DNA from: Neelides folsomi | Lineage: Eukaryota > Arthropoda > Collembola > Neelipleona > Neelidae | Direction: 5' to 3' | DNA length: 64,000 nucleotides | NCBI GenBank assembly: GCA_034687125.1 | Contig: JAQGBZ010000023.1 | Location: forward strand, 62,001 to 126,000 | Part shown: positions 1 to 64,000 of the stretch, piece by piece | Position numbering within the stretch: the stretch's first letter is position 1 | Layout of the letters: each line of letters starts with the position of its first letter | The notes under the pieces: model-generated | Database searches by the model: none | Told to the model about the DNA's origin: nothing | What the model saw: only the letters and a program-made list of their open reading frames with translations | Translations under genes and position numbers: made by a program

Positions 1-1
1 G

Positions 2-1257
2 GTACGAGAGAAGGACCCCACGGAAGATCCGACCATTGCTGCCAAAATGGGTTTATTTGGGAAGTTGACGCACCGTGTTCACGAGTGGCATCCAGATCGG
101 ATCCTCTGCAAGCGGTTTAATGTCCCCATGCCTTATCCAGAGTAATTGACCTTTTATGAATTATAATTACGACAATGTGATTTGATTCCTTATCAAATAA
201 AATTTACTTTTACAGCATTATTAATTACGTTCCCTGATATAACATGAAATCAATTCTAAATATCTTTCTTATTGTTAGATCTAAAATAGTTGGAGTTGTG
301 ATAGTGGGAACGCAGAAAGATTCAGGATCAAACACACTCGCAGAGCCTTCAAGTTCCACACCTGAACCCAATGCAGCCTCTGGTCAACTTGGTCCGCCCA
401 AGGGATTAGACCCCGAAAAGAAGAAATCATTATTTGATAACATCGACTTTTCTAAACCCCCTCCTGGACTTCAACCAATTGACCATCACTCAACTTCTAC
501 CGCAACCCCTGTCGCTCTGGACGAACCACCCGAATCTTCAGAACCGATGGAAATATCCTCTCCTCCACGACTGCCTATGGACCTCTTCAAAGAAATATTC
601 GCTGACACTTCCTCAGAAGAAGAGGAAGAAATTGTGAAAAATGTAATTACCATCCCCGAACCCCGAAAGAGGAATTTCATTCATCCTCATCCTACTAGCA
701 AAGACCCAAGGGACTCCGCCTCATCCAAACCTCCTTTAAACGATATAGACAATTCCCTTGAAGGGAAATCGAGTGTCGTTAAAGGGATATTTGACAAGTT
801 GGATTTCTCAAAACTGAACATGGTCCACCACCCATCAAATGATACAATACAAAAAGACTCAAGTTTACCACAAGTTGCTTCAATTCCAGTTGAAGAAGAG
901 GATTTCTACGGTCCGAAGAGACCAAACTTCCCAATTTCTCATTCTATTCCTAAACCATTAGATCCCCAGAGTTCGCGTACCAGCCAGAAAACAGAGTCCT
1001 TAATAGTTAGACAGCCAGATGATGTCATTTGGGTCGAGAAAGAAACTGTAAGCAAAAAAGAGAAAGGCAAAAAGCATAGTAAAAAATCCAAAAAGTCAAA
1101 GAAGAAAGAGAAAAAGAAGAAAAAGAAAAGTAGTAAGAATAGGAATGATAATGAAACCAGCGAATCTAATTCTGACTCGGATGACGATATTCCCGTTGTA
1201 CTCAATGCCAACAATAAGGCTCTCATACAAAAACTCAAAGAAATGACACGAAGGTAA
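2..1257 (+). CDS. GPATCH1: GPATCH1 C-terminal part (5' end outside window)
   Basis: Two exons are visible, 2-141 and 279-1257, joined by a GT-AG intron with the split codon GA|A. The first reads ...VHEWHPDRILCKRFNVPMPYP, matching the conserved 'W.PS.LLCKRFN.P.PYP' block of G-patch domain protein 1. The second reads ESKIVGVVIVGTQK..., then a conserved PMDLFKEIFADTSSEEEE motif, and ends in a lysine-rich tail (KKSKKSKKKEKKKKKKSS) followed by a short acidic stretch, as GPATCH1 proteins end. GPATCH1 is a spliceosome-associated nuclear protein; the G-patch itself lies upstream of the window. The stop codon (1255-1257) is only about 23 bp from the poly(A) signal of the convergent snoRNA host gene. 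An ATG at 244 is intronic and is not the start. Confidence 0.88.
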
Positions 1258-1408
1258 TTCAAGTCAAATTATTCAGTTTTTTATTCAACGAAAGAGAAAG
1301 GGGTTCGTATCCAAATGATCAGCTCTCCGCCGGATGGATATTCCTGCAATTAATAAGTATATATTTGTTAAAACTGTTAAGGTTAATTGTTTAATTTATA
1401 ATTAATAA

Positions 1409-1481
1409 TTTTGTCAGATAATAAAAACCAATCGTCATAGCCAAATCGGACTGGGGCGGAACAATTTATTCATCATTTAAA
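1409..1481 (-). ncRNA. U31-like C/D-box snoRNA, copy 1
   Basis: On the minus strand, box C ATGATGA (1470-1476) and box D CTGA (1414-1417). Between them is CCGCCCCAGT directly before a degenerate D' (CCGA). This antisense pairs with 28S ACTGGGGCGG, and the fifth nucleotide upstream of D' points to the G equivalent to human 28S Gm4166, the U31 target. It sits in the intron between exons 1517-1584 and 1258-1343. Confidence 0.82.
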
Positions 1482-1647
1482 TAAACAATATTTCAATAAA
1501 ACAAAATCTCATTTACCATTATTTAAATCTGTCCAAGTCCTAGCAGCAGATTGTACCATCCCATCATCAAAGCATGATTCTTCACTGTAAAACAAAGGAC
1601 AAATTAAAATCAGATAGAAAAGATAAATATAAATTAAATAGAGGAAG

Positions 1648-1723
1648 GGGTTCAGTCATAAATATGATCTTCAACGCAAGTAATTGCTCTGTCATATGCT
1701 TGTCATGTCTAACATCATTGATA
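1648..1723 (-). ncRNA. U27-like C/D-box snoRNA, copy 1
   Basis: Minus strand: box C ATGATGT (1712-1718), box D CTGA (1652-1655), D' CAGA (1688-1691). The antisense GACAAGCATATGA before D' is complementary to the 5' end of 18S rRNA (TCATATGCTTGTC). The fifth-nucleotide rule selects the A equivalent to human 18S Am27, the U27 target. A second conserved stretch (TTGCGTTGAAGATCATA) lies near box D and could be a second guide of unknown target. Confidence 0.83.
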
Positions 1724-1910
1724 AATAACTTAAATAGTTAATATTTAAAAATTCTTAGATTAAGATTTGATTTTTAAAAACTTACAGTTAGAATAAAAAG
1801 TGATTTTCGTTCCTTTACAGCTTAAAGAGTCCAACTAAAACAATATATAAAAACTTTAATTAATGACATTAAAATGATATCACTAGTATTGATAGAAAGT
1901 TTTAGTTATT

Positions 1911-2095
1911 GAAATTGTTCAGACAAATGCCTCGTTGTAATCACAAGGGTTCAAATAATTTTTACATTAATCAGTTAAATGTGAAACAAATTCAAAATGA
2001 ATATAAATCATTCTTACAAGAAAATATCACTTAACAAATTCACACAAAAGAATTTTAAACCTCATTCTCGTCATCGAATCATCATTATAATTTAA
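1911..2095 (-). ncRNA. U15-like C/D-box snoRNA, copy 1
   Basis: Minus strand: box C ATGATGA (2079-2085), box D CTGA (1919-1922). The antisense ACGAGGCATTTGT directly before D pairs with 28S CAAATGCCTCGT, selecting the A equivalent to human 28S Am3764, the U15 target. The roughly 165-nt C-to-D length also resembles the unusually long U15 (about 146 nt in human). A short terminal stem (AAATTRTA/ACAATTT) brackets the boxes. The internal sequence has diverged slightly from copy 2. Confidence 0.82.
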
Positions 2096-2460
2096 ATAAC
2101 TCAAAATGTTTAATTTTTTAATCATAACCAATACATCACTTACCCAAAAGTTATGTGGTTGATCTCCTTCACAAAAAGCTCTAGTTTCCTTAAATTCTTC
2201 TGATTTTGAAACTGCGGAAGTAATTCACGAATCAAACTCATCCAGAGACTGGTAAGCTGAAAATATTATTTGATGTTAAATAAATACGATCTCGGCTCAT
2301 CAAATTAGAGCATGGAAAAATTGAAAGACATGACATGCAAGACAAAATATGCCAATAAAAGTTTGCAAAGATTCCAAATAAAACAATATATCTGAATAAT
2401 ACTGATAAAGGCTATTAAAGCCATTGAAATTCTATTTAAAACAAAATTGAATGAGTTATT

Positions 2461-2646
2461 AAAATTGTTCAGACAAATGCCTCGTTGTAATCACAAGGGT
2501 TCAAATAATTTTTACATCAATTAGTTAAATGTGAATCATGTTCAAAATGAGTGCAAATCATTCTTACAAGAAAATATCACTTTTAACAAATTCGCACAAA
2601 ATAATTTAAACCTCATTCTCGTCATCGAATCATCATTACAATTTTT
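2461..2646 (-). ncRNA. U15-like C/D-box snoRNA, copy 2
   Basis: Minus strand: box C ATGATGA (2630-2636), box D CTGA (2469-2472), terminal stem AAAATTGT/ACAATTTT, and the same 28S antisense ACGAGGCATTTGT before D. It lies in the intron between exons 2691-2774 and 2144-2256. The next intron also carries a U15 copy, so two adjacent introns hold the same guide. Confidence 0.82.
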
Positions 2647-2846
2647 AACTCAGAATGTCCAATTAACCATCCTTCAGAAATATCACTTACCAAAGGTTTA
2701 TTGATGATTCTCTCAAATTCTTCCGCTGGAACTGTGAAATTAGTCCACGGCGCAGTCATCCAGAGACAGGTAAACTGAAAAGTTATTGAAATGCTAAATA
2801 CAATGCAATCCCATTTCATCAAAATTTAGTATGGGTAAATATCTAG

Positions 2847-2951
2847 AAAGACAAGACTTGTCAGACAATACATTGGTTGGATTGTAGGGAACAATATTTC
2901 TTCATTGTTTATCAAAGCGAGCTGAGTGGATCATCATTGTCAAGTCTTTCT
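2847..2951 (-). ncRNA. U29-like C/D-box snoRNA, copy 1
   Basis: Minus strand: box C ATGATGA (2931-2937), box D CTGA (2861-2864), and a strong terminal stem AAGACTTG/CAAGTCTT. CTCAGCTCGCT precedes a D'-like TTGA and pairs (with G-U wobbles) to 28S GTGAGCTGGG, selecting the A equivalent to human 28S Am4493, the U29 target. Further blocks GTTCCCTA and CAATCCAAC are complementary to 28S sequence just upstream of that site. Confidence 0.72.
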
Positions 2952-3127
2952 CATAATATAAGTGTGGTATTAAATAAAAACGCCAAGTTGGCACTTACAA
3001 TTATTTTAATGTCAGTATTGATATACATATTCAACCCTCAATTCTTTATCGATTACTTCAGCCCTGCAATGAATAAATAAAGTTATTATTAAAGCTGTTA
3101 AAACTATTGTTTAATTTAGCGTTAACG

Positions 3128-3199
3128 TTTTATCAGAATATAAAACCAATCGTCATGACCAAGTCGGACTGGGGCGGAACAATTTATTCATCATTTTAA
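3128..3199 (-). ncRNA. U31-like C/D-box snoRNA, copy 2
   Basis: Minus strand: box C ATGATGA (3188-3194), box D CTGA (3133-3136), and the antisense CCGCCCCAGT before CCGA as in copy 1. It lies in the intron upstream of the last U31-type exon repeat. In this repeat unit no U27 copy is recognisable between the U15 and U31 introns. Confidence 0.8.
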
Positions 3200-3393
3200 A
3201 TTAACCAATAATTCAAAATATAAAAAATCATATTTACCATAATATAGGGCATAGATGTAAACAAGTTGAAAAACACAAAAGCCAAATGTTTTCAACGTTG
3301 ACCTTTAATCTATAATTAAACCATATTAAATTAACTAATAATAATCAATACACTTTGAGACTTAACTAAAATTGAAAATTTATTTATTTATTT

Positions 3394-3583
3394 AAAATTG
3401 TATCAGGCAAATGCCTCATTGTAATCACAAGGGTTCAAATCATTTTTACATCAATTCATATAACAGCGAAACAAATTAAAAATGAGTGCAAATCATTTCA
3501 ACATCAAATTATCACTAATTAACGAATTCGCCCAAAATGATTTTAAACCTCATTCTCGTCATCGAATCATCATTTACAATTTT
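3394..3583 (-). ncRNA. U15-like C/D-box snoRNA, copy 3 (most diverged)
   Basis: Minus strand: box C ATGATGA (3567-3573), box D CTGA (3403-3406). The antisense reads ATGAGGCATTTGC before D. The GAGGCATTTG core complementary to 28S is intact, but the flanking C to T and T to G changes differ from the other copies. Terminal stem AATTGTA/TACAATTTT is preserved. Confidence 0.76.
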
Positions 3584-3801
3584 AACCCCTTAAATATATC
3601 TTATTATCACCCATAAAATAAATAGAATTACCAACGGCGTGTGATGAAATTAATCCAGCAAAATTTCCAAGTTGTGCATCACATCTTTTCCGTCGATCGG
3701 TTCAGGATATGCTGGTCTTATTTCACCCGACCTAATAAAATGGAAAGATCTTTTTATTCCCTTTCAAGGATACTCAATTCCTTTCATGAACAATGAAATT
3801 G

Positions 3802-3880
3802 TATTCCTCAGTTTTTATGCGATATGACTTGTAATCATGTTATTTCATACGAACGAGACTGTTTTTACATCATAGGAATA
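3802..3880 (-). ncRNA. U30-like C/D-box snoRNA (single copy)
   Basis: Found in the one intron (3732-4204) lacking a repeated snoRNA. Minus strand: box C ATGATGT (3867-3873), box D CTGA (3808-3811), terminal stem TATTCC/GGAATA. AGTCTCGTTCGT lies before a D'-like ATGA and is perfectly complementary to 18S ACGAACGAGACT. The fifth-nucleotide rule selects the A equivalent to human 18S Am1383, a U30 target. The element before box D (ATATCGCATAAAAA) has no target I recognise. Confidence 0.75.
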
Positions 3881-4397
3881 CTCAACGAAGTGTCACATTT
3901 AAGAACTTCAAACCAACGAAACTTTCAATCAATATCAATTTTATTTAATGCTTTATATTATATATTATCTATTGAAGTAACTCAAGCTAGCTAATAAAAT
4001 ATATTCTTGTCAAATCTAACCCTAAGTTATAAGAAAAATAAGAATATAGATGAAAACTTTTTTTAAACGAATGTTGCTTCATTTTCTATAAGAATCAACA
4101 CTCATTGTAGCGGAATGGTAAGGAAAAGAACTCAAAACTCGGAAAGCTAAAATAGCTCCAAATAAAAAATGTTTCCTTCTAACATCTTCATCAATGCCAC
4201 TTACTCTAACAATAAGTCTAGCGGTTCTCCGGCACAAATGAAACGCCATTTTCTCCGCTCTTCATTATTCTTTCGGATGCCAATGGGAATGCCTTTCACG
4301 AAACAGTCATCCAGAGACATGCTGCTGAAAAATTATTGGAAGTGTTTAATTTAAATATCAATTCATCAATTGGCAAATATGGGTGAATACTATAGTA

Positions 4398-4503
4398 GAA
4401 AGACAAGACTTGTCAGACAATACATTGGTTGGATTGTAGGGAACAATATTTCTTCATTGTTAATCAAAGCGAGCTGAGTGGATCATCATTGTCAAGTCTT
4501 TTT
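4398..4503 (-). ncRNA. U29-like C/D-box snoRNA, copy 2
   Basis: Minus strand: box C ATGATGA (4483-4489), box D CTGA (4413-4416), terminal stem AAGACTTG/CAAGTCTT. Nearly identical to the copies at 2847 and 5545 over the whole transcript, including the three 28S-complementary blocks. The flanking intron sequence is not conserved, so the snoRNA itself is under constraint or recently duplicated. Confidence 0.74.
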
Positions 4504-4677
4504 AAGAGATTACAATATGGCAGGATTAAATAAAAATTACTTACAAAGGTTTGTGATCGATGGCCGATGGAGTCCTCAATTAAAAATCGGTCAATCCATT
4601 TCTGTAATTAATAAATCAATTTTTATTAAATGAGTAAACTGTAAAACTTATTGTTAGTGTTTAAAATTAATTATTTA

Positions 4678-4749
4678 ATTTTTCAGATAATAAAAACCAA
4701 TCGTCATAACCAATCGGACTGGGGCGGAACAATTTATTCATCATTAAAA
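4678..4749 (-). ncRNA. U31-like C/D-box snoRNA, copy 3
   Basis: Minus strand: box C ATGATGA (4738-4744), box D CTGA (4683-4686), antisense CCGCCCCAGT before CCGA, pairing with 28S ACTGGGGCGG around the equivalent of human Gm4166. It lies in the intron between exons 4786-4843 and 4545-4601. Confidence 0.82.
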
Positions 4750-4907
4750 TAAATAAAAATTTCAATACAAAAAAATTATGATTACCATCTTTCATCTGCT
4801 CAAGTCCTCGCAGCTGATCGAGCCATAAAAGCACAATTTTTCACTTTAAAACATAGGTCAAATTAAATCAGATAGTAATGATAAATAATAAATAAAACGG
4901 AGGAAAT

Positions 4908-4981
4908 GTCTCAGCGATAAAATGATCTTCAACGCAAGTAATTGCTCTGCTATATGCTTGTCATGTCTAACATCATTGATA
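4908..4981 (-). ncRNA. U27-like C/D-box snoRNA, copy 2
   Basis: Minus strand: box C ATGATGT (4970-4976), box D CTGA (4911-4914), D' CAGA. The antisense is GACAAGCATATAG, so the 18S duplex is two pairs shorter at the D' end than in copy 1 (GACAAGCATATGA), while the methylation-selecting nucleotide is unchanged. The stretch near box D is conserved with copy 1. Confidence 0.8.
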
Positions 4982-5154
4982 AATAACTTAAATAGTTAAT
5001 ATTTAAAAATTCTTACCGTAAGTATTAGAATTGTTATCCGCTCTCTTAGAACTTTCAAAGACTCCAACTAAAAACAATATATAAAATCTGAAATGATTGA
5101 TAAAGACATTAAAATACTATGTATATTTAATGTTCATATAACAAAATAGTTATA

Positions 5155-5340
5155 AAAATTGTTCAGACAAATGCCTCGTTGTAATCACAAGGGTTCAAAT
5201 AATTTTTACATCAATTTGTTAAATGTGAAACAAGTTCAAAATGAGTGCAAATCATTCTTACATAAAAATATCACTTTTAACAAATTCGCACAAAATGATT
5301 TTAAACCTCATTCTCGTCATCGAATCATCATTACAATTTT
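5155..5340 (-). ncRNA. U15-like C/D-box snoRNA, copy 4
   Basis: Minus strand: box C ATGATGA (5325-5331), box D CTGA (5163-5166), perfect terminal stem AAAATTGTA/ACAATTTT, and the 28S antisense ACGAGGCATTTGT before D. An ATG-initiated plus-strand reading frame over this stretch is an antisense artefact of the snoRNA. Confidence 0.84.
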
Positions 5341-5544
5341 AATAACTCAAAATGTATGATTTTTATAGCATCTTCCAATCAATATTTACCTAAAGTTTCG
5401 TGGTGGATCTCTCTTAAATTCCCCTGCTGCATCTTGGAAAGTAATCCATAAAAAGTCATGCAGAGTCGGTAGGCTGCAAAAGTTTAAAAGTTAAATAAAA
5501 TGCAATATCCCCGCAGGTCAAATAGAAGTATGGGTAAATATCTA

Positions 5545-5650
5545 GAAAGACAAGACTTGTCAGACAATACATTGGTTGGATTGTAGGGAACAATATTTCT
5601 TCATTGTTAATCAAAGCGAGCTGAGTGGATCATCATTGTCATGTCTTTCT
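5545..5650 (-). ncRNA. U29-like C/D-box snoRNA, copy 3 (first intron)
   Basis: Minus strand: box C ATGATGA (5630-5636), box D CTGA (5560-5563), terminal stem AAGAC(A)TG/CAAGTCTT with one mismatch relative to the other copies. It lies in the first intron of the host gene, between the 5'TOP exon and exon 5390-5473. Confidence 0.73.
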
Positions 5651-5792
5651 TATTCATAGTAAATGTGGTTTGATAACCGGAAAATGGACAAAAACGCCAG
5701 TCCAAACTAAAATTATTTGAGAGGGAGAAAAAGCTTTTACTGACCTTCAAACTTTCCATTTTTCTTTCTCTCCTTTGTTGACCGGAAAGAAG

Positions 5793-8700
5793 TTTCGACC
5801 ATTGACAAGAATGATTGAATGAAAGATATAAAAGAAGAAAACAACGAGATGATCATGAAAATGAACTTCTAAGACAAACTTCCGACGCCTTCAGGAATTT
5901 CCACTCTTCATTTCTCAAGTTGAAATTGAATAAGACGTCACTTCATTTCAAACACATTTCTCCTAACAAAGCACACAAATTGGTATTCACATTTCGAATT
6001 CACTACGCATAAATAATATTTTGAATGGTCGTTATTTCGCAATTCGTTTCAATTTCAACATTCTTCCAAACTTTACCAAATTCAATATTGGTTGAATAAA
6101 TAAAATCTCAATTTGATTTTGAAAACTTTAATAACATTAAAGGAAATAATCCAAAAATTCACTATATGTATTAAAAAATATGAAATTCTTAAAATTAAAA
6201 AAAAATCTGGATATTTTTAATATAAAAAATCAATTGCTCTATAATACGCATAAATATAATATCATATCTTTAATATTGGTACTGAATCGTCTCAGACATT
6301 AAAGTGTTTCGTCAGAGCTTCGCTAGGCCAGGGATAACTTATTTCATCATAGATCGATTCAGAACCCTTGGTTAAAAAACTTGAGCCAAACAACACGATT
6401 ATTAAAAGGATGCAAAGTTTTACAACTTTACAAAACTAGTGTAGGATTTAAAGGATTAAATTAAATTTTAACTCACCGATTTTTTATCCTTCTCTCGTTA
6501 TATTATTTCCATCCTGATCCCGTGGAACTTTTATGCGTTCGGACTCACAAGGTATCGTTCAAATTTCTTTTGCACAATGCAACACGTGATCACACGTAAC
6601 AACGCTTACATACTATAAATACAAGTCTAGCTTGTGATCGCGAATCTATTTAAAACAACTAAAATGGGAACTCCATTGATTCTGATCCTATTTATAAACA
6701 CGTATTGTATATCTCATCGTCTAATTTCTTCTAAAGAGAGCATCGCACAGACTCTCTGCATTCTCATTAGTAAGAAAAAGGCCCGTCTAGTCTATCTGCA
6801 AATGAATAAAAAATTATTGATTAATTTCATGAATTAAATATAAGTTAGATTATTTTAAGGTATATATACTCTAGTTGAAGTTAAAAATACATAAGGTTGC
6901 TTTCCTCGTTAGAGGTTAAATCAATAAATGGACAAATTCCCATATAATAATTAATAATAATTTTCCCATATAAAAAAACGGCTTCGTCGAAATGTTTCTC
7001 ATCAGGGCAAATAAATAAACTCCTCTGTCATGAATGTCATTTTTTTAATATCATAACTTCGTAGCTAATAAAAATTCCCCGCCGCCCACATAGCTACCAT
7101 TCTTATTTAATAACAATAACTTCAATGATCCTAACTTTAATAACAATAATAAATATTAAACAGCCAAGATATGAACAAACTAAAGAGTTATTCTGACATA
7201 CATACATTATAGTAGTACAAATGGTCTCAAATCGTTAATAATAAAAGTTTTGAAATTCAAACAATCCTCATCCAAATTAGAAAAATATGATTGAAAAGGA
7301 AGAAACTTCTCTTTGAGTCAAGTGAGAGGTAAAGAGAGAACTTGGTCTATACATAATAATTTAAAAGGTCTTTTATAACGAATAAACCAACAACTCATTT
7401 GACAAAAGAACAACCAACTCACAAACAAAAGTTTCTTCCAACAGTACAATTAAATAAACTTAACTTACCAAATTATTTAATCATATAAACTTTTCCCTAT
7501 TTCTATTTGTTTTCGCTCAACAACTAACATGACATATTTATTATAGTAAAGTATTTGTAAATACCATATAACATACAAGTAAATATTTCTTCACTTGTTA
7601 TGTAATGGAAATAATTCAAAACCATTTATTGTAAGTACTGATAGTTGCTAGTTTTATTGAATTTACAATTCCTTATAATCGTTTAAAATCTGTGAAAGTT
7701 AAGAAATTTAAGGCAAGCCAAGAACTATCCCAATAAATAATACCTTCTTATACAAAATCATTCGTAATTAAATATCCAATTAGTAATTGCATTGCAACAT
7801 ACAATATTTCAACCAACGAAATTCATGATAAATTTTATAAATAAAGATGTTCCTGGAAGAACCAAGAAAGCTTCCTGATCTAACAAATAAAAGGATACTC
7901 ATCCTCGCCAACTCTCAGAGAAAGACTCCGTTTCTAAGAACCTCCCTTTACCACGGGTAATCCCCAAAAGTCATTTCAAAAACTAAGAACAGCTTCCTTA
8001 AAATCAAATCTTTAATAAATCAAATCTTACATTTAGACCTCAAACTCCAACGCTTTAATATTAAATATCCATCAAAGTCTCAGAAGCCAGGCACCTTTAC
8101 ATTTACAGTGTTGGATACACAAAAGTACAACCAATCTTTATCTCCACTATCAAATTTAAGAACATTAAGTAAATGTAAACCCATTTCCAAATTGTCTTTA
8201 TAAAAATATTAATAAAAAAAGTTCATAAAAACAAAATCAGCTCAAATGTTCAAATTAAACAAAATTGACTTTTTGGCACAAAAGGTCAATTTTATTTTAT
8301 TCTTAACCTTATTATTTCTTGCAGACCATCGACCACTTTTAGTTTTATGAGTCGGAATAAAGCTCATTATCTCTTCCAAATGAGACTCGGCCTATATTTA
8401 TGAATTTATCTCTCTCTAACTAGGAAACATTTCCACTTCCGTACCTTTTTAATGAGAACATTCAAAAGTCATAAACCTCAAATACTCAAATTTCAACTCC
8501 CCTCGTTGCTGAAGACTCTTCCTTATAACGTTTCTCATCGTAGCGTCATTCTCAAAAGGAGAACGTTACGTTGCTATTAAATCCTCCCGCCGTCTCTTTA
8601 AACTCTTCATAAAAGATGAACAAGCCTCTTTCATATCTCATAAAGCAGTCGCGAAATCCGCGTGTCCTAAGACATACTTTAAAACACTTCAAAGGAATCA

Positions 8701-11700
8701 CTCTTTAAAAATATAATACCATCAATTGACACCCGCCCCCAAACTCCTTCTCGAGTTTGCATGAGTACTATCCTATTATCAGGAACTCAATACACAAACA
8801 CTCGATGTAGAAATGTAGAGTAAATGTACAAATAAATACTCGTATATAATACAAACAGTTAAAGTATCTTTTATATCTGGTATATAAATTAAATCTAGTT
8901 AATAACTACCTAGATATAAACAAGTATGCAAGTACAAATCTAACTTTTTATAGAATACCTATACATCTCTTATATCAACAAAATGCTAACGATATAAGCA
9001 AAATAAGCATAGCTATAAAAATCCTCTTTACGTCTTTTCTACACGTGTTAAGGAAATAGAGCCCGACATCTCCTTTTTACTCTCATTTGAAATATTCCGT
9101 TCACCATAAATCATTCCATTTCAAGTCAAAATTGATACTAAATTAAATAAAGGTATTTAAGAGCATTGTTTTAATATTCTCTAAGCTTAAAACATAGACC
9201 AAGACATCAAATATGATCCGATCCGACCGCTTCTCTAAACTAACTTAAATTATGTTCATCTCATTTTCCCAGTATTAGTCATCCCAGTGTCTTTAATTCT
9301 CTAAGGACACTTCTAAGAAACCTTGTTAATTGGAATGACGCGTTTAGAAAATAATTATTTCATTCAACTATAGCTATATATTGTACTTAAATTAGATAAA
9401 GTTACTGAAAACCCATGCAGATAATAAATATTATCAAGGAATAGAAAGAGAACCATATGGTTCATCAACAATTTAAATGAGAAGGAATTGATCAAGGCTC
9501 ATTTCTCAAGACACGAGCTAAAGAAAGAAACACGAGTCGGCCAAGAGAAAATTCAATTTGCAATTTGGTCTTTAATGTTATTTAGACACCGTCGTGTGTT
9601 CACAAAACGGTTCTCTTACACTTTTATCTCTTTATTACTTTAAGACAAGACTCCTTTTACTATATTTACCTTTCATCAAACTTCTCACGACGACTTTGGG
9701 GATATTCCTCATTTCAATTCAGCCTTCGCGTGGGTGTGGACGGAAATGTTCTAGTAAATCCAAATATAATGAATCCTGTACACCCAACCATATTATGCAT
9801 TTCCAAATTCTAAAGAATTTAATTAAATTCTAAAAAGGGAAATACCAAATGTATTTCAATCTCATGTTTAACGATCACTTAATTACTTTCCCAAATCTAC
9901 ATGAAACTCCTCTTATTGTTCAAAAAAACTTCATGTCACTTTCATTAAAAACTCCAAGCCACATGAATCTCATGAACACGGGAAAGAGAGATTAGGAAAT
10001 CCAAAACTTTCACCGACTTCATTAACTCTTTTAAACTTCATCCTTATCATTTCGCCCTCATGAATAGTCAATTTCAAAACAAGTTCTAAATTACAGAATC
10101 TTTCTCCATTACTTTTACCTCAATTGACTCATCAAGAGCAATTAAAAACTAGCGCATAATTATAAATAAATTGTTAATTAACAAAAGTTATTAACTCACC
10201 AAAACAAATGAGTAAAAAACTGAATGAAGGAAACGGATAGAAAAGTCTTAATTATAATTCCAAAGTTGATTAGAAAAATTAATTAAAAATCTTAATAATG
10301 AAAATACTCAATTCTCAATCATATTGGTCACTTTAAATGAATGTCTAATAGGAAGCAATGCAGATTATTTCTTCACTACTGCACCATATACAGGTACATT
10401 ATGAAATATTAAATTCCTTATTCCACACATTTATAGTTTAAAACCCTATATACTTGCATAGAAAACACATAGCATTATTAAAACAATTTAACGAAAATCT
10501 TTTCCATTTATTCTTACGACTCCTATTATTCTCACACTTTAAATATCACGTATAATAAACGACCTTGTGTTTCTGAATCCAAAATTAAATAATTCAATCT
10601 CCCAAAATGCCTCCAATTCACCAATCAAAAAGCCCAATAACCCAACTTCAAATCAAAACAAAATTATCGAATTCTTCATAGTATTGATTGACTTCATAAG
10701 ATGCATTCCATCTTATTATAAATAAACCTCTTGAGCTCTTGGCTATCCTTTTTTTCAAACTCTCCAGGCAGGAATAAGTTTAAATAAAACAAGAATTTAT
10801 ATATTTGAATTCGTAAAGTTAGGAAGTCTATTGGGAGAAGATTAGAAGGCGAAAAGGATGCGCACCGTTAAAAATTTACTGCATCCCCCACCAGCACCAA
10901 CATGGGAGAGAAATGGGGGAATATATAGGAAAACCCTTCCTTCCTCGGCTCACCAGTTGAAAGGGAAAAGTCGGCGGAAAAACTACATTGCTCTTCATCT
11001 CCTTCGCTTCACTCGGATATTTATAATAAAGGAAGCCTATGTGGAAACAATATACACTCAAACTAAAAGAACCACCGCGAGAACATCCGTTCTTTCTCCA
11101 AACTCCCCAACGTCAATTTATTCATATAACCTTGCCAAGAGGAATTATTAAAAACATCTACATTTGACGCCCCGTCATCATCAGCGGTAAGAAACGTCTC
11201 CGTCATATTCCCAATAACCATTTTCTCCGTATATTTAGCATAAAAAAGAGTGCCAATTGTTAAGCCCATTTAGCTATTTTTATTTCTAATGTTCTACCAT
11301 GTTAAATCTCTGCCCACTTACAATTTCTTAAGAACCATTAACTAAATTGCATAAAAAACTAAATTTCCTAATTCTATTTATTTATAAATCAAGTTATTGA
11401 GTCATATACTTATTTATCAAACATGACAGAAAAATATTATTTCATATAAAATAAATTCAATTTTACCAAGTGGAGGAAAGAAATCAAAAAGCGAAAAACG
11501 TAAATTCAATTTTCCTTATCATATTAATTTTCATTCACTCTGGAAAATTTTACTATACTTCAATAACTTCCGCTCTTTCCACAATCACATAGAATGAGAA
11601 AATTGAAAGGCGCCAAGAGGAAGGCGGAAGAAAGCTCAATTGAAAATTAGAATTTTGAACGAATTTAATAATTCATTTCCATTTTCCTTCTTCCAAGTTT

Positions 11701-14321
11701 TCTTAAATAGAAAGTTTTTAATGGGAAAATTTAAACATGTGGTTTTCAATTCTTAACACCTGCTGGGAAACTCAGAATTTTCATATAATAACTTTACTCC
11801 AAACACAAATGGCTAATTCCTTTTTAACCCAATAAACCCAAATCTCCAAAATTTAATGATCGAGAAAGAAGAATCAAAATCCTTTTATAGCTTAATAATG
11901 CAAAGACTTTCCCCTCCTTGTTAAAATTTTGAAAGATGAGATCATAAAAAACCGTCTCGCATTTCATTTCCTTCCCCATTAAGCTCCCATGAAAGATAAT
12001 TAGAGTAAATAAGGCACGTAATCCGAGAACATTCTTCAAAAATCTCTCAAATTCTCTTAATCTCCCCCTCTCTCCATTTTCAATTGAATCCTAGAACCAA
12101 ATTCTCAAGCATCTAGCTCTCTAACCGACAATAGATTAAAATCTTATTTTAATTAAGACTCTAATTACAACTAATTGAAATACTATCTTAAATTACCATC
12201 TTAAATAACCATCTAAAATTACAAAAGTTGAAACTTTCCAAGTTAACCTTAATTGACATCTCATTTTATTATCTTCCATTCATTTTTGAAACAGTTTAAA
12301 CAAAGCCAAAAAAACAGTCATCAAATCCACCCATTCGGTAAACGACGATTCCTTTTATTTTTAATATGCCTAAAGGAAGAAAAAAGTCGAATGGATTCGT
12401 AATACTTCAAAACCTCATTGCGTCATTATCAGAAGCCGGTCGGTTAATTGAGAAGGGAATTGGATTAAAAGTCAAGTCCCTCAATATCCTCCTTTTCTTC
12501 CGATAAGGAGTTTTAGGGATCTCTTTCCTATATTTCCCGAGGCAAATCATCTCTATAAACTCGGTTTATTAAACCCCTTTTTCAACCCATCCCATAAAGA
12601 TCCCGACGAAGAGATCCTCATAATAATGAATCTCGACGTTTTTCCCATGCCATGAAAATTAAATAGAAAATAAAAGTTCCCATATATCTACAATCCACGC
12701 CAATGTTCCATGCCTTCAATTTAGTTTTGTATGAACCTAACACGAGCATATCCGAATTAAATGAACCATAATAGTGGTTTCCTTACCCGTGTTAGGAAAA
12801 AGGAGAAGAAAAAAGGAGTTTTTAACACATCACGCATCCACCTTATTAAGCAAGTAACTTTCCCCACAATCAGGCACAATGGGGCAACGAGTTGGAAACG
12901 AAGAGAGAAACAAACTTTTTCTCCTCACCATCAAAGTTTCAATGAGCCGCTTTAACAATGTTTAGGTAAATAAACAATAAAAGTTGGGAAAATCGGGTTG
13001 AAAGAGAAAAAAGCTCGAGAAAAGGACGTATTTATTTGAAAGTCCATAAAAACCTCAACTAATCGAACTACTCTATTTAAAAAAAACCACCAAATAGAAA
13101 ATTGTTAAATATATTCCCAAATAAATATACTCATTCTTCCAATGATTTCATATTCACACATCAACTCAAACTTTTTACAAAAAAAGTTTTCTCTAAAATG
13201 CATTTATTTACCTTTTACTCCAAACCCATTTATTTCCACTCAAACACATTAACAATTCCCTCTCCTTCCAAACAACTTTCACAATAAATCTTATCAAATA
13301 GAGGAAAAATACATTTTTGTTCTTTTTCAGGCTAAAATCATCATCCGCATTTGAATCCTCAACAACTCATCGTTTCTTTGGATGAGTCATCTAAAAAATC
13401 AAAAGCATCTCATCACCCTTCAAGTGAGTCAAATGAAAATTAGCCAATTTCCCCAATGAGTCTCTCATCCACTCGCAATAATCCAGAGAGAATCTCAAAG
13501 TCAGTGGGTTGAAACGTTTGCCGGATTTGAAAATGTCCGGAATCGCATGTTCTGAGTTCATCCTATGAGAAATCCAGTGGGAGATTTACATACCGCCAAG
13601 CCACCGCATTCTTGATAATTCTTTTACAGAGGAACTCCCGGGGACCTCCGCACTCCCCGACACTATTTTTACTTCTATGAGACATTTGAATTTGTCATTG
13701 GGAATCTCCTTCTACCCATCACTTCACACCTAGAGCTTAAAGAGCAATCACCCTTAAAAACAATCTCAACTTGATAAACTCAAATCTCACCAAGCAATTA
13801 TAAAAAACCCGAGAATTGTTAAGAATTACAAATATCCCAGTCACCTATTTGGATATTAATCAATTGTAAAAGTTGTTTAGGTATATAAAAATTTTGACTT
13901 TGTTAAAAAAACAATTCTAAATGTTAAAAACAAAACTAAATTCAGGTGATTTGCAACAAGAGCAGTTTAAACCAGTTTGCCCTTATTTCCCCTAGCTGCA
14001 TCTGACCCCATTGTATCGACTGCCAGTGATTTCCACGGTTTAACGACAACTTAAAACCCTCGAGTCGGCGGAAAACTCCAAAAGGATCCAAATCTCCCCC
14101 TTTTGTTTCATCAATTCGTCGTCCAACGTGTCGCTTTAAAGTCGGGCAAGGTTCCGCTCAAGTTACATCACTCTCATCGGTACAGAACCGAAGAGGAGTC
14201 TCTCCCACACCTTCGTGCTACTTTTCTCATTCAAACACCAACAAACGTTTGGTTCCTCCATCCTCCTCCATATCTCTCATATAAGAACCTGGTGAGCCCA
14301 CACTTTGGCAATCAATCAAAC
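5793..14321. other. Non-coding stretch between the UHG-like gene and the RGK gene
   Basis: About 8.5 kb of AT-rich DNA with many stops on both strands. Reading frames here are short (under 100 codons, as at 5815-6012, 9594-9833 and 10858-11151) and have no recognisable domain. It must contain the host-gene promoter (left end) and the promoter and 5'UTR of the RGK gene (right end). I see no TATA box or repeat that I can place with confidence. The ORF containing the RGK start is open back to 14103, so an upstream 5' coding extension cannot be excluded. Confidence 0.5.
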
Positions 14322-17300
14322 ATGGCTTTGGAGTTGGAGTCACACTACTTGAGCCTCATGGCAAACAAGGGGCGATCCGCCTCCATCTGTGCTCCCGGAA
14401 CCTCCGGCATTGAGACCTTCCATCACATCAACAACGGTGGGAGTGGAAATCTCAGTTCTATCGGATCAACTCGACGGAAACCCTGTGCTCCTCGTGAGCT
14501 CCCTGACCTCTCCCAGTACTCGGCCCGCGGGTCATTCCATCGGACCCAACCACAACCTCAAGAGGCAGTTCTTATCCTCGATCGTGGAGAATACTCCCGA
14601 GATTCTGGGAACATCATGCAAATTAGCAATTCGGGCACTCCAACTCGTGCCAGGAAACACGGGGCCCATCGGTCCCAGAGTGCCCGCGTGGTCGGGTCAT
14701 CGAGACCAAAGGTCAAACGAAGGGAACGAGACATTGTACAAGATTATCAACATCATCTGGATCTCGCTTCGTCCGAAGGAGCCATTGGAGACTGCCAAGA
14801 GTCTTATAATCCATTTTTGGCCAAAGTTCCAAGCTCAGGGCGTTTAATCACCTCCGCCTCTTTGGAAATGTCTTGCGGGTCTTTGTATGGAACTCCGCCA
14901 CCTCCACCGCCAGCCCAATTGCCTCTTCATGGCTACCAATCGACTCCTCCTTTGTCTGGCACTCCGAGGGATTCACCAAAGATTTTAAGGCGCCATAGTG
15001 GAGGTGGTCCAGAACGACGAGGATCGGATAAATCCAATCCTGATACAGAAAGGATGATCCCAATGATTGGGGTCGCAACACCCGACACGTCGCCGAATCT
15101 TCTAAGGCGAAGTGGAACCACTAAACCATCCGGTCTTCCCAAATCCCCAACTGTCTCGAGAAGCTCCTCTGCCCGACGAGTTAACTCGTACAAAGGGCCA
15201 AGACGGAACAACAACAGCTATTTAGATGTTCCTGACTCAAACCCAAGCCCTGATGATGAAGATGAGGATTCCTACAGGCTCCGATCCTTCAGCATCTCCC
15301 CCAAAGGAAAAGGTAAAAATTTTCTTGTATTCTCTCTTCATAAGTATAGCATTTTCCTATCCAAATCCATGTTTTCCTTATAAAGTTACGTCCCTGCCCT
15401 ACTTTCCTAATACAAATATTAAATGCAAATATAAATGCAAACTGCAAATGGAGAATTTTATGAGACAATAATGCACGCGACTTTGTAGGTCTTCATACTA
15501 ATGTTCAGACCCTTCAATCAAATCCCTAATTACCGTTCAAATGAATGATAAATTCCCACTGATCATAAAATCAATAATTTACAATTTAAAAACTGCGTCT
15601 TGATTAGAGAAGTAAACATTATAAAAAATTCATCAATGTCATCCACATCATTTGTTCGCACTTTCTCACCTACTTTTTAATTTAAACAATCAATACATTG
15701 GATTGTGAAAACATCTCCCAACTTCTAAGTCCAACGACGTGATTTTATGAATCAATCTTGGAAATACGCGAAACACTTTCACAGTGTCAAGTAAGTCAGC
15801 CTTTCTTGAAAATCTCTTCGTTGAAAGAATAGGATTACAACATAAACATGATTTTATACTTCACCCTCTAATTTCCAAATTACATTCATCTTATTTCACA
15901 ATCTTGTGAATTCTTTATAAGCTCTCCACGTGCTTTACTCCCTCGCGTGTCCACGTCAAAGGGCAACTGATGGAGAGAATTAAAGAAACAACTTCTGCAA
16001 TAGAAGTAATAAATTTCCCTTCCACTTTCTCAAATCTCTAAGAAAGAAAGCTTCAAAATTCTAAACAACTAAAGATTCCAGTACTTGCCACTGACAGGAC
16101 TTTGCATGTGTAATGATAAAATTTCATTTTAAATCTTCAAATTTAAAATATACCAATTCATCAATCATTCTTTTCATTCATGAGAAAATATTTAATTATT
16201 CACAACCCCCTTCGACCTCAAACTCATAAAGAATAACTAGAAGTGAAATTTTCTCAAGCACGCGATAAAAGAAAATTCCCAAAAACTCAATTTGTACTTT
16301 AAACAAATGCCCTCCTAGTTAAATAAAACCCGAAAAACAAAACCGATTGTTTTTTCCATCACATAAAAGATTCATAAATAATACTTTTTAATCATTTTAA
16401 AAAAAATCGTTGATCACCATTCATGACAAAAAGAAGTTGAAGCAACAGGATGCATTTTATCATTTTTTCCCAAATATCCCCTTCAATAAACCTTAACGTT
16501 AATCAAACAAAGTGAAACAAGGATAAGGAACAGCAGAACTCATTTAGGTTTGCTCGTTAACACACAAAAATGTTAATTAATAAATATTAAAAGTTGTGGA
16601 ATATTAAATGTGCAAGCTTAAATAATAAATCAATATTAATTTTTTTAATTAAAACATGAAATGCAAATTAACCCACTTTCCATGATTAAAATTTTTCAAT
16701 GTCTACTCTCTGTAGTAAATCCTCGAAATGAATAACTTTGACTTATTGTTCTGTTCCTTCAATATAGGGATCACAAATTCCCCGAATTTTACTAAAATCT
16801 CAACTGAAATAGGAAATTAGAAAATGAGTCAAACAATATCTGACGGAGTAAAGTATATAAATTTCTCGGAAATTTTACCTAACTAGCAGGGAGTAGAGTA
16901 ATATTTGCTCTCAATCTCCATAATTTGAAAAGAGTTCTCCATTTTCTTTAATAAGAAAATCCTAATCCAATATTCCTCTACTCACTCAAAAATCCCTCAA
17001 CCAGGGTTCCTTGAAAAGCCCACAACTTCTTTTACAAAGAGATTATACAATTTGAGGGAAAGTGGTAGCAGGTGAATTCTAGTAAAGTGTTATCAAATCA
17101 CCCAGCTTCCATCCCCCTCTTCATTTTAATGACGTGGAGAGTGTCATTGAGAAAGAAGTTCTCCTATAAACTTTATACGAGCTGTTAACCTTTCCTCTGA
17201 AGATAAGGGTGCTCAAGTGGTGGGATACTCCAACGACTCGTAAATTTAATCCTCCTCAACTCTTAAAACACTATGGACTGGGCTGGGCTTCAAGTTCCCT

Positions 17301-20300
17301 CTTGTAAATATTACGCTTTCCTTCCAAATTACACAGCAGATCTAATCATCAACCAAGGCTCAATTTCCAAGAAAACGTAAAAACCTTACGTGTATTCATT
17401 TATGTAAGCACGTTAGCTCAAATCACTCATCCAAAAATCCACAGAAGTAGTAACAACGTACCAAGAAAGAGTAAAAAAAGTTAAAATATTCCAGAGTCAA
17501 GAGGATAATATATTGAGTTATATGAAAATATGCTCATTTTTCGCTTCGTTTCCTGATTGATGGGCTCGGGTCTTTCTCCGCACTTAAAAAACGTTTACTC
17601 GGAAAAAGATCCGAATCTCCACACCCTAATTCAATCATTAAAAAAGCACACATTTGGCCTTTTTGGCAATCCCAATTTCCTTAACACCTCTTCCCAATGC
17701 CCAAGATGTAAAATAAGAAGAAACAAATGTTGAACCTCAGTCAACGAAAATATCAATTCCATAAGTTTAAATTATAAAAAAGGAAGGTTAAATGTATCAT
17801 TAAATTAGAAATCATAATAAGACTTGTTCTAACCTTCAAATCCGACTCCAATAAGTCTCTTCTTCTTCCGAGGCAAATCCAAGGATCTCCACAAGCCATT
17901 GCCTATAAATATCAAAAACTCAAATTAAAAGAGATATAAAGATTAACCCGTCGTTAAAAATAGTTTTACAAATCCAAAAAAGTTTCCACACAAGAGAGGC
18001 AAACCATGCGACCTTTACATAAATGTTCTCTTGGCAAATTAACTGGTTCTCGTGATCTCCCACTGAAGACCATGATGAATTAAAGACCATTTCTCTCTCG
18101 CGGATGATGTAACCCGAGGAGTAGATGTGGGCAAAGAGAGACAAGGTCTTGTATGATTTAAATCAAACTCCAAATTGTCTGAGGATTCACCATTTATCCT
18201 TTTTTACAAAGTATCTAAATCTTCTTATTCAAACTCTTTCATTTTTTCCTATACAATACAATAAAAACCTTTTTCTTTCTTTTCAAATACGAACCCTTTT
18301 CATATAAGTCTATCCTTTTTAAAGTTCTTGAGCTTTGAAGTTTCCCCTTTCCACAAATCCAAATATGCAGTTATAAGCTCAGGTCAAAAATGAATTGTCT
18401 TAAAAGACTTGGGAGGAAAAGATAGAATTTCCAAAATCCTCAAATATTTCACACCAAACTGTTCATTCTTTAAAAAGACATTTACATTACATCGCACATA
18501 CTCTTTGCAATAATAGCGCAGTTCTATGCAAGTTTCTAAATACTAAAAGTACGATGGATATTTCCAAATAGTTGTTCTAATGTTTATTTCCTCCAATGTA
18601 AAGTATCATGAGCCCACGGAGGCCATTTGACTCTATTACGAGTATACAAATCCAGTTGGGAGAAATCCCTGAGAAAATGCAGAGTCTGAGGCTCATCTTA
18701 AATAAGTATAAGCACCAGTCAAGTTGGTCTTCCGCCAATTGTAAAGACGAAGAACTAAATGCCATGAGAGAAAAGTTCAGAGCGATTTACGCCCTCAAAT
18801 CTTCCTTTATAGCCAGCCAAACTCAAAGTACTAAACTCGTCAGCTAAGGATATGAGAAAAGAAACAATTTCCCCTTTTCCTATATACTTCCTCCCATTTT
18901 CTCAAATCCTCCTATTACGTAAGTAAGTATAGAAGAAATAGAAGAAGAGCAGAAAAAAACTTTGGTTCAACTTGAACCACTTTCTTTTTTAAGATTCCCC
19001 TCTTCCATTACGACCCTTGGTTCAATTTGAAAGATTCTGCATATGGATACACAATGGTGAATAAATATTAAACGATTCCTGAGTGATGGGTCGAATACAA
19101 AATGTAAAAAAGTTGTCCGTTTAAAAATACCTATGTATTATGTATAGGGAAAAGAAAGAGAAAGACACTTTAACTCCAAAGGTCACCAAGAACAAATAAT
19201 TTAATCCAAACACAGAAAGTACAAAGTAAATAAGGAAAGTACAATATATGTGTGTGCATTCAGAGGAAAAATGTCTTTCAAATACCCCACACCAAGTTCC
19301 ACATAAGTACAAGTATAAGAAACACAGTATACAAGTCATTTGTTTGACTCCAATAATGAAATATCCAAAATTACACACTTTACCTACTCTACTTATTGGC
19401 CATATTCTGTACAATACACGTTCATCATCTTCAATAAATGAAAAAGGCAAACAAAGATATAAAAATATACAGGAAGTCATTCCCATTTGATGCTATATTA
19501 ATAATAATGATAAAGGGGCACTGACCCAATTCCCGCAAACAATAAAATACCATTTTTACGATCAACAAATGCGTGCGGAAAATTCTACTTTCTTTCTATA
19601 GAATTCTTATTCCAGACCTCAAAGATTTACAACAAACCAATATTTTTATTTATTATCATTTCCTCGTCCCATATTTATTAAACATCAACATTTCCCATAC
19701 AGTCCAAACTGTCTTAAATTTTTTTAAAAAGGTGTGAGATTTAATTGGCAAACTCAACTCACTCATTCAGGTCATTCAAAACAGGCCGGAAAAGTCTACG
19801 GTCCATAAACCGACTTGGCTATTTACAAAAAAAATGACAAACGTTCAAACCCTTTGGAAAATAGATAAATGAGATTGCAAAGAACATTTCCACGCATCAT
19901 ATGCTCAACTTTCACTCTGAAATCTTTTTCCAGCCTAACAGCCTCAAGGATGAAAAAGGGCGGACGGATCTCCCTTAATGGCTTTCCCTATTCATTCATA
20001 CTTATTGCCGAACAACAAGGCTCGTTGTTCTCTCCCAACCAACTTGTGCAATAAAGAGATCCAAAGACAGGAGTCGTTAGATTATGAAAGATAAAGAGCT
20101 GAGCTTATGGTTAAATCAACCAACTTGGGTTCTCTGTGTCATCTCCCCTTCTCTCAGCTTCCTCGACACAATTTTTTGTCTTTTCAGACGTCACCCGCAC
20201 CCTCAATCCACCATCATCTTCACATATAACCTCACTTTCACACACATACACACACGAGTCACGGGGAAGTGCTGGCAATTCTCCATCTTTTTCAATTTTT

Positions 20301-23300
20301 CTTAAATTATACCAACAATCCAGAAATGATCATCTGTATCATTGTTTCCCTCCACATTTTCCATCTTTCTAAATAGGCCCAGAGAGACTCATATTGACTC
20401 ATGACGCAAGTGGGGAAATTTGTCAAAAAAATTTCCCTAATCAAAAGAAAATCTCGAAATTTATATTTGTCACCGTTTCTTTTTTAAAACCCCTACAGGA
20501 AAGATTAATGCCGTACCATACTCCATTGAACAGATGTTCATCCGAAAGTGAAAAATTATAGCTACACCATTTACCTAATCCTTAAATAATTTCCCTCATA
20601 GTATTTATCCGCTTGTCTTTTCTTTAAATTCCCCAAACTCGTAAAAGAAAACTCACAAAAAAGTCAAAAGAAAGACAACAATAAAAAACATTTCCTCAAT
20701 TCAAATCCTCCAATTCAACTCTAATGGCTAATTAAAGGCTCATGGGACTCTCCCCAAGTGTTTGTTCCCCCAGCCAAAATCAGAGGTCCGGATTGTTCAG
20801 TTCCACAGTGACCCGGATTGAAATCCTTCTTACACGTGGAGCTGGTCTATTTTCCAAGAGCACACCACACGCACATTGATACTCACCAAAAATCCGCAGC
20901 CGAGAAAGAGAGACCCGTTCATGCAGAGCCAAAAGGGCTGTTTAATCGGTAAAGTTCCCCCACGTGGACCGGCAAATCTTGACATGAAACGAGGACCAAT
21001 TCCTCACCTCCTCCAATTGTGACAATAGTGACGCACTTCGCGTTCCTCCTCCCCAATATCCTCCTTTTGGATCATTTCCTACTCGCCCACTCTCCAACAC
21101 ATTTACTCCCTCCACGAGGCTCAAAACTCATAAAAATCCCTAGCTCAATTCATTGCACGAAAATACTGCAAAACCAGTATTGCCCATTAAATCAAATCCA
21201 CCTATCTCTCATTCAAAAGAATATTCATCTCTCAATTCAAGTACACATATAGGAATAATAAATAATATAAATACACCTAACACCCATTGACTCAATCCAC
21301 TGTACTAGATACAATTTTATTACTCTCAACTTGATATTATCAAGTCAGGGTGTTCTATACATAAAGGCAAATCAAATCCAGAATTTTTCTTAAAGTAAAC
21401 CGAACCCTTTTGCCATCATAAATCAATCCGCTCACAATTCCCTTTAAAACTTTTCACTACATGCATCAATACTTCGCACCCAGAACAAATTAAATTTCCC
21501 GAGAAGCGCCAAGAGGTCAGGCAGGGAAAGAAGAAGGTCGTTATTTCTTCTCCTTCTCCCGCTCTACTTCCCTTCATTTCCTCCGATTCCTCTTGCTCAA
21601 CAATTTTGAGAAATGTTTAACAAGCTCTTCTTCCATTTATCCAACAACACAAGGTTCCATTCCGGATCTAAAGGGGATCCCGCCGCATAAAGCTTACTTT
21701 TATGAGAAAAACCATTGGGAAAGATAGGAGTAAATTGAACTTAATGGTCCCACTCCACTTCAACATCAGTTCAGATCACACTTCTACACTAACAAAAGAC
21801 TCCAAATCCTTAGTGGACATAAGGGAGAAAGGGAGAAAAAAGTTATAAAAATGACTATTAACCCCTTCGGCCAGCTCACTCAATCCGCACACATAGAGAA
21901 AAAGGAGCCGTTCTTCAAAAAAATAAAATGGATGTCAAATGGTCTGAAAGACCGATCGGTTTCATGACCAACAATCTGTCCCGATCGTCTTTTGTTTATT
22001 CTACGACGAGACAAATTGGATTACGAAGCTCAATTTCGTTCTTCTATCCAATATGCCCAAACCCCCATATTGTGTAATTGTGTATCTTCCTTTATGCAAC
22101 CATTATTGCCAATTCAAAACCGACCATTCACTCACGAACCATCACATTCAAGAAAACATTGGGAAAGTAGAGGAGACAAATTGAATCCACGAGGAAAGAT
22201 AACATAGGTAAATATCGTATACTAACTAAATACTCGACCTGAAGTTTAATGGATAACGGGGAAAGTTATGGTAAATTGATATTTAGCCCACATTCAGTGA
22301 CTCAATGCATTCGTGACTGTTTAACTTTAAACCAAATTTCGTGCTTTGCTTTCTCTTTAAGCAAATATCACAAAGAGACAAAGCTGGTAGAAAGCTACTT
22401 TGACCAACTCACTGCATCAAACTTCTGTAATGCTTAATGCAAATATGGATATATCTGTAGGTAATAATGAATGGAAATGTGGTTGAATTACAAAACCCAA
22501 CCGGTACTGAATTTATATGTTAAACATCGCCCACAACCTACTTTAATTATTTACCAACTTATTACTATTTTAGACCAAAATGAAATTATCGCTAATCCCA
22601 TGCAAGAATAATACGCATAATGATAATCTTTGTAAATATGAACTCAAGCTCACCATTTCAAAATTATTAATTATCTTCAATTAACTCATCTAATCAAGAC
22701 ATAATTGAATAACTAAAAATATTAATGGTCATTTCAAATTATTCTAATCAATACATCAAGCCATTTCTTCCAACAAATGATTAAAAATTAAAAATGCATA
22801 GAATAAATCCTTTGGCTAATTTACATAGGTAGGTATTGGTATACATGATATCAGCTAAATTAAAATCCAATCCAATTGCACCACATTCCATTAGTCCAAT
22901 TCTAAATTATTTAGATAAAGCCTCCTAATGAACTTTTAAATAAGGTAAAGGGAAATCTATAAGCTCATAAAGGTTCTCCTATATTTCTTCATTCCATTGT
23001 ACAGATCACGCAGGAAATTCCATTCCAATTGATTTACAACTCTCTCCACAATTTATTCTCATAACGTGATGGTCTTGAATGTTCCGGGCAGTGAGAAATG
23101 ACTTTCGAGATCACTCCCAATGACGGCATAGGCCCAATACCAATTCAATATAAATACATTGGTATGAAACTTTGGAAGGAAAGGTGTTCTTTTAATATCC
23201 TCCTGGTAGAAAGAATAAAAATTCGGTCTCTGAACTCATCATAAAATATGCATTCCGTGGCACTTTACAATTTTTGGCAACAAGTTCAGCCCTAATAACC

Positions 23301-26300
23301 AAAGACCATAAATGAGTTCTTTTATCCACATTTATTTCCGCGAAACACTTATGTATAAAGCTCCTTCACGCAAATAAATATTAAATATGAGAAAACCCGG
23401 AATTGAACTCTCCAGCTGCTCATTTTATATTAACTAAAACTTGTAAATAAAAATATCTAACCCAGTTAAATTAATTTCTCTGAAAGTATCCTTTCTTAAA
23501 ACATATTGAAATAATTCCTAAATTCCAAATATTTTTCTAATTTTAAATGATCCGGAAACCCTGCATAGAACTAACATTGGCAATGCACAAAATTACCCAT
23601 TCAGCTCATTTAACAACTTGCACTTATTTAAATGTTCCAGAAAGAGAATTCTTAAGTTCTTCCGCTTTGTCCTATTTATTTATTAACACTTCACTTTAAA
23701 AATTCTCCTTTACACTTATCCTTTCAGACTTCTTACAAAAATTCCATTATACTTCTAAATCTATTTAAAACTATTTTAAATAAAATAAGAGGGCCAAGTA
23801 AAATTTGTTGGTTACATATTTTTAATTTCTCCCCTGCTTTCATTAAAAATCTAGCTACATATTATCATAATAGGTCCTCTATAGAAAATTCACAAATTTG
23901 GTGATCCTAAGTATCATCGAACCGAAATGACAGACGAATTTGTCCGAAAAGAGCAGTTAGTTTAAGACGTTTTTTGAATTTCAGCATGCTTTTGGTTTGC
24001 CACTACAGTGGCTGATAGGGAAAGGAATGAAATCAACACAGGGGTTCAATATGGGATATCCTTGGTTTGTAAAGAGAAAAACTTCTTAAGCTAACTGCTA
24101 TTTTCGGACAAATTCGTCTGTCATTTCGGTTCGGTGATACTTAGAATCACCAAATTTGTGAATTTTCTATAGAGGACCTATTATGATAATATGTAGCTAG
24201 ATTTTTAATGAAAGCAGGGGAGAAATTAAAAATATGTAACCAACACATTTTACTTGGCCCTCGTATCTCATCCATTCGCAATAAATTAAGGCAAAGAATT
24301 TTAATTAAATCAACTAACTATTTTTCACAGGGATCGTGAATCGTGGTGACTCATTTCGAAGACGTCGCTCTCGGAGCAACAGCCTCATCCCTACCCCAAC
24401 GACCCCCGAATCCCACCGACACACGACTTTTACTTCCGAAGATGGCTACCTTCTCCCTAAGAGCTTCAGTAATGAGATTTGCAACAGGTCACCAAGTCCA
24501 AGGTGTTCCTCAAGGAATAAAAGCCATTCGCCTGCCGCTGAACCCGAAAATGATGAGAACATCTCCAACTATCGCGTGGCCATGGTGGGGGCTCGCGGGG
24601 TAGGGAAGGCCGCTTTGGTCTCTCAGTTTATGACCTCCGAGGGTATCGATGCCTATGATCGACAAAACGGTGAGGGCCTTTGATCTATTTCACTAACGTA
24701 AATATAAAAAAACCACTCTGCTCAACTTGACTCTCACCATCACTTTTCCACTATTAAATTCTAGTTCCCATTTAATGCTCCACTTTCCAACCTCCCACAT
24801 GGTACTGAATCCTTTGGACTAAAACCTTTGTAGTCCCAACAAAGCTTTGTAGTTCTGTGAGTCATGAAAACCCCCAGACCCACTCACACATTCTGATCAA
24901 CTATTAAATAATAAATGCGAGTCAAAGTTCCATTTTGACCCTCAGGACTTCTTTTGGATGCCTCCGGAATCCGTTCCAAAGAATCCAATCCACTTACCAA
25001 GTCACAAACAGTAATTCATTCCTTTTTAATAAAATGGACTGGCTGAATATTCAATGCAACATTTCCCATAAATACAAATCACACAAAAGGGAAAGTGTGG
25101 GAAAAATATTCTCTTTTTCAACCTCTGCTCTGCAGAAGATTTTATTATTCAAAAAATGCCCAAAGAATTCTTTTCTATTGAGATTCCAAAATTCAATGAG
25201 TATTTCATGTATTAAGCCAAAAAATGAATTTACTTTTAGAGCATTTTTGAAAAATATTATTAATCTTCATCAATTTCAACAAAATTCAAAATCACTTTAT
25301 AATTCAAAGGATAATTTAATTAAAATGAAACAATCCCCTAAACAAGATCGATATCTCTAAATTAAATCCCAGAATCAGGGTTCAGAAATGAAATAGGAAG
25401 CTTTTAAGCCTTTAATATGAACAATGAAGGTAAAATATATGATCAAATGATTACATTGAGGATTAGGCTTGGTCTCGTATATATTAATTTCATTTTTTAT
25501 ATAAAATGAACCAGGGATGGACTCCCTATGATTCCCCATTTCATTTCCCTTTGATAAAGTGCAGTCTTTGACTTTCATTTCATTTTTAATGCGCAGTTTC
25601 CCGAGTCCATTCTCAGTGACTACTCGACAGAACCTTTATAATTAATTGTTCAAATAGAACAAAAAGAGAAATTAAGGATGCAGACATTTAGTTTCAACCA
25701 AATTCGTTATGAATCTTATGAAAGGAATGAAAGGAGTCAATGAATCGGCTAAAATTGACACCACTTAATCGATTGGTACCTTCTATTTACACTCCAATTA
25801 ATCAATTTATTCTTTTTCTCTATTATTCCCCTCACTAAATAAATTGTCATTTTTTATACGACTGGATTCAAATATTCAAAATCTTACAGTGATAAAAATA
25901 CAAATCCTTCAATACTAAAGCAAATTCAAAATAATGCAAGGTTAAGAAGATTTTGAAATTTCAAAAAACCATATCATAATCTTCCTCTTAATACAAATAC
26001 AAACACAATACGTGTAAAATGAGTTTTAACGCTTCATTTCAGCTAAAGTTAAATGGCATTTGCTTAACACATTTAAACATATAAAAGCGCTCAATTCCTT
26101 ATTCCATATATAAAACTAGTTCCATATGAAAGTCAAGTTGGTTAATTAAATTGAAGTTCAAAACGGGCAGTTCTTAGAAATTTAAGCTCTTAAGTCCCAC
26201 ATAAAGTCCCGCAATCACAGGATCTTAAAAGAACCGGGGAAAGGGAGGAAAGGAGATTTAAAATGAAAATTCCTTTCAAATAATATCTTAATTTGTCCGC

Positions 26301-29300
26301 CAAAAACACTCATTTCTAAATTGAATAAGGAACCATACGAGCTCTCCCCTTCGTTTTTTGGCAAAATGAAAAGGAAAGACCCATTGAGACTCCGCAGCTT
26401 AAAAAATCGACATCATCAGTCAAAAGCCCGCATGGGTTCTAAGAATAATAAGAGTCCTTTATTACTTCCACGTCCTCCGCACATCTACCTTTTCTCAAAT
26501 GAGCCGACATTTACAAAAATCCTGGTTTATTAAAAGACCCGATTTCCTTTCCAGTTAAAATAAATCCGATTTGGACCAAGGGCAATCCGACGTTTTCATT
26601 TCCTTTGAACAATTTTTTATCAGGCTTCAGGTACAAAAATAATATAAATCTCCTTTAATCTTCCTCAAAAGGGAAATCTGTTGTGAAATGAGAAAACCAG
26701 ACGTACGCTTCCCTCTTTGCCCACACACACTTCAATTATGCAAAAATCTTATTTTATTATTTTCCCTTTATGTTCTTAGTTCGGATTTCATAAGGTTTCC
26801 GCTCAGGAATAAACCTTGCTCTATCGCAATATTGGAATTCCTCCTTTTCTATTTTTGCTCCTTTCCTATCAATTTATGATGTTCACATTGGAGAAAAAAA
26901 AAAAAGATCCGTCGGATCACTTGGTTCAAAGCAAACAACCTTTTTATGACTATTGAACAGCCTAACATGATATTTTTACCCCTAGCCTTACAACCCTTCT
27001 TTTATTCATTCCCTTTTAAAAAACACAAGCAATTGGAAATTTGAAACATCAAATAAGTCTGTTCTGAAATTCAAAATTAATTACTTTAAAACATATAGCG
27101 ATTTGTATATTTAAAATGACACAATTAAATCTACAATGTTTCTTTTATGATTTCAGATGTTGAAGGAGAAGAAACCGTCAGCGTTATGTTGAACGGCGAA
27201 GAGTCTGAATTGACGTTCTTCAAGGTTAACAATTTAAAGGTATGTTTAACTTTTCTATAATAATATCCCCTATATTCCCAAAATACAAAAAAGCAAATAG
27301 TTTAAATTTTACTCCTAATCATAAATAACCTAACAAGTGAAGTCACGAGCTAGGAGTGTAAATCCTGGTCATAAAAACCTCATTTTATATCTTCAGACGG
27401 AGGTAAATCGACTCGACCCACCAGATGCATTTGTTATCGTCTACTCCGTCGTGGACAGATCCAGCTTTCAAAAAGCAGAAACAGAATTGAGAAGACTCCA
27501 AGAATATGATTTCCTAAGGTCAAAGGCCGTCGTCCTCGTAGCGAATAAAATTGACTTGGCGAGAAGCAGAGCTGTCTCAACTCAAGGTAACTTGACCAAG
27601 AGTCCAATAAAACCATAAACCATCAATATTAAATAATTATTAAGACGTTTACATCCTGATTAATCATTGGTTAATTCAATTGAACTTTTCCTTGCACTCG
27701 CACTCTCTCAATTCTATATTTATTTCCTATTTGACTTCTCAGATGGTCGAATCCTTGCCGTGTCATTTCGTGTCAAATTCGTAGAGGTATCAGTCGGAAT
27801 CAATCACAACGTTGACGAGCTCCTTGTAGGACTCTTGCATCAAATAAGGCTCAAGAGTGCCCATGCCGGTAAGTTTCTTTGTCAAATACAAAACTTGAAT
27901 ATAACCTTCATAAACTTCCCTCTTATTAAATTCTGTATTAAACTTCCAAGAAACTCAAAAGATTAACTCTTTATCTGGATGTATCCTTATAACATTAGTG
28001 AGGAGCACAGTGCACCTTCAAAGCTTTCAAAATCCCATGTAATTTCTCATCTAATTAATCTTCATTTTAATCAGAGATGAAAAGCTATTAAGAAAAGATC
28101 TTCCAATGACGTCCCATCCCCCAACGCCTATGACAATCTTGTCAACTTCACTCACGAACAAAATACACAATCATACCTGCAATAAATCCAATAAAACCGA
28201 ACTACATCCTATAATAACTATTGTATTTGCCTTTACCATATTAATTTTCCATACTACGATACATTTTCAAATCGATTTTGACCCAAAATCATGATCTCGT
28301 TTATTCTGAATCTCAACCTCATATATAATGATCTTCATGGTTGCTTTGAAGTTCCGCACATCTCATGTGAATTCAGTTTATTCTCCCATTTTATTATGTG
28401 GGCAGAACGCAAAAGGTCTAGTAAAGTTCAGTTTCAGACATGTAAACATGAAATTAATTACGAACCAAGTCAAATCATCAATGAAACTTTGAAAATTTAA
28501 TACGCAAATAGCAAAACAATTACGACCTTACACAACTCCAACCGAGATCTCCCCCAAAACCTGTCAAACAGGCCCGACTCAATTCAGACTTTTGTTCCTA
28601 AACCTCAAATTCACACCTCGATTCCCAATTGCGATACAAATTAGCGGAACGGAAACTGAAAACAAAGGAGAAATCTACAAGGAAATTTTCCCCAAAATGT
28701 TCATTTCATTTCATGATTTATTTGAAGAGAAATAGAGTTTGAGAAAATCATATTAAAATGAACAAATCAGTGAAATTTCATTCAATTTTGACATTAAAGG
28801 TTAGTAAATCTATCTGAATATAGAGATTTGTAAATAGGGATTTCAATCATTCTAGCCTACTAACAATTCAATTCCCCCATTTATAATCCTCTGATGCAGA
28901 AACTCTTATTTAATTATCGTCAAATCCCTAATTTACTTTTCAACTCACCCTCAATTTCAAATAGGCAAGTCAAATAAATAAAATATTTACTTTAAAATCA
29001 AATCTCTCAAACAGTACTCTTGAATGTCAATTGAAAGACACTCCAGATATCTTTATAATTTATTCATAATATGGATTTTCAAACTAATTGTAAAAGGAAA
29101 AGAGACCATTAGCATTATAAAATAGAATCAATGAAATGTGAACCTCATTAGGAAAACACACAATATGAATTGAAAAGTGGTCACTATAGAAAGCTAGCCT
29201 TTACAATTTCGTATTAATTTGAATTTCTCTGAATTCCATTTGAAGTACAAGTGTAAAGGCGAATGCCTTATCAAATATGTATTTTAATATTATTCAAAGA

Positions 29301-29969
29301 ATTCCAAAATCGATTTCAAGAGGCTTCAACACACAATTGGAACTTTCCCTAACCTTTAAATATTATTAATTATTACCTAATGTGAAATTCTGGAAATGTT
29401 TTCAAGTAAAAGCCAATCCAATTAAAAATTACGCTATGAAACTCCCTCTTGAATTAAAAATGTGTCATTTAAACTTTACTAAAAAAGTTGAAAACGTCCC
29501 AATTAAAAAGTGGAATATTAAGATATGGAGCAATCAGAGTGAACAATTTTAACGAGGTGAAATTCATTAAAAACTTTCAAGTATCTAACCATATTGTACT
29601 TACTATAAGAAAATAAGTGAAATTCAGAACCAAGAGATCAATTTCAAACTATTCAAATTAATACGAAACTTTGGGAGAAAAATAGATCAAATGACCTAAT
29701 TTGGCTTAATGAGAAAGAACATCTCGAATCTATATATTGTTAAACTGGTCAATACCAATTAAGTAGTAATATTGAAATCGCTTAATTAAAGTTAATGATG
29801 TCAAGTTAATAATCTTAATAATATTCATTTCTTTGTAGGAAATTCTGAAAACTGGTGCAAACATAAAGGGATCCTTCGAGCGAGCGTGAAAGCAAGACAA
29901 GTCCTCACTTGGCTTCTGGGAAAAGAAGATTCGAAATTCAAAAATTGTGAAAATCTTCATATATTGTAA
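14322..29969 (+). CDS. RGK-family (Rad/Gem/Kir/Rem) small GTPase
   Basis: Six exons: 14322-15312, 24331-24669, 27157-27239, 27397-27586, 27743-27868, 29839-29969, together 619 codons plus stop in matching phases. Residues 1-410 are a long, Ser/Arg/Pro-rich N-terminus with basophilic motifs (for example RRHSGGG). The G domain runs ~411-570: P-loop GARGVGKA (417-424), G3 region FFKVNN without the DxxG motif, G4 NKID (521-524), G5-like EVSVGINHNV. The protein ends in CENLHIL, matching the RGK C-terminal signature (SCxxLxVL). RGK proteins inhibit voltage-gated calcium channels and alter the cytoskeleton; a divergent G3 is a family trait. Ala replaces the usual Ser/Thr after the P-loop Lys. Start at ATG 14322 (context AAACATGG) gives MALELESHYLSLM; an in-frame ATG lies at 14103. 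Drosophila has three Rgk genes; I cannot say which this matches. Confidence 0.9.
15313..24330. other. First intron of the RGK gene (9 kb)
   Basis: GT-AG intron with donor GTAAAA and acceptor TTTTTCACAG. It is AT-rich and has no convincing exon. A 79-codon frame at 18608-18847 and a 121-codon minus frame at 19121-19486 have no recognisable motif and no splice context. The only structured element I see is the foldback element at 23789-24262. Introns 24670-27156 and 27869-29838 are likewise without visible genes. Confidence 0.6.
23789..24262. mobile_element. Foldback/MITE element with ~180-bp inverted arms
   Basis: The left arm (23789 to about 23975) and the right arm (about 24082 to 24262) are inverted copies differing at only a handful of positions. 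Both begin GAGGGCCAAGTAAAAT from the outside and share the internal block CAAATTTGGTGAT. The ~105-bp centre encodes nothing. Total about 474 bp. No clear target-site duplication is visible, so the superfamily is unassigned. It lies 68 bp upstream of RGK exon 2. Confidence 0.85.
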
Positions 29970-31075
29970 AACACGAAAAAAAATAAATTATTTCTATTTT
30001 GGTCAAAATACCACATGGAAATTACATTCAAGGTCCAATAAATGTTAATGTACCTTTGAATGATAATTTAAAATATGAAATTAAGCAAAATTGTTTATAT
30101 TTAATAATTTAGCTTTAAATGGTTTTACACAAGTTAGAAATGAGATTTTTACGAAATTCTAAAATATGTTTTAACTTTTAACAGTACTGTACTAGTTGTA
30201 AGATATTTTAATTCAAATGGTTGGTTAAGTAAATGGGATAAAAATATTGTTAATGAAATAAACGAAAATAATTACTTTGAGTTAACAGTATAAATATATT
30301 ATTTTGATAGAAAAACATTAATTAAAACAATTAATAAAAGATTAAATTATAAGAGAATGAACAAAAGGATCTAGTCGTTAAATTGATCTATCAAGTCAAA
30401 TTGAAGAAATAGGAAGATCTAATAATATGAACTAACAATAAAATTAAATTGCAATTAAAATATTTAATAGGAACAATATGTAAGTTATATTAATATGTTC
30501 TCAATATAAAAAATCTCTTGTTCATTTTTAAAAGATCGTTAAAATTAACAATCTTTTCTTCAATAATTATAAACCTTTAAAAATAAAATAATGCAACTTT
30601 TAAATGTGCATGTGTTGCGATAAAATGCAATGGTCAACTTCAAGGTTGTTCATTTTATTAAAATCGTATTGATCAAAATGTAATTTCTAAATTCCCACAA
30701 CCGACAACTAGCAATAGACCTAATTAAACCTAAAGTACTATACAACTCTATAAACTTTAATCAAATTAATTCTATACTCTATCGATATAAGAAACTCTTT
30801 TACCTTCTCTTACATAATAAATAATATGTATATTATCTATTTAAATTAAAGTTAATTGATGTATTAAATATTTCTATATAAAATGTACTGTGAAAGGCAC
30901 AATTTGGAAATGAAGATGAAGCTTGCCACAATTGTTGGATTTGGACCTTTGGATATGTGGATTGAAATAAAGTTTACCATTTGAAAAGTCTAATTTCAAT
31001 TTCCATTGAATATTCGAAACTTACTTGAAAAAAATTAACTAAAGATGCGATGCGATGTTTTGGAGAGCAAGGAAT
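29970..31075. other. Intergenic, AT-rich
   Basis: Between the converging ends of the RGK gene and mRpL52. Very AT-rich with homopolymer runs; no gene or repeat seen. It should hold both 3'UTRs. Confidence 0.5.
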
Positions 31076-31655
31076 TCATTGGCTTGGATAAAAGTGTTGG
31101 CCTTTGGGCTTTAGCTTGGCTTTCAAGTACGCGTCTTTCCGCTCTTGTTCCTCCTTCATGGCGTTGGAGTGGAATTGGACGGTCTCTTCGACTTCCCTTG
31201 TCAGGTTCATGATCCGGTTCTAAATTTAGAAGAAATGCCACTTCGGTAAAAATAATGCCCAACATAAAGTAATAAAATTAAAAAGGTATGAATTTAGAGT
31301 TAAAAATACCGTGATGTCTTGTTGTTCAATGGCTCTTTTTACTTGACCAGCCCTTGGAGGCGTCGGCCGCCCGTCGAGAAATGTATAATCAGGGAGGTCG
31401 GCGAAGGGACCAGAGGAATTAGCATTCGAGGGTTGGCCTTGTCTAAGAATATATATATAAAAATGTGGTTAGCATTCGATAAATCCACCTCGCCCACTTC
31501 CTCACTCCAAATGACATGTTGAACATTGATTAAATTAAATAAACTCACTTGCGTCTCCAATCCTGTCCCGAGGAAGTTGCACTTGAACAATGGATGAACC
31601 TCATGGTCGAAATTGGCAAACCTCCTGATTTATGACACACTCGAATGGCCCACAT
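31076..31655 (-). CDS. mRpL52: Mitochondrial large-subunit ribosomal protein mL52
   Basis: Three exons: 31549-31655, 31310-31442, 31076-31219 (127 aa). The protein reads MWAIRVCHKSGGL... (a basic, acid-free leader suited to mitochondrial import), then DWRRKQGQP...SGPFADLPDYTFLDGRPTPPRAGQVKRAIEQQDI, then a helical charged tail ending LKAKLKPKGQHFYPSQ. This matches MRPL52: the 'DWxxxxGxxxxxxxxGPLxxLPDwxyxDGRPxPpxxGQxrR' block and the C-terminal LKPKG. The start at 31655 is preferred over the in-frame ATG at 31604 because it gives a leader of normal length. It is divergently arranged with the tRNA and HADHA. Confidence 0.88.
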
Positions 31656-31742
31656 GTCTGTATTTATGATATGAATAATTAAAAGTTGAAGTAATTAAAG
31701 TTAAAAGCTAAAGCTAGAAGGTCCAAAAGAAATAAAAGGAAA

Positions 31743-32051
31743 ATGAGCGATGCCGGTCGGGCGGCATGGCAGGGCGGCCATGACGGTCTCAAAATTTTAA
31801 TTCCTCCTCAAATTGTCGTTAATTATATGGAAATGTTAAAATTCTTAATAGAAAAGTCAACAAGGTGTTTAGTATCATCAATTAAACTTACCAGTGATGG
31901 GAGGTTGATCCGAAATTCGGTGAATTTGCCGAAAGATTCGGGAGCTCTTGTGATGCGTGCGGTCGAGGAGGACGAATACCACGAGGTGAATTTGAAGTTG
32001 AGAAACATACAAAAGATTTGTTCTTTGCGCCACGTAGCGTCAAGTGATTGA
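31743..32051 (+). CDS. Unrecognised 102-codon ORF upstream of tRNA-Arg
   Basis: An uninterrupted frame, MSDAGRAAWQGGHDGLKILIPPQ...TSDGRLIRNSVNLPKDSGALVMRAVEEDEYHEVNLKLRNIQKI, unusual in length for this AT-rich DNA, with a G+C-richer beginning and second half. It starts 87 bp from the mRpL52 ATG on the opposite strand, so the two could share a bidirectional promoter. I recognise no family. The middle (about 31800-31890) is AT-rich and may be an intron ending TTACCAG. A minus-strand frame (31823-32125) with a donor-like site also covers it, so even the strand is uncertain. Confidence 0.35.
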   Translation: MSDAGRAAWQGGHDGLKILIPPQIVVNYMEMLKFLIEKSTRCLVSSIKLTSDGRLIRNSVNLPKDSGALVMRAVEEDEYHEVNLKLRNIQKICSLRHVASSD

Positions 32052-32127
32052 ACTCTAGTTTCATTTCTGATCCCCAATGCCCCTATTGGGAACATAACGA
32101 CGTTTTCCAATGGTGTAACCAACAATT

Positions 32128-32200
32128 GCTCCTATGGCCTAATGGATAAGGCGCCGGTCTTCTAAACCGGAGATTCCAGGTTCGAGTCCTGGTGGGAGCG
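32128..32200 (+). tRNA. tRNA-Arg (anticodon UCU)
   Basis: A 73-nt cloverleaf without intron. Acceptor stem GCTCCTA/TGGGAGC with discriminator G, D-arm around TGGCCTAATGGATAAGGC, anticodon stem CCGGT/ACCGG with loop CTTCTAA (anticodon TCT, 32161-32163), and T-arm CCAGG-TTCGAGT-CCTGG. Internal promoter boxes A and B have good matches. No CCA is encoded, as expected for a eukaryotic nuclear tRNA. Confidence 0.97.
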
Positions 32201-32586
32201 ACACTCGTATAATTACATTTTGCACTTTTTTCATCCAGGCCCACTCTTACTTTAACATTAACTCTCTTTAACCATTAATGGTGCATTTAAAACACATTGA
32301 ATAGATAGGAATTGAGAGCAATTATGAAGTCAGAGTGAATTGGTATATGGGAAACGTGTAGTTCAAAGTCCAATGGTGGTTTATAGGCATTTTGATACTT
32401 TGTGAATTTGGTGCCATCTTCATTGGCAGTTTATTGGAGAGAACCGGCCAACTTTCCTCTTTTACTTATCTAAAATTTAACTGTTCTAAAATTTAACTGT
32501 TCTTTTATAAATTTAAAGTTAATTAAGGAGCAAATTAATAATATTGTAATTGAGGATTGAAGAAGAATTTTTGCAAAAGGTTTAGG

Positions 32587-35500
32587 ATGGCTGCGATTAG
32601 GGTTTCTAATAAATTATTGCGTCAAAATTTAGGGATGAAACTGTCAAGTAAGTTTTCCTCACTTCAATACTTGTACTTTGGACTATGCCCGTTACATACT
32701 TCAACTTAATGCTGTTTATAAGATCAAACTATAATGAATATTTTAAGTTAATAATTTGAAATTTTATGAAATAGTTAACAGATTCCTGTCACTCTCAAGA
32801 CTCTCTATGGCCAGCCAAAGAAAACACATTGATCTTAAAATTAGGAATAGTGTAGCTGTTGTTAAAATTGACTCTCCGAACTCGAAGGTTTTTATTTAAA
32901 AATATTGCTATTATTTTTGACTATCGCCATATTGGATTGTATGTAAATTAACATGTTTGTTCATAATGTTAATTAGGTCAACGTGCTCAATGATGAATTT
33001 ATGGAAGAAGTTATTTCTGTGTTGAATGAAGTCCAGACCAATTCCAATGTGGCTGCAGCAGTTCTTATTTCGGGGAAACCAGGTTGTTTCATTGCCGGTG
33101 CTGACATCACAATGCTTGAAAAATGTAAAACAGTCGCTGAAGGAATTCAGAAATCCAGAGATGGTCAAAGAGTACTCGACGACATCGAAAATTCCAGAAA
33201 ACCAATTGTTGCTGCAATTCAAGGCTCATGTCTCGGAGGCGGTTTGGAGGTGATCCTTTTGACCATATCAAAGATATTATATTTTAATAATTAATTTGAA
33301 TTCTCTTAATATAACAACGAATTTTTAAACAGGTTGCAATGGCGTGTCATTATAGATTAGCCTTAAAGGATAAGAAAACTGGTTTTGGTCTTCCTGAAGT
33401 TATGCTCGGCTTATTACCTGGTGCTGGCGGAACTCAAAGGCTACCTAAGCTAATCGGAGTTCCAAGTGCTCTTGACATGATGCTCACGGGAAGAACAATT
33501 AAAGCCGATCGAGCAAAAAAGATGGGTCTTGTTGATCAACTTGTCGATCCTCTTGGCCCTGGAGTAAAATCTGCTGATGAAATGTAATTTAAATTATTGA
33601 GCCATTGAATCTATATATTTTATAAGATGGTATTTATATAAAATATTGATCAATTGGAAATAAAACAAATTCTATTTTTATTTAGGACGTTCGATTATCT
33701 AGAAAATGTTGCAATTCAATTGGCCGAAAATCTTGCAAAGGGAACATTGAAGCCAACAAGGAATAAGTCGCTAATGGAAAATCTTACAAACATGGCTCTT
33801 TCCATCGGTTTCGTGAAAGACAAAGTATTTGAAAAGGCAAAGGGTCAAGTGATGAAGCAATCCAAAGGCCTTTATCCATCTCCGTTAAAGATTTTGGAAG
33901 TTGTTCGTACTGGACTTGACAAAGGTTCACATGCTGGTTTCGAAGCTGAAGCTACTGGCTTTGGACAACTCGTCAAAACACCCGAGTCTCAAGGACTCAT
34001 TTCTCTCTTCCATGGGCAGACCGAATGCAAAAAGAATAGTTTTGGAAAACCTGAAAGAGCAACAAAGTAAAGATAGTTAACCATTCAATAAATTATCTTA
34101 ATTATTAAATATTAGCACCTTGTAGACCTTTTATAGCTTTTTAGTAGCTATTATTAGGGGGAAAAGAGTGCTGAAATTAATAAATTCATTGACGATTTTA
34201 AAGATAATTTTTTAATTGTTTTTTCTGTTGAAGAATTTAACATTTTTATGAATGATAAATAGGCTGATTTATTTTATTTTGACTTTAAAGCTAAAATGGT
34301 ATATGAATTTGATTGTTAGAAATATCGGAGTGCTAGGAGCTGGATTAATGGGAGCAGGAATCGTACAAGTGTCAATAGACAAAGGATACAATGTCATCTT
34401 GAAGGACGCTACAGAAAAGGGTTTGGCAAGAGGTCATAATCAAATACAAAAAGGAATTGACGCGGCCGTGAAAAGGAAAAAGATGACCAGAGCTGAAGGT
34501 GATCGTTTGATGTCTGGTTTGGCCATTCAACTAGATTATAAAAACTTTGAAAAATGCGACATGATCATTGAAGCTGTTTTTGAAGATTTGGCTTTAAAAC
34601 ACAGGTTTGAAGTTTAATTAAATTAAACCAAAATTGGTGTTTTTTTAAAGTACAAGTAATTTATAAGTGTAAAAAGAAATTAATCGAATTGAAATTTTAT
34701 CAGAGTAATCAAAGAAATTGAATCAGTCATTCCTGATCATTGCATCTTTGCTTCCAACACGAGTGCTCTTCCAATCACGAAGATCGCTGCAGTATCAAAA
34801 CGACCGGAAAAAGTTATTGGGATGCACTACTTTAGTCCTGTTGATAAAATGCAACTCCTTGAAATTATCACAACCCCGAAGACTTCAAAGGACACAATTG
34901 CTTCAGCAGTTCAAGTGTGTTCAAATCATAAGCCACTAAAATTATTATGCACTTAATTACATAATAACGTTTATATAAAATTACAAATAATTTCCCAAAC
35001 TAATTATCTTTTTCAATTTTAAACAGGTCGGTTTGAAACAAGGAAAAGTTGTTATTACTGTAAAAGACGGTCCGGGATTTTACACCACACGAATTTTGGC
35101 CCCAATGATGAGCGAGGTTGTTAGATTACTACAGGTATGAAAATAATGTTTAAATAAATTATTAGATTAAACTGAAAACAAAAAAATGATTAGTTCTAAT
35201 TTAACAATTTAACTACAGGAAGGAGTCGATCCGAAAGATTTGGATAAATATACGACACAGTTTGGATTCCCTGTTGGAGCTTGCACTCTTATGGATGAAG
35301 TTGGTATTGACGTTGCAACTCACATTGCCGTTGATTTGTCACAAGCGTTTGGCGAAAGATTTGCTGGTGGAGATGCCGGACTTATGGAAGAAATGGTGCG
35401 CTGTGGGAACTTAGGTACAATTTATAGCAATTAATCAATTAAAATAGGTATTGGGCAATAGACATTTTAATAAAATATTATAAAATTAAACTAGAATATA

Positions 35501-36122
35501 TGGTAGTCAAAATAATCATTTTTAAAACGAATATTAGGACGTAAATCTGGGAAAGGAGTTTTCGTCTATGAAAAGGATTCAAAGGAACGTCCAGTAAATC
35601 CCAGTGCACGGGATATCCTCACCAAATTCAAACTTGCTCCTAAAGGATCTCTTGCTGTCGAAGACATTCAACTTCGCCTCGTGACAAGATTTGTCAACGA
35701 AGCCGCTTTATGCCTCCAAGAAGGAATTCTCTCCAATCCGGTAAAAATAACCATTTAAGAATAATCATATAAGTAATTAATTTATTGATAACTAATAATA
35801 ATTCTAATAAATGGTTAAAGGTTAAGAAAGAGATTGTTTAGCTTAAAACATTGATTAAGTTGCTAATTTAACACAATTTTGATAAAAACCATAACATTTT
35901 TCGTTATTTTAGTTGGAAGGAGACGTTGGAGCAGTTTTCGGTCTTGGATTTCCGCCATTCACAGGAGGGCCGTTCCATTGGGTCGACCGATACGGAGCAA
36001 ACAAATTGATCAAGAAAATGGGAGAGTATGAGTCAAATTATGGATCAGCCTTTGCTCCTTGTCAACTACTCATTGACCATGCAAATGACCCATCCAAAAA
36101 GTTTTTCCCGACCTCACATTAA
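32587..36122 (+). CDS. HADHA: Trifunctional enzyme subunit alpha (enoyl-CoA hydratase / 3-hydroxyacyl-CoA dehydrogenase)
   Basis: Eleven exons: 32587-32647, 32775-32887, 32977-33249, 33333-33583, 33686-34066, 34320-34604, 34704-34914, 35027-35134, 35219-35414, 35538-35740, 35913-36122, giving 763 aa, the same length as I recall for human HADHA. A basic, acid-poor mitochondrial leader ([19 protein letters not shown]) precedes a hydratase domain with oxyanion loop [22 protein letters not shown] and [20 protein letters not shown] (catalytic Glu regions). Then comes an NAD-binding Rossmann motif, [12 protein letters not shown], followed by [10 protein letters not shown], the dehydrogenase catalytic-His block [16 protein letters not shown], and the C-terminal [20 protein letters not shown]-type motif. 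It catalyses two steps of long-chain fatty-acid beta-oxidation with the beta subunit in mitochondria. No key residue is missing. Confidence 0.96.
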
Positions 36123-36531
36123 TCCCCTTCTTTACAAATATTTATAAATTCGTCACAAGGTCAATATATTGAATTTTTGGTTAATGAGCCTTTATATAAC
36201 ATATATGGGATATTGAATTGTTCAGATTATTTAGTAATTTTTACAAAATTCAACCTTTTGTATATGATAAACAAATAAAACATAATGTAGTATAAGTATT
36301 ATATATCATTAAAAGTTAAAACTTCTAAATTATGTATGATGTTTACTCGAATCGAATCATAAAACCTTGCTTCAATTATAAAATATTCCTTAATGCATGG
36401 TTCATGAATTCCTGAATAAAAGATATTTTTAAAATTTATCATTGGTATTGAAAATTGAAACATTTTATTGCCAAATTCATCAATGAGCAAAAGTGTATAG
36501 TATCATATAATCTAGATATAATCGTATTTAA

Positions 36532-39500
36532 TTAGTGACAATATGTGCATTTGGGATGGCATCTAATTCCATTCACGCCACATTTGCATCCTCCAGTCGT
36601 ATCACCTTTTCCCTAATATAAAGTTTATTTATTTAACAATAAACAAAAATTAATAAAAAAAATAAGTCTTGATGTCTTACTTGAGGCCCCCAACGAAATC
36701 CTTTGGTGACCCAGCAAATCTCTGTTTTGCAATAACTACACCGCACCCAATCACAGCCCCATTTCTTGAGTAGAACAACATGACAAGCTGGGCAATCCAA
36801 TGCTTCTCCTCTTTGAATCATTTTCTAAATTAAAACATGTTTAATTCTTCACAAAAGAACAAATGAATAGTTTAAACTCAAATAAAACAGATTAAATTAT
36901 GGTATACTTCTAGCATTAATCTTGAGCTTTTTGCATCTTCGTCAGTTTCTGCCGCTATAGCCAACTCTCTTTGAAATTCCTGACAATTTTTCCCTTCGTG
37001 GATTGCCTAGTTCATTCACAATTACATTAAAATACTATTCAACGGATAAACATTGATGTGATTTATTTGTGCATTATAGTTATTTACGTTAAAAATGTTA
37101 TTTAATCTTACTTGACATGTTAAACAATTTCTTTTGGAACAAACGGGACAATTGAAGTAATTGACATCATCTTCGAAAACACACCAGCCTTTGCAGTCGT
37201 TGGTTTTACAGTGGAAAGTATTGAGCATTTTACTCTCGGCAATTTTGACTGAACGGGCCAAATGCTTCTCGAAAATATCCGACGGGACGAGCTATTAAAG
37301 TTTCAATAACAATTTACATATTTGTCATTTTATTAGTGTAATGTGTATAACTATTGTAAAGCTTATTTGTGAATTTTGGTAGGTATATGAAAAATAAACT
37401 CACAGCTTTGATTTCCCTCTCTAATAGAGAACTGTTACAAGAGTAGTTTGAGTCCATGTATGGACATTTGACCACAGGTTCTTCGGCGTATTGGACAGCA
37501 AAGACGAGACATTCTCTAAAATAAATAGAAACAAAGGATATCATTATTAACCATAACAGTTATTCAATATAATGTTCATACGATGTTCATTCAATCGTAC
37601 ATTATATTGTAATTCCTTATAAACTTAATCTATAAAATCATATAATTGTTAATTTGTTAATAAATATCTGTAGATTTTATTCATTATATTATTATATTAA
37701 TATGCACATAATATTGTTTCTTATACTTTCTTTCTTCACTATGTATCATTACTTGCAAAAAGAGTGAAGACATTCCCTCAAAAGAGCACCATCTCCTGTT
37801 AAAGTGATATTAAAACAAATTGGACATTCGAATTCTTCAACGTTTCCTATCAAATCCTCTTTTTCCATCATTTGAAGCATCTTCATGTACGTCTCGACAT
37901 TACTCTGAAAATATTAAGTACAGGGAGATTCTTATCAATTGCGAAAATTTATTAGAAAGCTATGCAGAAGGAGCTAATTAAATAATAACATCGGCGTTGA
38001 GGTGTTTTTATATTGTCCTGTCTAAGTGCATTGTCCTTTAAGTCGCAATTGATAAGAATCTCGCTGTATATACAGGTAGGTATTGAAAAAATCCATCAAA
38101 TAATAATAATACAAGGTGAAAAGAGAAAAAAACGCTGGTGGTCTTAATGTTAATTAATATGCATAATATTCATAGCGGGAATTTTTGGGCGGGATTATGT
38201 TTATTGTGTATAATTCTATCAGAGACACAAATTTATTCATTAATTTGCCAAAATGGGGCGTAAAAAGATTGATCCCAAAGTGGAAGGAATGGTAGTGGCT
38301 TTTCACAAATCTTTTTATAGTCAGAGCTTACGCTTCAGATCTAAAGAGACGACTGGGAATTACAATCATTCCAAATGACGAAATACTTGTGAAATCGCCT
38401 GATATTTCTCCTGACTTTTTCGGTTTTGGGTACCTTAAGCAACGTCTTTGGAAAAGACGAGCCAAAAGTATTGCGGGAGTTTGGAAAGTTTTGAAGCAGG
38501 AGTGGATTAAGATTGATTTACAAAGGATACAGCGGGTGTTCGAAGAATGGAAAAGACGACGCCGTAAGGTCGTCGAAGAAAATTGACAACATATTGAGAA
38601 TGTTAGACATCCATTCCCGGTGAATTTAGATTAAAAGGCAAATTTTAAAAGCGCTTTTTTTCTCTTTTCACCCTCTGTATTTATATCAAGTTACCACTTT
38701 TTCTTCTGAAGTCGAAATGTTGAAAGGCTTGACTTCTGCAGTTTCGTTTATTTTATCATCAATTTCCAACCCTTTTGAAGTTGGAACTGGAACTTCGGGA
38801 ATCTTCTTCTGATCTTCAACACGGGGGTTTAAAATGGCTTGAAATTGTTCACCCACAATGTCAGTTTGAACTTCAATTTCAACTTTAACATTTTTTTGAA
38901 CTTTAACATTTTCTTGCTCTTCTTGAGGTCCTGGCTCAGTTTGAGTTCCAACGACGGTGGGATTACTTGTAGTTGAAGCGAAGGAAGGTGTTGGTGAAAC
39001 AGAAGGAACTTCATCCGAAATGAATTGAACTGGTTGATAAATCTCAGCATCATAATAAACTTCATCAGTTTCAACCTTTGGGCTTTCAGTTGATTCATTT
39101 TTTGATTTCGTTATTGTGTGGACTGTTAAGATCTTGTCGGTTTCCGTTCCTTGGTCCACTTTTGTTACGGGAATGTTCTGGATTTTCTTTTTCCTCTTTG
39201 GTGGCTCAATTTGACACAATTTTGTCTCAATGAGATTCGGGCTTTGCTTTGTTGTTTTTGAAGTTTTTAATTCAGGGGGAATTTCGATGACTTTCGGCTG
39301 CGTTACGACAATTTCACTAGGTTTACTTAATGTTTCTTTTGGAGGAAATTGCGGAGAAGAAAGTGGAGGTGAAAGCGATATCATTCTTATTATTTTTGGC
39401 ACAATTGGTTTACATTGAACGACGGGTTGTTCCTTCATTTTATTACTCGTATCTTTGGAAGGAGAAATGTCTTTGATTATAGGAGCTTTGGATTCGTTTA

Positions 39501-42500
39501 TTAATGATTTGGATTGTTTTTGGGGAACTTTTGCTATTGAAGTAGTTGGTAATATAATCCCACTGGTATTTTGTGCATTATTAGAAGATGTAATGAGGCT
39601 CTGATTTATTTTTGGAGACATTGTCAACATTTGGTCTTTTGGTTTTTCTTTAATTAAAGGGACAGTTGAAACTTTTTTGCTCAATTCAACACCACATACA
39701 ATAATTTTTTGTGTTGTAATTTCGGCATAATTTTCTCTTGTTGACAAAGATGGTGAGTTTTTAACTTCTACATAATTTTCTTTTTTTGTTGCTGTTTTTG
39801 AATTCACTTTTTGAGTTTGAGTTCCAATATCAGGGATTTTTATTGGATTTTGGATTAAAGGCTTAGGTTCATCCTTAGGCTTATTTTCTGGATTATTTTT
39901 ATTTACTATTTCATCGTCTTTGATTCTAAATGACTCTTGGATCATTTGGACAGGAACTTTAATTTCAAGATTCAAATTCTTTCCCTCTCCACTAACCATT
40001 ATATTTTGCGATTCAGATTCTTTTTTGGAAAATGGGCTTGCTTTTTCACAGTCTGAAATCGATGGATTTTTACTTTGGGGTTTTGAAAAGATTTGTTTTA
40101 CATCAATTTTGTCTTCAGAATTCTTTGATGAATTTGTCACTTGTGGGATTGAGTTTAATTTCCTATCTTCTTTTTTAGGATCGTTTAGTCCGAAGAGCAA
40201 GTTTGGTTCATTTTTGCTTTCATATTTGTTTGCTTCTTTGTTCAAGGATTTCCTTTCTTCGCTTTCTTTCTTTGATTTCTCCAATTTCGCCTTTTCGAGT
40301 GTTGATTTAATTTCTTCTTCTGGGCTCACAATGTACAAAAAGGCCATTGAGTCGGGAGATATTGAAAACGAGTAAAGTTCTTCATTGTCGTTTTCAGCCA
40401 TTTTTCGCCCTAAAATCCATTTTTGGAAGATGAAGGGAATTCCCCAATCAGACTCAATTTTTGATTTTAGTTCTTTTACTCGCATAGTCGAAGATACCTT
40501 TAGTTAATATACAAACCATAAATAAATGTATTTCATTATTTGATATAAAAACTTGCAATATTTGAACTTACTTGAACTTGAAACGGTCCTTGTTGCATAA
40601 AACGATCCTCAACATAAACTCGAATTCTAATTACAAATAGAGATAATTTAATCAAATATTTATTTTTTGTTCAATTGATAATAATTAATTTTTACTGTCT
40701 TAAGTGTCTTACATAAAAGGTTCATTTGGTTTGGCCACGACACAATTGACTCTTAACAAGGCCAAATCTCTCGCAAGTCTTGAAGCCATTCTGTGATCTC
40801 CTTCTCCTATGGCCCATTCAAGTTTCCTCAGCAGCTTCTTGGCATTTCCGCTCAGCTTCTTTTCTCTACTTTCCTCCCCTACAATTGAAAAATGAAACCA
40901 AAGAGAAAAAGGAACAATGGGAAACACAACACATTCAGGATTTCTAAATCTCATCTCAGAATTCATATTTTAATTCAACCTTCACTCTATTTACTTTTCC
41001 ATCACAAGAAAATAAAAGAACTCAAAAATGCTAATATAATTTTAAATTTCTAATAAAGACTAATTGAGAATTAACTTTTTGTTTTTATTACCCTTAAAAG
41101 ACGAACTGGAACTTCGACGGGACTCGTTATCATAAGATTCGTTATTTGATGGCTCATCAACAAATGATTTGGGGATTGCTCCCAATTTCTTATAATCTTC
41201 TCGTGTCAGTTTCCTCGTTTCCATTTTTTCATTTCCTGATTTGCTTCCCTCCATTGTTTGGTCATCGGTGGATGAAGATGAGGAGTTGGAAGTTACGTAA
41301 ACGTCGGCCTGATCGGAAATTAGTGTTTCAAATGTATTCTGCATTTTATTGTGAAACTGCATAAAAGTGTCGGTCCAATTCCCATTTTCAAATTGACAAT
41401 TCTCATAAACTGGAGGCTCTACATTTTCTCCTATAAAAGATCGTCGCTTATGTCGCTGGAGAACATTCATATTTTGATCTACGCTTTCTAAAATAGAACT
41501 GAGCATTGGGCGGAATTTGGTCAAATGCAAAGGTTTCCAAGAGCGTGGTCCGGAGTCGATTTTTACTTGAGGATGAAGTTGCAATTGAAGCAAGGAATCC
41601 AACGTTTTATCATCGTCGTCATCAACTTTCAGTTCATCCACAATGTTTTTAACTGTCGTGATTTCCTCAATCACATCATTTACATCTTCATAATTCTCAT
41701 CTTGGGTTGAGCAAGTTAGATTATTTTGTTTTTCATTGAATATTTTGGTGTTATTTTTGGTAAAGAAAGCGAGTCGGATTTGTCTTAATTTTGCTAAATT
41801 GATTTCTTCAGCTTCGTCAACTTCACTGTTATCGAGCTTCATCCCATTCAGTTTTTCCTCCTTGGCCAAATTCTCTTTGGATGGGAGTTGACTGAGGAAA
41901 TTCTCGTAAAGTTCAGGAACATTTTTGGATTTTTCCAAATGCTTTTCCGTAATTGTTTTTGTTTCGGCTTTAGCTTTCTCCTGTTTTTGAAGTTCTTCTG
42001 CAGCATTTTGGTCTTTGAATTCGGCATTGATTTGCTCAAAGATGGAATTCAATTTCTGCATTGTGTCATTGCCCGTGTCATTTCTATAATAACATGCATC
42101 GCACAATGCTCGCCATTGGGGATTATTCAAAGTACATCTTGGGCATGACCAGATTGATTGCAAATCAGAATTCGAACTCTCTTTGCTTAACCCAACTCCC
42201 CTGAGGTTTACCATTGAAGAAAGTTGAGTGTCTTTGATTGTCGATGAAGTTCTTTCAATTCTGGGTGATTGCGGTTGGACAATCGCCAACTTTTTCGCTT
42301 CTCGTGTTGACTCATTTAAACTCCCGTTGAATTTGCTCAATGGACTCAATTGGGAGGAACTTGAGGAAGTCGATGGAGAAACTTTTTCTTTATTACAATT
42401 TACTACAGGTGGAAATACAAATTCGATTTCTGGTTGGCTTTTTTGTCTTAAATGATTCGTTACAAGTAATGAAACTTCATTTGGCGTTAATTTACTTTTA

Positions 42501-45211
42501 GATGATGAAGATGAAACAGAAGTGGAAGAAGTGGAAGGCGCAGATTCGATTGGAGAAATTTGTTCGGTTTCTCTCCCCTGAACTTCACCTTTAATTTCAA
42601 TTGGTTTTTTAGTCTCCGACTTAATATCCGTTTTGTTTTTAATTTCGACTTTTTTAATTTCAGTAATAGATTTAGGATTGGCAAATGTGGAAAGTGATTT
42701 TTGAGAATTACCAGTTTGGGAATCGGATGATTCAAATGGATTTTGATTTTGTGGAATTTGCGGGTTATTAAATGCACTGAACATTGTGATGAGGTCGTTG
42801 GCCGTTTCATTGTAATCCCCCTCAGCTGCGGATCTTCTCCGATTTTCTTCAACGATCCGGGTAGCTTCTTTGTCCAAGTCCGAAAATTTTGGCAAAATTT
42901 TGACAGTCGGAGATTTCGTCGTTGTTTTGCTTTTCCCAAATGCGCTCCTTTTGTACCAAGGTTTAGGGTTCAATTTCCCAACGAGGAAATCTTCATAAAT
43001 GGGAATTACAGGTGGAGTTTCGTTAATTGGAGAATCTTTTACTTCTATATTTTTATCAGTTTGAGAATTCATAGTTGAAGACGAGGACAAGGACGTGGGC
43101 GAAGTACCAGGTAAACCATTTTGTGAATTTTTTGAAGATTGCGAACATTTGGTTGAAGAAGTAAAAGGATTTTTGAGATAAAAATAAGGAGACTTTTCTG
43201 CCTCTTTTTTCAATTGTATCAACTGAGCTTTCAATTCCTTATCTTTTTCTTTCTGTTGTTGTTGAGCTGAAGTAGCTTTTAAAAGAGATTCAAAAGTCTT
43301 ACGAGTTTCTTCTTTTATTTGGGTCATTGAAGATCGAGATGGTTCATTTCTCCTCTTTTCCTCCTCCCTCTGATCGTTTAAGAGATTTTGAGCTTCTTCC
43401 TCGTCAATGACTTTCTTAACCTTAGGTTTAATTACCTCTGATTTTTTAACCTCCGATTTAACTTGTTCAGGTATTTTAACATCGGATTTAACATTCTGAA
43501 CTTCTTTACAATTTTCTGGTTTTAAACGAGAATTGTTTAAAGGTTTAATAGCAACAATTTCTACATTGCTTTTTAACTCATAATTGAATCTCGACGGCCC
43601 TGGAATATTTTCATTATTATAATTATCATTGTAATTAGGGGTTGATGAACTTGGCTTTGTTTCAACGGAAATTGCCGCTTTAACTTCTTCTTCTTCCTCG
43701 TCTGAACTAAATGGGTTAAGGAAGTGGGGATAGGAAAATGAACTTTTGGCATTTGGCGAAGATGAACTCAATTTGGAAATTGAGCCATTTTGATGACTCT
43801 GATGGCCCTCATGTCTTTGATGACTCAATGACGGATGAGGAGACGGAGGAGAAAAACTTTCACCGGGAGGAATCGGAGCCTTTCTCTTTCCTCTGACATG
43901 GAGTTTTTTCAGGGAATCCTCAGAGTGGGAATTCCCTTCGCTCATGCAACGACGGTGACCTTCCAAAAACAAAAGGGAATTTGTTGGAGGAATTCGAGGA
44001 GCTTTTCGCTTCTTTTGACCAAGCGTGGTGGAACCTTCTTTCAAATTCATTTCAATTACTCGACCAGAATCTCGAATTTCTGGTTCCATTACAGTGATTT
44101 GTAATTCTGGGTGTTTTTGTCTCCGTTTTTCAGATTGAACTTCTCTTGGTGTTTCAGATTGAATTTCTCTTCGTTTTTCATTTTGAATGGGAATTCTTTG
44201 GCTCTGTTTGTCTTTTTCAAAGATTTTTTCATTTTGTTCAATTTTACTATTTTCAATGGACTGGATAAACTTTTTTGGATTATTTTTAACATTAGCTCTT
44301 TGACTATCTCTTTCAATTATTCTTTCATCTTGGTCGTTTTTCTCATTGTTGACGTCTTTTAAAGGCATTTTTCCACAAGAACTTTGAGCAATTATTTTTT
44401 GTTCAGCAATCATTCCATTTCGATCTTTTTCTGTTATTTTCTCAATATGTTCTCCAGCTTTGTTCATCTTTTCTTCCTTTTCTTTATCGTGAATGATAAT
44501 TGTTCCATTTACCGTTTTCTCCCTGATTCTCTCATTGGAATTCGTATGAAAAGTTTGAATTTGAGTCGTCAGTTCACTCGCAGCAGTTGCAATTGGGTCA
44601 ATCGTTTGACTTTTCGAATGCTCCAATCGACTTCTTCCCATCAAAGGCGTCCTTCTTGGATTCGTCGCGTCGATGTACTGAAGATGCTGTAAACTTTCAC
44701 AAGACTGTAAATTATATTTCGACTTTAATCCCATCCGAATTCCCAATCGCGTGAGCGTCGACACTTTTTTCCTCAGATTGGGATTAACTGCCGAATTTGA
44801 AAGATCCTCAATTGGAATTCTTTTCCCTCGTTGTCTCTTCCCGGCAGGGTTCACGAAACTGAAACTGTTAGTGGACAAAATCGTATTGACGCTTTCAGAT
44901 GAGCTTGAAGAATAAAAACGGCCATTTTCATATAGAGAACTGTTGCTCCCCACTTTCACAACATTTACGTTCTTTTTCTCTTTCTCCACTTTACGATGTT
45001 TGAACAGATTTTGCCAAAAGTAGGAAAAAACCTTTTTGTTGTTCTTCCCGGGGTTGGGCAAATGAGTCGAGGTTGAGGATTCACCCAAAGGACTTTTAGA
45101 CGGAATAATTTCTTTGATTTCGGCTTCTGGCTTCATTTTGGGATCTTTGACTGAACTTTTATTTATTTCTTCGTCTGAACCGCGTCTTCGGTAACTTTTA
45201 GTAGTAATCAT
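36532..45211 (-). CDS. Giant HOIL-1/RBCK1-like RBR E3 ubiquitin ligase
   Basis: Ten exons: 41092-45211, 40713-40878, 40572-40626, 38695-40497, 37753-37904, 37404-37515, 37112-37291, 36908-37006, 36681-36824, 36532-36612, giving 2303 aa against about 510 in human RBCK1. Residues 1-1370 are mostly low-complexity (Ser/Lys/Glu) with one NZF finger at ~1017-1045 ([20 protein letters not shown]). From ~1374 comes a HOIL-1-type N-terminal helix ([33 protein letters not shown]), then a UBL (IIRVYVED...[16 protein letters not shown]...SMAFLYIVS), a ~530-aa disordered linker, and the RBR from 2049: RING1 CPICFN...[38 protein letters not shown]2 [24 protein letters not shown] with the catalytic-type Cys in TEIC, and the terminal [20 protein letters not shown]-1 is a LUBAC subunit with ester-forming activity. 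The C-terminal identification is firm; the long 5' exon is linked by phase and by the helix continuing across the junction. Confidence 0.87.
37921..38066. mobile_element. Tc1/mariner-type MITE (146 bp)
   Basis: Terminal inverted repeats of about 24 bp (CAGGGAGATTCTTATCAATT at the left; inverted copy ending at 38066, one mismatch) are flanked on each side by the dinucleotide TA (37919-37920 and 38067-38068), as in Tc1/mariner insertions. There is no coding capacity. It lies in HOIL-1-like intron 4, 15 bp from the acceptor of exon 37753-37904. Confidence 0.85.
38112..38677 (+). mobile_element. Internally deleted Tc1/mariner element
   Basis: Terminal repeats CAAGGTGAAAAGAGAAAAAA and, inverted at the right end, CAGAGGGTGAAAAGAGAAAA, with flanking TA on both sides. 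It carries transposase remnants (next entry). Length 566 bp, far below the ~1.2-1.6 kb of intact elements. It sits in the same HOIL-1-like intron as the MITE; its right end is 17 bp from the splice donor of the 1803-bp exon. The two elements have different terminal repeats and so are separate insertions. Confidence 0.85.
38253..38586 (+). pseudogene. Tc1/mariner transposase remnant
   Basis: The N-terminal fragment 38253-38378 begins [24 protein letters not shown] and ends in a stop. After it, frame 38389-38586 encodes [40 protein letters not shown]..., resembling the C-terminal transposase block 'SPDLNPIENLWxxLKxRVxxRxPxtxxeLwexixeeWnxI'. The central catalytic part, including the first two acidic DDE/D residues, is deleted, so no active enzyme is encoded here. 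Confidence 0.8.
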
Positions 45212-47200
45212 TTTTTAAAAGAAATTGGAAGTGAAAAATCTACTCAATTGATGGTTTTTGCAAAAACTTTAACTAACTAAAATTTTAAAACTAACTTGGA
45301 TAGTTAAAGTTGGATTTATTTATTTATAATGAATGGAATTCTAGGTAAAATGACGTTCGAAGTGGTAAAAAAGACCAACACCTTTATGCTCCAAAAGCTA
45401 CAAATGAAAAGCAGGAGTCAAAAAAGTAATTTGCTTACTTAAATTTCCAGGAACGTAATTTCTATTTTCTAATGTATTTATTTGATAAATTACAATTAAA
45501 AGGAATAGGAGTCGAGTAAATAAAAAGGAATCGTTTACACCTCTCTCTTGTAAATGTAAAAGGAAACTGAAGAGGAGTCGTCCAAATACCCCAAGTTCTT
45601 TTTCTGAGACTTTGAGACAGCCAGACGAAAAAGCATTAGGAACACTCCTATTTCTCAAACACGGGGCAAAAAGGGTTGGAACATGTGGAAATTTCCTTGA
45701 GGTTGCAGGCTGGTGCGAATCTAATAATAGAAGAAATATTTGCTACTAAACATTAACTTTCTTTCGTTCCCAAACATCCGAAAGAATCACATGGCCAATT
45801 GCCAGGTATGAAAAAGAAGTCAAAACTCCTTTGGCAAAACTCCCTTCTTTCTTCCTCAACAGCCATTTGATTCCTCGTTTGCTCATTCACATTGCTCCAA
45901 CCCAAATCATCCTCAGATCAACGTCAATAAATTATGTAAAATGCATTTTCCCAACATTATTTAATTGCCAATTGAAGTTTAATGCCAATTTGAACTCAAA
46001 AGTTTAAGCTTAAATATACAATCTAATCATATGTATGGTTAAATGTAAATTTATAGTTAAATGACTTAAATAGGTTAAATGTATAATTTATGCTTATTGA
46101 ATAAAGTTAAATGTACAATTAAAAAAATATGAATTTATAGATGAATAAAGTTCAAAATGATTTCCTTTATTACTTTCTTATTCTTTCCTCTAAATGAATA
46201 TTATACAATTTATTTATTTCCAAACTACTCACACTACCCCTTTATATGTAAAGTCAATTCAACTCAGGTACATTTAGAAAAAGATAATTTTACACAATTG
46301 AGAGTATAAATGTGATAGTTTATTTCGAACACTTTCATTTGAATTTATGACAGAGAGTTTATAATATATTTAATACTCTTTCCCTAATAAAGGAATTTAT
46401 GAAATGATTATTAGACTTATGATTATTTTTACCGTATTGCTAAATTCCTATTCACTCAATTACAGGTATAATATTTGGCTAAGTTGAATATTATTGTTTC
46501 GCTACAATACGCTAATACTCGATCAGGACATAAAGGAGTCTCATTGTGGAATGGATGTCTCACGTTTTATATAGAAAATTAAATGGTCCAATTTGTAAAT
46601 GATTACAAAGACACACGCGTCGTAAATGACAATCTAATCACAATTATTATCATAAAACATTGTCATAAAATGTATGTTTGTGTATTCGAATATTCAAAAT
46701 CGTGTTTTTCTACGATTATTCTTCATATTCTCAAAAACCCCTAAACTAATTATTGTATTTAATGGTCTAATTATGGGGCCATTTTGAATAATTCTGAATA
46801 ATTGAAAAAGGATCACAAAATTAATTAAAACAATATACATAACATATCTATGATTCAGAATTCGCTAATCCAAACTTTGGAGGACAATATTGGAAAACAA
46901 TTATTAGAATAAATCAGAAATAAATCAAATTAATATTTGAGTCAATTCCTTAAATAAGTATTCTCCCATTTTGATCACATAAAATACATCGTTTTTAACT
47001 TTTAAATAAAGTTGAATGATTATTTAATTTAAAGTCATTTCTTATACTATCAGTATAATCCCTCTTTCTTCTAACTTTATAATAACAACTTCCTCATCCT
47101 CATTGAATTTCCACCATTAATATTTTTACTATATTTTGTAACTCTTTTGTCAGGTGAATTTAAACTCGAACTACAATAAATGTATTTACAAAAACAAAAG
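45212..47200. other. Intergenic, AT-rich
   Basis: Between the HOIL-1-like gene 5' end and the EFR3 stop. It should hold the HOIL-1-like promoter and 5'UTR and the EFR3 3'UTR. A minus frame at 45398-45658 has no recognisable features. No repeat or RNA gene seen. Confidence 0.5.
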
Positions 47201-50200
47201 CTACAATTCGAAATACTGGGGAAATTGAATTTTCTCATCTTGCCGATGTTTGCCCATTCCGTTGATACCGTTAGTCATTGGCGTAGAAGAAATGGAAGAG
47301 TTCGAAGCGCTTTTGCTTGCTTCTAACGTCGAATTCATTGAAATCTTTGTGAAAATCTCTGACAATTTGTTTTGGAAGTTGCCCCTCTATTAAATAATAA
47401 AATATTATCATTAGAAAAAAGATAATTATTAAATTTAGATTAATTAAAATCTAATGTAATTGTATTCAATCTAATGAGACAGACCTTTGCAGCAGCCTTC
47501 TCCACAATCTCATTAAAATCAGCATTATTGAAAACGGCCGACATTTCCTTCTTTTTCAAATTCTCTGCTTCTTTTTTCGCCTCGGGAGGTTCAGTAAGAA
47601 TTTGCTTGAAACTCTCCACAGTCATTCCTGTCAACTCGAGCTTCTGCATGGCCAAAACAAAAAAGATCAGAATTTATTATTAGCATTTATTCATGGATCT
47701 AAACAGTTCCAATCAAAACATCATAGCAGAGACGCGGAAGTAAAAATAGTGATAGAAGAAAAAGCGATAGAAAAAACTTTGATTTACCCGAGGTAAAATT
47801 GGGGTTGATTCACCCGAGTCAATCTCAATGCTAATGCTGTTGAGATCCGTTGCTGAATTTGATTGCATGGCTTGAGCAGAGTCGACCCAAGAATGACGTG
47901 GAAAGGCGTTTGTTGATTGGAACTTTGACGCGATTTCAACTCCTTCCAACTTCAATGTCTCGAAGATTGATTCTTGATTGAGCAAACAAGACTCTTGCAG
48001 GTTTTGAGATGGCTCGTATGCTTCGTACCGACTTTTAATTGGAGGAATCAAATGAATCGCGTAATCTTTCCTCGCTTTAATAACCTATTTACAAAGAATT
48101 TAAATGATTAATTATTTGCCTAATTATTTCTCTAATTGATGCATTTTTAAATATTATTTAATTTTAGTTGTATAACAATAAATTATCGCTTAAATACAGA
48201 GTATCATAAGTAACAATTTAATTAACTTGATAAAAATGATTAATTTGCAAGATTTAAAATATTTTCGCATAATTAAATATTTTATAAAAATTCTAAAAAA
48301 GGCCCCCACAAGTCCATTTCTTAATTAGGGAAGTAATAAATTTAAAAGATGACGAAGCCATCGCAAGACCCTGACTACATTGACACTCTCAAAGGCCCCA
48401 AAGTCCTCAAATTGAAAGTTGATCCGAATCTCGTAGACCTCCAGAGTCAATTGGACAAACAACTACACGATCAAAAGAAGAATAATACAGCGAAGAAATC
48501 AGAGATTGATAAGAAATTCGATGCCATCAACAATCAATTCGATGATTTCCTCAGCAGTATTCCTAAGAACGCTGCAGACAGTGGAAAGAAAGGTTCACAT
48601 GATGCAGGGGCCAAAAAACCAGCCAAACCCCACAAGTGACACAGACTCAATTCTATTTTAGTTAACATTCTCGATCCACTCAAATTAATTAAAACTAACT
48701 ATAAAAAATATGAATTTCGTGAATGGAATATAATTTCAATCATAAAAAATCAAATGTAATATTAAACGAAATGGAATAAAAATTAATTGGTGAAATGCAA
48801 ATATAAATATTGTTGTGAAATTATGAAATTCCTCTTTTACATTTTATAGGATTATTTATATTAAATAAACGCGGCTTACTTTGTCTGTGTATTCTCCAAG
48901 AGCCGGGAAGAAATGAGCCGTTAAGGCAAAGAAGGCCAAAGAGACGACGTGTAAGTGTATTTTCTGAGCTGGACTTAAATCTTCTGAGGTCAAGGCCAAG
49001 TCTTGGAAGCTCAAAGAGAGTCGAATGAAGTCAGGGAGCGTTTCCTCACAGTAAAACTCCACACAGAAGAGACAAATGGTTGTGAAGACGGAATTTACGT
49101 TTGCTATTCCGTTGTTCTTCTTCTCAAGACTCAGGAAAAGACTGCTGAAAATCTCACCAATGTTCTTCTTCACAAAGAGAATATCCGTACGTGTGATCAC
49201 TTCGCGAACCAAAGACTCGAACTTTAACCTGTAAAAGTAACTAGCTTTAATGAACCTTTTTCATCAATTTTTTCGCATTAAATGAAGTCGTAGTAGATGC
49301 ACCTGCACCATATACCATATACATAAATTCATAACATACACTAAATGTTAGCCAACCAAGTACAATATAAATAAACGATATTTAATTCATTGTATTAAAC
49401 CTTCTATAAAGATTCTTTTGCTATTCTACATTATTCTTCATATGTGCATAGCGAAAATAATACATAAGAAATATATTAGAGATGTCATTAAAAGTTAATA
49501 GACAAAAATAAATACTAGTTTCCCTTCAACTCGCCACGCAAGTTCTTACAAACAAAAACCTTGAGGCAACAACTATTTACGAAGTAAAATGTTCAATATA
49601 AAAAAAGGTAGTTACACGAGTGTGAAAAGTTCATAAAAAGTCAATCTATTACTGCAATGAGAACTAAATCTGCATCTCAACATCATCACTGAATTCAAAT
49701 AACTATTAAATAAATTAAGTTAATAAATAAGAATTGAATTGAATTAATGACATACTATAATAATATTGGCAAAAATAAATGGAACTTGCGTGTGAACTAG
49801 ATGAGATCGAAAAGGAAGGGTATACATTACGTGGGAAATATAATTGGAGAGGAAATGAGATATTAAGTGAATTACGTACGTGGGAGTCATGAGTTTATCT
49901 TGATTCCGATGCCGATCAATGAGCGACTGCAAGATGCTTTGAACTAAAAGTCTCAATTCCGGATCATTATCTTGACACAGGGTTAAAAGCGGTTGAAGAA
50001 ACGAAATGGGGAAAGTTGTACTTAAATGCGTTGTGTGATATTTCGATCCCACCTAAAATACAAAATTAATTAAAATACGTAAAACTTTTAATTGTTGTAA
50101 ATGCAAAGTTGTAAATCTTATGATTCAAAACAGTTAAAATTGGTTCAACTTAAAATTTCAATTGTTATTTTGAATTTTACCATTAGTAAAGATTTTAAAA

Positions 50201-53200
50201 GCATATTCTGAAGAAGCCTTTGGTTTTCCGTTCTGTCTGGTCCGGCTGGAACTTTTTGCATAATAAACTTCATAATTTCAATTTTCTGATAATCCGGCAG
50301 ATGAGTGACGTATTCACCGAGGGCGGCTATCAAAGTTTCCCGATATGCTTTCTCGTTCTCGTCCTTGCCTTCAATTTTTGTAGAAACTTGAAGATGATTC
50401 GCTATCGAATTTACTATTTCCAGTACAGAGGGTCCTAAAGCAAAACAAAAGATTAGAATTCTACTTATGATTTATGTGAGTCTATCTGTATTAATGTAAA
50501 TAAGCAATCAAAAATTAAAGTACTATTATTTAATTAATTTTACCGACGCTATCCCCAGCAGCGATGTCAATAATTTTGGCTAAAACATCTGCCATGCTTG
50601 TTCGAACCTTCGCACTCGATTTCAAATTATGAGATGCAATATGATTCATTAAAGTCTCTATTACAGCATAAGAGTATTGTGACTAATATAGAAAATAAAA
50701 TCAATTAATTTCCCATTATTTTAACCCTGATTACAATTAACATTCAAATCGGAATTTACCTGGATGGCATACATTACTACTCGAAATGTATGAACGGCGA
50801 AATCATTTGGCACCCATAGTTCAAATACATCAAAGTGACTGAAAAAAACAAAATATTTATTTTATTGTATTGTATTTGGTAAAATGTTAAAACGAAATAG
50901 AAAATGATATAAAAATACATTGGATGAAATTATCGACTTACTGTAAAACTGGCTTAATGAAACTTCGAACATGACCGAATGTGGCTTTATTGACCAAATC
51001 CCTCATACAATTTTCTGCCAATTTTGGAGATTCTTCTTCAATGTCTCCATCCCCTCTATTATTTATTACCGTATCATTTTCATCCAAAAGAAGACTTTGC
51101 CTGGAAAACCATTAAAACACATTAAAATTGACATCCCAATAAACAAAAGCTGTAGCTCAATATAAATTGACAGATCCACATGTGTAATATTAACCCATTA
51201 ATCATAATTGACTTTACTTAATTTAAATGACTCACCTGCCCTGTTCCATATTGAATAAAAGTGATGGAATAATTTTTTCCATGTGTGAAGTATCCCAAAT
51301 ATTTTCGGCTAAATCGTCAGAGACGGTTTTTCTAACTACGCTCTAATCAAAGAAAGGTCATTGATCTTTTTAAAATCAATCATTTATATCTTGATCAAAT
51401 AGGAAGAAAATGGGAAAATCCGGCTTTCCTTTTTATTATCAAGATCTTACTTTTAAGCCTCGAATTCCAGCGGTTCTCAGCTCATTCCTTAACATGTCAT
51501 TTTCCGAATTATTGTGACACATAGAAGCGAATTTAGAGACGAAAAAGTCATATCGCCGGTGATAAGACGGAGTATCTTCCTCGATATTTGAAAACTTCAC
51601 GAACTATTTAAATTAATTCAATATTAATGGCAATTCAATCTTGTGAGTTGAAATGTTTGTGAAATATGAGTAAAATTGTGTTTAATTTGATCAAATTGGA
51701 TAAAAGGAGGATAATAATTAAAGTGGTTTTACCGACTGAGTTGCCAATATTTGTAAATTTGGGTCGGTGGATTCAAGGAGCTTTTGAACCATTTTGAGAA
51801 AACTTTCAACGAATAAATTAAGGGTTTGAGAATGGCATGCTTGGAGCAATTGATCCATCGCATCAACGCCTATCACAACGAACCTGCCAAATGAAATGTA
51901 ACAAATCAATAAAAGAATCCGTAATAACTCCTTTAATGGATTTAGCAAAACTTTTATTATTATTTAACTTTGATAGTTGAATAAGATAAAACTATTGATT
52001 CCTATTACCCGAATCTTCTTCTGTAAATGTCTCTGCAAACTCTTTGATACAAATATTCTCCTACTCGATCAAGTTTTTCCGGAGAGGAAAGAACGTAAAA
52101 AGTCAACTTTTCCATATTCCCTTTGACCAATCCATCCTGAATAAAATATATTATATCAATGAAATTAATAATAAAATTATTTTATAAAAACTGTATTATT
52201 TTCATTTCTATTAATTAATTTGATTATTTAAAAAAACTTACGGCAGCATCCCTTGGGAAAATGGAGTCAACTTTTCTTTTCCAGCTTGGAGCACAAAGAC
52301 CACAAAGACCTGTGGATAAACAAGCCCACCGATTATTAAACCGGAACATTTCCCCTCAAACCAATTTAAAATTGAAATTGAACGATTCTAATTTTATTAG
52401 TGAGGAAGTGGGAATCCCTTGGGAATTTACATTCAGGACTAGTGCATTTAAACAGAACAGAGTCGATGAGCGGTTGATCTTCAGGTGCGTCGAGACAACA
52501 ACAGATCTTGACCAATGAGGCCATTAATTAATTGAGAAGGATCTTTATATCTCTACAAGGTAAAACTCAAAACTATTCCTCATGATTGGATTCCACACAA
52601 TCGATTTATCTCTAACTGTATCGAATATGATAGCGAAAGGGGAAGCGAAAGGTCGCTACCGAATTATCAGTTCCTCGCTTAACCTCATCATTGGGAAATT
52701 ATATAATTATTATTTTAAAATGTGGATTAATGGGATTTTTAAGTACTTGAAACATTGACCCATTATACTCATTACAATAACGATGCCTCATTATTCCCAA
52801 TTTTAACAAGAGTGGGAGAGAAATGGAAAAATGATAAGATTTGATTGAAAAGTGAATGAATAATTTATCTCAAATAAATTGTGATTGTTTGAAGCAATTT
52901 AATGGATGGAATGGAGTTAATAAATAATTTCGATTTCACTCCAGTTCCGTCTCTCGGGTAAAAAGGACTGGAACTGGGAGAAGTCAAAGCGGAAGAGAAA
53001 CTGGAACAAGAGGAGGATTCCAGCGAGAGCAACAATTCCTTGCGCATGAAATATTTCTCGTCTCACTTTTACACATTTCTTTTATTGATCCAATTTTATT
53101 GATCAATCCTTTGGGCCAAACAGAAATCCTCTCCGAATATTTTAAGTAGGGTCAAGGCGGTAAGAAAAACAAGAAAGCCGGATGAATTTAAAATTTAAAA

Positions 53201-53262
53201 CTCAAATATTGTGTTGTAAAAGAAATCGATTAAATATTGATCAACTCACCGACGCCCACCAT
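47201..53262 (-). CDS. EFR3: EFR3 homologue (PI4-kinase plasma-membrane scaffold; Drosophila rolling blackout/stmA)
   Basis: Fifteen exons: 53250-53262, 52242-52309, 52009-52136, 51733-51883, 51451-51603, 51236-51342, 50942-51100, 50760-50838, 50544-50682, 50181-50434, 49880-50052, 48880-49228, 47788-48084, 47485-47643, 47201-47386, giving 804 aa (human EFR3A about 821). Conserved blocks: DGLVKGNMEKLTFYVLSSPEKLDRVGEYL, DAMDQLLQACHSQTLNLFVESFLKMVQKLLES, FVKFSNIEEDTPSYHRRYDFFVSKFASMCH, TAGIRGLKSVVRKTVSDDLAENIW, HMEKIIPSLLFNM. The N-terminus MVGVGLCGLC keeps cysteines like those palmitoylated in EFR3. It is a HEAT/armadillo-like rod that anchors TTC7-PI4KA at the plasma membrane and, in flies, acts in synaptic transmission. 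The first coding exon is only 13 nt (ATG GTG GGC GTC G) and is supported by the conserved MVGV start. Confidence 0.93.
48349..48639 (+). CDS. Small intronless ORF nested in an EFR3 intron
   Basis: A 96-codon ORF on the opposite strand, inside EFR3 intron 48085-48879. The sequence MTKPSQDPDYIDTLKGPKVLKLKVDPNLVDLQSQLDKQLHDQKK...KKSEIDKKFDAINNQFDDFLSSIPK is charged, predicted helical in the centre and ends in a Lys/Ala/Pro-rich tail. The context AAAGATGACG is fair. The ORF is clearly more G+C-rich than the AT-rich intron around it, which argues for real coding. I recognise no family. It could be a single-exon gene or a retrocopy; no poly(A) tract is visible at its 3' side. Confidence 0.6.
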   Translation: MTKPSQDPDYIDTLKGPKVLKLKVDPNLVDLQSQLDKQLHDQKKNNTAKKSEIDKKFDAINNQFDDFLSSIPKNAADSGKKGSHDAGAKKPAKPHK

Positions 53263-55035
53263 CGCGAAGCCAATTTATCAACTTGTCCTTTCAATCTTCA
53301 AAGTCGTCGTTTGTTCACGTCCAAATGAAAGTGGTTAATGAGATGGCAATGAGATCCAGGAGATTCCAACGTCGTTGAATCAAAATAGTTTACGGTGGGC
53401 TTTGATTCAATTATGAAAAATATTTATCTAATCTATTTCAATTTTATAAAACCGATACTCATTGTGTCAATAACTATTAAATAAAATTAAGTTAAGGTCA
53501 GCTCTTTAAGCTCCATTTCTTCAATCCTCCCCTCACTGTGAAACAATAAACAATAATATAAATTAAACTTCGAATTGGTTTTTTTAATTCAATTTAATTT
53601 TAATTAATTCTACATTATGATAAGATAGATGTAGATGTTTGATGCATTATGAGGTATAAAATGAATAACCTACTCTTCAACCGTTGTCCTTTGAACGTTG
53701 AACTCTGAGGGGCTGACAGAAGGACGTGATTTCGGGGTTAATTAATTAAAATATTTTTTCCTATTGGATTGGGAAACAATTTTAAGGAACCGGTTCTTAA
53801 CAGGCGAAACACCTTGGCAGAAATGAGCTCCCCACCACAATTGCGTGCAATACGATACAATTGCTAGTTGTAAATAGATACCCTCCACCACCCATTTCCC
53901 TTTCACTTAAATGAGAAATCCAATGCCGTTTAGAATTGAATGTTGACTGTCATGTCGTCAAATGGAACAATTCCACTGCTAACTCCTACTAACTCCACAA
54001 ATACTTATATATTCGATTTATCTTACCAATCATTAAGCTATTAAACGAATGGCTAAATAAATAAAATAAAAGTTCTCTCAATTTGATGACTCAAATTTCC
54101 TATATGCATAGGAAATGTGCACGTTTATTAAAATGTTTTCTTTATATAACAAGTGAATCCTATTAATAAGGTTTAATCAAATCGTGCACGTTACATAAGC
54201 ATTAAATGGATTTACCATATAAAAGATGCATTAAAGATTTAATTAGGCAGTTTCATAACCACATTAACCCCGTATCTAACTTTTATAATGATTGTTGTTA
54301 TATGCCAAGTTAAATAGTTTTGGAACTCATACATCAAATAAACAAGTGCTACACAAAGCTGAGAAAGAACGAGATAAAAAATAGTGAGGCTTTATGGTTC
54401 ATTCTATCAGAGTAGTTGATGCAGAGAAGAAGCAAAAATAGTTGATTTTATATAAAAAGAGCAAGTTTGTATGTTTTACATAAACATCATATCTGTATCT
54501 GTATTCTGTATGCATAATGTAATATAATGTGGCGAAAATAAAGTCGAATAAACTTCCGAATTAACCATTGGATGTCATGAATAAAAGAAATGGTTGAATG
54601 AATATAAAAATGATAAACTTGAGGTTATTATTTACAATAAAGAGATTTTTTATTTTTGCGCATAGATTTGTATATTATGTATGTATGAAATGAGTATAGA
54701 TATGGACATAAAAATTTTCATCTAAAAGCTAATCTACTAATCCATTTGAGGTAACATTTTTAATTTTTCATTCAGGGTGAGTTAAGATATAAGAGATTTC
54801 GGTTCACATCGAGACATAGAAATAATACGAGGTTAAAAACTGAGAAAATGACTTTAAATTCAAAATTATATTCAATTCGTCAATTTAATTCCATTGCATA
54901 TTGCATTGCATGCATCTAGCTAATTACAAGAGAATGAGTCATTGAATCAAGAGAAATAAATCTTTACTTTTATTTAATTTGTAGCGTGTGTGTAATTATG
55001 GTCAATTAGTTGTAATTTAGTCTAGTCAGTTAACA
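53263..55035. other. Intergenic region between divergent EFR3 and PLA2G6
   Basis: About 1.8 kb between two divergently transcribed genes, holding both promoters and 5'UTRs. AT-rich, without a recognisable gene or repeat. EFR3 5'UTR sequence probably begins near 53300-53400. Confidence 0.5.
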
Positions 55036-58000
55036 ATGGCCTGGTCAGTTTTTCGACAAGTTGCGAATCGCTTTACAGCAGGACTTGCAACTGCTGAAGA
55101 ATCCGTAACTGTTGTTGATTATGCAAAACTCCATACAGAGGTTTTACAACAACACAAACTATATTAATTATCAAAATTGAAATATCTATTTTGAACGATA
55201 ACTAATTTGATCTTTTATGACAATTTAAGGTGGCCTCTTTTCCTATAATGCTACGTGACAATTGCCTTGTTCTTCATGGGCCTATTGAGCAAACATTTCG
55301 CTCGCTCGCAACGTTTACTCAAACTTACAAATATAATTTGATTCTTCACGTTCCGAATAGTGACAAGATGTTCAGCCTATCCAGATCTGATGACAATCAA
55401 GAAGTCGAAGATATGTTTATTTTATATAGAGAAACATTTCCTACCCTTGTCAATATCGATCCATTAGTAAGGCAAAAGCAAATTATTGACAAAATTGTAT
55501 AGTATAAGATATCTTATATATAATACTTGAATTATATGAGAATGCAAAATTGATTGATCTGAAATGACAAAAATGTTTTATAGATTTGTGATCGAGATAA
55601 AATAGAAAGGATTTGTCAAAAATTGCTCGAAAATCGCGGATGGACGGCAATTCACATGACGGCTTATCTTGATTACTATAAATTCTTTCGTCATGAATCA
55701 TTTAGAGGGTAAGTTTTGTTTATAACTTATAAAAGTATCACTTGTAAATTATATATTTTTTATAAAGGCAACTTGAAAACCAAGAAGGAACTTCCCTGCA
55801 TACTCCATTACAAATTGCAATTTTGGCCAAGAACTTAGCATCAGTCAAAGAACTTCTTGACCTTAAAGTAAATATTGAACATGTGGATTTGAATGGAAAT
55901 ACAATTCTTCATTTTGCAGCCAAATCATCAACTCAAATCCTTCAAGTGAGAAATATCTGGAGAATGAAATTTTTTATTGTTATGTCCTAAGTATGAAAAT
56001 AATATTTTTCTTTTGACTTTTAGACTATTCTAGAGAAGAGGCCAGATGAATGCAACAAATTAATTGATTATATTAACAACGAGGGAAAAGCGCCCTTGCA
56101 CATTGCTTGTAAAAATAATGACGTTACAATTTTGAAGGTATGTACTATTATAGTATATTTCACATTATTTATCGATTTACAATGCTAATCTGCATTTTTT
56201 AGTTTTTCTATTTTAATTTGGCTATAAGAATATTTGTTTGATATTGTGTTAATCTGTAATAATAAATCACAATTTAAAATTCCTTAAAGTTTTCACCCAG
56301 TCGATTATATTTAAGCGATTCTGATGTTCATTTAATTATCCAATTTATTTCCTAATTTATTTAATTTACCTTTTAACCATTTTATTATCGAGAAAAATTA
56401 TTTGTCATTTGATGCGATTTAACTAATTGCAATTAACCAATGCGATATGAATCATATTATAAATGAATGTATTTTTAATAACGGGGATTTTACTGTTTTT
56501 ATTAATCTACTAAAAACAATATTTTTATATTTTGTTATTTTATTTTGCCATTTCCTTCTACGCTTGAAGATGTTGTTAAATGCTGGTGCTAATGTGAATA
56601 TTGCAAGCCGAAATCACGGTTATCCTATTCATATGGCCGTTCAAGCCAAATCAATTTGTTCAATCCAGGAACTCATCAAAAAGTATCCTCATCAACTTCA
56701 ACTGAAAGTAATTCACTTAACCATCAAGTTTTAAAAAATATAAGATCTAGTAAACTATAAATTCGAATTTGTAATTAGGATCTTGAAGAAGGAGGAACAG
56801 CGCTTCATTGGTCGGACACCCCGGATATACTTGCAATGCTTTTGAGTCTTGGTTGTGATCCAAATATTGAAAACTTTAAAGGCAACGTTCCACTGCATAA
56901 TACTGTATGAATTAAATCACTATTTCGATACAATAAGCAAATAATTATTATCTTGGTCATTTTATTTTCAATTTTTCTTATAGGCCAGACGTGGGGATCT
57001 CAAAGGAACTTTGATTCTTTTAGCTCATCATGTTTACCCTGATGTTAAGGGGGAGAATGGGGATACGCCACTTCACGTTGCAGCTAGACTTTGTTCAAAA
57101 CATATCATGCAAGTAAGATTAAATGAATTTGTCTTTAGACAAGAATGAGAAAAACAATTTTATATTCATCGAACTCTTTACTCTATTATTGTTAGGCTTT
57201 GATTGTATTTGGTGCTGATATTGACGTTCTCAATGAGCAAAATGATTCTCCACGACATTTGGTTGCGACTTCACTTAGATCTGACAAAGATGAAATTCTG
57301 CATATCCTCACTGCTGTTGGTGCTATGAGGTAAGTTGCTTACTTTGTAACAATAATTCCACCAGATTAATTAATAATTAATTTCTATTTGACATCTAGAT
57401 GTCCAGAAAGTAATGCAGATCGTTGTACAAACGGTTGTAAATTCTCGGGATCATTCGACGGAATTCCACCAGAAAACTACAATATTGAAGTTCACAATTT
57501 GATGCATGAATCCCTTCATGCTTTTGGAGTTCAAAAGGAAATGCAAAATAAAGTGCATAAAAGAGATTCAGCTCGGTCTTCGAGAGAAACCACGCCTGGT
57601 GGATGTGAAAGAATGGAAGTTGATAATTGCCCAATTGGTGGTCGACTTCTTTCTCTTGATGGCGGAGGAATTCGAGGATTGGTCCATTTGCAGACTTTGG
57701 CAGCTTTGGAAAAAGTATTATTTAATTTATTATGAATTCACAAATAAATAAGTATGAGTTTAATTTTAATAATTTAAACAATCATTTACTTTTAAATTAA
57801 AAGGTTTGTGAAGTTCCAATCGTTGAGTTATTTGATTGGATTGCTGGAACAAGCACAGGAGGACTTATCGCTTTGGGACTCGCTACCAAGAAAAGTGTTA
57901 AAGAAGTTCAAGGATTATACTTCAGATTAAAAGATCAAGTATTTGTTGGAGATCGTCCTTACAGTTCTGAAAAGATGGAAGATTTTCTCAAAGCAGAATT

Positions 58001-58961
58001 TGGTGCTGACCTTAAGATGAATTCTATAAGAAGGCCTAGGTACACACTCACATATTTAACAAATATGATAAAAGGCGTTTTAATAATTAATTAATTTTCG
58101 ATAAATAAATATAAAACAAATATTTTTACAGAGACCATTAACATTTCTATGTATTAAATATAAGATTAACTTTGATTTTTAGAGTAATGGTGACAAGCGT
58201 GGTGGTGGATAGAAAACCAATTGAATTCCATTTTTTTCGAAATTACACTTCGCCTACAGCAATGCTCCAAGAAAGACCTTGTGAAGATTGCGAAGAATTT
58301 GTTTGGGCCGCAGCGAAGGCTACAGGATCCGCCCCAACTTATTTCAAACTCGATGGAAAATTTGTTGACGGAGGTTTGATGGCGAATAATCCAACTTTGG
58401 ATGCAATGACTGAACTCCAACATTTCAATGCAACCATGAAAGCCCTTGGAGTTCGGGGAACTTTCAGCGGGCCAACAGTGGTCGTTTCTCTCGGCTGTGG
58501 AGTGACCCCGCAAGAAGAAGCATTGGCTTCAAATCTAAATGCCCAATGGCCTAGAGGGATTTTTGATGTGATGTCTCAAGTGCCTAAATTGGCATCTCTA
58601 ATTAATCTACTTATTGATCAGGTTAATTAAATACAGAGAAATCTACTACCTTTGAATTAAATATAATTTGTTAATTCATTTTAATCTTATATTAATAAAA
58701 TAATAGGCGACACAAGCGGAAGGACAAGTTGTTGAACGTGCACGCTCGTGGTGTTCTTCAATTGGAATTCCTTTTTATCGCTTCTCACCTCTCAAGTCCA
58801 AACATGTGGAGTTGGACGAGAGGAATGACGAAGTGCTAGTCAATCTCATGTGGGAAACAAAGGCTTACATGTACAGAAATACGGATCTTTTGAATGAAGT
58901 ACGAGAAGCTCTCTTTTTGAATTCGCCTCATGGAATGCCTAATGTGACACATAATTACTAG
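55036..58961 (+). CDS. PLA2G6: Calcium-independent phospholipase A2 (iPLA2-VIA, PNPLA9)
   Basis: Thirteen exons: 55036-55140, 55230-55496, 55584-55708, 55768-55945, 56024-56137, 56570-56707, 56779-56904, 56984-57112, 57196-57329, 57399-57714, 57804-58039, 58183-58621, 58707-58961, giving 853 aa (human about 806). Ankyrin repeats occupy ~125-435 (GTSLHTPLQIAILAKN, GKAPLHIACKNND, GGTALHWSDTPD, GDTPLHVAARL). The patatin domain begins near 519 with oxyanion loop GGGIRG (527-532), nucleophile elbow GTSTG (559-563, Ser561) and catalytic DGG (685-687), a full Ser-Asp dyad. It hydrolyses the sn-2 acyl chain of phospholipids and is important in membrane and mitochondrial lipid remodelling. A Cys-containing insert (CPESNADRCTNGCKFSG) lies between ankyrin and catalytic domains. 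It is transcribed away from EFR3. Confidence 0.95.
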
Positions 58962-59180
58962 TGTTTATGTAACATAAAATGTGATATTTAATCATGTATT
59001 AATTTAATGCGAGCTACTTAAATTATTATGGTTTTACTTTAAGTAAATTAAAAAAATTATTATCTGTAGTTTAGATTCATTAAATTTTATAATAATTTTG
59101 TGATTATGAGAAATAAAGGTGTGTGATACAAAAATTATATAAAATGTTCAGTATTTTGATTTAATGCATTGGGACAATGC

Positions 59181-59806
59181 TTAAATTTCACCAACCATTT
59201 TCTTGATCCTCTCCATATGCTCGCGAGTCTCGACCAAGATATTATTGATCTGCATGGCTCCGTGGCAAACGATCGCCTTTCCGATAAACGGGAGCTCAAC
59301 TTGAGCTGAAGCTGAAGATGCTGAAATAAATGGAATTCATCGTTATTAACATTAATATAAAATTCTTTGCCTTTTTATTGAATCGATATTTTCAAACGTA
59401 CTTGCGGTATTCACTTCGTCCTTAACTTTGATAGCTTCCTTGACTTCTTCCATGTATTTCTTAATGTTCCAAACTGCCTGGATAGAATTTTTGATCGACA
59501 AGTCAACATCCGTAAGTATTCCCAGCGTCTCCAAATAATCTTTTCTGACTTCACTTTTGTTCTCGGTCGTCAATTTTTCGTAAATACTCCTCAGCGTCTC
59601 AATTTCATCCTCCACGTAAACTTCTCCTTCTCCTGTGATATCTTCCTCTTCCTATTAAGTTACTTAAAAATTAACGTCTGTTCCAATCGTTTAAACTATC
59701 AATTATCATGAATTAATATTTATGTGTGAAATGATATAATTTAACTTGCCTCTGAAATTTCGACTTTATTGGCGTCTACTTCATTAACGACAACTCGGTG
59801 ACTCAT
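59181..59806 (-). CDS. Small acidic coiled-coil protein, 148 aa, unrecognised
   Basis: Three exons: 59750-59806, 59402-59651, 59181-59320, phases consistent. The protein starts MSHRVVVNEVDANKVEISEEEDITGEGEVYVEDEIETLRSIYEKL, continues with helical charged sequence (DVDLSIKNSIQAVWNIKKYMEEVKEAIKVKDEVNTA) and ends QVELPFIGKAIVCHGAMQINNILVETREHMERIKKMVGEI. It looks like a subunit of a small coiled-coil complex, but I cannot assign a family. The first intron begins GCAAGT rather than GT. The gene is convergent with PLA2G6, about 220 bp away. Confidence 0.72.
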
Positions 59807-61484
59807 CTTGAAATAAAATGCTACCGTTTTGTAGTGTACTCGACTCAAATATAATTGCTAAAGATTAAGCTTAAAATTTACAGTTAAAATATTAAACAAT
59901 TAACAAGGAAGAAAAAAGCTTGATATAAAATAATATAAATTTTAAAACAATAATGTTTGAATATCCTGCCAATACAAACTTAATATAGCGTAAGCGTGTC
60001 TGACGCCAAACGAAAATATTGAACACAGAACACAGCATAATAGAAAATGGTAAAAAATATAAAATTCGCTTGATATAAAATAAGTTAAATTTAATTTCGT
60101 TTAGTACCCCTATGCCAAAAATTTTAAGCTTGTTTAAAGTTAATTGCATATTTAAGATATTCACAGCATTGAGCTTAAAAATCGTTATAGTACATTTTAT
60201 AGAGAATTTAACATAGTTTCAGAATATACAAAATTCTGATATAAAAATTTTGCAAATAAAAAAGTTATACTTAAGCAAGCAAAGTTATTACTTCATTAAA
60301 AAGTTATGCCTCATATCAGTGGTTCTAAGTAGAGTCTTATTATTTATTATCTAACCATTATTTTCATTGCCAACCTTTAATTTAAACCTTTAACCTTTAA
60401 TAGACCTCATGAAACTATTTAATTATGTGTTATAAATTTATTTACACTTGCCCTTAAGATCCGAAGTCCTTAAAAATTGGTGAAAATTGACGAGTCGTGA
60501 AGGATGGAGGATGCAAAATAAGGAATCTTTATGAAAAATCGATGTTCTGTGTCAAAATGGAAAAAAATCATTGTGTTTCGATTCTTCTCAAATTACATTC
60601 TCAATTTAATTATACACATTTTTACATCTATTCATTTTACTTGTAAATAATAATCGATAATTTATATTTTCCTATTGTAATTACAATTGTGAATTTGCAT
60701 TTGCATTTATTGTATTTAATTATCTCAAGATTAAATGTGAGATTGGATTTATAATTATTATTGTAGGTGTGTATTACAATGACAGGAATTGAATGGTTTT
60801 CTTTAATAAGTCAAGGGAAGTTAACTTTACAAAGGGTCTTCAGATTCACTCGCAAGGCTCATTCATATTCCATTCATTCATTATTATTCTTTTTATTACT
60901 CCAATCCTCGTTAGTTGATGTACAGTATATTAAATCATATACTTTCACATGACCCATTCACCCATCGCTTCCTCTTAATTTTTCATAATACACCACATGC
61001 CTTTAATTGTTCCACTAGGAATATCCTTAACACTTTTTACCTCAAAACAATAACCAAGTTGAACTTATGCACAAAACTAATACAATAATAAACATACCAC
61101 AATGCTCAACCCTAAAGTTCAAACTATTAGTTAATAGAATTTAACTTTAGTTTTATAACTAGTTTTATAATAGATCTTTATTGAATCATCCTTCATTCGT
61201 GCCGTTAATGTATTATTAATATAATAGCTAAAACTGGTTAAGTATTGTAATTTTAATGGTAAACTTGAAGGGAATTCACTTTTATTTTTAATAACATTTA
61301 GGTTCATAATAAAAATTGTAAACTGCCACTTTGACCATCATTTACACTTCCTCGGGTTGTGAAACCAAGCGGGAAATTTACTGACATTTAATTACCAAAT
61401 AATAACATAAATATCCTCCATGTTGAAATGATAATGATAATTAAATTATAAATCCATTCAGTGGCTTCAACTTCGCTCTCGCAC
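59807..61484. other. Intergenic, AT-rich
   Basis: It holds the promoter of the 148-aa protein gene and the 3'UTR of the next minus-strand gene. Frames at 59892-60164 (minus) and 60767-60952 (plus) look like chance ORFs in AT-rich DNA. No repeat found. Confidence 0.5.
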
Positions 61485-62544
61485 TCATTTGCTCAAGTTC
61501 ATTCTTGCGAAATTGAGACTGTTTACTCCGTTCACCTTTGTCCCATTGGTTTTCTTGGTTGGAATCTCAGCAGATTCGAATTGCCTCTGTTGGAATCGCT
61601 TCATCGTCTCGATTTCCAGTTGCTTCATCATCTTCGTCTGGGATGATAAATTGTTTGGATCTCTCCAGTTGACCTTTGATCCTCCGCCATTACTAAGACT
61701 ATTGCTCTGCCCATTGCTTAGTCCAATGCTCTGTCCATTGGTGATTCCGTTGTTATGTCCATTAAACCCATTAAGACCATTAGCTTTACTCATTAGAGCT
61801 GATTTTTCATTTTGGACACTTTGCATAAGCTGCCTATTACTGCTGGAGCTGTTGATGTGATTGATTTGGTTGTTAATCTTCGTGGTGGTTGTCTCTTGGC
61901 TCATGATGTACGAAGACGAAGTGGTCGTGGTGGTCGTGAGGACCGACCGCGTGTTGTTTTTGATCATTGGAGGTGGCGGCGGAATTTGGCCATTGCTCAG
62001 GGCCGGCTGCTGGCGTTGGTGATGTTGGGCCATCGTGTTGGAGCTGGTCGCAGTCGACATGAAGCCGGTTCCATTGATCGCTGAAGGCGTTGGCTTGCTC
62101 TTGCTCACCAACGACGGTCCGTTGTGAGTCAATCTGGTCGTGTAATTTGGAGTTGTTATTGGGGCAGTGTTTAGGGCGAATCCTGAAGGTGTGTAAGTGA
62201 AGGGTTTCTTCTCTTTCAACACCGAGTTGGCAATGGCTCGCGGAGGCTCGAGCTGCAATGACATAATAGGAATCATCAGAACTTGGAAGTTCATCATGTT
62301 ATAGATAGGTCATTGGTCATATTGGTAAGCGCAGACTGTGGGCCTTTCTTCATCCATTGGCAGTGGGGAAATCGAATGTACCTGTTTGGACGCTTCGGCT
62401 CGGCTGCTCCAACCAACCCTCCTTATAGGTGAGAACGGTCCTGAGGAATCTGCCACATTCGTGCGTTGAGGGTGAAGAGATTCAAAGGTTAATGTTGGCC
62501 CTTGAGTGCTCGGCAGTTCTTCATCAGACCTCCTCCTCTCCTTA
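61485..62544 (-). CDS. Last two exons of an unrecognised low-complexity protein (5' part not found)
   Basis: Exons 62382-~62540/62544 and 61485-62252, joined in phase 0 by donor CAG|GTACAT and acceptor CATTGCAG. The first encodes ERRRSDEELPSTQGPTLTFESLHPQRTNVADSSGPFSPIRRVGWSSRAEASKQ. The second encodes LEPPRAIANSVLKEKKPFTYTPSGFALNTAPI, then Ser/Thr/Pro and poly-Pro stretches, an NGQS-type repeat (GLNGFNGHNNGITNGQSIGLSNGQSNSLSNGGG) and a basic tail ending VNSLNFARMNLSK. The organised motif FTYTPSGFALNT resembles short motifs of muscle or cytoskeletal adaptors, but I cannot name the family. The 5' acceptor is ambiguous between 62540 and 62544; upstream exons are presumably beyond the window or unrecognised. 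Confidence 0.65.
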
Positions 62545-64000
62545 CTACATCCAAGAGAGAGTGAAAGCATACATTAGTTTAACTAACTTCTTCTATTTCA
62601 AACTATAAGTTCAAAAACTGTAAGAAATTATTTCATTCTCCTTTACTAACCATACACCTATTGTATACATAATGATAATTAATTATTATTTTTAAACCAA
62701 TACAATTATTAGTTATAAGCCCTCTTATTTATTTAATTTTAATAAATTGACTAAGCATGTTCTTCCTATAAAAAAGTACAATTTTTTATTTGACCTTTTA
62801 TATCCCTACAATTGCGACACAATACAATTTTCTATGCGCATATCAGATACATAGTAAACCTTTGTTATTTATGTAAAGTTTTTATACATTTACAAAAGTT
62901 ATTGAATGTATCGATAATTTGCATAAATATCATTTAACTCGACAACTTTTTACTCATTTAAGGTAGATTTGGTTAGATCGGAGATATGTAATGTTTGAAG
63001 AATGTATAGAAAGAAGTTTTTCTCCAGAACATGATAGATATTTGGATAGTCAGAATGACTTATATTCAATTTATTGGAAGGGAGTTAAATATTAAATTAA
63101 CATATTACAAGGAAAGTGAGTGTAGATGTTAAAATGCACAAGCTGAATGTGTTTGATTGATCTTTTCAGATCGAGAAGATTCCTTGGAGTCTTCGTCTCA
63201 TTCATAGGAAACTGACCAAACCTGAAAATTCTCGCATCACCTGTACTTGAGGTTAAGCCAGAGAGGGTAAGACTTTAAAACATAAAAGAAGCTTAGGGAG
63301 AATAATTAAGTACACGTAAAGTACTCCTATACTTATGTATTCCTATTACGTTTTATTACGTCAATGATCCCACAGATAATAGAGGAATTATTATTGGGTG
63401 TATATTGTGTATATAATACGCGTGTGGTAGTGTAGTGTATATATACGGAGTTCTGTCTTTTAGGTCTCATTCTTCATTGATTCCCTCGTCCAGACGGATC
63501 AAGGAGTTTGATTGTACAAAGAGGAGTTTAATGCATTAATTATTCTAATAAGTTCACAAGTGGGACGAAATAGCATGCAAGATTCCTGATATCGCGTCAC
63601 TCAAGTTCGTAACTCGCGGATCTTGGAACTGAAAAGAGCGGGAGTTTTTTTGAAACCAACCATTTTCTCATTGAGCCTGTAAGTTCCTCTCTTTACACAA
63701 TTTATTATTCTTAATGTATTTAAATACTCACTTTCACCCTTAAGGAATAAGATCATGTGGATTAGTTATTTAATAAAGTGAAGTAATTCCAATTGCATGC
63801 CAGAAGCGGAAAAGACATGAGGGGAATGGCGATGAGGGAATTTAAATATTCAATAGAAATTATATGGAAATCCTTTAGGAATCCTATTATAACAGGATAG
63901 ACATCTGAGATAAGTGAGATGATCCTTTTCGCATGCATTGTTTGTATCTCCGCAATATTCGCAAATTGCCTGCACAATCCCCAAATCATTTGCCCATAAA
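62545..64000. other. No gene supported
   Basis: Likely intron or 5' flank of the minus-strand gene ending at 61485. A TATATATA stretch at about 63438 and a donor-like CT|GTAAGT near 63680 could mark a plus-strand promoter and non-coding first exon. A minus-strand acceptor-like TTTTCAG near 63225 precedes a short open stretch. None is strong enough to annotate. Confidence 0.4.

Follow-up and report, generated by a model that had tools for sequence, protein, structure and literature searches.

The Uhg1 gene of Drosophila contains the snoRNAs U27, U29 and U31, according to their FlyBase names, together with U76. Altogether, Uhg1 harbours 16 snoRNAs, and five methylation sites are targeted only by them (PMC4430873). 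In vertebrates, the snoRNA set of the UHG (SNHG1) gene is given as U22 and U25-U31 in an excerpt of PMC7277114. A previous reading of the present DNA, made from its sequence only, had taken the 'vertebrate cluster' as the prior view of this gene, which is outdated, since flies, too, possess non-coding Uhg genes (PMC4430873). The locus described here lies in a 64,000-nt stretch of the springtail Neelides folsomi (the window). As claimed in the sequence-only reading, four of its five snoRNA families (U27, U29, U30 and U31) also belong to the vertebrate UHG set in the excerpt of PMC7277114, and both genes carry one C/D snoRNA per intron and are apparently non-coding. The springtail gene differs from vertebrate UHG in having 13 snoRNAs, in the repetition of families and in the addition of U15, while U22, U25, U26 and U28 were absent among the 35 matches listed for positions 1000-7500 at E values up to 5. 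The likeness to Drosophila Uhg1, compared by content and not by sequence, consists in many snoRNAs for few sites, resulting in repeated families with one snoRNA per intron, whereas U15 and U30 are carried by the springtail gene and U76 by that of the fly. The gene is real, and it adds to the known class of UHG-type hosts rather than founding one.

On the minus strand of positions 1258-5792, 13 GT-AG introns were predicted, each of which contains a single box C/D snoRNA (U29 three times, U15 four times, U27 twice, U31 three times and U30 once), in agreement with the strand, the intron-per-snoRNA anatomy and the count proposed earlier for this place. The features are compiled in Table 1. The predicted exons yield a spliced transcript of 1055 nt, with start and end taken from the sequence-only reading. 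The splice sites were chosen by eye, so that the GT-AG ends are present by construction; the spacing of the D boxes was calculated afterwards. The end of the D box is separated from the downstream 3' splice site by 67-95 nt in 12 of the 13 introns, the outlier being the intron of U15 copy c (2690-2257) with 212 nt. An extra exon within this tenth intron, with a 3' splice site at about 2393 that would restore the normal spacing, was rejected, as no good 5' splice site was seen downstream by eye. The last exon of the neighbouring gene, which we take to resemble GPATCH1, provided no Pfam match. The locus very probably represents a UHG-type host gene that is transcribed by RNA polymerase II and does not code for a protein, its splicing and its non-coding status being predictions. 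The gene grew by tandem duplication of a U29-U15-U27-U31 block to a higher copy number. Among the copies of U29, 76-77 of 77 positions agree, whereas most flanks and exons have diverged.

Table 1. Features of the snoRNA host locus (U29 copy a is given from C box to D box)
Feature	Position	Strand	Intron	Basis or remark
snoRNA host transcript	1258..5792	-		14 predicted exons, 48-120 nt each
candidate TCT/TOP-like start, C of YYCTTTYY	5789	-		motif match
poly(A) signal AATAAA	1280..1285	-		in last exon
U29 copy a	5560..5636	-	5744-5474	model match
U15 copy a	5163..5331	-	5389-5068	model match and guide
U27 copy a	4911..4976	-	5016-4844	model match
U31 copy a	4683..4744	-	4785-4602	model match
U29 copy b	4413..4489	-	4544-4325	model match
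U30	3808..3873	-	4204-3732	guide AGTCTCGTTCGT preceding D' ATGA
U15 copy b	3403..3573	-	3631-3310	model match and guide
U31 copy b	3133..3194	-	3237-3064	model match
U29 copy c	2861..2937	-	2998-2775	model match
U15 copy c	2469..2636	-	2690-2257	model match and guide
U15 copy d	1919..2085	-	2143-1835	model match and guide
U27 copy b	1652..1718	-	1785-1585	model match
U31 copy c	1414..1476	-	1516-1344	model match
snR38-like C/D snoRNA	6292..6350	-		8-bp terminal stem; upstream of the range read earlier

Since Rfam at the gathering thresholds yielded no snoRNA in the whole window, permissive scans were needed. The scan of positions 1000-7500 with E values up to 5 listed 35 matches, with six overlapping matches of the same clan omitted. 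SNORD31 was found at three sites (32.4-35.3 bits, E 3.6e-5 to 2.6e-4; gathering 40), SNORD27 at two (35.1 and 24.4 bits, E 0.0027 and 1.1; gathering 52), SNORD29 at three (27.5-29.6 bits, E 0.009-0.03; gathering 48) and SNORD15 at four (16.2-22.6 bits, E 0.1-3.9; gathering 75); all 12 sites lie on the minus strand and score below gathering. In the U30 intron, the snoU30 model RF01283 (19.4 bits, E 0.4) was outscored by SNORD24 (22.6 bits) and snoZ196 (21.2 bits). The check with the Rfam models SNORD15, 27, 29, 30 and 31 that had been proposed with the earlier reading thus gave matches to four models below gathering, none at gathering and a weak result for U30. The five families named there nevertheless stand, with the putative identities of U15 and U30 resting on their guides.

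In the genome of 75 Mb, the best three of seven listed SNORD31 matches are the sites of this locus (E 9.8e-5 to 7.1e-4, the next match having an E value of 0.65), and they were labelled 'U31-like by guide and model', because they score below gathering although they are the best three listed genome-wide. The SNORD27 copies of the cluster rank first and fifth among 14 listed matches, each of the three U29 matches is located in the cluster, and the same applies to the four matches of a pattern combining the U15 guide and the D box, for which the reversed-pattern control gave none. Of the four UHG families not seen at the locus, SNORD25 was the one sought in the whole genome; it provided three matches (E 1.65-5.7), none of which contains the U25 guide. 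At C158, a guide resembling that of U31 (E 1.19) was discarded, lacking a good C box by eye. A possible third U27 is present in an intron of another gene (at C207), with boxes, guide and normal spacing and without a clear terminal stem.

The chance of finding at least four of five families within an eight-member set was estimated at about 4e-5 to 2e-4, a value that assumes 80-120 families and ignores the selection of the finding. Since the sharing of U27, U29, U30 and U31 is unlikely by chance, a linkage of common ancestry is to be preferred, and its inheritance from a common ancestor with vertebrates is favoured, not proven. The common ancestry suggested earlier accordingly gains from the shared families and loses from U22, U25, U26 and U28, which were not seen. 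We consider it rather unlikely that a real UHG-type host acquired its overlap with vertebrate UHG by convergence, that is, by the gathering of mobile snoRNAs in a broadly expressed host. Such gathering would be consistent with the drift of snoRNA locations across eukaryote evolution, as stated in an excerpt of PMC3511168, with U15 lying outside the UHG set, with the four UHG families not seen here and with the possible unlinked U27, on account of which these snoRNAs may move; against it stand the low chance estimate, under the assumed numbers of families, and the fact that flies too have Uhg genes.

It is decidedly improbable that the host of the snoRNAs encodes a protein, be it a short one or one that evolves fast. 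The longest ATG-initiated reading frame, which extends over exons 9-12 and comprises 79 amino acids, speaks for such a gene, although 3.6% of 500 mononucleotide shuffles contain a frame of this length, but the first reading frame of the spliced RNA has 10 codons, the alignments of the apparently homologous exons 2, 6, 10 and 11 contain 4 to 41 columns with gaps, those at the ends being counted, and exons 5, 8, 9 and 14, when compared with their expected partners, do not exceed all shuffles. The 5'TOP-like start assigned to the transcript in the sequence-only reading was not confirmed: the motif YYCTTTYY matches at 5789 and 7298 within a stretch of 1757 nt preceding the first 5' splice site and occurs 137 times in the window on both strands.

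A C box of the form ATGATGA or ATGATGT and the D box CTGA were detected in all 13 snoRNAs. With the assigned D box, a contiguous terminal stem of 7-8 bp is formed by U15a, U31a, U29b, U30, U15b, U29c and U15c, whereas the stem comprises 3-5 bp in U15d, U31b, U31c and U29a and just 1-2 bp in U27a and U27b; the terminal stems reported previously are therefore clear in seven of the 13 snoRNAs and weak in six, above all in U27. C/D units with stems were counted nine times on the minus strand of positions 1258-6480 (eight in the cluster, with U31c entering only by means of another, more distant CTGA, and one upstream), compared with a mean of 0.155 and a maximum of two in 200 shuffles. None was present on the plus strand and one in the rest of the window, and a stricter stem score retained eight units versus 0.055 per shuffle. 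Although every score lies under the Rfam gathering threshold and six terminal stems are weak, the excess of C/D units with stems over the shuffle control, the conserved C-to-D interiors within diverged flanks, the uniform distance between D box and 3' splice site and the location of the best or sole genome matches at this locus (SNORD31, U29 and the U15 guide) make it extremely improbable that chance matches or dead repeats, and not working snoRNAs, were detected.

The snR38-like snoRNA at positions 6292-6350 was overlooked in the earlier reading, and its membership in the host transcript is a candidate assignment. It shares the guide AGTTATCCCTG with the Rfam snoR38 family, which includes yeast snR38, and differs from it in a score of 35.3 bits below the gathering value of 45 and in a degenerate D' box (CCTA by eye). 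The human site of the snR38 family is 28S Gm4362 (PMC8817022).

As judged from guide identity, the sites served by the cluster would correspond to human 18S A27 (U27), 28S A3764 (D guide of U15), 28S A4493 (U29) and 28S G4166 (U31), and the U30 guide presumably belongs to the family targeting human 18S A1383; the 18S and U31 pairings, made with background rRNA sequences, are putative. The U15 guides pair over 12 nt and 9 nt with the 28S piece L007, obtained by an rRNA-word search of genome contigs, and the U29 guide pairs over 11 nt, including two G-U pairs, with the 28S piece L008, obtained by an rRNA-word search of viral contigs, each piece being that of another eukaryote. Four further rRNA-word matches in the viral contigs were dropped, as they are not rRNA according to Rfam, and the remaining rRNA words, 18S included, had no match there. 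In the assembly of the organism itself, 5.8S and two conserved 28S pieces were unmatched (in a search without positive control), and rDNA is therefore probably absent from it. The register of the U15 D' guide, determined by eye, points to a G located seven bases beyond the site of the D guide. For this position, Gm2288 is assigned to yeast snR75 and Gm2278 to Arabidopsis U15, with no human entry listed (PMC8817022, Table 1). By eye, the D' guide falls on the G served by these two snoRNAs, and U15 here consequently looks like a double guide. An extra pairing of U29 to 28S was not significant when tested initially (its value was attained in 169 of 3000 shuffles), because its two blocks share one base. 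In a second form, chosen afterwards and allowing an overlap of one base, the value was reached in eight of 20000 shuffles and in 0 of 170 and one of 981 control segments, and the pairing represents a lead.

In the proposed working of the gene, the minus strand would be transcribed and the host RNA spliced, and each of the 13 lariat introns, once debranched, would be shortened by trimming until a single box C/D snoRNP is left. This particle would set fibrillarin on the rRNA nucleotide that pairs with the guide at its fifth position ahead of D' or D, probably resulting in methylation, and the spliced host RNA would decay. The block amplification of the guides may raise the dose for five rRNA sites.

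We give roughly even chances to the scenario that U27, U29, U30 and U31 have resided in one non-coding host since before the split of arthropods and vertebrates, and that they were joined by U15, which like its plant counterpart would still be a double guide, in this arthropod lineage, where the block was amplified. With four families, U30 included, common to an arthropod host and vertebrate UHG, the age of the gene becomes directly testable with other invertebrate genomes. If the linkage is old, something would hold the guides together, in conflict with the constrained-drift model as outlined in the excerpt of PMC3511168, and UHG would be among the oldest stable linkages of a non-coding gene and depart from the general drift in where snoRNAs are located.

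The minus-strand gene predicted at positions 1258-5792 of this arthropod sequence is real, well formed and of the UHG type, with a predicted transcript. The 13 C/D snoRNAs ascribed to it by the sequence-only reading, one per predicted intron, were borne out by their boxes and guides and by the distribution of C/D units with a terminal stem, nine of which were found on the minus strand of positions 1258-6480 (mean 0.155 and maximum 2 in 200 dinucleotide shuffles), whereas the plus strand yielded none and the remainder of the window one. Under a stricter stem setting, eight units stood against 0.055 per shuffle. The nine units comprise eight of the 13 cluster snoRNAs, with the third U31 copy (U31c) included only by way of a more distant CTGA, and an snR38-like snoRNA located about 500 nt upstream of the proposed host start. 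The terminal stems claimed for the snoRNAs hold for about half of them when the assigned boxes are used, with 7-8 bp in seven of the 13, but 3-5 bp in four and 1-2 bp in both U27 copies. Near the snR38-like snoRNA, a candidate 5' splice site lies at 6476, and the nearest 3' sites give a spacing of 49 or 126 nt.

At the Rfam gathering score a tRNA was the sole match in the whole window. A permissive scan of positions 1000-7500 (E <= 5; 35 matches listed) recovered three SNORD31, two SNORD27, three SNORD29 and four SNORD15 sites on the minus strand, together with snoR38 at 6285-6359; most of the remaining listed matches came from other C/D models and coincided with these sites. The snoU30 match was weak (19.4 bits, E 0.4), and SNORD24 scored better on the same candidate (22.6 bits, E 0.16). 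The guide AGTCTCGTTCGT preceding ATGA in this snoRNA is presumably that of U30, whose target we take to be A1383.

Features at and around the snoRNA host gene (window positions unless a contig is named)
Feature	Position	Strand and location	Remarks
U30 candidate	3808-3873	minus, sixth intron	weak matches to several C/D models
AATAAA	starts at 1285	minus	motif match in host
TOP-like match	5789	minus	candidate start only; motif common
snR38-like C/D snoRNA	6292-6350	minus	snoR38 match, 8-bp terminal stem, one match in genome
Neighbour gene	ends at 1254	plus	tail to tail with host
Possible third U27	L032 (G000:C207:1-10000) 3904-3961, C box at 3961	minus	E 0.195, boxes, guide

The host is predicted to have 13 introns of 173-473 nt, chosen by eye at GT-AG ends, between 14 exons of 48-120 nt. 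Twelve of the 13 introns have 67-95 nt between the end of the D box and the 3' splice site that follows it, and intron 10 has 212 nt; on the 5' side the spacing ranges between 40 and 331 nt. When C/D assembly is coupled to splicing, its known signature is a favoured distance to the 3' splice site. In the predicted spliced RNA of 1055 nt, the first ORF spans 10 codons and the longest ATG ORF 79 aa, a length attained by 3.6% of 500 mononucleotide shuffles. Intron 10 (2690-2257, 434 nt) seems, by eye, to contain what is left of an exon that was lost. The plus-strand neighbour looks like GPATCH1, and a Pfam search with its last exon gave no match. Elsewhere in the window, the exons of HADHA at 32587-36122, read as spliced, encode 763 residues; among the 120 listed of the 7993 matches to this protein, the top one, an unnamed protein, stood at 72%, followed by two from the springtail Orchesella and one from a damselfly, each at 68%. 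Although a single gene is slender evidence, an arthropod source is secure and a springtail probable.

The U15 guide before the D box is ACGAGGCATTTG (in copy b ATGAGGCATTTG, with one G-U), and that before D' is GATGACGAG. In all four copies (2085, 2636, 3573 and 5331) the two guides are complementary to neighbouring segments, overlapping each other, in a eukaryotic 28S piece on contig L007, recognized as 28S by a Rfam LSU match, and this pairing with real 28S eases the weak scores of the U15 model. The target bases, in a register set by eye, are an A and a G seven apart; the same spacing applies to yeast Am2281/Gm2288 and to the A and G sites given for Arabidopsis U15, which likewise has both guides, and no human counterpart of the G site is listed (PMC8817022). 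Contig L007 is filed under a cyanobacterial MAG and carries eukaryotic 28S at both ends (Rfam LSU); the sequence that these ends enclose resembles, by eye, an R2-like retrotransposon; L008, an IMG/VR contig, has eukaryotic 28S sequence at its start (1-361).

U29 pairs through ACTCAGCTCGC with GTGAGCTGGGT in the 28S piece of L008, and the fifth-nucleotide rule lands, by eye, on an A. Additionally, U29 (5560-5636, 4413-4489 and 2861-2937) carries GTTCCCTA and ACAATCCAAC, which could pair with the 28S sequence lying immediately upstream of the target. Accessory pairing to rRNA has been described for other snoRNAs, and the extra pairing of U29 looks like an instance of this known kind, not new in kind. 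Its statistics are mixed and depend on the setting of the test: 169 of 3000 shuffles reached the value in the first test, whereas a second form, selected after the first, gave 8 of 20000. In the alignment to the Dictyostelium model DdR11, UUGUUCCUUA falls on GTTCCCTA of U29, and our guess is that DdR11 corresponds to CD11, which is listed for the site equivalent to that of U29 (PMC8817022). Table 1 of that paper gives the site-guide equivalences U27 A27, U15 A3764, U31 G4166, U29 A4493 and snR38 G4362; the assignment of U30 to A1383 is absent from it.

The snoRNAs follow one another from 5' to 3' in the order 29-15-27-31-29-30-15-31-29-15-15-27-31. Among the exons that follow U29 (2, 6, 10 and 11), five of the six pairs are alike beyond all 200 shuffles, the exception being 2 with 6, and the same holds for the pairs 3-12 and 4-13; the similarity of pairs 3-8, 8-12, 5-9, 5-14 and 9-14 did not exceed all 200 shuffles. 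The most likely history is therefore duplication of a 29-15-27-31 block together with the loss of some pieces. Copies of one family agree well from C box to D box (76-77 of 77 positions in U29, 57-61 of 61-62 in U31, 62 of 66 in U27 and 143-162 of 166-169 in U15), whereas most flanks and exons have diverged, except for the U27 5' flank (32 of 33 aligned).

The genome searched comprises 75.1 Mb in 840 contigs, the window being C23:62001-126000, and the model search scores its best candidates only and may therefore overlook weak copies outside the cluster. The top three of seven SNORD31 matches are those of the cluster (E 9.8e-5 to 7.1e-4; next E 0.65), and among 14 listed SNORD27 matches the cluster copies rank first (E 0.007) and fifth (E 3.0). 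As DNA, U29 gave three matches, all inside the cluster, and GAGGCATTTGYCTGA four occurrences, all in the cluster, with none for the reversed control; the entire cluster matched only itself, a long query that may overlook short pieces. In the possible third U27, 73 nt separate the end of the D box from a 3' splice site, a normal spacing, and there is no clear stem. By eye, it lies in an intron of an apparent protein-coding gene located downstream of a RING gene that is similar to Anapc11. Two U3 snoRNA genes scored above the Rfam cut-off (G000:C123:131813-132013 and C393:27353-27552).

Fly Uhg1, whose founding paper is that of Tycowski and Steitz from 2001, reportedly holds U27, U29, U31 and U76; if it does, how old the linkage is has in part been established before. 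UHG is described as hosting U22 and U25-U31, bearing a TOP motif and being removed by decay (PMC7277114), Drosophila as having seven Uhg genes without recognizable ORFs, with 16 snoRNAs in Uhg1 and five sites targeted by them only (PMC4430873), C. elegans as a species in which non-coding hosts had not been found (PMC2653536), and a springtail genome as having nine snoRNA families represented at 17 loci, of which 13 are C/D (PMC5644144). Among the literature matches listed, no title dealt with this linkage; prior publication is possible.

Common ancestry with vertebrate UHG is favoured by the presence of four of the five families in its set of eight, with a chance of about 4e-5 to 2e-4 computed for 80-120 families, which are assumed numbers. 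Against it, snoRNA locations drift, according to PMC3511168, U15 belongs to the cluster but is no member of UHG, four families of the UHG set were not seen here, and a possible third U27 resides in an intron of another gene. The chances that the linkage was inherited from a common ancestor are about even or slightly better, and there is a fair prospect that the cluster will inform on how old UHG is.
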